Part shown: in pieces, positions 1-40,279 of the stretch
How the letters are laid out: every line of letters starts with the position of its first letter
Numbering within the stretch: the first letter of the stretch is position 1
DNA from: Chitinophagaceae bacterium
Lineage (GTDB): Bacteria > Bacteroidota > Bacteroidia > Chitinophagales > Chitinophagaceae
Length of the DNA: 40,279 bases
Direction of reading: 5' to 3'
NCBI GenBank assembly: GCA_947476485.1
Contig: CANJQU010000031.1
Span: forward strand, 1 to 40,279
Made by a program: the position numbers and the translations under genes
The notes under the pieces: model-generated
The model's input: only the letters and a program-made list of their open reading frames with translations
Databases searched by the model: none
Told to the model about the DNA's origin: nothing

Positions 1-246
1 CAAAGGGACTATTTTGTTGTTGACCTTAATTGTTGCACCATCGAGCGCTACCACGAAGAACGGGTTTTGACCTTTTTTACGGACATAGGTACAACTTGCG
101 CCATCACGCATTCCCGGTACTTTGACCGCCTCTGCTTCGGTGATGGGAGTAACAGTGATGGCTGCAGTTTTTGTTTTTGCAGGCTGCTGCGCGTTTAACA
201 TGGAGCAGCTCAATAAAAGAGACGACAACAAAATGATCTTTTTCAA
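1..246 (-). CDS. Exported protein of unknown function, N-terminal part (runs off the left edge)
   Basis: The first 82 residues of a minus-strand gene are present and the rest lies beyond the window edge. I place the start at a TTG at 244-246, because the frame then opens with a standard signal peptide: Lys-Lys at residues 2-3, then a Leu-rich core. The only ATG further upstream on this strand that I examined is out of frame and soon meets a stop. The likely signal peptidase I site is Ala19|Gln20. A Cys at residue 14 within Leu-Leu-Ser-Cys makes a lipoprotein reading possible but weaker. The mature part begins with a Lys/Thr/Ala-rich linker and then a basic segment ending in KVNNKIVPL. I do not recognise the family. 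The alternative start is the internal ATG at codon 16, which would lose the signal peptide. Confidence 0.6.
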   Translation of the reverse strand, partial: MKKIILLSSLLLSCSMLNAQQPAKTKTAAITVTPITEAEAVKVPGMRDGASCTYVRKKGQNPFFVVALDGATIKVNNKIVPL

Positions 247-401
247 GTTTACTATTTTAGTGTTGAAAAGAATTATGTACAGGACTAAAGTACTTTTTGC
301 ATGATAATATTTATAGCAGAAGGAAAGATATTTTTTCGTTAAAAAGCTTCAAATCATCCGTTTATCGTAATTGGAAGTCTTTTTTATAAACAATATTTAT
401 T

Positions 402-409
402 TAAATTTG
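402..409 (+). promoter_or_regulatory. Bacteroidota -7 box (TAAATTTG) for the methyltransferase gene
   Basis: TAAATTTG matches the Bacteroidota -7 consensus TAnnTTTG. The T-run near 379-386 sits where a weak -33 element would be expected. Transcription would begin near 416, which makes the upstream GTG at 415 an unlikely start and favours ATG 445. The rest of 247-414 is AT-rich, and I see nothing else in it. Confidence 0.5.
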
Positions 410-444
410 AAGAGGTGTCTTTTCATAAAAAAGATCAGGAAATA

Positions 445-1155
445 ATGGCGGAGGAAAAACTTCGGGAGGCGCAGATGACGCCAGAGGATAGCATTATCCG
501 GTCGTATTATGATGAAACAGCGGAATACTATGATCATAGCAGATTTGAAAATACTTATGGTAGTTTTATACACAGGCAGGAGCGTAGTATTTTACTGAAA
601 GAAATAACAAATATTCAAGGTGTAAATGTTGATCTGTGCTGTGGTACGGGCCGCTTTATGGAGTTTGCGTGCTATGGAGTGGATGCCAGCAGCAAAATGG
701 TGGCGCAAGCTAAATTGAAGCATGGTAATAAGGAGTTTTTTGTTGAAGATGCCGCCAACACCCATTTCGGAAATGAGTGCGCAGATACAATATTCTGCTT
801 TCACGTATTTATGCATTTGTCTGAAACGAAGACGACTGAGATCATCGATGAAGCACACAGGATACTGCGCCCCGGCGGGATGTTTATTTTTGACTTTCCA
901 TCGAAAAGCCGCAGAGCATTGTTTAATAAACAGAAAGAGGGATGGCATGGTGCGAGTGGGTATACAATTGATGAGATAACAAAGCAAGCCGGCGAGAAAT
1001 TGCGCATCAAAACATATTATGGAGTGCTTTTCTTTCCAATTCACAGATTGCCATCATGGCTGCGAAAATATTTTTTTCATTTTGACAGCATTTTGTGCCG
1101 CTCAATATTTAAAAAGTACGCATCCTATTTAGTTATCGTATTGGTCAAGAAATGA
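445..1155 (+). CDS. Class I SAM-dependent methyltransferase
   Basis: A 236-residue protein with the class I Rossmann methyltransferase pattern. Motif I is VDLCCGTGR at about residues 62-70, an acidic residue follows in YGVDAS, and the region FVEDAANTHF then FHVFMHL matches the usual motif II/III area. HRILRPGGMFIFDFPS near residues 140-155 is the typical post-II strand-turn of Methyltransf_11/25 enzymes. It transfers a methyl group from SAM, but the acceptor cannot be read from the sequence. I chose ATG 445 over GTG 415 because a -7 promoter box at 402-409 puts the transcript start next to the GTG. The stop overlaps the VanW-family start by 4 bp (ATGA), so the two genes are translationally coupled. 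The convergent NRPS fragment downstream makes tailoring of a natural product or cell-envelope lipid conceivable, which is inference only. Confidence 0.8.
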   Translation: MAEEKLREAQMTPEDSIIRSYYDETAEYYDHSRFENTYGSFIHRQERSILLKEITNIQGVNVDLCCGTGRFMEFACYGVDASSKMVAQAKLKHGNKEFFVEDAANTHFGNECADTIFCFHVFMHLSETKTTEIIDEAHRILRPGGMFIFDFPSKSRRALFNKQKEGWHGASGYTIDEITKQAGEKLRIKTYYGVLFFPIHRLPSWLRKYFFHFDSILCRSIFKKYASYLVIVLVKK

Positions 1156-1883
1156 CAAAGCTACTTTCCAAAAACATACGGCTCCTTTACAGGTTTTGGA
1201 TGAGACGGTATCGTGACTTTATCTCCGGAGCATACAGATCGTTTGCCCGGGAGCGGCGCAGCGCGTTGAGTTTTGAGCATTCATTTTCGCTGACCCAACC
1301 GATCATGAAGAGTACGCACCTGCAGAATAAGATCCACAATATCAGAAATGGTGTGGAGAAAATTGAATGGCTGGTGATATTGCCGAATGAGGTGTTCTCG
1401 TTTTGGAACACGGTGAAATGCCCGAATAAAAGGAACGGGTATAAACTGGGCCGGAATATCATCAACGGCGAAGTGAGCGAGGATTACGGAGGGGGGCTAT
1501 GCCAACTGGCGAGTATCATGTATCACACATCTATTATTTGCGGCATGACGATCGCAGAGCGGCACAATCATTCGGTGGACATTTATAATGACGATGAACG
1601 TTTCACCCCGTTGGGCGCTGATGCATCGGTTGTGTATGGTTACAAGGACCTGAGGATCAGGAACAATTATGCCGGTGCGGTAAAATTCACATTTGATGTG
1701 ACTGATGAAAGCCTGACTTGTGTGTTATCCAGTAGTATGAAAATTGACCAGAAGATCATTCTTTTTAAGGAAACAAAAGGCAAGGAGCATGTTGAAATAG
1801 TAACTGCTTCCCGGTCTGCAGGAACAGATGAAGAAGCAGTAATTAATAAAGCGATGTATAAAAAGAAGCGTAGTGGTATGTGA
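1152..1883 (+). CDS. VanW family protein
   Basis: A 243-residue protein with the hallmark VanW segments: GGGLCQLAS followed by MYHTSIICGM, then AERHNHS, then FTPLGADASVVYGYKDLR (roughly residues 113-175). VanW proteins were first seen as accessory genes in vancomycin-resistance clusters, but they are widespread and their function is unknown. Here no vanHAX genes, ligase or two-component system is nearby, so resistance should not be inferred. I see no signal peptide; the N-terminus is basic (many Arg/Lys), suggesting a cytoplasmic or membrane-surface location. The start ATG overlaps the stop of the methyltransferase gene by 4 bp, so the two probably form one operon. The C-terminal tail beyond the VanW domain is Lys-rich and has no recognisable feature. 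Confidence 0.85.
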   Translation: MTKLLSKNIRLLYRFWMRRYRDFISGAYRSFARERRSALSFEHSFSLTQPIMKSTHLQNKIHNIRNGVEKIEWLVILPNEVFSFWNTVKCPNKRNGYKLGRNIINGEVSEDYGGGLCQLASIMYHTSIICGMTIAERHNHSVDIYNDDERFTPLGADASVVYGYKDLRIRNNYAGAVKFTFDVTDESLTCVLSSSMKIDQKIILFKETKGKEHVEIVTASRSAGTDEEAVINKAMYKKKRSGM

Positions 1884-1898
1884 GCTGTTTAAATGTCT

Positions 1899-3998
1899 TT
1901 AAGATCTTTCGGTTTTTTTTGTTTCGGCATCAAGGGCGGCTTGCATGATGTGTGCAAACCGTTCGCTATTGGGTGGGAAGAGGAACGTTTTATGGTCTCC
2001 GGGGACCTCGTGAACTTTCACACCTTTTTTTGCAAATTTGGCCCAGCCAAGGTATACCAGGTCATCGAGGAAATACAGCCGCTGCTCAACACGGAACAAG
2101 ATCATCTTCACATCGAGCGGCGCGAGGACGTAATTTGAAAGGGCTCTGTCGTACGTTTTTAATACTTCAGCCTCGTAATCGGTAAATGTATCCTTTGGTA
2201 TGATGATGCCGGGCGCGCCCAGCTTTTTCAATCGTCTCTGAGCCACTACCACCTGGTATTTGAATGCCTCGCCGGGATCGTGGATAAATGACTTTGCGAA
2301 AAACGGAACCTTGCGGAACTGACGCTTTACTTTATCGGCCAGGTATGCGGCTTTACTTTCTACCGCCTGATTGTTGCCGGCGTAGGTGTCCATCACTGCA
2401 AGGAATTTAATTTCCTTGCCGACTGCTTTTAACTGGCGCACCATTTCGTAAGCGATGAAGCCGCCCATTGAATAGCCTGCGAGTGCACAATTGCCATCGG
2501 GCACAACCTGCAACACTTCTTTGATATACCTGGCCGCAATTTCTTCGATGGTCTCCGGTATCTCTGTTTCCCGGTATAGGCCGAGCGCCTGAATACCATA
2601 GACAGGCTGGTCTGCATCAAAGTATTCACTTATTGATTTGAAGAGCAGAACATTAAGCCCTGCGCCGTGGATAAGAAATACGGGAACTTTACTCCCGGTT
2701 GTTTTAATGGGTACGATGGCCTCCCATCTGAATTCGGTTTTTTCATCGACCAGTTGCCGAGCTAATTTTTCTATGGTTGAATTATTGAACAGCGTAGCTA
2801 TGGGCAGGCGTTTACCAGTTTTCTTTTCAATGGCGACCATAACCTTTACTGCCAGCAAGGAGTGACCACCCAACTGGAAGAAATCGTCGGTGGGGTCCAG
2901 GTTATTCAGGCCGAGCACCTCATTCCAGATGCCTGTTATGATCTGTTCATTAGCCGTGAGCACTATGCGCCCTTTTGGTTTTTCAGTATCTTTTCGCGGG
3001 TGGGGCTTTGGCAGCGCTTTGCGATCGATCTTTGCATTTGGGGTTAAGGGGAATTTCTTCAGCGCTATGAAGTCTTCAGGAACCATGTATGCGGGCAGCA
3101 TGCCCGACAGGCTTTTTTTCCAGCTTTCAACAAGTTCAGCGGGAACATTCACTTCATTATTTACTATGGGTGTTCTTGCGAGATCGTAGATATTCTTTTG
3201 CATTTCTCCGCTGTCTGCGCATGGTGGTAATCGCAGTTTGCCTGATGCGGGAATAAATACTACGTCAAAAAGACCGTCACTGCCGTTGGTAGCCCACCTG
3301 ATATGCGTGTTGTATTTCAGTTTATCGCCGAGCGCCCAGAAAAGATCGGGATGCACGCCGACGGGCGCCTGTTCCACAGCGGTCCTTATGTCAGCAACCT
3401 TCATTGTTTCGTCTGCTGTACGCAGTAGCTGCAGCAGTTTGTGATCTTTGGACGTGCGGGAATTCGGTATGTTCTTTATTTCTACAACTGATCCGGCATT
3501 TGATGTCAACAGAGATCCCAGTTGATCTATGGTTTGAATGCTATCCCATTTTTTTGTGAGCTGTGGTTGCACCACTTCGGGGGCGCCGGAAGTGTAGAGC
3601 CAGATATCGTAGTGGTACTTCGTTGTCTCATTGACCGACTTTCCTTTTCTGAGCTGAACGTCAACGCCTGTGATCTGCGGGATGAGCGCAGGCAGCAGAT
3701 AGAAGAACGCCGGGTCGGCCACAAACTCTTCTTCAATGCGCACCCTGTTTGTTACCACATCCCGGAATTGACGGAGTGTAGTGTCGGCTGATGCCCGGTG
3801 CAGGTGATCCATGGCATGGTACATTTCCAGTGAGCCCATGCCCTGCATATCGCCAATGAAGAAGCACCCGTTTTGTTTCAGTGCATTGACCGCCTGCCGG
3901 ATCACATCGATCATGTATTCGGTATCGGGAAAGTATTGCGCAACACTGTTGAGCAGCACGAGGTCAAGCGGGGTATGGCCTGTGCCAAAGAAAGGCGC
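1899..3998 (-). CDS. Nonribosomal peptide synthetase, C-terminal fragment (MT / end of A / T / TE), 5' end missing
   Basis: Only the last part of a large NRPS is present. Numbering from the first possible start (GTG at 3959), residues 1-~190 are the second half of an N-methyltransferase domain of the kind inserted in adenylation domains (LLNSVAQYFPDTEY). The frame stays open and family-like upstream of that GTG (PLDLV..., to about 3990). Residues ~200-320 are the end of the A domain with core A10 (PNAKIDRKALPKP). A carrier domain follows with the phosphopantetheine Ser367 in LGGHSL. A type I thioesterase (~425-680) has Ser497 in GYSMGG, Asp524 and His656 in GDHKTF. This would be a terminal module adding an N-methylated residue and releasing the product. 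The C domain and most of the A domain are absent, because the gene is cut at ~3990, where an unrelated protease gene begins on the other strand. Confidence 0.85.
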   Translation of the reverse strand, partial: APFFGTGHTPLDLVLLNSVAQYFPDTEYMIDVIRQAVNALKQNGCFFIGDMQGMGSLEMYHAMDHLHRASADTTLRQFRDVVTNRVRIEEEFVADPAFFYLLPALIPQITGVDVQLRKGKSVNETTKYHYDIWLYTSGAPEVVQPQLTKKWDSIQTIDQLGSLLTSNAGSVVEIKNIPNSRTSKDHKLLQLLRTADETMKVADIRTAVEQAPVGVHPDLFWALGDKLKYNTHIRWATNGSDGLFDVVFIPASGKLRLPPCADSGEMQKNIYDLARTPIVNNEVNVPAELVESWKKSLSGMLPAYMVPEDFIALKKFPLTPNAKIDRKALPKPHPRKDTEKPKGRIVLTANEQIITGIWNEVLGLNNLDPTDDFFQLGGHSLLAVKVMVAIEKKTGKRLPIATLFNNSTIEKLARQLVDEKTEFRWEAIVPIKTTGSKVPVFLIHGAGLNVLLFKSISEYFDADQPVYGIQALGLYRETEIPETIEEIAARYIKEVLQVVPDGNCALAGYSMGGFIAYEMVRQLKAVGKEIKFLAVMDTYAGNNQAVESKAAYLADKVKRQFRKVPFFAKSFIHDPGEAFKYQVVVAQRRLKKLGAPGIIIPKDTFTDYEAEVLKTYDRALSNYVLAPLDVKMILFRVEQRLYFLDDLVYLGWAKFAKKGVKVHEVPGDHKTFLFPPNSERFAHIMQAALDAETKKTERS

Positions 3999-4003
3999 CC
4001 CGG
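3985..4003. other. Breakpoint joining two 5'-truncated divergent genes
   Basis: On the minus strand the frame reads as NRPS methyltransferase up to about 3990. On the plus strand the frame reads as protease propeptide from about 4003 (VLTKERAQQA). Neither gene has a credible start codon, signal peptide or promoter here. The plus-strand frame stays open upstream to 3811 only as antisense of the NRPS. The join lies in a GC-rich stretch containing GGCGCC. It is a deletion, a rearrangement or an assembly chimera. Confidence 0.65.
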
Positions 4004-6423
4004 TGCTTACGAAGGAACGCGCGCAGCAGGCAGCAGTTAATGACCTGGATGGGATAACAATTACCAGTGCCGAGATAACCGGTAACTGGGCATGGTTTCC
4101 TATCCCATCTGCGAATGGTTATACGATGCACCCGGCGTGGCCTTTTAAGATCACATCGAGGGTGCAAGGGAGTGTGCCGCTGAAACTTACGGGGTACGTT
4201 GATGCAGTTGACGGTACAGTACTGTATCGCACGAACGAGGTGAAAGAGACCGGCTATGACCTTACCGTGAAGGGTGTAGTGTATAAGAATGGTACGCTGA
4301 ACCCATCTTCAGTAGAGGCGCTTCCCAACCTTGGCCTGACAATTGGTGCGACCACTTACTTTACAGATACTACCGGAAAATATGCTGACACATCGATATC
4401 GTTGCCACTGCCCACGGCTATTCCACTCGCAGGCAGATGGTCAACTGTATTTGACTCTGTAACCGGCCTGATACCTACATTTTTCGATACGGTTCTGACG
4501 CCTGGAACCACCTTCATGTATCCTACTACTGCACCATGCAGCGGACGGCACATCAATGCATACTATCATGTGAACAGGGTGCATAATTTTATGAAAGGTT
4601 ATTTCCCTTCTTTTACCGATATGGACTTTTCGCTGCCGACTAATGTGGACCTGACGAGCGGTACCTGCAATGCTTTTTATACCGGCACTGATATCAACTT
4701 TTATGCGGCGGACGCCACATGCAATTCATTCTCTGAAATTGGTGATGTTATATACCACGAATATGGCCATGGCATATCCGATCATTTTTATACTGTTGTA
4801 AGTGGTGCAACGCTCGTAAATGGTGCGCTTAATGAGGCGAACTCAGATATTTGGGCATTGAGCATAACCCGGCACCCGGTAATGGCGGAGAACGCATTTG
4901 TGGGTTATGGAGGCTTTATCCGCAGGTATGATATGACGCCGCAGGTTTATCCCTTAGATCTTAACACGTCTCTCCTGGCCGATCCTCACCAGAATGGCCA
5001 GATCATAGCTGGCTGCTGGTGGGACCTGGGCGCTGCTGTGGGGAGCATAGATACCATGACGAGGCTTTTTACAGATGTATACTATGATGTACCGGACGGA
5101 CCAGATGGCACAGAAGGGGATGTGTACCAGACGATACTTGTGGATGCATTGATGGCCGATGATAACAACAGTAACCTGATTGATGGTACGCCGCATTATG
5201 CACAGATCGTGGCTGCGTTTGCAAAACACGGTATCTATCTTGAACGGGACGCGACGCTGACACATACTGAATTAGGCAACCAGCTACAAGGTGTACCAAT
5301 TCCTGTTTCTGCACATCTGTCACTCGGATCGGCTACTTATTTTCATGACCTTACCATGTATTACCGGATAAACGGTGCCGGCGCCTGGACGCCGGTGGTG
5401 CTCACAAACAGCAGCATGAACTTCACCGGAACGATACCGGCGCAGGACTTTGGCGCTACGGTTGAATACTATTTTATTGTGCATGACGGCCTAGGTTATC
5501 CCAATGCTTTTTTCCCGATCACCTGTAACCCGGCGATGGCAACAAGCCAGGTAACTATACCTTACCAATTTGGGGTAGGCATTGGTGCTGTAGACAGCAA
5601 TAACTTTGAAGCGTCAGCAGCAGGCTGGGGGATAGGTGGCAACGCCGGCGATAATGCAACTGATGGACTGTGGCACCAGGGTGTACCAATGCCAGCTACG
5701 ATTTTTTTTACTGCATGGCCTGACCAGGACCATACTACGGGCAGTGGTAAGTGCCTGATCACGGGTGCAGGGGCTTTGTTCTCCGGAACCGGAGTGACCG
5801 GCGGCACTTCGACGGTATTAACCCCGGTTTTTGATATTTCAGCATTCACCAACCCCGTGGTTGAATATTACCGTTGGTTCTCGAACGAGCAGGGGGCGAA
5901 TTTCAAGAATGATCCATGGATCGTGAAAATGAACGACGGTGCGGGTGGCGCGTGGCAGACCATAGAAAAGACTTATCAACCTGATGTAGCGTGGCGCCGC
6001 CGTATATTCGCCGTGAATACTTATTTGCCGGGTGCATCACATATTCAGTTGAAATTTTTTGCTTCCGATTCTCTGCTAATGTCCTGGGACAGCAACGGGC
6101 AAAGCACCACTGTTGGCGCGATTGACGACTTCTTTATCTACGACAAAAAGGATGTCTCAGCCGTAGGTGATGCGCAAATGCTGAAAGCAAATATTTATCC
6201 AAATCCGGCCAACGATGTGGTTAATATCATTTTATCGGAGGGCGGAAATGGTACTATCAGTTGTTATGATGTGCTTGGACAGAAGGTGGCAGAATTGACC
6301 ACAAGCACAGGTAGGACAAACTATTCGTTTAAAACAAAAGAACTGGCAGCGGGTACTTATAACCTTGTGATACAAACGGCAAAGAGTATCCAATCCAAGA
6401 AAATAGTTGTTGCACATCGGTAA
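4003..6423 (+). CDS. Secreted zinc metalloprotease (M36/M4-like gluzincin) with T9SS type A sorting domain, N-terminus missing
   Basis: About 806 residues remain, counted from the in-frame GTG at 4003. The first ~100 resemble the end of an FTP/PepSY-type propeptide (VLTKERAQQAAV, then VDAVDGTVLYRTNEV). The catalytic domain carries the zinc site HEYGH with His252, Glu253 and His256. The downstream Glu278 in NEANSDI is the probable third ligand, which makes it a gluzincin. The stretch NNSNLIDGTPHYAQIVAAF is typical of the M36-like group. A beta-sandwich region follows, and from ~727 a type A T9SS sorting domain (IYPNPANDVVNI). The protein would be exported across the outer membrane by T9SS and processed. 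The signal peptide and the start of the propeptide are missing because the gene is cut at ~4003. The longer frame beginning at 3811 is antisense to the NRPS and should not be read as protein. Confidence 0.8.
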   Translation: MLTKERAQQAAVNDLDGITITSAEITGNWAWFPIPSANGYTMHPAWPFKITSRVQGSVPLKLTGYVDAVDGTVLYRTNEVKETGYDLTVKGVVYKNGTLNPSSVEALPNLGLTIGATTYFTDTTGKYADTSISLPLPTAIPLAGRWSTVFDSVTGLIPTFFDTVLTPGTTFMYPTTAPCSGRHINAYYHVNRVHNFMKGYFPSFTDMDFSLPTNVDLTSGTCNAFYTGTDINFYAADATCNSFSEIGDVIYHEYGHGISDHFYTVVSGATLVNGALNEANSDIWALSITRHPVMAENAFVGYGGFIRRYDMTPQVYPLDLNTSLLADPHQNGQIIAGCWWDLGAAVGSIDTMTRLFTDVYYDVPDGPDGTEGDVYQTILVDALMADDNNSNLIDGTPHYAQIVAAFAKHGIYLERDATLTHTELGNQLQGVPIPVSAHLSLGSATYFHDLTMYYRINGAGAWTPVVLTNSSMNFTGTIPAQDFGATVEYYFIVHDGLGYPNAFFPITCNPAMATSQVTIPYQFGVGIGAVDSNNFEASAAGWGIGGNAGDNATDGLWHQGVPMPATIFFTAWPDQDHTTGSGKCLITGAGALFSGTGVTGGTSTVLTPVFDISAFTNPVVEYYRWFSNEQGANFKNDPWIVKMNDGAGGAWQTIEKTYQPDVAWRRRIFAVNTYLPGASHIQLKFFASDSLLMSWDSNGQSTTVGAIDDFFIYDKKDVSAVGDAQMLKANIYPNPANDVVNIILSEGGNGTISCYDVLGQKVAELTTSTGRTNYSFKTKELAAGTYNLVIQTAKSIQSKKIVVAHR

Positions 6424-6491
6424 GGATTGACGGTAATGTTCATCACTCTTATTTTGGAAATCCTGCATTCGCTGATCTGGTGCACGACCAG

Positions 6492-7916
6492 ATGCCAATA
6501 TTTCCTTATTTTACCTCCCCAAACCATATGATGCGAGGAGGTAAAACCCTTTTATATATTTTATCCATTGCGGGCTTTATTGCTGTGCTGTACTTTGTAC
6601 TTAGTGCTGGTAAGGGTCTGCAGGCTGCCCACATGGCCGGCGTGCAGTATGTATCATCGGGGGCGGCATTGAAGCATGATGTTGCCAGTGCGTTCAGGCA
6701 TCCACTGCCGATCTTCATTTTGCAGTTGGCAATGATATTGGTTGCCTCGCAGGTGTTTGGCTACCTTTTCAAGAAGATCGGGCAGCCGGCAGTAATGGGG
6801 GAAATAGTGGCAGGCATATTGCTTGGGCCGTCGCTGATGGGAGCGTTGCTGCCGGGGTTTAGTGCATTTCTGTTCCCGGCAACTTCTATGGGTAACCTGC
6901 AGATGCTGAGCCAGGTGGGCCTTATCCTGTTCATGTTTGTAATTGGCATGGAGCTGGATATAGAGGTGTTAAAAAAACAAGCTGGCGCGGCAATACTTAT
7001 CAGTCACTTTAGTATAGTCATACCCTTTGCATCGGGCGTTGCCCTTGCGTATTTCTTATATGAAAAATATGCCCCGGCAGGAGTTACTTTTTACGCGTTC
7101 GCATTATTTACTGGTATAGCGTTGAGTATTACTGCTTTTCCGGTCCTTGCACGGATCATTAAAGAGCGTGGAATAGCCAATACCAAACTGGGAACTATTG
7201 CACTTACGGCAGCTGCAGTGGGTGACGTGACGGCATGGTGTGCGCTGGCGCTTATTATTGCTATTGCAAGAGCCGGGTCACTGAGCGCGTCCTTATATAC
7301 CATCATGTGGGCTGTGGTGCACGTAGCAGTGATGTTTTTTGTAATTCGTCCTTTGCTGCAAAAGCTCGCAGTTAATGCCAGTCGTGATAAGCTTATAAAG
7401 CGCTCAAGGCTGGCGATCATCTTTCTCATCATGTTGGGCAGCGCGTATGCTTGCGAGATAATAGGCATACATGCTTTGTTCGGCGCCTTCCTGGCAGGTG
7501 TGATCATGCCGCACGACTGGAATTTCAGAAAGCTGCTGATCGATAAAATTGAGGATGTGGCGCTTGTTTTGCTGCTGCCTTTATTCTTTGTGTTTACGGG
7601 CTTGCGCACTCATATCGGCCTGATAAATAACCCTGCGCTGTGGGGTGTGTGCCTTATTATAATAGCAGTAGCAGTAGCGGGTAAATTTGGCGGGAGCGCA
7701 CTGGCAGCAAAGCTTGCAGGGGAGCGTACAAAAGATAGTCTATCTATCGGGGCATTGATGAACACAAGGGGGCTGGTGGAACTGGTGGTACTGAACATAG
7801 GCTATGACATGCATATACTTACACCGGAGATATTTACGATGATGGTGATGATGGCGCTGGTGACAACTTTTATGACCAATCCTCTTATGAATATTATTGA
7901 GCGGGTATATAAGTAA
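6492..7916 (+). CDS. Cation/proton antiporter, CPA2 (KefB/NapA-like) family
   Basis: A 474-residue integral membrane protein with about 12-13 hydrophobic segments and the CPA2 signature pieces GQPAVMGEIVAGILLGPS, LFMFVIGMELD, SITAFPVLARI and NTRGLVELVVLNIGYD. It would exchange monovalent cations (K+ or Na+) for protons across the inner membrane. The ion-binding helix reads AVGDVTAW, with Asp245 preceded by Gly rather than the Asp, Asn or Gln usual at that position. This may affect electrogenicity or ion choice (inference). There is no C-terminal RCK/TrkA-N domain, so the regulatory module of KefB/C is absent. I use ATG 6492; GTG 6480 and the ATG pair at 6528/6531 are alternatives. It follows the protease gene by under 70 bp on the same strand with no terminator seen between them. 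Confidence 0.88.
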   Translation: MPIFPYFTSPNHMMRGGKTLLYILSIAGFIAVLYFVLSAGKGLQAAHMAGVQYVSSGAALKHDVASAFRHPLPIFILQLAMILVASQVFGYLFKKIGQPAVMGEIVAGILLGPSLMGALLPGFSAFLFPATSMGNLQMLSQVGLILFMFVIGMELDIEVLKKQAGAAILISHFSIVIPFASGVALAYFLYEKYAPAGVTFYAFALFTGIALSITAFPVLARIIKERGIANTKLGTIALTAAAVGDVTAWCALALIIAIARAGSLSASLYTIMWAVVHVAVMFFVIRPLLQKLAVNASRDKLIKRSRLAIIFLIMLGSAYACEIIGIHALFGAFLAGVIMPHDWNFRKLLIDKIEDVALVLLLPLFFVFTGLRTHIGLINNPALWGVCLIIIAVAVAGKFGGSALAAKLAGERTKDSLSIGALMNTRGLVELVVLNIGYDMHILTPEIFTMMVMMALVTTFMTNPLMNIIERVYK

Positions 7917-8007
7917 CCATCCCGAAATACATCTTCCCTAACTAAATACATTTTTTAACTTCGCTTACCGTATTTGTCTTGTAAATTGCGTGTATTAAAT
8001 TGAACAG

Positions 8008-8910
8008 ATGATCCTTCAGCAACCGCTTACCGATAATTTGGAACTCCTTGCCCGGCAGGTGGTGGAAGGCTTTATCTTAGGGTTGCATAAAAGCCCCTTT
8101 CATGGATTTTCGGTGGAATTTGCAGAGCATCGCCTGTATAATCCGGGCGATCCGATGCGGCACATAGACTGGCGGGTGTATGGCAGGACGGATAAGCTAT
8201 TTCTGAAGCGCTTTGAAGAAGAGACAAATTTGCGCTGCTGCCTGGTGCTGGACACTTCATCGTCCATGCAATTCCCTAAGGATGAAAAAAAGCTGAATAA
8301 GCTCCAGTTTTCGTGCGTGGCTGCAGCGAGCCTGATGCAGCTATTGAAGCGGCAGCTAGATGCTGCCTCGCTGGCCTTGTTCGATCAGAAAGTAAATTAT
8401 CTATCTGATTGTCGCTCGGCTCATAGTCACTACCGGATGCTAATGAACGAACTACAGAGGACGATGAATATCTCGTCTGAAAATATGGTGACCAATGCGG
8501 CTGGTGCGCTTCACCTGGTGGCCGAGCAAATGCACAAGCGGTCACTAATAGTTGTTTTTAGCGATATGATGGATGATGCCGAAAATATTGAAGATGTTTT
8601 TTCTGCGTTACAGCACCTGCGTTACAACAAGCATGAGGTTATTTTGTTTCATGTAGTTGATGGCGCTATGGAGCTCGATTTTGAATTTGAGAACCGTCCA
8701 TATGAATTTGTTGATATGGAAAGCGGGGAGCGTATAAAACTACAACCGCATCAGATAAAAGATCAATATGTTACTAAAATGCGACAGTTCCAGGAGTTGA
8801 TCGAAAATCGTTGCCATCAATACCAGATCGACAGGGTAGCTGTAGACCTCTCTAAGCCTGTGGAGGAAGTGCTGCACGCATTTTTAATTAAGCGGAATAA
8901 ATTGATGTAA
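8008..8910 (+). CDS. DUF58 domain-containing protein (VWA-like)
   Basis: A 300-residue protein with the full DUF58 signature. EHRLYNPGDPMRHIDWRVYGR (residues 40-60) is followed by TDKLFLKRFEEETNLRC and then a von Willebrand A-like strand with DTSSS (Asp82, Ser84, Ser86), a MIDAS-type metal site. A second strand SLIVVFSDMMD at about 177-187 fits the same fold. DUF58 proteins are normally encoded next to a MoxR-family AAA+ ATPase and are thought to act with it in protein or complex maturation. No such ATPase is in this window, so the partner lies elsewhere. No signal peptide or membrane segment is seen, so it should be cytoplasmic. It starts 91 bp after the antiporter gene and may be an independent unit. 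The biochemical role of the family is not settled. Confidence 0.88.
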   Translation: MILQQPLTDNLELLARQVVEGFILGLHKSPFHGFSVEFAEHRLYNPGDPMRHIDWRVYGRTDKLFLKRFEEETNLRCCLVLDTSSSMQFPKDEKKLNKLQFSCVAAASLMQLLKRQLDAASLALFDQKVNYLSDCRSAHSHYRMLMNELQRTMNISSENMVTNAAGALHLVAEQMHKRSLIVVFSDMMDDAENIEDVFSALQHLRYNKHEVILFHVVDGAMELDFEFENRPYEFVDMESGERIKLQPHQIKDQYVTKMRQFQELIENRCHQYQIDRVAVDLSKPVEEVLHAFLIKRNKLM

Positions 8911-8920
8911 TTTGGTGAGA

Positions 8921-8954
8921 TTTGATGAATTCCCGAGTTTTTTTGCTACATTTG
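8921..8954 (+). promoter_or_regulatory. Promoter of the yceD-rpmF-plsX operon
   Basis: TTTG at 8921-8924 and TACATTTG at 8947-8954 match the Bacteroidota -33 (TTTG) and -7 (TAnnTTTG) elements, with a 22-nt spacer that is slightly long. Transcription would begin near 8961, leaving a leader of about 80 nt before the yceD-like start. Confidence 0.5.
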
Positions 8955-9041
8955 CAGCCCGTTTGGAGTAAATGTAAGCAGCAGGCAGTTTAAGACTGTT
9001 ATTTGTAACTGCAAACTGTGAGCTTCGATCGGGAAACTGTA

Positions 9042-9614
9042 ATGAAGCATACCCGGGAATATGAGATAGCCTGGCAGGGATTGAAACCCGGACCACATAC
9101 CTACGTGTACGATATCGATGATCGGTTCATGCAGGAGCGGGAGGTGGATGAGAGTTTTAGTGATTGGGATGCGCGCATAACATTGGTCTTTGATAAGCAT
9201 GAGAGTTTCTTCATGTGCCATTTTGATGTAGATGGTCATGTTACAGTTCCGTGCGACAGGTGTGGGGATGATTTCAAGCTGAGGCTTTGGGACGAGTTCA
9301 ACCTCGTGATAAAGCTGACCGGTGATGATGACGCGAGTATAGAAGATGAGGATGATGTGGTCTTTATTCCGCGGAGTGAAACGGTGATAGACATCAGTAA
9401 CTGGCTTTATGAATTCATTTTGCTGAGTGTACCGTTGCAACATATACACCCGGATGATGAGCATGGTAAATCAGGATGCAATCCTGCAGCGTTGAACCTG
9501 CTGGATAAGCTTTCTGAACCGCCGGAACATAAAGAAAACCAGCTTTGGAAGGGCTTAGAAACGCTTAAGGATATAAAAGCCGATAAGCAGCCAAAGCAGG
9601 GGCCAAAGAAGTGA
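9042..9614 (+). CDS. yceD: DUF177 / YceD family protein
   Basis: A 190-residue cytoplasmic protein of the DUF177 (YceD) family. The N-terminus YEIAWQGLKPGPHTYVYDID and the Cys pair VPCDRCGDDF (Cys71, Cys74) in the middle are typical. An acidic stretch DDDASIEDEDDV follows, and the C-terminal tail is Lys/Pro-rich. The family is linked to 23S rRNA accumulation and is almost always encoded just before rpmF, as here. I prefer ATG 9042 because residues upstream of it (from GTG 9018) do not resemble family members and GGGAAA precedes the ATG as a weak ribosome site. The gene begins the yceD-rpmF-plsX cluster; 87 bp of AT-rich sequence lies before rpmF and may hold an extra promoter or leader. Confidence 0.8.
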   Translation: MKHTREYEIAWQGLKPGPHTYVYDIDDRFMQEREVDESFSDWDARITLVFDKHESFFMCHFDVDGHVTVPCDRCGDDFKLRLWDEFNLVIKLTGDDDASIEDEDDVVFIPRSETVIDISNWLYEFILLSVPLQHIHPDDEHGKSGCNPAALNLLDKLSEPPEHKENQLWKGLETLKDIKADKQPKQGPKK

Positions 9615-9701
9615 AATATAATTTTAGTAGGTAGTAAATAGTATATAGTACATTGTTAGTTGAAGTTTGTAATTAATTGTAAATCAAATAAATAAAGTAA
9701 A

Positions 9702-9917
9702 ATGCCTAATCCTAAAAGACGACATTCACAGCAGAGAGGAGCTAAGCGTCGTACACACTACAAGGCTACAGCAGAAACGTGGAGCACAGACAGCGTAACA
9801 GGTGAAACACATCTGCGTCACCGTGCTCACTGGGTAGAGGGAAAACTCTACTATCGTGGCAAAGTAGTGGTTGACAAAGCACCGGCAGCAGCCACCGAGG
9901 GTGAAACGAATCAATAA
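9702..9917 (+). CDS. rpmF: Large ribosomal subunit protein bL32
   Basis: A 71-residue basic protein beginning [19 protein letters not shown], the characteristic bL32 N-terminus. It is a component of the 50S subunit. The usual C-terminal region follows ([20 protein letters not shown]) and then a short acidic/Ala tail. No Cys residues are present, so this is the zinc-independent form. Position between the yceD-like gene and plsX (17 bp before plsX) is the conserved arrangement seen across bacteria, coupling a ribosomal protein to phospholipid synthesis. Confidence 0.96.
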
Positions 9918-9934
9918 CTTATTATTTTCAGTTA

Positions 9935-10891
9935 ATGAAGATAGGGCTTGACATTATGGGCGGGGACTATGCCCCCGCCGAACCCATAAAAGGAGTGCAA
10001 TCATACTTTGAGCAGGTGTCGGATTCGTCGGTACACCTGTTTCTGATAGGAGATGCAAATGCGGCAGCCCCATTCCTTCCTTTAATAGATGCTTATCATC
10101 ACCGCTTCACATTTGTTGAGGCGGCGGAGGTAATAGGTATGCACGAGCATCCCACAAAAGCACTTAAAGAAAAGCCAAACTCAAGCATTGCTGTTGGGTT
10201 TGGCATGCTTATGAAGGGTAAGATCGATGCGTTCATCAGTGCTGGCAATACCGGCGCCATGATGGTCGGGGCCATGTATACGGTAAAAGCAATAGAGGGC
10301 ATACTTCGCCCCACTATTGCTACGCCTCTGCCTCGAACTGACGGAAAGCACAACTTCCTGCTCGACTCAGGTATCAATGCTGATTGTAAACCAGAACACC
10401 TCGTGCAGTTTGCCGAAATGGGGTCGCTCTATTCGCAATATGTGCTTGGTATTGATAAACCGCGTGTAGGCCTGCTGAACCTCGGTGAGGAAGAAGGTAA
10501 GGGCAATATTCTTTGCCAGGCCACCTTCCCATTGCTGAAAGAGAATGGCAACATTAATTTTATCGGCAATGTAGAGGGCAGGGATGTCTTTATTGACAAA
10601 GCTGAAGTCATTGTGTGCGAAGGCTTCGTAGGCAATGTGCTGCTAAAGATGGCAGAGTCGATCTACGACATTTTCAAAGTGCAGAAGGGTTTTGATGATC
10701 CATTCCTCGATAACTTCAATTTTGAGAAATACGGAGGTACCCCGATCCTTGGTATCAATAGCCCGGTGATCATCAGTCATGGTATAGCGCATGCTTATGC
10801 CTTCAGGAATATGATCGATGCAGCCAGTAAGATCGTGAGTTCCAACCTCATAGAAAAGCTTAAGGAGCAATTCAAGCAGGCGACAGTGTAG
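9935..10891 (+). CDS. plsX: Phosphate acyltransferase PlsX
   Basis: A 318-residue protein starting MKIGLDIMGGDYAPAEPIKG, the diagnostic PlsX N-terminus. Further family segments are SAGNTGAMMVGAMY, PLPRTDGKHNFLLDSGINADCKP and GNVEGRDVF. PlsX makes acyl-phosphate from acyl-ACP, the first committed step feeding PlsY in bacterial phosphatidic acid synthesis; it is a peripheral membrane protein. Length is normal for the family. In many Bacteroidota the next gene is fabH, but here plsX is followed 33 bp later by an alpha/beta hydrolase, so the fatty-acid genes have been separated from it. Confidence 0.96.
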   Translation: MKIGLDIMGGDYAPAEPIKGVQSYFEQVSDSSVHLFLIGDANAAAPFLPLIDAYHHRFTFVEAAEVIGMHEHPTKALKEKPNSSIAVGFGMLMKGKIDAFISAGNTGAMMVGAMYTVKAIEGILRPTIATPLPRTDGKHNFLLDSGINADCKPEHLVQFAEMGSLYSQYVLGIDKPRVGLLNLGEEEGKGNILCQATFPLLKENGNINFIGNVEGRDVFIDKAEVIVCEGFVGNVLLKMAESIYDIFKVQKGFDDPFLDNFNFEKYGGTPILGINSPVIISHGIAHAYAFRNMIDAASKIVSSNLIEKLKEQFKQATV

Positions 10892-10924
10892 TCCTCTATT
10901 TTCAGCTTACCTCATACAGCCGTT

Positions 10925-11569
10925 ATGCAGCGAATCTATTGTATCAGCGGCATGGGTGCTGATGAGCGGATATTCACGAAGCTCTCCGTTCCGGGATATG
11001 AGCTTGTGCCGGTGAAATGGACATCATATGACAAGAATGATACCTTAGCAACCTACGCTCAAAAACTCACCAAACAAATACCTGAGGAAAACCCGATTAT
11101 ATTGGGATTGTCGCTTGGTGGAATGCTGTCTGTGGAAGTAGGAAAGATCGTTCAATGCCAAAAGATATTCCTCGTATCAAGCGCAAAAACCACTGCAGAG
11201 CTACCCCGTATTGGCCGAAAGCCTTTTCTGAAAAGTGTGATACAGACATTGCCGCCTGGTTTTTTTGGACACGCCAACCTAATGAATTTCAACGTAATAG
11301 GGGCGGAAACGGAAGATGATCGTGAGCTGCTTAAAGCCATGATGCGTGACACCGATCCCGGCTTTATTAAATGGTCATTAGGTGCGGTTGTGGGTTGGAA
11401 TAATGCCAGTTACCCAAAAGAGATTTTCCATATTCATGGCACCGCAGATAAGATCATTCCCGCAAAAAATGTACGTGCAGATCACTGGGTGAAGGGTGGA
11501 ACACATATCATGGTTTACAACCGGGCGGCTGAAGTGAGTGAAATAATTTCTAATTGTCTCCGTGCTTAA
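10925..11569 (+). CDS. Small alpha/beta hydrolase
   Basis: A 214-residue cytoplasmic protein with an alpha/beta-hydrolase layout. The N-terminal strand IYCISGMGADERIF carries the oxyanion region. The nucleophile elbow is GLSLGG (Ser63), the acid is probably Asp175 in HIHGTADKIIP, and the base His194 is in GGTHIMV. The short length means little or no cap domain. The family contains esterases, thioesterases and lipases, and the substrate cannot be deduced. It lies 33 bp after plsX on the same strand and may be part of that transcript, which would suggest an acyl-ester substrate (weak inference). No signal peptide is seen. Confidence 0.8.
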   Translation: MQRIYCISGMGADERIFTKLSVPGYELVPVKWTSYDKNDTLATYAQKLTKQIPEENPIILGLSLGGMLSVEVGKIVQCQKIFLVSSAKTTAELPRIGRKPFLKSVIQTLPPGFFGHANLMNFNVIGAETEDDRELLKAMMRDTDPGFIKWSLGAVVGWNNASYPKEIFHIHGTADKIIPAKNVRADHWVKGGTHIMVYNRAAEVSEIISNCLRA

Positions 11570-11596
11570 GTAAATTTACAGAAGCAGCCATTCTTA

Positions 11597-12139
11597 ATGA
11601 TCTTCCTGAAACACATAGATACGCCGGTTGGGAAAATGCGTATAGGCGCCAGCGACGAGGGTATCTGCCTGTTCGACTTCCAATACCGGAAGAGTATAGA
11701 TGCCATCATGAAACGGATAGAGACCCTCAGCGGGCAACAATTTGCGGAGGGGGAGCATGTGCACTTTAAATTACTGGAAACACAGATCGGCGAATATTTT
11801 GTGGGTACCCGAACGGAATTCGACCTGCCACTGCATCTTGTGGGCACTCCCTTTCAGAAGCGGGTTTGGGAAGGGTTGATGAAAATACCTTATGGCGAAA
11901 CAAGGTCGTATAAGCAACAGTCCATTTTCCTGGGCGATGAAAAGGCAATAAGGGCAGTGGCCGGCGCTAACGGGGAGAATGGAATTGCCATTATTATTCC
12001 TTGCCACAGGGTTATAGGTACAAACGGCAGCCTTACCGGTTACGGCGGCGGGTTGCAGCGCAAGAAGTGGTTGCTGGATCATGAGTGGAAGCACTCAGGT
12101 AAAAGCGGGCAAGGGGAATTGTTTGCTCCCAGCGTTTAA
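11597..12139 (+). CDS. ogt: Methylated-DNA--[protein]-cysteine S-methyltransferase (O6-alkylguanine-DNA alkyltransferase)
   Basis: A 180-residue suicide DNA-repair protein. The acceptor motif IPCHRVIG places the active Cys at residue 136. The helix-turn-helix region KRVWEGLMKIPYGETRSY (about 88-105) and AVAGANGEN (about 120-127) are standard. LTGYGGGLQRKKWLLDHE follows the active site as in Ogt. It removes O6-methyl/alkyl groups from guanine by irreversible transfer to the Cys. No Ada regulatory domain is fused. The C-terminal extension ends GQGELFAPSV, which contains a QxxLF-type pentapeptide resembling a sliding-clamp ligand (see findings). The gene lies 27 bp after the hydrolase gene. Confidence 0.94.
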   Translation: MIFLKHIDTPVGKMRIGASDEGICLFDFQYRKSIDAIMKRIETLSGQQFAEGEHVHFKLLETQIGEYFVGTRTEFDLPLHLVGTPFQKRVWEGLMKIPYGETRSYKQQSIFLGDEKAIRAVAGANGENGIAIIIPCHRVIGTNGSLTGYGGGLQRKKWLLDHEWKHSGKSGQGELFAPSV

Positions 12140-12195
12140 TTTTATAACAGTTGAAATGTAAGTTTTAGTTTATTTTTACACCATAAATTTCTCAT

Positions 12196-12615
12196 ATGGG
12201 GCTTATTTATGCAGATATTGAGTTGATAAATGGTGATGACCTTGCCTTATCTCGTAAATTTATCATTGGTGAGGAAGAGGTGAAGCGCATGCACGTAAAT
12301 ATGCTCGTTGATACTGGCTCCTATATGTTAGCCATTAATGAGAATATTCAAGAACAACTACAATTTCCGGTTGTTGATAAAAGGAAGGCTCAACTAGCCA
12401 ATGGGCATATTGTGGAATGCGACGTTGTGGCTCCTGTAGAACTTAGATTCAAAAACAGAGCTACTACATGCCGGGCACTCGTTTTGCCTGCTGATTGTGA
12501 GCCATTACTTGGTGCAATTCCATTGGAAGATCTTGATGTATTAATTCATCCGCTAAGACAGGAATTAATTGTAAATCCGGATCATCCATATTTTGCTGTT
12601 ACAAAGTTGAAATAA
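12196..12615 (+). CDS. Retropepsin-like (clan AA) aspartyl protease family protein
   Basis: A 139-residue protein with a single aspartyl-protease half-domain. The catalytic triplet is in MLVDTGSYMLAI (Asp39-Thr40-Gly41), and the second hydrophobic-glycine element is PLLGAIPLEDLDVLI near residues 107-121. As in retroviral proteases, an active enzyme would be a homodimer supplying two Asp residues. It has no signal peptide, so it is presumably cytoplasmic. Free-standing members are common in bacteria and their substrates are largely unknown. The gene converges on the DUF763 gene, with only 10 bp between the stop codons. Its codon usage and AT content look slightly different from the upstream genes, but not enough to claim transfer. 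Confidence 0.75.
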   Translation: MGLIYADIELINGDDLALSRKFIIGEEEVKRMHVNMLVDTGSYMLAINENIQEQLQFPVVDKRKAQLANGHIVECDVVAPVELRFKNRATTCRALVLPADCEPLLGAIPLEDLDVLIHPLRQELIVNPDHPYFAVTKLK

Positions 12616-12625
12616 TCTGGAATAA

Positions 12626-13840
12626 TTAGAACAACGTCAATTGCCCATCCCCCGGTTTGTCCTTCGGTGGCTTTGCTTTCCCAAATACCGTCCGTCCGCC
12701 ATACTTCCAGGAATCAGTCCGTTCACGTTCGATAAGCTGCTCAAAATTATCGTTCGGGATAAAGTCCTGTTCCAGCCGTTTTGCGGCCTTTGAGAGGTTT
12801 TTTATGGCTTCGTTTTTATCATTGATACCGAGTTTGGCGCGGTTCACTGCGTTTTCAAGCGTCTGTATTGCCTCGTCGTAAACATGGGTAGGGACGGGGA
12901 ATGGATGTCCATCCTTGCCGCCGTGTGCAAATGAGAAACGGGCTGGGTCTTCGAAACGTGAGGGCGTACCGTGGATGACCTCACTCACCAATACCAGTGA
13001 TTGCAATGTGCGCGGGCCAAGGCCTTCGAGCAGGAGCAATGATTCCATATCCAGGTGTTCCTTTTCATAAGCCACCGCCAGCACACTTCCCAGTCTTTTC
13101 AGGTCCACATCCTTTGCTTTCACATCATGATGCGAAGGCATGACGAGTTTCTTTATTTCGGGCAGCAGCTTCTCCGGATTTTCCTGCGTGAGCTGCAATA
13201 TGCCGGCCCGCGTTGCATCGGCATGCTTGTCGGTAATGTTGATGATCTGCCCCTGGCTTTTGCCATAGATGAAGGTGTGCGGCTCTTCAACAAACGATGC
13301 AAGAGTAGGCGAGTGCCAGTGATAGCGGCGTGCCATGCCGTTGGCATCGTTCATGCCTTGTTGTATTACTGACCAGTCACCATCACTGCTGAGGACAAAT
13401 GAGTGCAGGTACAATTGATAGCCATCCTGTATGGCGGTATTGTCCACCTTCGCAGAGAGCTTGCTGCTGCGCACCAGCAGATCTCCGTTCAGGCCGGTTT
13501 GTTCGGCAATGCGCATCAGCTCAGCGGGTGTTTCTCTTGAGAACTTCCCCTTGCCACCACATATATAGATCCCCAGTTCTTTGGATCGCTCGTTCACAGA
13601 TCTTTTGAGAGCACCCATTACGGAAGTCGTTATACCTGATGAGTGCCAGTCCATCCCCAGCACGCAGCCAAGCGCCTGAAACCAGAATGGGTCACTGAGC
13701 CGCTGCAGGACAGCAGCCCGGCCATATTCCTGTACTATAGCCTCAACGATCGCTACGCCAAGTTTGCTCATACGCTGGTAAAGCCAGGGTGGCACCTGGC
13801 CATAGTGCAGCGGCATATCAGCATAGGAACGGCTGGCCAT
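12626..13840 (-). CDS. DUF763 domain-containing protein with a C-terminal clamp-like peptide
   Basis: A 404-residue protein that I recognise as DUF763 from the N-terminal block ADMPLHYGQVPPWL, from FWFQALGCVLGMDWHSSGITTSV and from the central HSFVLSSDGDWSVIQQGMN. The segment ESLLLLEGLGPRTLQSLVLVSEVIHG (266-291) resembles a helix-hairpin-helix DNA-binding turn. The family's function is unknown. The last five residues are QLTLF (400-404), a close match to the bacterial beta-sliding-clamp binding consensus QL[S/D]LF, and they sit on a Lys/Pro/Gly-rich flexible tail. Together these suggest a cytoplasmic role in DNA metabolism, which is inference. A TAACTTTA -7-like box lies on the minus strand at 13860-13867, about 20 bp before the start. 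Confidence 0.85.
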   Translation of the reverse strand: MASRSYADMPLHYGQVPPWLYQRMSKLGVAIVEAIVQEYGRAAVLQRLSDPFWFQALGCVLGMDWHSSGITTSVMGALKRSVNERSKELGIYICGGKGKFSRETPAELMRIAEQTGLNGDLLVRSSKLSAKVDNTAIQDGYQLYLHSFVLSSDGDWSVIQQGMNDANGMARRYHWHSPTLASFVEEPHTFIYGKSQGQIINITDKHADATRAGILQLTQENPEKLLPEIKKLVMPSHHDVKAKDVDLKRLGSVLAVAYEKEHLDMESLLLLEGLGPRTLQSLVLVSEVIHGTPSRFEDPARFSFAHGGKDGHPFPVPTHVYDEAIQTLENAVNRAKLGINDKNEAIKNLSKAAKRLEQDFIPNDNFEQLIERERTDSWKYGGRTVFGKAKPPKDKPGDGQLTLF

Positions 13841-13922
13841 AATCCAGTTTTGATCTTATTAAAGTTACTGATTCTGCCGCAATAATGCGATAGGATCAGC
13901 GCCACCTGGTAACGCCGGTGGG

Positions 13923-14360
13923 CTAGTGCTTTTTCATGCCTTCAAGATACCCGTTCAATTGTAATACCCGCGCCCGCACAATATCTATGCGGCCGGCCTG
14001 GCGCATCATGCACCACTTGCTTCCCGGATAGTTAAACATATTATTGTATGAAGTGAATTCGGCATCCCGGTAGGCTTTCCATGCCGTCTGCGATTGTTTC
14101 ATAGCCGCTTTATCCTTTGTTTTCTTAAGGGCTTTCATCAGCTTGCCGTAGGTCTTGTCCATTTCTTTGTTCCACTTACCATAGGCTGCAAAAGCACAGG
14201 TGTTAATGTTTCCGGAGGAGGTGTCTTTAGAAACACATTCCCTGAATGCAATATCTATTGCATCTTCTTTTGCCGACTGTGCGTATGCTGCTGTAGAGAG
14301 CGAACATAACAGAAGAAAGAGCAGCGTTATTTTCAACCGGGCTATTTTTTTCATCATCAA
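13923..14360 (-). CDS. LprI-like (DUF1311) secreted protein
   Basis: A 145-residue exported protein. The signal peptide covers residues 1-27, with a likely signal peptidase I site at AYA|QSAK. The mature part fits the lysozyme-inhibitor LprI/DUF1311 domain: paired Cys (ECVSK... NTCAFAAY), MDKTYGKLMKALKK, and the hallmark QTAWKAYRDAEF at about residues 91-102. A further Cys lies in KWCMMRQAGR. Named members inhibit lysozyme, but the domain is broad and many members are uncharacterised, so inhibitor function is only a possibility. The gene lies 38 bp downstream of a PMT-type glycosyltransferase on the same strand and may be cotranscribed with it. Confidence 0.75.
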   Translation of the reverse strand: MMMKKIARLKITLLFLLLCSLSTAAYAQSAKEDAIDIAFRECVSKDTSSGNINTCAFAAYGKWNKEMDKTYGKLMKALKKTKDKAAMKQSQTAWKAYRDAEFTSYNNMFNYPGSKWCMMRQAGRIDIVRARVLQLNGYLEGMKKH

Positions 14361-14398
14361 ATATACTTATTGATTTACGATCACCTTCGCAGGATACG

Positions 14399-15970
14399 TT
14401 AGTTTTTTATATAAATTTCGGCCCAGACTTTTCCTTTCTCAATTCGCCGTGCCAGATGGAATTTGGGCAGCTTTTTCAAGTCGGGGTAGCGCACATCTAT
14501 CTCTATATTATCAAACACCATGTATTGCGTACTATCATCGAACTTCCAGGCAACGTTTTTGAAAGCCTTTTCGGTATGCAGAAAGCCGCTGGCCGGATCA
14601 GTGAGGTGCTGCAATGTTAAAAATGAGCCTGTGGAAATGTTCTCATTGCCTGTAGCATTCTTCTCAAAGTAGTCCACCACTCCCTGTTGCACCTCCAGTG
14701 CATCAAACGAGCCACGATCGGCATCTCCCCAGTTATCGTTGGCGATATATGCACCTGCTCCAGTCACCAGTATCGTAAGCACAACAGCGTAGTACAATCT
14801 TGGCTCAATAAGGTTAATGAGCGTATTTAGTGAGGCCGCGGTAACAAAAAGCAATGGTATCATTGCTGCCAGCAGGTACCTTGCGGTAAAGAAATTCATG
14901 GAAGAGAAACACAGGAAGCAGAAAATGAAAAGGACACTTAGTCTTAGCAACAGCCGTTGATTTGCATCGGGATAATATTTTCTGTCGCTGTACACATATA
15001 TAAACCAAAGCCCCGAAAAAATAAATACCAGGAAGAAGGGAATGCTCGGTAACAGGCGTCCCGCCCGCATATCATCAACGAAGTAATAGACGCATACAAC
15101 AGGTAATATTACTACCAGGAGCCTGAGGTGTCTTTGCCTGAACGCGGCAACAACGGCCAGAATGACCAAAAGCAGAAAGTTATATTGCCGGGACTGGTAT
15201 ACGAAAATGCAGTGTAGACTCCCGATGCGGAAAGAATACCAAAACCGATCCCAGTCAAACTTAACCAGGTCTGAATACAATGGGAAGACATACCAGCCTC
15301 TAAGGTGTTTCTGTACCAGGAAGAAGATGCCGATCAGGATGCAGGGTATGCCCACAGAAAGCAATTTGGCCATGCGCTCCCTGAATGGAAGCTCTTTGTT
15401 GCGTGATGCGGCCAGCGCATCAATTCCCAGCACAAATCCCATAATCAGTCCACTCTCTTTTGTGTAAAACACCATTGTGAGACATAGGGCTGTCAGGATG
15501 TACCTTTCCTTCACATAGAAAACAAGGCTCAGAAAGCTAAGGAATGCGACCAGCATTTCGAATAACACCATCGCCGACTGCACAAAGAACATTTCCTGTA
15601 TTGATACCAGCAACAAAGCCAGGGTGGCCATTCGCTTGCCAAACAAACTAAGGCTGGTTTCATAAATAGAAATAAGAAACAATACAGAGATCAGCAACGC
15701 GAACGAATGCATGGATACATGTGAATCACCGAAAATGTGCATCCACATTGCCGCGATGGCGTGAAAGAACAGCGGATGCCCTCGTGATAGTTCCGGGTCC
15801 ATGGCGCCGGGCATGAGGCTGATGCCATGATGATACATATCTCTAATGGCAACGGCATAAGGCCAGCTTTCATCCCAGTAGTAGGCATAATTCAGATAGG
15901 GTGCGCGGCATAAAATAAACATAGCGCTAATAGTGAACGCAGGGAGGCGTTCGTTGATCTTAGAAAACAT
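14399..15970 (-). CDS. GT39/PMT-like membrane glycosyltransferase
   Basis: A 523-residue integral membrane protein with roughly 11 hydrophobic helices followed by a soluble C-terminal domain of about 120 residues. The first extracytoplasmic loop has YYWDESWPY with Asp33-Glu34, the catalytic Asp arrangement of GT-C enzymes of the PMT/ArnT superfamily. A second loop motif RGHPLFFHAIAAMW follows. Such enzymes transfer a sugar from a polyprenyl-phosphate donor to protein or lipid on the periplasmic face of the inner membrane. Donor and acceptor cannot be read here. The C-terminal part (EKNATGNENISTGSF onward) is periplasmic-like. It is the first gene of a possible two-gene unit with the LprI-like gene. 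Confidence 0.82.
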   Translation of the reverse strand: MFSKINERLPAFTISAMFILCRAPYLNYAYYWDESWPYAVAIRDMYHHGISLMPGAMDPELSRGHPLFFHAIAAMWMHIFGDSHVSMHSFALLISVLFLISIYETSLSLFGKRMATLALLLVSIQEMFFVQSAMVLFEMLVAFLSFLSLVFYVKERYILTALCLTMVFYTKESGLIMGFVLGIDALAASRNKELPFRERMAKLLSVGIPCILIGIFFLVQKHLRGWYVFPLYSDLVKFDWDRFWYSFRIGSLHCIFVYQSRQYNFLLLVILAVVAAFRQRHLRLLVVILPVVCVYYFVDDMRAGRLLPSIPFFLVFIFSGLWFIYVYSDRKYYPDANQRLLLRLSVLFIFCFLCFSSMNFFTARYLLAAMIPLLFVTAASLNTLINLIEPRLYYAVVLTILVTGAGAYIANDNWGDADRGSFDALEVQQGVVDYFEKNATGNENISTGSFLTLQHLTDPASGFLHTEKAFKNVAWKFDDSTQYMVFDNIEIDVRYPDLKKLPKFHLARRIEKGKVWAEIYIKN

Positions 15971-16177
15971 GATAGGGCTTTAGAAGCTTTTATGAAATAG
16001 GTATTCAAAACCATAAATCCTTAAAATTATTGTGCAGAACAAAGCGCAATAGAAGATAATACATTGCGTGGTTACCATTGTATCGGACAAAAAATCCCCC
16101 GATTATTCACTTTCCATAATCAGGTTTTATTAAAGTGTAAATCGTACTTTCGCACCTTAAAATAAAAAAAGCAACAG

Positions 16178-18211
16178 ATGAATTTAAAACATGCAATAGT
16201 TGCCGGTTTGGGGGCTTTAGCTCTTATTGCCGGAGAAAATGTGAGCGCGCAGGAGCGAAAACTGCTGGATCCGGCCAATATGGATATGAGTGTGAAGCCG
16301 GGGGATAACTTTTTTATGTATGCCAATGGCACCTGGCTTGCAAAGAACCCGATCCCGGCAAGTGAAACACGCTGGGGTAGCTTCAACGAGCTGCTGGAGA
16401 ACAATTATAAAGCATTGCATACGCTGCTGGACGAAGCCGCAAACGCTAAAACTGCGCCGGCGGGCAGTAAGCAACAAAAAGTTGGTTACTTCTATCGCAC
16501 CGGGATGGACAGTGTTGCCATTGAAAAGCTTGGCCTCACTCCGTTAAAGGGTGTGTTGAACAGGATAAAGAATATCAAAGATACCAAGGGCCTCCTCGCT
16601 GAAATTACATTGGAGCATACCCAGGGAATCGGCACGTTGTTCAATTTCGGGATATCTCCCGATGATAAGAACGTATCCAAAGAGATATGCCAGTTCGGAC
16701 AAGGCGGACTTGGTATGCCAGACAGGGATTATTATTTTGATAAGGATGCAAGGACCACCAAGGTGCGGGATGCATACCAGCAATACGTTCCCCAGATGCT
16801 GATGTTGATGGGTGAGGACGAAGCTACTGCAAAAGCGGATGCGCAGAACATCTTCAACCTGGAGCGCGCATTGGCCGAAGCTTCTTTAACACGTACCGAG
16901 AGCCGCGACCCATACAAGCTTTATAACAAGTTCAACATTGCTTCGATCAACAAAGCAACACCGGGGCTGGACTGGAATGTGATGCTGGCCGGCCTGAAAA
17001 TAAAAGGACAGGATACGGTAATTGTTGGTATGCCAAAATTCTTTGAAGCAGTGGGTCATGAACTTAGCGCTACTTCTCTGGAAACATGGAAGAAATATCT
17101 TGCATTCCACCTAGTAAACAGCATGTCTCCGTTCCTGAGCAGCAATTTCGACCAGGCGCATTTCGGATTTTACGGGACTACAATTCGTGGCCAGCAGGCT
17201 CAGCGCCCACGCTGGAAGCGCGTATTGCAGGTGGTTGATGGTAACATTGGTGAATTGCTTGGCCAGTTGTATGTAGAAAAGTACTTCAGACCAGAAGCAA
17301 AGAAACGCATGCAGGAACTGGTAAGCAACCTTCAGACCACATACTCAGACCGTATCGATCACCTCGATTGGATGACTGCTGCAACAAAAACAAAGGCAAA
17401 AGCCAAGCTGAATTCCTTTATGAAGAAGATCGGCTATACCGACAAATGGAAAGATTACAGTGCGCTTACCGTTGTAAATAACGACTACGTAAGGAACATT
17501 TTATCGGCCAGCGCATGGGAGTATAACTACATGCTGAAGAAACTAGGCAAACCAGTTGACCGTAAAGAATGGGGCATGACGCCACCCACGGTGAATGCAT
17601 ATTATAATCCTGCTTTTAATGAGATCGTATTCCCTGCGGGGATCCTCCAGTATCCTTTCTTTGATGAGAAGGCAGATGACGCCGTGAATTACGGTGGTAT
17701 CGGTGGTGTGATAGGCCATGAAATGACCCATGGCTTTGATGACCAGGGCCGCCTTTACAATGCAGAAGGAAACCTGAGCAACTGGTGGAGCGCAGAAGAT
17801 TCGGCGAACTTCACGGTAAAAGCAAATATGATCGTAGACCAGTTCAACAAGATTGTTGTAATAGATACAAACCATGCAAATGGCAGCCTTACAGAAGGTG
17901 AGAATCTTGCTGACCTCGGCGGCATCAACATATCTTACGAGGCGTTCAAGAAAACAAAACAGGGCAAGAGCAACGAGAAGATCGATGGCTTTACGCCTGA
18001 TCAGCGTTTCTTCCTGAGCTGGGCACAGGTATGGCGTGCAAACACCCGTCCTGAAGAGATCGCTTCGCGTCTGAAGACAGATCCACACTCGCCAAGCCAG
18101 CTCAGGTGCAATGTGCCCGTGAGCAATGTTGAAGCATGGTATAAAGCTTTCGATGTAAAACCCGGTGACAAAATGTACCGTGCAGAAAATGAGCGTGCAA
18201 GGGTTTGGTAG
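16178..18211 (+). CDS. M13 family (neprilysin/PepO-like) zinc metallopeptidase, periplasmic copy
   Basis: A 677-residue exported peptidase. The signal peptide is residues 1-24, cut at VSA|QERK. The peptidase M13 N-terminal domain opens with DMSVKPGDNFFMYANGTW. The catalytic domain has NAYYNPAFNEIVFPAGILQ, the zinc site HEMTH (His514, Glu515, His518), the third ligand Glu575 in ENLADLGG, and the C-terminal Trp typical of the family (NERARVW). It should cleave short peptides in the periplasm. Length is normal. A degenerate -7 box (TACTTTCG at 16145-16152) lies upstream. The next gene is a close paralogue anchored as a lipoprotein; a strong terminator separates them. Confidence 0.95.
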   Translation: MNLKHAIVAGLGALALIAGENVSAQERKLLDPANMDMSVKPGDNFFMYANGTWLAKNPIPASETRWGSFNELLENNYKALHTLLDEAANAKTAPAGSKQQKVGYFYRTGMDSVAIEKLGLTPLKGVLNRIKNIKDTKGLLAEITLEHTQGIGTLFNFGISPDDKNVSKEICQFGQGGLGMPDRDYYFDKDARTTKVRDAYQQYVPQMLMLMGEDEATAKADAQNIFNLERALAEASLTRTESRDPYKLYNKFNIASINKATPGLDWNVMLAGLKIKGQDTVIVGMPKFFEAVGHELSATSLETWKKYLAFHLVNSMSPFLSSNFDQAHFGFYGTTIRGQQAQRPRWKRVLQVVDGNIGELLGQLYVEKYFRPEAKKRMQELVSNLQTTYSDRIDHLDWMTAATKTKAKAKLNSFMKKIGYTDKWKDYSALTVVNNDYVRNILSASAWEYNYMLKKLGKPVDRKEWGMTPPTVNAYYNPAFNEIVFPAGILQYPFFDEKADDAVNYGGIGGVIGHEMTHGFDDQGRLYNAEGNLSNWWSAEDSANFTVKANMIVDQFNKIVVIDTNHANGSLTEGENLADLGGINISYEAFKKTKQGKSNEKIDGFTPDQRFFLSWAQVWRANTRPEEIASRLKTDPHSPSQLRCNVPVSNVEAWYKAFDVKPGDKMYRAENERARVW

Positions 18212-18237
18212 ATCAAATTATTATTGACATTGTATCC

Positions 18238-18272
18238 GCAGGGGCGCAAATTTTGCGCCCCTGCATTTTTTA
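18238..18272 (+). terminator. Intrinsic terminator after the first M13 gene
   Basis: GCAGGGGCGC and GCGCCCCTGC form a perfect 10-bp GC-rich stem around AAATTTT, followed by ATTTTTT. It sits 26 bp after the stop codon, so the two M13 paralogues are separate transcription units. Confidence 0.9.
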
Positions 18273-18329
18273 ATGGTGTTTCACATTTAGATACATAAAC
18301 AATAATTACCGCTTACAAGTTGTTTATTG

Positions 18330-18337
18330 TAATTTTG
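18330..18337 (+). promoter_or_regulatory. -7 box (TAATTTTG) for the second M13 gene
   Basis: TAATTTTG fits TAnnTTTG exactly and lies 22 bp before the ATG, just after the terminator of the previous gene. No clear TTTG is found at the -33 position. Confidence 0.45.
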
Positions 18338-18359
18338 CGCGCCAATCATTATAAATAAT

Positions 18360-20399
18360 ATGCGTTTAAAGAGAATGATTCTTCCCGTTGCCCTTATTCT
18401 GATGGCAGCCTCCTGTAAGCATACTGAACCAACCAGCGCAGTCTATAAGATGATAGACAAAGGCAACCTGGATACCTCTGTTCGTCCAGGTGATGACTTT
18501 TACCAGTTTGCAAACGGCAACTGGAGAAAGAAAAACCCGATACCGAAGTCCGAAACCGAGTGGGGGAGTTTCAGCGAAGTCCAGGAAAATACCTACAAGG
18601 CATTGCATGCCATACTCGATTCTGCTGCAGCCATTGGTAATGCCCCTAAAGGGAGCATAATTCAAAAGGTTGGTGATTTTTACCGCAGCGGTATGGATAG
18701 CATCACCATCAACAAGGTGGGAATGTCACCTGTGAGCGATATTATGGCCCACATCAATAATATTGGCGATGTAAATGGTCTTCTTGCCGAGATAGCTAAC
18801 GAGCATATGCTGGGCCTGGACCCGGTATTTAGTTTTGGTATTGGTCCGGACGATAAAAATGTTTCAAAAATAATATGCCAGTTCGGCCAGGGCGGTCTTG
18901 GGCTACCCGGCAGGGAATATTACTTTGATAAGGATGCCCGGACCGTGAAAATAAGGGAGGCATACAGGAAATATATTCCTGCTATATTGATGATGATCGG
19001 CGAGGATATGGTTACTGCCAACCAGGACGCTGAAGATATTTACAAACTGGAGCTTTCGCTGGCTTCAGTATCGCTGTCATCGGCCGAGATGCGTGATCCG
19101 TATAAGTTGTACAATAAATTCCATCTCGATGCCCTGGACAAACATACCCCGGGACTTGAATGGAAAAAGCTCATGGCGCATTTGAAAGTAACAGGCCAGG
19201 ATACGGTACTCGTTGCAGAGCCGGCTTTTTTTGCTGGGGTTGCCCGGGACCTCAAAATGTTCCCGATCGATGTTTGGAAGAAATACATGAAATTTCACCT
19301 GGTAAATAACATGGCGGAGCATTTAAGCTCAGATTTCGACTCAGCCTATTTTAATTTTTATGGCAAGACCGTTTATGGACTAGAAGCGCAAAGACCTCGC
19401 TGGAAAAGAGTGCTGAATATGGTGGATCAGTCTGAGGGTGAAATGCTCGGGCAATTGTACGTGGACCGGAAATTTAAGCCTGCGGCCAAAAAGAGAATGC
19501 TGGACCTGGTAGACAACCTGCAGAAAGCGTATGCAGAAAGGATACAAAAACTGGACTGGATGACCGACAGTACTAAGAAAAAAGCGTTGGTAAAGCTCAA
19601 TGCCTTTGTTAAGAAAATAGGCTATCCCGACAGGTGGAAAAATTACGCAGACCTTGAAATAGTAGGCCACGATTATGTAAAGAACATTTTCGCAGCAGCG
19701 CTCTGGAATTATAATTATGCTCTGAACAAGCTAGGTAAGCCCGTAAACAAGAACGAATGGCAAATGACCCCGCCAACCGTTAATGCCTATTATAATGCGT
19801 CGTTCAATGAGATCGTTTTCCCGGCTGGTATCCTCCAATATCCCTTCTTTGACGAGAATGCCGATGATGCAGTGAACTATGGCGGAATAGGCGCAGTGAT
19901 CGGTCATGAAATGACGCATGGTTTTGATGACCAGGGACGACTGTACAATGCCGACGGCAACCTCGCTAATTGGTGGGTGCCTGCAGATTCAGCTAACTTT
20001 GTTACTAAGGCGAATATTATGGTAGGACAGTTCAGCAAGATCGTGGTGATAGATACCATTCACGCCAACGGCCACCTTACTGAAGGAGAGAACCTTGCAG
20101 ATCTCGGAGGATTGAATATTGCATATGAAGCCTTCAAGAAAACAAAGCAAGGGCAGAGTAATGACCTGAAAGACGGTTTTACGCCTGATCAGCGGTTTTT
20201 CCTGAGTTGGGCCCAGGTGTGGCGTATGAACCAGCGGCCGGAAGCACTTGCCGCCCAGGTGAAAACCGACGGACATTCACCAACATCCCTGCGGGTAAAC
20301 GTCCCGGTAAGCAATATGGCCGCCTGGTACAAGGCTTTTAATATTAAACCCACCGATAAACTGTTCCGGCCCGAAAATGAAAGGGCTCGGATATGGTAG
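18360..20399 (+). CDS. M13 family zinc metallopeptidase, lipoprotein paralogue
   Basis: A 679-residue paralogue of the preceding gene, with long near-identical blocks (for example around the zinc site, YYFDKDAR and DGFTPDQRFFLSWAQVWR). It differs at the N-terminus, where a lipobox MAASC gives a lipidated Cys19, so this copy is membrane-anchored rather than soluble. The zinc site is HEMTH (His516, Glu517, His520), with Glu577 in ENLADLGG. The C-terminus is NERARIW. The residue after Cys is Lys. It should degrade oligopeptides at the periplasmic face or the cell surface. It has its own -7 box, so it can be regulated separately from the soluble copy. A tandem duplication followed by a change of signal peptide is the simplest history. 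Confidence 0.95.
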   Translation: MRLKRMILPVALILMAASCKHTEPTSAVYKMIDKGNLDTSVRPGDDFYQFANGNWRKKNPIPKSETEWGSFSEVQENTYKALHAILDSAAAIGNAPKGSIIQKVGDFYRSGMDSITINKVGMSPVSDIMAHINNIGDVNGLLAEIANEHMLGLDPVFSFGIGPDDKNVSKIICQFGQGGLGLPGREYYFDKDARTVKIREAYRKYIPAILMMIGEDMVTANQDAEDIYKLELSLASVSLSSAEMRDPYKLYNKFHLDALDKHTPGLEWKKLMAHLKVTGQDTVLVAEPAFFAGVARDLKMFPIDVWKKYMKFHLVNNMAEHLSSDFDSAYFNFYGKTVYGLEAQRPRWKRVLNMVDQSEGEMLGQLYVDRKFKPAAKKRMLDLVDNLQKAYAERIQKLDWMTDSTKKKALVKLNAFVKKIGYPDRWKNYADLEIVGHDYVKNIFAAALWNYNYALNKLGKPVNKNEWQMTPPTVNAYYNASFNEIVFPAGILQYPFFDENADDAVNYGGIGAVIGHEMTHGFDDQGRLYNADGNLANWWVPADSANFVTKANIMVGQFSKIVVIDTIHANGHLTEGENLADLGGLNIAYEAFKKTKQGQSNDLKDGFTPDQRFFLSWAQVWRMNQRPEALAAQVKTDGHSPTSLRVNVPVSNMAAWYKAFNIKPTDKLFRPENERARIW

Positions 20400-20598
20400 A
20401 GATATTATTTTTTAATCAAAATGAAGCATAAAAGAGGGTTTATATTAGCTAAAAATTGATAATTGTCTGGGTGTTCCATGAAAATAAAAAAAATCTTTTA
20501 AAATAAACCAACCTTTAACAATAATCTAATGTCTCTCTTAGTGAGAACTATTTTTATGGGGTAGTTTTTTAAAAAAAGAACATGTTTATAAATAGTTC

Positions 20599-20629
20599 TT
20601 TGCTGTTTTAAAAGTTATACTTATATTTA
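20599..20629 (+). promoter_or_regulatory. Promoter of the 1100-residue T9SS type B protein gene
   Basis: TTTG (20599-20602), a 19-nt spacer and TATATTTA (20622-20629) match Bacteroidota -33/-7 spacing. The ATG follows at 20658. The remaining 20400-20598 is very AT-rich, with a short hairpin TCTC-TTAGT-GAGA near 20533-20545 and no ORF. Confidence 0.6.
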
Positions 20630-20657
20630 ACACAAATTAAAATAAACAATCTAACCT

Positions 20658-23600
20658 ATGCGTCGCTTACAGCTACTTTTAGTTTTGTTCGTACTGTTTC
20701 TAAGTAATCATTCTTCAGGCCAATTAGTTGGCGGACGGGTGTACTTACCGGGTCACTGGCTGGAGATCGGCCAGACTGCTTATGGTGCTTTTGGCGCCAG
20801 TACTCCGCCTGCGGGGTATCATCCGTATCCGGCGGGCTCAAACCTGGCCGAGATATACGATTACGGTCATGACGGCTGGACAACAGGCGCTCCTCCTACA
20901 ATGGGTGACTATACGTATCCCGGTAGCCCTTATGAAGGGTGGGGTATACAGGTTGGCTCCCCAGCCGGACTGAACTGGGCGTTCGTATCGAACGGCTCGA
21001 TCACTGGTCCGGGATCACTGACAGGTAGCAATACCGGCTATTCAAATACCGGTGGTAAACTCACCGGCAGGTGGCAGGGAACTACGGCAGCCGGCGCTCT
21101 CCGGATAGATATGGAAACACGCGTTGATACAAATGCTTCCTGGGTGGTTGTTACAGCTAAGTTGTACAATACGACTGCAAGTACACTAAACAATATTTAC
21201 TATTTCAGGGGCTGTGATCCGGATAATGACCAGGCGCATGGCGGGTCGTTCACTACTGATAACTTCGTTAATTACCAGAATGATGCCGACCATAGGGTAG
21301 GTGTTGCTGGTATTGGACAGGTTTATACATATGCTTACCTTCAAGTGTGTACAAAAGATTGTCGCGCTAAAGCGCTTGTGCATGACTACTGGCCTATAGA
21401 TTTTTATGTAACCGACCTCGCAACTGTACATAGCGGCACTGCGGCTATCGTTCCTTTTTATACAGTTGGTGTTAATGATCCGGGTGATATCGGCATCGCA
21501 ATTGTTTATAACCTTGGTAATCTTTGCCCGAACGATAGTACATTTGTTTCTTATGCATATACATTCCCGAATACTGCAGTAGCTATCGACAGCGCTTTCC
21601 CTGAACCTACACTTGTAGTTAACGGAGTTCCTGTACCACCAGCAGCAGCACCAGCAGCTACTTACGATACGTTCAACGTTTGCCTGTATCCAGGTATGAC
21701 AGTTTTGCCAGTTGACCTTTCTTTTGCAAATACTGGCGCATGGACATGGAGCAAATGGACATGGTCGCCCGGTACTGGTCTCGCCACTACTTCAGGTGTT
21801 ACAAATACCATTAATACTACAGTTCTTCCCTCTATTATCACATATACGATCACCGGCAGCGCTTACGTTAACTGCGGCGGTACTGGTACAGGTGATTGCG
21901 CGGCACGTGTAATTTATCTCACCATACTTACCTGCAATGGTGCAGTGAGCAACAATCCATGTGAAGGTGATACTATCAAACTGAATGCTCCTGGTGACTC
22001 TACCGGTGCAACCTATGTTTGGACAGGCCCACCAACCGGCGGCGTTGTAGGAACAACTCAATCAGTGAATATTACTCCTGCGCGTTTGATCGACTCAGGT
22101 ATGTATTATGTTACAAAAACTGTTGGTGGTGTAAGCGAACTTGACAGTACTTATGTACATGTACGTCCGAAACCAATACTTAACCTGAGCACCAATGCTC
22201 CGTTGTGTATCGGTATGGCTGCTACGCTCACATTATCTGTTACACCGGTTAGCACAGGGGAAATATTTAGCTGGAGTGGTCCTTCCGGTTTCTCTTCCAC
22301 ACTTGCAAACCCTACAAGACCTGGTTACAGTGCCGCAGATACCGGACTATATACGCTGATAGCCACCACCATTTATGGTTGTAAAGACACTGCATCTATA
22401 AATGCAGGTATTGTAAATCCTCCGGCAGCACCGGTGATCACAGGAATAACCCAGTATTGTTTCGGAGCGATATTTGTACCATTTACAGTAGCAGGTTCAA
22501 ATATCAAGTGGTATCCTACAGATACAAGCACCGTGGGCTGGACAACTGTGCCTCCTGTTGTGAATACATCGCTCCCGGGAACTTATACTTATTATGCAAC
22601 CCAGACTACAGGATGCGAAAGCCCGATGGCTTCAATAACCGTAATTGTGTTTCCTCCGATCAGTCCTAACTTTACTTATACGATACGTCCGGGATGTCTC
22701 CAGGATACAGTAGATTTTGTAAATACTTCTGTAGGTGCAACTTCTTACTCTTGGAATTTTGGAGATGGTACTCCGGCTGTGACTTCTACAGACGCAACAC
22801 ACATCTTCACAGCACATGCGATCCAGAACGTTACGCTGACTGCTTACTTTGCGATCTGCTCGAACAGCATCACACAGCATCCGGATACGCGCCACACAAT
22901 ACAGGCTGCATTTACTCCGGTTGCCGATACTCTTTGCGCAGGCCAGACCAGTACAATGGTTGATGGTTCGGTTGCTACCTTCCAGGGTCTCCCTGCTCCG
23001 GTAGTAAGCTATCTCTGGAACTTCAATGACGGCAGCACAAGCACTAACTATGGTAATACGCCGCATCTCTATCCGGAAGCATCGATATACGATGTGTCAT
23101 TGACTGTAACTGACCATTTCGGCTGTACCAGCACTGTTCACAATAATGTTTATGTCCTGCTGCTTAACATCCATTCATGGATAGACACTACGCTTTGCCT
23201 CAAGCAGCCATTACCACTGAATAACTATGTAACCATGTATCCTGATCTGTCGAATTTACATGACTACGTTTATCAATGGACACCGGCTGCCAACTTAAGC
23301 AGTGATACCGCTCATATTCCTTATTTCACTGGTTATGGCACCTATTCTTTCACGCTGACCGTTAAGATCGATGATATACTTCACCCTGGTATACTCTCCG
23401 GTTGTCCGCAATCGCAGGTAATGGTGGTACATTCGGTTCTGGGTAAACCTTTGGCGAACGTAACAGCAAATACTACTATACTCTACGGAAGCAGTGTTCA
23501 ACTGAACGCAGATAGCGAAGTATACTACTGGTGGAAACCAAATGATGGTAGCCTGAACAATCCGAATATCAGTGATCCTATCGCAACGCCGGGTGTAACT

Positions 23601-23960
23601 ACAATATACACGGTTTACGGTATGGACCAGTACGGATGTGTTGACTCACAGCAGGTGATCATCAGGGTAGACAGTAATATGCACGAGTGCATACCTACCG
23701 GCTTCACGCCGAACGGAGATGGGCTTAACGATATCTTCCGCCCGGTTGGCATCAGGTTCCAGAACCTTGTTGACTTCCGTATATACAACAGGTGGGGACA
23801 ACAGATATTCTACACCACCAGCCCTGAAAAAGGATGGGATGGTACGTTCAATGGTGTTGTTCAGGATCTTGGTACTTACTTCTACACCATCATCGTGGCA
23901 CGGCCCGGCGGAGATGGAGAGAACATAGTCTATAAGGGAGATGTGACGCTGATAAAGTAG
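20658..23960 (+). CDS. Secreted PKD/Ig-like protein with T9SS type B (gliding-motility-associated) C-terminal domain
   Basis: An 1100-residue cell-surface or secreted protein. The signal peptide (1-21) is cut at SSG|QLVGG. The first ~300 residues form a region I do not recognise, with the look of a beta-sandwich. Ig-like modules follow around 430-600 (TYVWTGPP..., FSWSGPSGF...), and then two PKD-like modules, YSWNFGDGTP (~695) and YLWNFNDGST (~785). From about 1010 to the end is the type B sorting domain (CIPTGFTPNGDGLNDIF, YNRWGQQIF, GWDGTFNG, GTYFYTIIV). Type IX secretion carries such proteins over the outer membrane. Its role may be adhesive, as for similar PKD proteins (inference). Own promoter and strong terminator make it a single-gene unit. 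Confidence 0.9.
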   Translation: MRRLQLLLVLFVLFLSNHSSGQLVGGRVYLPGHWLEIGQTAYGAFGASTPPAGYHPYPAGSNLAEIYDYGHDGWTTGAPPTMGDYTYPGSPYEGWGIQVGSPAGLNWAFVSNGSITGPGSLTGSNTGYSNTGGKLTGRWQGTTAAGALRIDMETRVDTNASWVVVTAKLYNTTASTLNNIYYFRGCDPDNDQAHGGSFTTDNFVNYQNDADHRVGVAGIGQVYTYAYLQVCTKDCRAKALVHDYWPIDFYVTDLATVHSGTAAIVPFYTVGVNDPGDIGIAIVYNLGNLCPNDSTFVSYAYTFPNTAVAIDSAFPEPTLVVNGVPVPPAAAPAATYDTFNVCLYPGMTVLPVDLSFANTGAWTWSKWTWSPGTGLATTSGVTNTINTTVLPSIITYTITGSAYVNCGGTGTGDCAARVIYLTILTCNGAVSNNPCEGDTIKLNAPGDSTGATYVWTGPPTGGVVGTTQSVNITPARLIDSGMYYVTKTVGGVSELDSTYVHVRPKPILNLSTNAPLCIGMAATLTLSVTPVSTGEIFSWSGPSGFSSTLANPTRPGYSAADTGLYTLIATTIYGCKDTASINAGIVNPPAAPVITGITQYCFGAIFVPFTVAGSNIKWYPTDTSTVGWTTVPPVVNTSLPGTYTYYATQTTGCESPMASITVIVFPPISPNFTYTIRPGCLQDTVDFVNTSVGATSYSWNFGDGTPAVTSTDATHIFTAHAIQNVTLTAYFAICSNSITQHPDTRHTIQAAFTPVADTLCAGQTSTMVDGSVATFQGLPAPVVSYLWNFNDGSTSTNYGNTPHLYPEASIYDVSLTVTDHFGCTSTVHNNVYVLLLNIHSWIDTTLCLKQPLPLNNYVTMYPDLSNLHDYVYQWTPAANLSSDTAHIPYFTGYGTYSFTLTVKIDDILHPGILSGCPQSQVMVVHSVLGKPLANVTANTTILYGSSVQLNADSEVYYWWKPNDGSLNNPNISDPIATPGVTTIYTVYGMDQYGCVDSQQVIIRVDSNMHECIPTGFTPNGDGLNDIFRPVGIRFQNLVDFRIYNRWGQQIFYTTSPEKGWDGTFNGVVQDLGTYFYTIIVARPGGDGENIVYKGDVTLIK

Positions 23961-23982
23961 CGCCCCATCGATAAGAAATAGA

Positions 23983-24021
23983 AGATGCCTTGCAGAAACC
24001 CTGCAAGGCATCTTTCTTTTT
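23983..24021 (+). terminator. Strong intrinsic terminator after the T9SS type B protein gene
   Basis: AGATGCCTTGCAG (23983-23995) and CTGCAAGGCATCT (24001-24013) form a perfect 13-bp stem with loop AAACC, followed by TTCTTTTT. It may also act on the opposing strand, although the upstream A-run needed for that is weak. Confidence 0.92.
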
Positions 24022-24175
24022 GCACGGTCGTAAGGTCTACTTCGAGGCAAAACAATTTCATGAGCAGATCCTGCTTTTGCGAAGGGGCAACAAACAATTC
24101 GCGTTAGCCAAAAATATCCCCTGCATACTTTAGAGTCTGTTGGAGTGTTTTGGGAGTTCTGTCAACACTGGGCTC

Positions 24176-24240
24176 AAGGCATACAGTTGTTAGCTAAGAG
24201 CATTCGTTAGCGTTGTCTCACCATAACGAAGAGATGCCTT
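24176..24240. repeat. Nested inverted repeats in the 317-bp intergenic region
   Basis: The outer arms AAGGCAT (24176-24182) and ATGCCTT (24234-24240) enclose TTCGTTA (24203-24209) and TAACGAA (24224-24230), plus the palindrome TTAGCTAA (24190-24197). The outer arm repeats the core of the terminator at 23983. The rest of 24022-24277 shows no ORF, tRNA or other element. It could be the 3' end of the minus-strand glutaminyl cyclase mRNA, a small RNA or a relic of a duplicated terminator. Confidence 0.45.
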
Positions 24241-24277
24241 AGCGCCCTGGCAGTAAAACGAACGTAAAAAATGAAGC

Positions 24278-25117
24278 TCAGTTATCCAGCTTTATTTCAA
24301 ATAGTTTAGACCAGTTCTTGCCGGTAACGAAGATGCGGTTGGTTGTGGCATCGTAGGCAATACCATTGAGCACATCGGGAGCGTTTCTGCTGCCTGAGGG
24401 TGGTGGAATGCCAGCCCGCTGGCGCAACGTGCCCAGGTCGGCGCGGCCCACCACATGCCCGGTGGCGGTATCTATTTTCAGGATGTAGTCAGTCTGCCAT
24501 TGGTTGGCATAGATAAAGCCCTTGATCATCTCCGGCTCGTTGATCTCATTTACCGGCCCATGCTCATCGGTCACAGCAAGCTGCTTTACTTCTTTGAAGG
24601 TATTGGGGTCCAGGTAGTGCAGCACATTGGTGCCATCATCAAATATCAGCAAGGCGCCGTTATTGGTCATGCCCCAGCCTTCGGGGGCAGAGAATGTAAA
24701 TGTGTTCAGCAGCTTAAGCGTTGCCAGGTCGTATACAAATCCCTTTCCCTCGCGATAGGTGAGCTGGTATATTTTACCATTAAGTATGGTGAGACCTTCC
24801 CCAAAATACTGGTCCTCCATTTTTTTTGATAAAAGCACCTTTCCGGTTTTCAGGTCTGTTTTCCTTACGTCAGAAGACCGGTACTGCCCGGTGCTCTCAA
24901 ACAGGAAGCCCTCAATGTATTCAAGACCTTCTGTGAATGCAGCAGGGTCGTGCGGGTACTCATTTACAATATCATACGATATTACAGCAGGTACAATGAC
25001 ACTGTTTGCCGTACCGCCCTCGGAGACTGGCGCGGGTTTGTTTTCGTTGTTACAGGCTGCAGCCAGCATTGCGCTCAGCAGCACACCGTACTTATTTAAC
25101 CGTTTCTGTTGTCTCAT
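24278..25117 (-). CDS. Glutaminyl-peptide cyclotransferase (plant/bacterial type), lipoprotein
   Basis: A 279-residue protein of the five-bladed beta-propeller glutaminyl cyclase family (Glu_cyclase_2). Family landmarks are HDPAAFTEGLEYIEGFLFESTGQY, QYFGEGLTILNGKIYQLTY, GWGMTNNGALLIFDDGT, INEPEMIKGFIYANQWQTDYI and DVLNGIAYD...FVTGKNW. It converts N-terminal Gln to pyroglutamate with loss of ammonia. The signal peptide ends in a lipobox (LAAAC, Cys22), so it is anchored in the periplasm or outer membrane. Its substrates are likely exported proteins whose signal peptide is cut before Gln, of which this window holds several. Its start overlaps the preceding minus-strand gene by 26 bp, implying cotranscription and probably coupled translation. 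Confidence 0.9.
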   Translation of the reverse strand: MRQQKRLNKYGVLLSAMLAAACNNENKPAPVSEGGTANSVIVPAVISYDIVNEYPHDPAAFTEGLEYIEGFLFESTGQYRSSDVRKTDLKTGKVLLSKKMEDQYFGEGLTILNGKIYQLTYREGKGFVYDLATLKLLNTFTFSAPEGWGMTNNGALLIFDDGTNVLHYLDPNTFKEVKQLAVTDEHGPVNEINEPEMIKGFIYANQWQTDYILKIDTATGHVVGRADLGTLRQRAGIPPPSGSRNAPDVLNGIAYDATTNRIFVTGKNWSKLFEIKLDN

Positions 25118-25715
25118 GTAGTTTAAAGCCGATCGGGTTACGGGAATGTGATGCTGCGGGTGGTTGCAGTTGTGACTGTTCGTTGTCCTCCTGCTGTAGT
25201 TGACTCATGCCGGTGAAGCTGCTGAAAAATGCCATTTGTATGCCCTTGGTAACAATAGCATCCGCAATATCCATTGTGAGCTTAGCCGGATCATCAATAA
25301 CCGCCAGCGTGATATACTGCGGAGGATTTTTATTAAGCTCACTCTGATGTGGAATAAGGAATGCGAGAAGCTGCCCGGTAATTGTTGGTGTGATCGTAAT
25401 ATGGAATCCCTGCTCGGTGTATTCCTTTTTTTCTCCCATAGTATTTCGGAACGTAACCAGCATTGACATGGGGCCGGAGCGAAGGGTGATGGATGGTAAC
25501 CTTGCGCTGGTGCCGTTGATATTTTCATCGAATGCATGCAGTGTATCTACAAAAAATCCCTGCTTGTAGCCAGAATTAGTATTGAGGTATTCAGCTACTT
25601 CTTTCAGGTGCGTTGTCAGCTCGGCATGTTTCTTTACCCATTGCTCGCGCCGGTCCTTTACCAGTTTTACACCATCGGCATATAGGTTGGCTGCATTCAG
25701 TATATCAGTAACCAT
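25092..25715 (-). CDS. Uncharacterised protein upstream of the glutaminyl cyclase
   Basis: A 207-residue protein that I do not assign to a family. It has no signal peptide or membrane helix. Residues ~15-50 are charged and helical (ADGVKLVKDRREQWVKKH...) and could form a coiled coil. The middle is beta-rich (SITLRSGPMSMLVTFRNT, GFHITITPTITGQLLAFLIP), and the C-terminal 40 residues are Gln/Ser/Pro-rich and probably disordered. Its 3' end overlaps the glutaminyl cyclase start by 26 bp. The upstream intergenic region is only 38 bp, shared with the divergent first gene of the regulatory-domain trio. A role connected to the cyclase is possible but rests only on the overlap. Confidence 0.6.
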   Translation of the reverse strand: MVTDILNAANLYADGVKLVKDRREQWVKKHAELTTHLKEVAEYLNTNSGYKQGFFVDTLHAFDENINGTSARLPSITLRSGPMSMLVTFRNTMGEKKEYTEQGFHITITPTITGQLLAFLIPHQSELNKNPPQYITLAVIDDPAKLTMDIADAIVTKGIQMAFFSSFTGMSQLQQEDNEQSQLQPPAASHSRNPIGFKLHETTETVK

Positions 25716-25753
25716 AATTCTGTTTTTTTTGTATCTTTATTTCAAATCGATCT

Positions 25754-26260
25754 ATGAAAACCATCGCAATGTCGGTATTGTTTATTGTATTCATAGCGGG
25801 TAATTTTTGTTATGCGCAAAATAGCATATTCGCCGGAAAAATAGTGGACGAAGATAATAAACCTATCCCCGGGGCGATATTAAAAGTGAGCAGCAAAACG
25901 CTGTCGCCTATTGAAGTTAAGTCAGATTCCGATGGTCTTTACTGTTCAAAGCCGATTGCAACGGGACATTATCATTTAGCGATTTTCGTAAACAACGAAT
26001 GCCGCGGACTGAAGAAATTGTCATTGGATGAATACTCAGGCTCGAAGAAATTTTTCCTGGTAAGAGTTCTTGGTGGCAAGGTTGAGGTGAGCAGAATGGA
26101 CAGTGATCCTGCCATGGCCGTTAAGCTAAACAAATTAGCAAATGAGGATCCCCGGTTTGATGTTTTTTTTGACCAGATAATCCGTGTTACTAAAAAAGAC
26201 ACAACCAACAAGAACACCACGCCGGTAAAAACTCCCGGCGAGAGAGTGCCGCAAAATTAA
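25754..26260 (+). CDS. Small secreted carboxypeptidase-regulatory-like protein, copy 1 of 3
   Basis: A 168-residue exported protein. The signal peptide is residues 1-21, with cut CYA|QNS. The mature part begins with a CarboxypepD_reg/transthyretin-like beta-sandwich: FAGKIVDEDNKPIPGAILKVS, then DSDGLYCSKPIATGHYHLAIF. A Ser/Gly/Lys segment SGSKKFFLVRVLGGKVEVS and a Lys/Thr/Pro-rich tail follow. In Bacteroidota this domain usually caps TonB-dependent receptors or larger surface proteins; here it stands nearly alone. The function is unknown. It is the first of three tandem paralogues on one strand with gaps of 15 and 45 bp, so they are probably one operon. Confidence 0.7.
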   Translation: MKTIAMSVLFIVFIAGNFCYAQNSIFAGKIVDEDNKPIPGAILKVSSKTLSPIEVKSDSDGLYCSKPIATGHYHLAIFVNNECRGLKKLSLDEYSGSKKFFLVRVLGGKVEVSRMDSDPAMAVKLNKLANEDPRFDVFFDQIIRVTKKDTTNKNTTPVKTPGERVPQN

Positions 26261-26275
26261 TAGTTTTACTTGCCG

Positions 26276-26803
26276 ATGAAAAACTGCCTCCTCTGCCTTT
26301 CTGTTGTACTGATCATTTCAACTAATTTATCCTATGGCCAAAAAAGCACATTTTCCGGAAGAATTGTGGATCAGAACAACAGGCCTGTTCCAGGCGCTGT
26401 GATCAAAGTGAGCAGGCCAGACCAGCCGCCGATCGAAGCAGTGTCGGATAGTGATGGCCTGTATAGCACGACGCTTGTTCCCGAGGGTTACTATTATCTT
26501 GATGTTTTTTCGGAAGGGAAATACCGTGGAGTAAAAGAATTAGTGTTGGATTCGGTATCGGGGTCAAAAAAGTTTTTTCTCATAAATGTGCACAGCAGAA
26601 AATTTGCGATCAGCGCGGTTGACAAAGACCCGGGAATGTCATATAAACTTGGGAAAAAAGAGCACTCAGATATTCAACGATCGGCAGCTATTGATAACAA
26701 GGGAACTTATATGTTTATGCTGAAAGTAGATACCACCAGGTCAAAAGCAGATACCACGCCAGCGCCGAAACCCCTGCCTCATAAGAAAAGTACCTATTAC
26801 TAA
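26276..26803 (+). CDS. Small secreted carboxypeptidase-regulatory-like protein, copy 2 of 3
   Basis: A 175-residue paralogue of the previous gene. The signal peptide is cut at SYG|QKS. The domain reads FSGRIVDQNNRPVPGAVIKVS, SDSDGLYSTTLVPEGYYYL and VSGSKKFFLINV, closely following copy 1. The tail is Lys/Thr/Pro-rich (KADTTPAPKPLPHKK) and differs from the other copies. I use ATG 26276 rather than TTG 26270, because it gives the compact Met-Lys-Asn start. It lies 15 bp after copy 1, so cotranscription is likely. The function is unknown. Confidence 0.7.
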   Translation: MKNCLLCLSVVLIISTNLSYGQKSTFSGRIVDQNNRPVPGAVIKVSRPDQPPIEAVSDSDGLYSTTLVPEGYYYLDVFSEGKYRGVKELVLDSVSGSKKFFLINVHSRKFAISAVDKDPGMSYKLGKKEHSDIQRSAAIDNKGTYMFMLKVDTTRSKADTTPAPKPLPHKKSTYY

Positions 26804-26848
26804 GTGGGCATTTGACTTGATGGTATGTTTTTTTTGAAAACTATATAC

Positions 26849-27277
26849 ATGAAAAAGATCACACTTTGTTTCCTGTTCTTTGCGCTGATATATTCTGCCA
26901 ATACTGCCTTTGCGCAGGAACGCCTGATGGAGGGAAAGGTAGTAGACTCACTCAGCAAGCCGGTATGGGGAGCAATAGTAAGAATAAGCAAACAAGGTAA
27001 GCTTGTAACAGCAGTTCATTCTGGCAATGATGGTGTTTTTCGTTCGGAGCTTATTGATGAAGGACAATACGATATAGAGGTGATCATAGAGGGGAAAACT
27101 GTCTCGGCAAGGAAACTGTTCTTTAATGCCGAAGCGGCAATAAAAAGATACTACATACTTAAAGTTTTGAACGACAGGGTAGAGGTCAGCAAAGTTGGTG
27201 AGAAGAAATTCACCGAAATGGACATAAGAGAAAGAAGAGATGTTCAAAGAGCGCATCAGACCAGGAAACTTAGGTAG
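26849..27277 (+). CDS. Small secreted carboxypeptidase-regulatory-like protein, copy 3 of 3
   Basis: A 142-residue, more divergent member of the trio. The signal peptide is cut at AFA|QER. The domain reads MEGKVVDSLSKPVWGAIVRIS, NDGVFRSELIDEGQYDIEV and KVLNDRVEVSKVG. It lacks the SGSKKFF block and the Thr/Pro-rich tail; the C-terminus is highly charged and Arg-rich (DIRERRDVQRAHQTRKLR). ATG 26849 is preferred over ATG 26825, because it gives a normal Met-Lys-Lys signal peptide. Function unknown. Confidence 0.68.
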   Translation: MKKITLCFLFFALIYSANTAFAQERLMEGKVVDSLSKPVWGAIVRISKQGKLVTAVHSGNDGVFRSELIDEGQYDIEVIIEGKTVSARKLFFNAEAAIKRYYILKVLNDRVEVSKVGEKKFTEMDIRERRDVQRAHQTRKLR

Positions 27278-27327
27278 TTGTATAGATTGTGTGTTGGTTA
27301 CAATTATTCATAATTATTTTATCTTAT

Positions 27328-27358
27328 TTTGTTGAATAAGAGGCCGTGATTATATTTA
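27328..27358 (+). promoter_or_regulatory. Promoter of the His-rich lipoprotein gene
   Basis: TTTG (27328-27331), a 19-nt spacer and TATATTTA (27351-27358) fit the Bacteroidota promoter pattern. The ATG lies 18 bp after the -7 box, implying a very short leader. Confidence 0.6.
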
Positions 27359-27370
27359 TCTCTTAATCAC
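27346..27370. promoter_or_regulatory. Candidate operator: 7-bp inverted repeat straddling the -7 box
   Basis: GTGATTA (27346-27352) and TAATCAC (27364-27370) are perfect inverted arms with an 11-nt spacer. They overlap the start of the -7 box and the expected transcription start. That position would suit repressor binding or an RNA 5'-end hairpin; no regulator gene is adjacent. Confidence 0.4.
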
Positions 27371-27376
27371 ACCTTA

Positions 27377-28081
27377 ATGAAAAAACTGGCCCTTTTAGTT
27401 AGTACAATATTGTTGTTTGGTTCCTGCAGCCGCATGATCGTTCCCATGGGTGCATTGCCCGAAAAGAAACCAAAACCCTTCGTAAAATTGAAAACGGGAA
27501 CAAGAATTGAACCCAAAAATCTTGCTACTAAAAGTCGCAGTATCAGGGCGGATGGCAAGACCTATAAAAAGAACGACATCGCTTTCTATTCAGACGGCAG
27601 AGATACATACGGCAGTATTAAGAGAGCTTCATTTGCGACTCAGATTTACGTTGGCGACATAAATGTATATCAGACTATTTCGACGTCTACATCGGTATCA
27701 TCTACAGGGCACATGCATACTCATACGCATGTAAAACATTATCTCCAAAAGGAAGGTACCGATAAACTGACTTATTTCAGATACAAGTCATTGACTAAAC
27801 TGATACCTTCAACGGATCTAGCTTTCAAATATTTAAAAACATTCAAAAGAAACCAGTTAATAGATAATTTCGGTATGCTGGGCGGCTTTGGGATGTTTTG
27901 CGGCGGTACGGTAGTTGCAGGAAAAGCAACTATGTCCACATCTGGTAAAGGTCTTGGAGCAGGATTTGGAATCATGCTTGCCGGTGTAGGGGCAATTTGT
28001 ACCGGTTACGTAATGAATGCAATAAATCATCTGAATCTGAAACGCGCCGTTGCTGCGCATAACGGCCTCATTGTTAAATAA
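27377..28081 (+). CDS. Lipoprotein with His-rich stretch and glycine-rich hydrophobic region, unknown function
   Basis: A 234-residue predicted lipoprotein (lipobox FGSC, Cys17). After a basic Pro/Lys linker comes a small beta-rich domain (RIEPKNLATKSRSIRADGK, then YVGDINVYQT). It contains the stretch GHMHTHTHVKHY (residues 111-122), with His at 112, 114, 116, 118 and 121, which could bind metal. Residues ~165-215 hold two Gly-rich hydrophobic segments (NFGMLGGFGMFCGGTVVAG and GAGFGIMLAGVGAICTGY). They resemble a glycine-zipper hairpin able to enter or assemble at membranes. I recognise no named family. It has its own promoter with a candidate operator, distinct from the upstream trio. Confidence 0.65.
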   Translation: MKKLALLVSTILLFGSCSRMIVPMGALPEKKPKPFVKLKTGTRIEPKNLATKSRSIRADGKTYKKNDIAFYSDGRDTYGSIKRASFATQIYVGDINVYQTISTSTSVSSTGHMHTHTHVKHYLQKEGTDKLTYFRYKSLTKLIPSTDLAFKYLKTFKRNQLIDNFGMLGGFGMFCGGTVVAGKATMSTSGKGLGAGFGIMLAGVGAICTGYVMNAINHLNLKRAVAAHNGLIVK

Positions 28082-28127
28082 TTGTGTGTCTTACTTTATG
28101 TGCATTTTGCGATAAATAATCGGATGC

Positions 28128-28724
28128 TTACTTCATCACCCCTATGTTATTCCTGAAAATTTTAACGGCAATAGCCAGCAGAATAACACCAAAGAATTTG
28201 CGAACAACGATTATACCCGATGGGCCAAGAATGCGTTCAAGAAAGTTAACGGACCGGAGCGTGATGTAGATAATGACGAGGTTAATGAGTATTGCAATGA
28301 AGATATTGTAGTACTCGTAAGCGGCCTTTAAGGACATTACAGTGGTGAGCGTTCCTGAGCCGGCAATAAGGGGAAACGCCACTGGCACTAGTGTGCTTGA
28401 ACCTGCTCCGTCTTTGTCTGCTTTGAAAAATTCAAGACCGAGGATCATTTCCAGGCCAAGAATGAAGATAACAATAGAGCCCGCGATAGCGAAAGATTTG
28501 ATGTCGAGCCCCATGAATTCAAGCATCTGCTCGCCAATGAAGAAGAAAAGCAGCATAAGCGCACCCGACACAGCCGTGGCAAGCAGGGCATTGATGTCGC
28601 CAACTTTCTTTTTAATAGAAATGATCACAGGGAGCGAGCCTAAAACATCTATTACTGCGAAAAGTGTGAAAGTGACGGTGACAATTTGAGATATATCTGT
28701 TTTACTTAGGCCAAATCCTTTCAT
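28128..28724 (-). CDS. MarC family integral membrane protein
   Basis: A 198-residue protein with about six hydrophobic helices and the MarC/NAAT pattern. FAVIDVLGSLPVIISI is in the first helix region, followed by GEQMLEFMGLDIKSFAIAGSIVIFILGLEMILG and then VAFPLIAGSGTLTTVMSL. It sits in the inner membrane. Despite the name, E. coli MarC is not needed for antibiotic resistance; a transport role is assumed but unproven. I use ATG 28724 rather than the upstream TTG at 28757, which would begin inside the divergent promoter. Peptidase T starts 43 bp away on the opposite strand. Confidence 0.85.
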   Translation of the reverse strand: MKGFGLSKTDISQIVTVTFTLFAVIDVLGSLPVIISIKKKVGDINALLATAVSGALMLLFFFIGEQMLEFMGLDIKSFAIAGSIVIFILGLEMILGLEFFKADKDGAGSSTLVPVAFPLIAGSGTLTTVMSLKAAYEYYNIFIAILINLVIIYITLRSVNFLERILGPSGIIVVRKFFGVILLAIAVKIFRNNIGVMK

Positions 28725-28766
28725 TGTAGAACTAAGATAGCTATTTTTACGGCTCAATTTTAATAA

Positions 28767-30020
28767 ATGGGATTACTTAATTATAAACATACAGCAGCCG
28801 AGCGGTTTATGCGCTACGTGCAGGTGGATACACAAAGCGACCCTACATCGCCATCTCAACCGTCTACAGAAAAACAAAAAGATCTGAGCAGAATATTGGT
28901 AAAGGACCTCATTGAATTGGGTGTAACCGATGCCGAACTGGATGAACATGGGTACGTTTACGCAACGATACCGGCCACCAGCCACAAGGAAGTGCCTGTG
29001 CTGTGTTTTTGTTCGCACGTAGATACTGCGCCGGATTGCAGCGGAACCAATGTGAAACCGATTTTGCATAAAAAGTACGATGGTAAAGATATTGTGCTGC
29101 CAGATGATAGTTCTGTTGTTATCAGCGCTGAAAATCACACGTACCTGAAAGAGCGTATAGGAGATGATATTATTACAGCGTCGGGCCTTACATTGCTGGG
29201 AGCCGATGATAAAGCTGGTGTAGCTATTATCATGGACCTGGCCAGCTACCTGGTGCAGCACCCCGAAATAAAGCATGGCAAGATTCGTATACTGTTTACG
29301 CCAGATGAAGAGATAGGGCGTGGCGTGGCCGCGGTAGATATGAGGAAGCTTGGGGCACAGTATGGCTATACCCTTGATGGCGGCGAACGCGGCCACCTAG
29401 AAGGTGAAACATTCTCTGCAGATGCTGTGATCGTGACATTTAATGGTATCAGCGCACATCCCGGATATGCGAAAGGCAAGATGGTGCATGCAATAAAGGC
29501 GGCAGCCGCGTTTGTGGATCTGCTGCCCGGGAATGAATGGTGTCCGGAAGCTACGGAGGGCATGCAAGGCTTTGTGCATCCTACCTCAATAGAAGGTGGA
29601 CTGGAAAAAGCTACGGTGCAATTCATTATCAGGGATTTTGAAACCGCTAAGCTGGCAGCGCATGAAGAGCGGTTAAAACAACTAATGGAAAAAGCAGTGA
29701 GCCGGTTTCCGGGTGTCACTGCCAGTTTCGTGGTTAAAGAGCAATACCGCAATATGAAGGAGATACTTGATCTGCACCCTTATGTAATGGACCACGCTGA
29801 AGAGGCGTACAAACGCGCGGGAATGGGCGTACAGCGCATGAGCATTCGTGGAGGTACAGACGGGTCGAGGTTGTCATTTATGGGGCTTCCCTGCCCGAAT
29901 TTGTTCACAGGTGAGATGGGAATTCATTCAAAACAGGAGTATGTGAGCGTGCAGGATATGGAGAAAGCTGTGGAGACCCTGGTGCATCTGGCGCAGATAT
30001 GGGAAGAAAAAACGAAATAA
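28767..30020 (+). CDS. pepT: Peptidase T (tripeptide aminopeptidase)
   Basis: A 417-residue M20B metallopeptidase of normal PepT length. Zinc and catalytic residues are visible: HVDTAPD (His84, Asp86), GADDKAG (Asp147) and the general base/ligand pair in TPDEEIGRG (Glu181, Glu182). IHSKQEYVSVQDMEKAVETLV near the end supplies the last ligand His. The dimerisation domain (FNGISAHPGYAKGKMVHAIKAA) is intact. It removes the N-terminal residue from tripeptides in the cytoplasm. It is divergent from the MarC-family gene, with a TATTTTTA -7-like box at 28742-28749. Confidence 0.96.
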   Translation: MGLLNYKHTAAERFMRYVQVDTQSDPTSPSQPSTEKQKDLSRILVKDLIELGVTDAELDEHGYVYATIPATSHKEVPVLCFCSHVDTAPDCSGTNVKPILHKKYDGKDIVLPDDSSVVISAENHTYLKERIGDDIITASGLTLLGADDKAGVAIIMDLASYLVQHPEIKHGKIRILFTPDEEIGRGVAAVDMRKLGAQYGYTLDGGERGHLEGETFSADAVIVTFNGISAHPGYAKGKMVHAIKAAAAFVDLLPGNEWCPEATEGMQGFVHPTSIEGGLEKATVQFIIRDFETAKLAAHEERLKQLMEKAVSRFPGVTASFVVKEQYRNMKEILDLHPYVMDHAEEAYKRAGMGVQRMSIRGGTDGSRLSFMGLPCPNLFTGEMGIHSKQEYVSVQDMEKAVETLVHLAQIWEEKTK

Positions 30021-30053
30021 CGGTGATAATGAATGTGGAATTTGATTTAAGAG

Positions 30054-30061
30054 TATCTTTG
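30054..30061 (+). promoter_or_regulatory. -7 box (TATCTTTG) for the DUF1573 / UbiA-family pair
   Basis: TATCTTTG matches TAnnTTTG exactly and ends 19 bp before the ATG. No good -33 element is seen at the usual distance. Confidence 0.45.
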
Positions 30062-30080
30062 TAAAAATGAATTTTAAATA

Positions 30081-30587
30081 ATGGATAGGAATTATAAAGC
30101 GATCCTACTTACTGTATTGTCGTTATCCGTATTTGTCATAGCTATTGTGGAACTGATCAGGTTCAGCCACAGGGGCGGGGATGGTATCTTTACTGCAACG
30201 CGTGAAGGTGAGACCTACCGTGGTGAAATATACCCTGTGCAAACCATAACCCGCACCCAGCGAGCCGCTGAAATGCCTAAGACTACCGTGCAATTTTATG
30301 AAACCAAGTACAACTTCGGCGCCATATCTGAATCACAGATCGTAAAGCATGCATTTCGTTTTAAAAACACCGGGATGAACCCGTTGTTCATAGCTAAAAC
30401 AGATGTAACCTGCGGCTGCACAGTGCCTACCTTTCCCCAGGAAGTGATCGGGCCGGATGGCGAAGGGGAGATCGTAGTTGAATTCAATCCAAGCGGCAAA
30501 TCGGGGATAGAGCAAAAGAATATTATCGTGCACTCAAATGCTTTGCCTGAAGCCATATCCATATCTATCGAGGCAGATGTAAAGTAA
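30081..30587 (+). CDS. DUF1573 domain-containing membrane-anchored protein
   Basis: A 168-residue protein with one N-terminal transmembrane helix (about 8-26) and a periplasmic DUF1573 Ig-like domain. The domain is recognised from FYETKYNFGAISESQIVKHAF, FRFKNTGMNPLFI, the CGC motif in VTCGCTVP (Cys111, Cys113) and VEFNPSGKSGIEQKNI. The family is abundant in Bacteroidota and its function is not established. Its stop is 2 bp before the start of the prenyltransferase gene, so the two are translationally coupled. Confidence 0.85.
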   Translation: MDRNYKAILLTVLSLSVFVIAIVELIRFSHRGGDGIFTATREGETYRGEIYPVQTITRTQRAAEMPKTTVQFYETKYNFGAISESQIVKHAFRFKNTGMNPLFIAKTDVTCGCTVPTFPQEVIGPDGEGEIVVEFNPSGKSGIEQKNIIVHSNALPEAISISIEADVK

Positions 30588-30589
30588 TT

Positions 30590-31465
30590 ATGAGTGGTTT
30601 TAAAAAGTTCACTGATTACCTTTCGCTGATAAAGTTCAGTCATACTGTTTTCGCATTGCCTTTTGCTTTTATTGGCTTCACGCTTGCTGTTGTCTATTTC
30701 CATAACGTTTTTCGCTGGCCATTGCTTATAGAAATGCTGCTGTGCATGGTATTTGCCCGCAGCGCAGCCATGTCTTTCAACCGTTATTTAGACCGTCATT
30801 TTGATGCGCTGAACCCACGCACTGCAAAGCGGGAAGTGCCCGCGGGTATCATAAAGCCGCAACACGCCCTGTTATTTACCATCGTTAATTCAACGCTGTT
30901 TGTTGCAACCACCTGGTTCATCAATCCTGATACGCATATCTGTTTCTATCTTTCTTTTGTGGCGCTGTTCGTTATCCTGTTCTATAGCTATACCAAGCGT
31001 TTTACGGCGCTTTGTCACATTGTGCTTGGGGTTGGGTTGTCTTTGTCGCCTATAGGTGCATTTTTGGCGGTTACCGGGCATTTTGCTTTGCTGCCACTAT
31101 TCTTCTCTTTTTCCGTCCTCACCTGGGTAGCCGGGTTTGACATTATCTATGCACTCCAGGATGAGGTTTTCGACCGCGACAATAAGCTTCACTCGATACC
31201 CGCCGCATTGGGTGTAAAAAATGCTTTGCTTGTGTCCACAATACTGCATATACTGTCCGCTTCTTTTGTAATAGGCGCCGGTATCATTGGCCACTTCAAC
31301 TGGATATACTGGATAGGAGCAACGTTCTATGTATCTATGCTGATCTATCAGCATTTGCTGGTGAAGCCTGCCGACCTGAGCAAAGTGAACATGGCCTTCG
31401 CCAATACTAATGGCTTTGCCAGTGTCGTATTTGCTGTATTTACAATTGCATCGTTATTGGTTTAG
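30590..31465 (+). CDS. UbiA-family polyprenyltransferase (MqnP-like)
   Basis: A 291-residue integral membrane protein with about eight helices. Both Asp-rich motifs are intact: FNRYLDRHFDALNPRT (Asn64, Asp68, Asp72) and GFDIIYALQDEVFDRD (Asp184, Tyr187, Asp191, Asp195). It transfers a polyprenyl chain from polyprenyl diphosphate to an aromatic acceptor. The wording of the first motif and of REVPAG resembles the group annotated as putative 4-hydroxybenzoate polyprenyltransferase, which includes MqnP of the futalosine menaquinone route. No other quinone gene is in the window, so the acceptor is inferred, not shown. Confidence 0.88.
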   Translation: MSGFKKFTDYLSLIKFSHTVFALPFAFIGFTLAVVYFHNVFRWPLLIEMLLCMVFARSAAMSFNRYLDRHFDALNPRTAKREVPAGIIKPQHALLFTIVNSTLFVATTWFINPDTHICFYLSFVALFVILFYSYTKRFTALCHIVLGVGLSLSPIGAFLAVTGHFALLPLFFSFSVLTWVAGFDIIYALQDEVFDRDNKLHSIPAALGVKNALLVSTILHILSASFVIGAGIIGHFNWIYWIGATFYVSMLIYQHLLVKPADLSKVNMAFANTNGFASVVFAVFTIASLLV

Positions 31466-31487
31466 ACAATCAGATATTTTATTAAAG

Positions 31488-32516
31488 TCAGACGGGGTCG
31501 CCTATCATTTTATCATAGACTATCCTGGATATGTGCCCAATGACTTTTGCCTGATTTTTAATATCCCTGCCCCGTGTCATTATAGTAAGGAGGTAAGGCC
31601 TGTTATCCAGGTATATGATGGCCGATTCGTGTAATTCAGGAAATTCCGGGGTCCCGGCCTGGCCAAATTTATGCGCTACTTTTACAGTAGGCGGGAGCTC
31701 ACTTACGATGCCTTCTTTAAAATCACATTCGGCGAGTAATGAGAGTGCATAATCCGACGCAGTGATCGTTAAATAACCCCCATCGTACAATACTCTTAAG
31801 AATTTAGAATATTCCTTCACAGACATTTGATAACTCTGTCCGTGCATATCAGGCACTCTAAGCCCGATATCTGAAAATATTTTTTGAAACATACCGACAT
31901 CGACAAATTTGTGCAGCAGCATTGTTGCATTGTTATCGGAATATGCGATCATGTAGTGCAACAGTTCCTTTACTTTGTAACGGTTACCTTCCTTGATCGT
32001 TTTAGAATTGAAAGTTTGCGGATGCGCCCTTTCATTGTTGTTGTTTGAGAATTCTATTTCTTCTTCCAGAACGCCGGGCTTAGTTTCTGCCAACCTCAGG
32101 TAAGCAACAAGAGTTACTACTTTGAATAGTGATCCAGGGGTATATTTTTCATTCTCGTTGACGTCCATCCATGTATTTCCGGAGAAATCCATAAGGTACA
32201 CAGACGCCTCTGATAGCCCATTTGACTTTTCATTTTCAATAAATTCCGCTATTGTAGTTTGTAGTGAGTTGTATTTTGCAGCCTGGCATTCGGGTTCCGT
32301 TGAAAATAGTGGGTGGGTATACTTGTAACCACTTAGCCTGTTTATGCTGTAATTGCAATTACTGCCATCTTTCCCTTCTTTCACACCCGATATTTCAGCT
32401 TCCCTGATTTTTTCTTCCTTATTTTTTGCCATTTTTATAAAGGCGAAAAATGTAATTGAACTTCCGATCAATGCGGATAAAATGACGTAAAGTAGGAGCG
32501 TTTTATTCTTAATCAT
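31488..32516 (-). CDS. Membrane-anchored serine hydrolase, class A beta-lactamase-like fold, copy A
   Basis: A 342-residue protein with one N-terminal transmembrane helix (about 7-28) and a periplasmic domain. It carries the penicillin-recognising triads: GSLFK (Ser129, Lys132), SDN (193-195) and KFG in AHKFGQAG (Lys283-Gly285). I see no ExxLN omega-loop Glu between SDN and KFG, so deacylation of beta-lactams in the class A manner is doubtful. A peptidase or other acyl-serine role is more plausible. It has a close tandem paralogue downstream of the intergenic spacer on the same strand. It converges with the prenyltransferase gene (22 bp between stops). A -7 box lies 18 bp before the ATG. Confidence 0.8.
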   Translation of the reverse strand: MIKNKTLLLYVILSALIGSSITFFAFIKMAKNKEEKIREAEISGVKEGKDGSNCNYSINRLSGYKYTHPLFSTEPECQAAKYNSLQTTIAEFIENEKSNGLSEASVYLMDFSGNTWMDVNENEKYTPGSLFKVVTLVAYLRLAETKPGVLEEEIEFSNNNNERAHPQTFNSKTIKEGNRYKVKELLHYMIAYSDNNATMLLHKFVDVGMFQKIFSDIGLRVPDMHGQSYQMSVKEYSKFLRVLYDGGYLTITASDYALSLLAECDFKEGIVSELPPTVKVAHKFGQAGTPEFPELHESAIIYLDNRPYLLTIMTRGRDIKNQAKVIGHISRIVYDKMIGDPV

Positions 32517-32534
32517 AGGGAGGAACTGTTTTCA

Positions 32535-32542
32535 CAAAACTA
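32535..32542 (-). promoter_or_regulatory. -7 box (TAGTTTTG) for serine hydrolase copy A
   Basis: On the minus strand this reads TAGTTTTG, fitting TAnnTTTG, 18 bp before the ATG at 32516. No clear -33 element is seen. Confidence 0.45.
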
Positions 32543-32714
32543 TTCATTAATGAGCTGTAAGTGAATTGTTTAACGTCAACAAACACGACAATCACCACAT
32601 ATATGCTAATTTTTAATTACCTTAACAATGGTAACCAAATAAATATGTCGCTAAACAATAATTATGTAATAAAATGTTTGATTTGTAAATATCTGAATTA
32701 TGATCGGAAGGGAC

Positions 32715-32726
32715 CTATCATGATAG
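32715..32726. repeat. 12-bp perfect palindrome CTATCATGATAG
   Basis: A perfect palindrome in the AT-rich spacer between the two serine hydrolase genes. The rest of 32517-32792 apart from the promoter is AT-rich and holds only an implausible 65-codon frame. The palindrome is too far from the -7 box to be an obvious operator. Confidence 0.35.
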
Positions 32727-32792
32727 ATACATTGAATTCTGAAATATTCCGTATTTAAAATTGCCGGTGCAAAGTATACTTAAAAACCCAGG

Positions 32793-33830
32793 TCAACGTG
32801 CCGCCAATAACTCTCCATTCATGGCGAGCATTTGGTCATAGACCATTTTAGATATATTGCTTATTACTTCAGCCTGATTAACTACATTTTTTCCTTTTGT
32901 CATTACTGTAAGAAGATAGGGAGCCGTTCCAATGTAAACCAGTCCTGATTCATGGAGCTCACTAAATTCAATTGTTCCGGCTTCTCCAAATTTATGGGCC
33001 ACCTTCACGGATGGTGGAAGTTTCTTTACCATTCCGTTCTTAAAGTCGCAATCCAATAACAGCGATATGGCATATTCAGAGTGACTTGCGCTGACATAAT
33101 CGCCATCGTACAATACTTTCAAAAGCTTTGAATAATTTTTTGCAGAAATTTTATAACTATAGTCAACAGGGGTAGGAATACCAATTTCGGCATACACTTT
33201 CTTATAGGTTTCAACATTCATCTTGCTGTTCAGCAACCAGGTTGAATAGTTATCAGAGTGTACGAGCATGTTACGGATGAGGTCCCGGACTTTGTACCTG
33301 CGTCCTGATTGAATGGTGGCTGAGTCAAACGTTTGTTTCGGAGGCTGAGGAAATTCTTTGCTATTAAACAGCAGTTCCTTTTCGAGCAGGTCCGGATTCG
33401 TTTCGGCCATTTTCAGATAAGTCAGCAAGGTGGGCATCTTCAACAAAGATCCCGGCATAAAAAGGTCTTCAGCATCAATGCCCATCCAGTCGTTATTCCC
33501 GCAATCTTCAAGGTATACAGAAACGGCTGCAATGTTTCCGCTCTGCTGTTCGTTTTCAATGTAGGCTTTGATCCCGTTTTTCAGCAAACTGTATTTTTCA
33601 AGCGACTCACATTCCCGCTCAGATCCAAGCAATGGCCGGATGTATTTAAAACCGCTTAACCGGATCGCATTTTGTCCACAGTTATCATCTGTGTTTGTCC
33701 CGCGGCCAGAAACCATATGCAGATCACGCTCTGATTTTTTACCAATTATATTAAATGATACAACGGCAAGTGCAAATATGATCAGGGTGTAAAGAGCAAA
33801 TTGTAAAAGGGATATTTTTTTCCCGAACAT
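32793..33830 (-). CDS. Membrane-anchored serine hydrolase, class A beta-lactamase-like fold, copy B
   Basis: A 345-residue paralogue of the neighbouring gene with the same layout. It has one N-terminal transmembrane helix (about 8-28), then IRLSGFKYIRPLLGSEREC matching the other copy's NRLSGYKYTHPLFSTEPEC, then GSLLK (Ser128, Lys131), SDN (192-194) and AHKFG (Lys280-Gly282). No omega-loop ExxLN Glu is visible. I choose ATG 33830 because the in-frame TTG at 33846-33848 lies inside a -7 promoter box. The two copies are similar along their length but not identical, so this is an older tandem duplication. A D-alanyl-D-alanine peptidase-like or sensing role is possible; resistance cannot be claimed. 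Confidence 0.8.
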   Translation of the reverse strand: MFGKKISLLQFALYTLIIFALAVVSFNIIGKKSERDLHMVSGRGTNTDDNCGQNAIRLSGFKYIRPLLGSERECESLEKYSLLKNGIKAYIENEQQSGNIAAVSVYLEDCGNNDWMGIDAEDLFMPGSLLKMPTLLTYLKMAETNPDLLEKELLFNSKEFPQPPKQTFDSATIQSGRRYKVRDLIRNMLVHSDNYSTWLLNSKMNVETYKKVYAEIGIPTPVDYSYKISAKNYSKLLKVLYDGDYVSASHSEYAISLLLDCDFKNGMVKKLPPSVKVAHKFGEAGTIEFSELHESGLVYIGTAPYLLTVMTKGKNVVNQAEVISNISKMVYDQMLAMNGELLAAR

Positions 33831-33845
33831 GGCGGATATTTTTTC

Positions 33846-33853
33846 CAAAATTA
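33846..33853 (-). promoter_or_regulatory. -7 box (TAATTTTG) for serine hydrolase copy B
   Basis: On the minus strand this reads TAATTTTG, an exact TAnnTTTG match. Its last three bases are the TTG that would otherwise be taken as the start, so translation must begin downstream at ATG 33830. Confidence 0.5.
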
Positions 33854-33980
33854 CCGCTTCAATTTAAGCGGGAAAACTGATTGGCGTCAGGAAACCAAGT
33901 TATCACCACTTATTCAGGAATGAATTCGATCGTTGATAATACCTAATGAACGTTTTATCTCAAACGCGTGACAAACCTAA

Positions 33981-34991
33981 TCAACTAACAGCGCCTTCAT
34001 ACATTTGCTCTATGATGCGCACCACTTCACGTCCTTCCTCTGCGCTTGTCATTACTGGCTGATTGTGAAGCAGTACATCCACTACGTTTTGTATTACTTT
34101 GTCGTGATTGCTCATCGAGCCCTGGTAAAGGCCATAATCATTGGCTTTGGCTGTAATGTTTATATGAGGAAGGGTAGCGGTTGCCAATTGCTGATATTCT
34201 ATCGTATTCAGATATTGACCGCCTATTTTTACAGTTCCTTTTTCAGCAAAAATAGTGATCGACCCTTCCATATTCCGATCAAAAGCGCAGGTGGTAAAAT
34301 TGAAATTGATGATGGCGTTATTCAAAGCTTTAAGTACAAAACTGCCTGTGTCCTCGACCTCTGTATTATGTTTGTGTGCGAAGTTATTGATTGATCCCTG
34401 CGCATTTGTGATGCCACCATTGAGGTAGTAAAGAATATCTACAAAATGGCTGAATTGTGTGAAAAGGCAACCACCATCTTTATCCCTCTTTCCCCGCCAG
34501 TCACTTCCGGAGTAGTAGGCGTCTGAGCGGTTCCAGAAGCAGTTTACCTGCATCATATATATAGCTCCCAACTGGTGACCAGCCATCAGTTTCTTCACTT
34601 CCTGCACGGGCGGATTATAGCGGTTTTGTTTCACCGCAAATATCGTCTTTCCTGTTCTCCCGGCTGCTGCGATCATCCGGTCACATTCGGCAACGCTGAT
34701 GGCCATCGGTTTTTCTACGACTGTGTGCATGCCTGCTTTCAGTCCGGCTATGGTGTGCGGTTCATGCAGATAGTTAGGTGTGCATACACAGAGTACGTCT
34801 GCTTTTGTTTGCTCCAGCATCTCTGCGAAGCCTGAATAAAAGGCCACTCCCGCAGGCAGGGCGCTCTTTGCTGAAGGATCAATATCACAGACGGCAACCA
34901 GTTCGGTGTTGGGATTCTGAAGTATTTGCCCCGCATGGCGGCGGCCTATGTTTCCAAAACCTACAATAGAAAAACGAATCTTATCGGGCAT
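33981..34991 (-). CDS. Gfo/Idh/MocA family NAD(P)-dependent oxidoreductase
   Basis: A 336-residue cytoplasmic enzyme. The N-terminal Rossmann fold has GFGNIGRRHAG (residues 11-21) and DIDPSAKS, and VVEKPM (Glu93-Lys94-Pro95) carries the catalytic Lys. The C-terminal domain segment NRSDAYYSGSDWRGKRDKDGG with FSHFVDILYYLNG resembles the WlbA/WbpB branch, which oxidises UDP-N-acetylhexosaminuronic acids at C3 during surface-sugar synthesis. No sugar-nucleotide genes are adjacent, so the substrate is uncertain. It is divergent from the GAF-domain gene. Confidence 0.85.
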   Translation of the reverse strand: MPDKIRFSIVGFGNIGRRHAGQILQNPNTELVAVCDIDPSAKSALPAGVAFYSGFAEMLEQTKADVLCVCTPNYLHEPHTIAGLKAGMHTVVEKPMAISVAECDRMIAAAGRTGKTIFAVKQNRYNPPVQEVKKLMAGHQLGAIYMMQVNCFWNRSDAYYSGSDWRGKRDKDGGCLFTQFSHFVDILYYLNGGITNAQGSINNFAHKHNTEVEDTGSFVLKALNNAIINFNFTTCAFDRNMEGSITIFAEKGTVKIGGQYLNTIEYQQLATATLPHINITAKANDYGLYQGSMSNHDKVIQNVVDVLLHNQPVMTSAEEGREVVRIIEQMYEGAVS

Positions 34992-35024
34992 AAACTTTCA
35001 AAAGTAAAAAACCTAAACGTAATA

Positions 35025-35057
35025 TTTGTCGTTTATAGTACAGTATACGTAAATTTA
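35025..35057 (+). promoter_or_regulatory. Promoter of the GAF-domain gene
   Basis: TTTG (35025-35028), a 21-nt spacer and TAAATTTA (35050-35057), 36 bp before ATG 35094. This promoter places the start well downstream of the first in-frame codon at 34926, which lies inside the divergent oxidoreductase gene. Confidence 0.5.
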
Positions 35058-35093
35058 CATAAATCACGAGCTTATTTATTGGCATTCAACCAT

Positions 35094-35834
35094 ATGGAAA
35101 ACTTAACGGAAAGAGAAATTGCCAGGATACACTCAGTGAACAGGTTTAAAGCGTTTGACTTTGACCTGGACAAAAACCTGGATGGCATACTTAAACTTGC
35201 TGCCGATATTTATGAGACACCAGTGGCTTTTATCACGCTCATTGATGAACAAGATCAGTGGTTCAAGGTGAAGCGTGGGTTTGAGGTGTTCAAAATGCCA
35301 CGTGCCACATCATTTTGCACGCATGCCATTATGCAGCAGGATGCAATGATCGTGCAGGATGCCCTGCTGGATAGCCGTTTTACTGAAAACCCGCTGGTTG
35401 CTAATGCGCCTAATATTCGTTTTTACGCCGGCGCTTCGCTTGCAGCCAATGACGGCAATAATATTGGTACGCTATGCGTAATGGATACCGAGACTAAAGA
35501 GATTAGCGAGAATAAAAGAACTTTGCTTGAAATACTCGCCAAGCAGGCTATTCACCTGATGGAACTGGAGCTAACCCAAAGAATGCTGAACGAAAAAATG
35601 CAGCAGGTAGAAATGCAGAACAAGATCCTTTTGGACATTGCGCATATCCAGTCGCATGAGTTCAGGTCGCCGCTATGCAGCATAATGGGGCTCATGAATA
35701 TAATCAAAGAAGACCATTACCGTGAGCCAAATGCCTACCTCGAAATGATGGACGAAGCCATCAAAACGCTCGATGAGAAGATACATTGGGTGGTAAGAAG
35801 TACTGAAATGGCTACTAAAGCCTATATTCCTTAA
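35094..35834 (+). CDS. GAF-HisKA protein without a histidine-kinase ATPase domain
   Basis: A 246-residue cytoplasmic protein. Residues ~20-155 form a GAF sensor domain (VAFITLIDEQDQWFKVKRGF, FCTHAIMQ, YAGASLAANDGNNIGTLCVMD). A coiled linker (~156-180) leads to a HisKA-like dimerisation helix with the H-box SHEFRSPLCSIMGL (His188). The protein ends about 58 residues later, with no N, G1, F or G2 boxes, so it cannot autophosphorylate by itself. The end is a normal stop (TAA) rather than a frameshift scar as far as I can see. It could act as a phosphoacceptor, a dominant partner of other kinases, or a small-molecule sensor. I start at ATG 35094 because of the promoter at 35025-35057. Confidence 0.82.
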   Translation: MENLTEREIARIHSVNRFKAFDFDLDKNLDGILKLAADIYETPVAFITLIDEQDQWFKVKRGFEVFKMPRATSFCTHAIMQQDAMIVQDALLDSRFTENPLVANAPNIRFYAGASLAANDGNNIGTLCVMDTETKEISENKRTLLEILAKQAIHLMELELTQRMLNEKMQQVEMQNKILLDIAHIQSHEFRSPLCSIMGLMNIIKEDHYREPNAYLEMMDEAIKTLDEKIHWVVRSTEMATKAYIP

Positions 35835-35854
35835 TTTATTCCCCGTTCTTTCTT

Positions 35855-36007
35855 TTACAGCACACTTGCTATAAAATAGAAAATGCCGATCACTGCACCG
35901 ACTACTGCGGCTATCGTTATTGTTACAAGTAATACTGGTATCAATCCGTTCCATAAGGACAACGTATTATAACGTCCCAACTCACTATTCCTATGCACTC
36001 TTTCCAT
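35855..36007 (-). CDS. 50-residue single-pass membrane protein
   Basis: A short minus-strand frame (ATG at 36005-36007, stop at 35855-35857). It encodes a polar N-terminus (MERVHRNSELGRYNTLSLWN) followed by one long hydrophobic helix over residues ~22-50, with an AAVVGAVIG small-residue face. The orientation of charges predicts the N-terminus inside. It fills the otherwise empty gap between the GAF gene (convergent, 20 bp away) and the lipoprotein gene. It matches no family I know. The ribosome site is weak, and a TAGTTTTC -7-like box within the inverted repeat 36013-36043 could serve it. Confidence 0.5.
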   Translation of the reverse strand: MERVHRNSELGRYNTLSLWNGLIPVLLVTITIAAVVGAVIGIFYFIASVL

Positions 36008-36012
36008 ACCAC

Positions 36013-36043
36013 TATAGTTTCATAGTATAGATCGAAAACTATA
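36013..36043. repeat. 8-bp inverted repeat upstream of the 50-residue membrane protein
   Basis: TATAGTTT (36013-36020) and AAACTATA (36036-36043) are perfect arms with a 15-nt spacer that itself contains CATAGTATAG. On the minus strand the right arm is part of a -7-like TAGTTTTC, so it could be an operator for the small gene. Confidence 0.35.
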
Positions 36044-36088
36044 CCAGATTGAGTTAATGATATCCTAATGCTTTTATGGTGAGCAAAG

Positions 36089-36568
36089 CTATTTTGATAT
36101 GCATACTATATTCCGTGGGAAATAAGGATCGGGATTGACGGTGGCCAGTAATGTATCGTTTACATAGCAGGATACTACCTCATTGAAACAAACAAATGGC
36201 TTGTGGTGCATCAGTCCCTTGGTGTATGTAAATGCTTTTACTGTTTGGCCTGCTTGTGCAATACGGGTTATAGAGAACGTTTTGCCAACCAAAGGCAGCA
36301 CAATTTTATAATCGTAACCGGGAGTAAGCAGCGCCAGCGTTGATGTGTCGGCGTTGAGCGAATATGCTGTGACACTAGTGGAATCAATAAGACTGTCAAA
36401 TGCATTGTTCTGCTTATACCGGTATGACATTCCCGATTGCGTTTCTGACCAGTCGAGGCCCACGGTATAAATATACAGGTCGTTGTTCTCGCATGTTACC
36501 ATTTCTGTCCGTTCACGGCACGAATACAAACAGAATATGATCGGTATCAGTAATAGCAAGGTTCTCAT
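36089..36568 (-). CDS. Lipoprotein of unknown function
   Basis: A 159-residue predicted lipoprotein with lipobox LYSC (Cys17), followed by RERTE. The mature part is beta-rich, with three further Cys (VTCENN, FVCFNEVVSCY, then one near the C-terminus). I recognise no family. It starts 23 bp after the stop of the SBBP-repeat gene on the same strand and is probably its operon partner, so a role at the outer membrane with that surface protein is conceivable. Confidence 0.65.
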   Translation of the reverse strand: MRTLLLLIPIIFCLYSCRERTEMVTCENNDLYIYTVGLDWSETQSGMSYRYKQNNAFDSLIDSTSVTAYSLNADTSTLALLTPGYDYKIVLPLVGKTFSITRIAQAGQTVKAFTYTKGLMHHKPFVCFNEVVSCYVNDTLLATVNPDPYFPRNIVCISK

Positions 36569-36591
36569 AGGGTGGTTAATTTGTGATGTGC

Positions 36592-38289
36592 CTATCTTCG
36601 AATTACAAAAGGCGCGCTAACCGATGTGCCGTTGTGTATGCTTCGTAACAGGTAGACGCCGTCGATAAGGTCTGCTGCGTTTATTTTAACCGATCTTTCA
36701 TTTCCGGTGAGCTGAACTTGGTAGATGAGCCTGCCCACACAATCGTATATGCCAATATTATTGTACCCGGTCTCTCCGAATGATACTGTCATCATGCCAT
36801 TGTTTGGGTTAGGGTAGACAACCATTGCCAGGTGATCTCCAACAAGGCCGGGAACAGAAAGCGGAGTCTCTGTGAATTTGGCAACAAACATGTCGAAGGT
36901 GCCGGAATGTATTGCGTTGAGCAGGGTATCGTTGCCAAACCAAAAGGTAGTATCGCTATAATCGCCGGTCACATATATTTTGCCCGGTATCGCTACGGCA
37001 ACTCCGAAGGCATTGCCGTGTCCGGGGCCTGTAGTTGCCGCCCATTTTGCATTGCCCGATGAGTCATACTTTCCAATAAACAGCCTGCTGATGCCCAGGC
37101 CATCGTAGGTGAGTGTGGAAACCCCGAAAGCCAGGGTAGGGCTGACGAAATTGCCCGCTAATACTACAGAGGACGAGTCATCAACTGCGAGTGAATGCAC
37201 CAGGTCATCTGCAGAGCCGCCATTGCTCCTGGCCCACATTACATTGCCTGCATAGTCATATTTTGTAAGAAACATATCGTAACCCCCGGCATTGCCAAGT
37301 GTTGTTGTATTGAACCTTAGCGCGGAGCTTGTGTATTTACCTGCTACATAAACATTGCCAAATACATCAGCTCCGGCAGCGGTAGCTACGTCTGTACCTG
37401 CGCCACGTGCACTTCTGGCCCACTGCACAACTCCCATCGAGTCGTATTTAACAACAAACAAGTCATCTACGCTACTGACACTATCGCTAAGCACATTAGT
37501 GCCAAATGTTATTGAAGGACCGTTAAATGCACCTGTAACAAATATATTATTTCCGTGATCTGTAGCCACTGCATAGCCTCGATCGTAACCGGCGCCACCG
37601 GCGCTGGTACCCCACACGTAGTTACCAGTGCTATCATACTTGATCACAAACACTCTGTCTACCGTTGGGATCGGGTTTCTTAAAGTGTCCGGCCCGGATG
37701 TTGTGGCGAAAGCCATGTAGGCGCTCTGAAAACTACCGGTTGCAATGACATTGCCTGAGATGTCCGTTTTGATCGAGTTGATACGATCGTTCTTGGTCCC
37801 CCCGGCACGGCGCGCCCACAGGAAATTTCCAAGCGGATCATATTTGGCAATATACATATCTGATGAGTCCACGCCGCCAATGTTAGTAAGGGTTGCGGTG
37901 CCAAAACCCATGGAAGTGCCATAGAAATGGCCTGCCACAAACACATTGCCCCAGGGATCAGTAGCGACAGATGTAGCATAGTCGTCATCGGTTCCGCCGG
38001 CGCCAACAGCCCACAACACAACACCTGAAGGATCATACTTTACAAGGAACATATCGTTAAAGCCACTGGCCGTATTGCCCAGCGGATAAAAGCCAAACGT
38101 GGCGGTGGCGCTGGAAAAATAACCTGCCGAATAAACATTGCCGGAACCATCGGTAGCTATGGCTGCGGCGCTCTCATTTCCTGAGCCAGCGCTGTTGCTC
38201 CTGGCCCATAGCCAGCCCTGGCCCATAGCCTGCGGTATTGCCGGCAACGAAACCACCAGTAATGCGGATAAAAACTTCCTAAGATGCAT
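36592..38289 (-). CDS. SBBP-repeat beta-propeller protein with T9SS type A sorting domain
   Basis: A 565-residue exported protein. The signal peptide is residues 1-23 with cut AMG|QGW. Seven SBBP-type repeats follow, each about 60 residues, with a pattern like DGSGNVYSAGYF then FLVKYDPSGVVLWA. Repeat starts read SAAAIATD, YATSVATD, RINSIKTD, RGYAVATD, VATAAGAD, LVHSLAVD and NAFGVAVA. Seven blades would close into one propeller. From about residue 489 a type A T9SS sorting domain begins (VVYPNPNNGMMTVSF, IYDCVGRLIY, DGVYLLR). It is therefore secreted through the outer membrane and probably anchored at the surface. The ligand is unknown. It has a -7 box 15 bp upstream and a downstream lipoprotein partner. 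Confidence 0.9.
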   Translation of the reverse strand: MHLRKFLSALLVVSLPAIPQAMGQGWLWARSNSAGSGNESAAAIATDGSGNVYSAGYFSSATATFGFYPLGNTASGFNDMFLVKYDPSGVVLWAVGAGGTDDDYATSVATDPWGNVFVAGHFYGTSMGFGTATLTNIGGVDSSDMYIAKYDPLGNFLWARRAGGTKNDRINSIKTDISGNVIATGSFQSAYMAFATTSGPDTLRNPIPTVDRVFVIKYDSTGNYVWGTSAGGAGYDRGYAVATDHGNNIFVTGAFNGPSITFGTNVLSDSVSSVDDLFVVKYDSMGVVQWARSARGAGTDVATAAGADVFGNVYVAGKYTSSALRFNTTTLGNAGGYDMFLTKYDYAGNVMWARSNGGSADDLVHSLAVDDSSSVVLAGNFVSPTLAFGVSTLTYDGLGISRLFIGKYDSSGNAKWAATTGPGHGNAFGVAVAIPGKIYVTGDYSDTTFWFGNDTLLNAIHSGTFDMFVAKFTETPLSVPGLVGDHLAMVVYPNPNNGMMTVSFGETGYNNIGIYDCVGRLIYQVQLTGNERSVKINAADLIDGVYLLRSIHNGTSVSAPFVIRR

Positions 38290-38303
38290 AAGCCAATTTG
38301 AGA

Positions 38304-38311
38304 CAAAACTA
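38304..38311 (-). promoter_or_regulatory. -7 box (TAGTTTTG) for the SBBP-repeat gene
   Basis: The minus strand reads TAGTTTTG, fitting TAnnTTTG, 14 bp before the ATG at 38289. The leader would be only a few nucleotides long. The rest of 38312-38503 holds no ORF that I trust. Confidence 0.42.
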
Positions 38312-38503
38312 ATTTATTTTCTACTCACATTGTCTATATCCACAACCTGTAAGCAGCAAAAACTCTGCCAAAAATAAATTTCATTAATTTATTTTTCTAT
38401 TGCCGCGTATGTACCTGCTTTTAAGTGCGGTGGGCAAATTTTAAATATGATGCTATCATTGTCATTTCAGTGTTATACTGTCGTAAATTATGGCTTAAAA
38501 TTC

Positions 38504-38533
38504 TTGAATAAGTGAACAAATGTACTATATTTG
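38504..38533 (+). promoter_or_regulatory. Near-consensus promoter of the 67-residue protein gene
   Basis: TTG (38504-38506), a 19-nt spacer and TATATTTG (38526-38533) match the Bacteroidota consensus at both boxes. The ATG follows 26 bp after the -7 box. This is the best promoter in the window, suggesting high expression. Confidence 0.7.
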
Positions 38534-38559
38534 TAACCCTAACTCTAAAGTAGAAAATC

Positions 38560-38763
38560 ATGGAACTGAAACTTGGCGCTATTGTCGCATTAAGGGAACG
38601 CCCCACCTTGGGGTGGACCATTTCGTTTATTGAGGGGAAGAAGATATATTGCTATCGCCATGATGATGATTGGTATTCAAGTATAGTGGTTGACGCCTCA
38701 TTATTGATGGAGCCGGAGATCGTGAATAATTCCACGTATACCCGCGTAATCCGAAGTTTCTAA
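38560..38763 (+). CDS. 67-residue protein with SH3-like (YodC/DUF2158-like) appearance
   Basis: A small cytoplasmic protein beginning MELKLGAIVALRERPTLGWT. It continues with alternating strands (ISFIEGKKIYCYRHDDDWY) and ends in DASLLMEPEIVNNSTYT. The pattern of a short SH3-like barrel, with G-x-x-V followed by a W/F-containing strand, resembles DUF2158/YodC proteins, but I am not certain of the family. It has no signal peptide. The strong promoter and isolated position make it a real gene rather than a chance frame. Function unknown. Confidence 0.65.
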   Translation: MELKLGAIVALRERPTLGWTISFIEGKKIYCYRHDDDWYSSIVVDASLLMEPEIVNNSTYTRVIRSF

Positions 38764-38853
38764 TCTGTTAGCACAGTTTCTATTATTTTCTTTTATACAT
38801 GCCTGGCTCCTTGTTACTTGCGGGGATAGGTTTTGTATATACAAACATTCGCT

Positions 38854-39366
38854 ATGAAAAAGCCATTTCCAGGGGAGTATAATCCCTATTTTGACAGATA
38901 CATTAGCCTTGTGCCAGATGGCGATTTTAATGCGCTGCTGAATGAAAATACGGCTACTGCAATAAGCTTCTTTGAAAGCATACCTGCCGAAAAACATGAC
39001 TACCGTTACGCTAATAATAAGTGGAGCATCAGGGAAACACTGATGCACATTATCGATACGGAGCGGGTAATGTCATACCGCGCACTGGTTGCTATCCGGA
39101 AGGATGCGGGCGCGGTGCTGAGCAATATGGATGAGAACCACTATGCTGCAAACGCAGACGTAACGGGCCGCAGCCTGGCGAGCCTAGTCGGTGAGTTTGC
39201 GGCGGTGCGCAGCGCAACGACAGCGCTCTACGAACATATTACTGAAGAGCGAAGCACATTCAAAATAATGGGGCCGACGCATCCTTTCACTGCAAGCGCC
39301 CTTGGCTACATAATGATCGGCCATGTAATACACCACTTCAACATTGTTACTGAGCGGTATTTATAG
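38854..39366 (+). CDS. DinB-like (YfiT/DinB superfamily) protein
   Basis: A 170-residue helical protein with the DinB-superfamily metal triad: His65 in ETLMHIIDTERVMSYR and the pair His157/His161 in GHVIHHFNI. The N-terminal KWSIRETLMHI motif is typical. Members are four-helix-bundle proteins that bind a divalent metal; several are thiol-dependent S-transferases, others are unknown. I start at ATG 38854, since the upstream TTG at 38833 lies in a palindromic AT stretch (TTTGTATATACAAA) that is more likely regulatory. It is probably a single-gene unit. Confidence 0.82.
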   Translation: MKKPFPGEYNPYFDRYISLVPDGDFNALLNENTATAISFFESIPAEKHDYRYANNKWSIRETLMHIIDTERVMSYRALVAIRKDAGAVLSNMDENHYAANADVTGRSLASLVGEFAAVRSATTALYEHITEERSTFKIMGPTHPFTASALGYIMIGHVIHHFNIVTERYL

Positions 39367-39510
39367 ATAAATGGTATCCGATCTCCGTTCAGATAATTGT
39401 AGCAGCAACCTGGTAATTGGCGGAGGATGTCCGCAATGCATAAGGTGGAAGCTGATTTGGTAGTATTTTGTTAAATAGCGCGCCGGACTGTCATAGGCCA
39501 TCATATTTAT

Positions 39511-39518
39511 TAACTTTG
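39511..39518 (+). promoter_or_regulatory. -7 box (TAACTTTG) for the terminal lipoprotein gene
   Basis: An exact TAnnTTTG match lying 17 bp before ATG 39536 (8 bp before ATG 39527), which favours the second ATG. No -33 element is apparent. The region 39367-39510 is otherwise featureless. Confidence 0.45.
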
Positions 39519-39535
39519 CCCGAAACATGTTATCC

Positions 39536-40030
39536 ATGAAAGTTAAGCTCGTCTCCGCTGCCGTTGTTCTATCTATCCTATTTTGCTATTCTTGTAAAAA
39601 GACCAAAACCACTACGACAACTTCGGCTCTTGAGCTTGCAATTATTGCCAACATCGACAGTATGAAGGGCTACTATGCCGGTACTACTTCGGGTGACAGT
39701 GTTTATTATTATACCGATACGTCAGGCACTGTTAAGTATGGCATAAGGAGCTTTTCATGGCCGGATTCGCTGGTGGTGACATCGGCTGATACTGCCAGTA
39801 TTACGGTGGTATCAAGAACATATACGGTGACTTTTCCTTACAGCTATTACTATACATCCATTGATTCTGTTTCTTATCTACGGCAATATACGCCTGGTGA
39901 TGGGGGCTATCTGCCTTTCAATGCTTTCCTGGTGGATACGGCCAACGGCATTAACCATCTTGCGATCAATATTTCTTACGGAGCCAATAAGCACATGACT
40001 TCTAATTTTGCGCTCTATAAAAGGCAATAG
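39536..40030 (+). CDS. Lipoprotein of unknown function
   Basis: A 164-residue predicted lipoprotein. The signal peptide ends in lipobox CYSC (Cys20), followed by KKTKTTTTTS, a Lys/Thr-rich linker common after lipidated Cys in this phylum. The mature domain is beta-rich and Tyr/Ser/Thr-rich (VYYYTDTSGTVKYGI, TVTFPYSYYYTSIDSV) with one GANKHMTSNFALYKRQ end. It looks like one of the small lipocalin-like or DUF-type periplasmic lipoproteins of Bacteroidota, but I cannot name a family. ATG 39536 is chosen over 39527 from the promoter position. Confidence 0.65.
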   Translation: MKVKLVSAAVVLSILFCYSCKKTKTTTTTSALELAIIANIDSMKGYYAGTTSGDSVYYYTDTSGTVKYGIRSFSWPDSLVVTSADTASITVVSRTYTVTFPYSYYYTSIDSVSYLRQYTPGDGGYLPFNAFLVDTANGINHLAINISYGANKHMTSNFALYKRQ

Positions 40031-40048
40031 GCCGCTGGCGATACGCTA

Positions 40049-40279
40049 TCAATAACCTTCTTTCTTCAGCATTTTCCTGATCTCTACTGACGTGGTGACC
40101 AGATTCACTTTGCCGAGAAAATTGCCGGGCTCAACATTGAGTGTTGTGGCCTTAACTCCGGCCCTGCTGAAAATGGTTTTGAACACTGCAGCCTTGCCGG
40201 GATCAGTGGAGTCTATGCCCATGAATTTGAAAGAGGCTATCTTACCATACTTATCCTGTAATTCTTCCAGTTGTTTGGC
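40049..40279 (-). CDS. Unrecognised protein, C-terminal 76 residues (runs off the right edge)
   Basis: The 3' end of a minus-strand gene; the rest lies beyond the window. The visible part reads AKQLEELQDKYGKIASFKF, then GIDSTDPGKAAVFKTIFSRAG, and ends MLKKEGY before a TGA. It is charged and helical at first, then mixed. I do not recognise the family. It converges on the lipoprotein gene with an 18-bp gap. Confidence 0.6.
   Translation of the reverse strand, partial: AKQLEELQDKYGKIASFKFMGIDSTDPGKAAVFKTIFSRAGVKATTLNVEPGNFLGKVNLVTTSVEIRKMLKKEGY

Follow-up and report, generated by a model that had tools for sequence, protein, structure and literature searches.

A single point in the 40,279-b stretch analysed here (the window, which is the entire contig C31 of its assembly) joins an NRPS gene on the minus strand head to head with the gene for a T9SS-type metalloprotease on the plus strand, and both genes lack their 5' part (Table 1). 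This fusion, which the original prediction had proposed, was confirmed by alignment with 19 NRPS loci and 11 congeneric protease loci; the same relatives show each of the lost parts and so support the accompanying claim that one event, whether a deletion or rearrangement in the genome or the formation of a chimeric contig, removed both 5' ends. We give a little better than an even chance to the reading in which one real deletion produced both truncations. The evidence does not settle the matter but leans modestly to a deletion over an artefact: searches of the assembled genome did not recover the missing parts, the composition of the left flank fits that genome and no sequence of k-mer size is shared at the joint. 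Counted against a deletion are the left-hand genes, which are without close counterparts in the 34 congeners searched, the grouping of the NRPS with genus g112 and the location of the joint near a contig end. The type of event itself is an ordinary one.

Table 1. Features at and around the joint, in window coordinates.
Feature	Position	Strand	Basis
Class I SAM methyltransferase gene, left of the joint	415..1155	+	Pfam Methyltransf_11
VanW-domain protein gene, left of the joint	1152..1883	+	Pfam VanW
5'-truncated NRPS: end of methyltransferase insert, C-terminal part of A domain, T, thioesterase; no internal stop	1899..3980	-	Pfam PP-binding and Thioesterase; 19 relatives
Open stretch in the protease frame, antisense to the NRPS	3811..3984	+	Open reading frames, protease relatives; lipobox-like start inside, weak
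Breakpoint interval, where NRPS homology stops and protease homology starts	3979..3987		Column conservation, 19 NRPS and 11 protease relatives
5'-truncated zinc metalloprotease with T9SS type A sorting tail, without leader and first part of propeptide; no internal stop	3985..6423	+	Pfam Por_Secre_tail and Peptidase_M4; congeneric frames
Cation/H+ antiporter-like gene, 3' of the protease	6480..7916	+	Same order in congener G005; 86% identity in L083

The 19 loci that align to the minus-strand frame all extend further 5' than it does. Fourteen (L051-L056, L058-L063, L067 and L068) have an open frame of 1730-2820 aa, the part matched by the window beginning 1036-1061 residues into it, and three others (L064-L066) have frames of 1474 aa with the matched part beginning 1049-1064 residues in; L050 and L057 are cut by contig ends. 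Full relatives have frames of about 1,730-1,760 aa with the domain order C-A-MT-T-TE, as exemplified by the 1757 residues of L052 from Flavipsychrobacter stenotrophus RB1R16, and about 1,050 aa of such a protein are missing in the window. The carrier and thioesterase domains are retained together with their motifs, as evidenced by Pfam matches (PP-binding, 1.9e-16; Thioesterase, 5e-24) and by LGGHSL and GYSMGG, read from the sequence. The condensation domain and the adenylation core, both present in L052, gave no Pfam match in the window NRPS frame. The longer relatives and the domain order of L052 thus bear out the predicted loss of the C domain and most of the A domain, and an NRPS stump without a C domain and adenylation core is unable to make a peptide on its own.

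On the plus strand, the protease retains a thermolysin-like region, with the motif HEYGHG read from the sequence, and a C-terminal sorting domain (Por_Secre_tail, 1.2e-13; TIGR04183, 1e-11). Eleven congeneric loci (L004-L014) align with it, and in 10 of them the open frame measures 962-1006 aa (961-985 when counted from the first Met), the other, L014, being cut downstream by a contig end. All 11 encode a leader-like N-terminus and 159-167 residues (about 160) that are absent from the window, where antisense NRPS sequence occupies the place that the leader-like N-terminus holds in the relatives; the secretion signal is therefore lost, as had been predicted, and a protease without a leader should not reach the T9SS. 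Long protease matches were found in 12 of the 34 congeners, at 80% identity in G005 and 53-67% in the 11 others. At the G005 locus (L083) the protease is followed by an 86%-identical counterpart of the next gene in the window, in the same order; from reading its sequence, we take this gene to be antiporter-like. Of the 10 congeneric loci that could be judged on a mechanical ORF map, 8 have a divergent ORF upstream of the protease (L073-L077, L079, L080 and L082, with the tandem pair of L080 counted once; this ORF is arranged otherwise in L072 and L081, and L078 and L083 were not judged), and a divergent neighbor is thus the usual layout for this protease.

Two of these loci have features of their own. 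One congener carries the T9SS-tailed protease as two tandem copies (L080, G016:C127, 4985-11059). The nearest relative of the window protease (L083, G005:C390, 2457-4793) lies on a contig that ends ~100 bases from the equivalent of the window joint, at window-equivalent 4087, which may be chance or may mark a place that is hard to assemble in the genus.

Column conservation in the two sets of relatives locates the joint. Moving toward it along the NRPS, conserved columns are matched strongly up to the D at 3963-3965 (18/19) and fairly up to the G at 3978-3980 (7/19), after which conservation is lost: between 3987 and 4001, conserved A (19/19), D (16), D (18) and S (16) columns are unmatched by the window. 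Isolated matches do occur past the joint, at an F (19/19) at 3990-3992 and further out at V (9/19), A (11/19) and L (15/19), with mismatches between them, and we take these scattered matches to be chance since the conserved columns next to them are unmatched. Protease conservation opens at the P at 3985 (11/11), and a Y (10/11) and a G (11/11) just before it, at 3976-3981, are unmatched. Together the two patterns place the breakpoint at about 3979-3987. The single meeting point of the original prediction therefore stands, but its position at 3990-4003 does not, the true joint lying ~10-15 bases further left. By the same measure about 10 bases at most can be assigned to both genes. No repeat was found at the joint, the only pairs within 3600-4400 being of 11-14 nt and located elsewhere, and DNA folding there is not special (z 0.56).

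Upstream of the protease homology, the plus frame is antisense to the NRPS, again as predicted, the ORF that starts at 3811 remaining antisense up to the joint. A GTG at 3959 on the minus strand and an ATG at 3811 on the plus strand give formally open frames, so that the short forms could in principle be genuine genes with starts near the joint, an explanation we find hardly credible. The original prediction had named relatives with such starts as what would speak for genuine short forms; none of the 19 NRPS loci and none of the 11 congeneric protease loci (L004-L014) has a start at the joint, and the nearest protease (L003/L083) is cut by a contig end. Moreover, the NRPS start would fall inside the methyltransferase fold and the N-terminus of the protease would consist of antisense NRPS sequence. 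Stops are absent from both stumps, over 2.1 kb in the NRPS and 2.4 kb in the protease, and the event is therefore recent or artificial.

If used, the open antisense stretch would give the fusion a novel 58-aa N-terminus. Downstream of in-frame ATGs at 3838 and 3856 come KK, then a short run of apolar residues and the lipobox-like LTAC, and by these sequence features the deletion could have happened to supply the truncated protease with a putative lipoprotein-type leader. When 3000 antisense open stretches of equal length were drawn at random from this genome, 13 had a lipobox-like start, 8 of the 13 being at least as apolar, and among 5000 random open stretches of all types the count was 28; these frequencies apply to a pattern that was chosen after seeing it and whose apolar run is weak. 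We regard it as very improbable that the fusion is real and that the truncated protease continues to be produced, its new N-terminus being translated from NRPS antisense sequence.

The 5' parts missing from the two stumps were sought in the own genome (G000), a 4.58-Mb assembly of 215 contigs with an estimated completeness of 99.1% and contamination of 1.5%. A profile of the protease N-terminus, built from the first 140 residues of 10 congeneric loci, found no match in G000, even at E 1. In a control over 35 genomes (the own genome included, with 21 congeners) the profile matched seven, namely six congeners and, weakly, G041. Among the 21 congeners searched, no others have a long protease match that is uncut, and G016, the sole one of the six without rows in the profile, was found twice (2.5e-53 and 5.2e-47). 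The profile missed G005, in which the contig ends at window-equivalent 4087, and the more distant G038, G040, G044, G046, G047 and G049 despite their long protease matches, the latter implying that its reach is the genus. On the NRPS side, the upstream part of L052 gave only five matches in G000, all to the AMP-binding region at 26-36% identity, and the C domain of L052 gave none. Judged by these sequence searches, which cover contigs from 3,039 b up and have a positive control for the protease part, the assembled genome appears to hold neither missing part, although either could sit on a lost contig under 3 kb.

A single deletion between divergent genes implies that both missing parts are gone, as was found. 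A different genuine rearrangement, in which a horizontally acquired left block was inserted into the protease gene or inverted against it, with the other boundary and the 5' part of the protease either lost or left out of the assembly, would by contrast keep the 5' parts of both protease and NRPS in the genome, where neither was found. The joint also has no repeat, and the window contains no tRNA; no transposase was recognised by eye in the ORF lists. This reading draws on the accessory look of the left block, set against the synteny of the protease and its next gene with congener G005, and we consider it improbable.

The remaining alternative is a chimeric contig, in which the left 4 kb (the ORF at 1-246, the methyltransferase and VanW genes and the 3' part of the NRPS) originated in a different organism, or at a different site of the genome, and became attached to the protease contig by way of a chimeric read, gap filling or a mistake in assembly. 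We hold this to be possible, with odds appreciably short of even. From a chimeric read, gap filling or another artefact one would expect a left block that is foreign to the genus, and that too is observed. The VanW gene was found in 0 of 34 congeners and 0 of 11 g112 genomes, and among 60 genomes only in the own genome and in G041, a member of another family of the order (35-48%). For the ORF at 1-246 there was no match in the 48 other genomes searched, in which the methyltransferase gave only weak generic matches. The congeners likewise offered weak or partial matches to the NRPS frame: carrier-thioesterase matches in the 34 genomes reached at most 36-39% for the better ones, and G026 gave two matches over the methyltransferase part, at 29-30%. 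The VanW and SAM methyltransferase genes adjoin each other here in a Bacteroidota genome, with their ends overlapping at 1152-1155.

Closer relatives of the NRPS lie elsewhere in the family (f1), to which both the own genome and genus g112, the Flavipsychrobacter group, belong. Among 394 family genomes, 43 (own included) passed E 1e-60 with the NRPS frame; 10 others, six from g112 (57-69%) and four from g43 (48-50%), matched most of the frame at no less than 48%, and G402 and G134 matched a large part of it at 32%. A tree was built of 30 rows (22 different), leaving out 5 of 34 loci (L107-L111) with matches confined to the carrier-thioesterase part; in it the window grouped with L050 and L097 (support 99/98) inside a nine-row g112/Flavipsychrobacter set made up of the window and eight others (96/96). 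The g112 genomes G400 and G146 fell outside this set. The g112 NRPS rows are partly identical to Flavipsychrobacter stenotrophus or Chitinophagaceae bacterium sequences. This grouping favors a chimera. The idea that the left block is simply a piece of g112 as sampled was nonetheless rejected: the NRPS groups there, yet the VanW gene was not found in any of the 11 g112 genomes, and the methyltransferase and the ORF at 1-246 are without a close match in either genus. The left block had no DNA match among plasmids, and plasmid VanW proteins were all below 60% identity (28-34% in the 20 listed of 46 records). As judged from these sequence affinities, in which the right side is represented by the protease and the antiporter-like gene only, the left block is accessory and of mixed affinity.

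Composition argues against a foreign left block. In tetranucleotide fit to G000, the left 3978 bases outrank 93 of 100 G000 chunks, and the block resembles G000 better than it does three sampled g112 genomes. By the difference between the G000 and G421 fits (G421 being the owner of the nearest NRPS relative), only 1 of 40 G421 chunks was as G000-like as the left block, and the corresponding counts were 0 of 17 for G273 and 0 of 20 for G349; the references were 20 stretches of 20 kb from G000, 8 stretches from G421 and 4 stretches of 15-20 kb each from G273 and G349. Codon use is ordinary for the genome, with the methyltransferase, VanW and NRPS genes ranking 244, 105 and 122 among 272 G000 ORFs. 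We took tetranucleotides and codon use as weak evidence only; a donor of similar composition would look alike.

The assembly itself bears on a chimera in both directions. It is divided into 215 contigs, the joint sits 4 kb from the end of its contig, and the smallest contig, C215, has 3,039 b (contig numbers appear to follow falling size among the contigs seen); these points, and the two stumps without stops, would suit an artefact. On the other hand, the protease 5' part was not found in the bin, although a simple misjoin predicts its presence there unless a contig of less than 3 kb carries it. Misjoining by way of a shared k-mer was rejected: assemblers use a k of 21 or more, such a misjoin needs about 21 bp or more of shared sequence, and the joint allows about 10 bases.

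Elsewhere in the window, two adjoining and similar long ORFs of 677 and 679 aa (16178-20399) are presumably a tandem pair of M13-type zinc peptidases, as they appear from the GHEMTHGFDDQGR stretch, and the second has a lipoprotein-like leader. Three consecutive, similar small secreted-looking proteins of 168, 177 and 150 aa (25754-27277), to which we would ascribe a carboxypeptidase-regulatory-like look, are probably tandem duplicates.

Under the deletion that we prefer, an ancestor would have carried the NRPS and protease genes side by side and divergently oriented, and one deletion, in this bacterium or in the sequenced lineage, would have taken the intervening stretch along with both 5' parts. 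Its ends would lie in the methyltransferase insert of the NRPS on the minus strand and in the propeptide region of the protease on the plus strand, and would have been joined with few shared bases at most, so that the join would be a feature of the organism and no product of assembly. The two genes were not seen as neighbors in any relative, the 34 congeners having no close NRPS relative and the nearest protease locus, in G005, being cut at a contig end. On this reading both genes are dead or nearly so, because the NRPS is without its C domain and adenylation core and the protease without its secretion leader. Neither should be called functional in annotation of this genome, and the NRPS does not belong in a tally of working biosynthetic clusters for the genus. 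Should the joint be real, it is a record of the acquisition and prompt loss of a peptide synthetase, close relatives of which were not found in the congeners searched; if artificial, the left 4 kb of the contig should come out of the genome.

Compared with the single-module NRPSs of L052 and L050, the window retains the end of the MT, the C-terminus of A, T and TE, at 64-65% identity to L052 and 69-70% to L050; unlike the C-A-MT-T-TE enzyme of L052, it lacks the C domain, the A core and the start of the MT, about 1,050 N-terminal residues in all. The protease shares the zinc-protease region and Por_Secre_tail with congeneric T9SS-tailed metalloproteases (M4/M36-like) and differs from them in having neither the leader nor about 160 N-terminal residues. 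Ordinary deletion junctions that truncate two neighboring genes are a known kind. The joint departs from these in that no intact parent locus is known for it and its cause may lie in the assembly, and it resembles them in having one cut point, few shared bases at most and no repeat.
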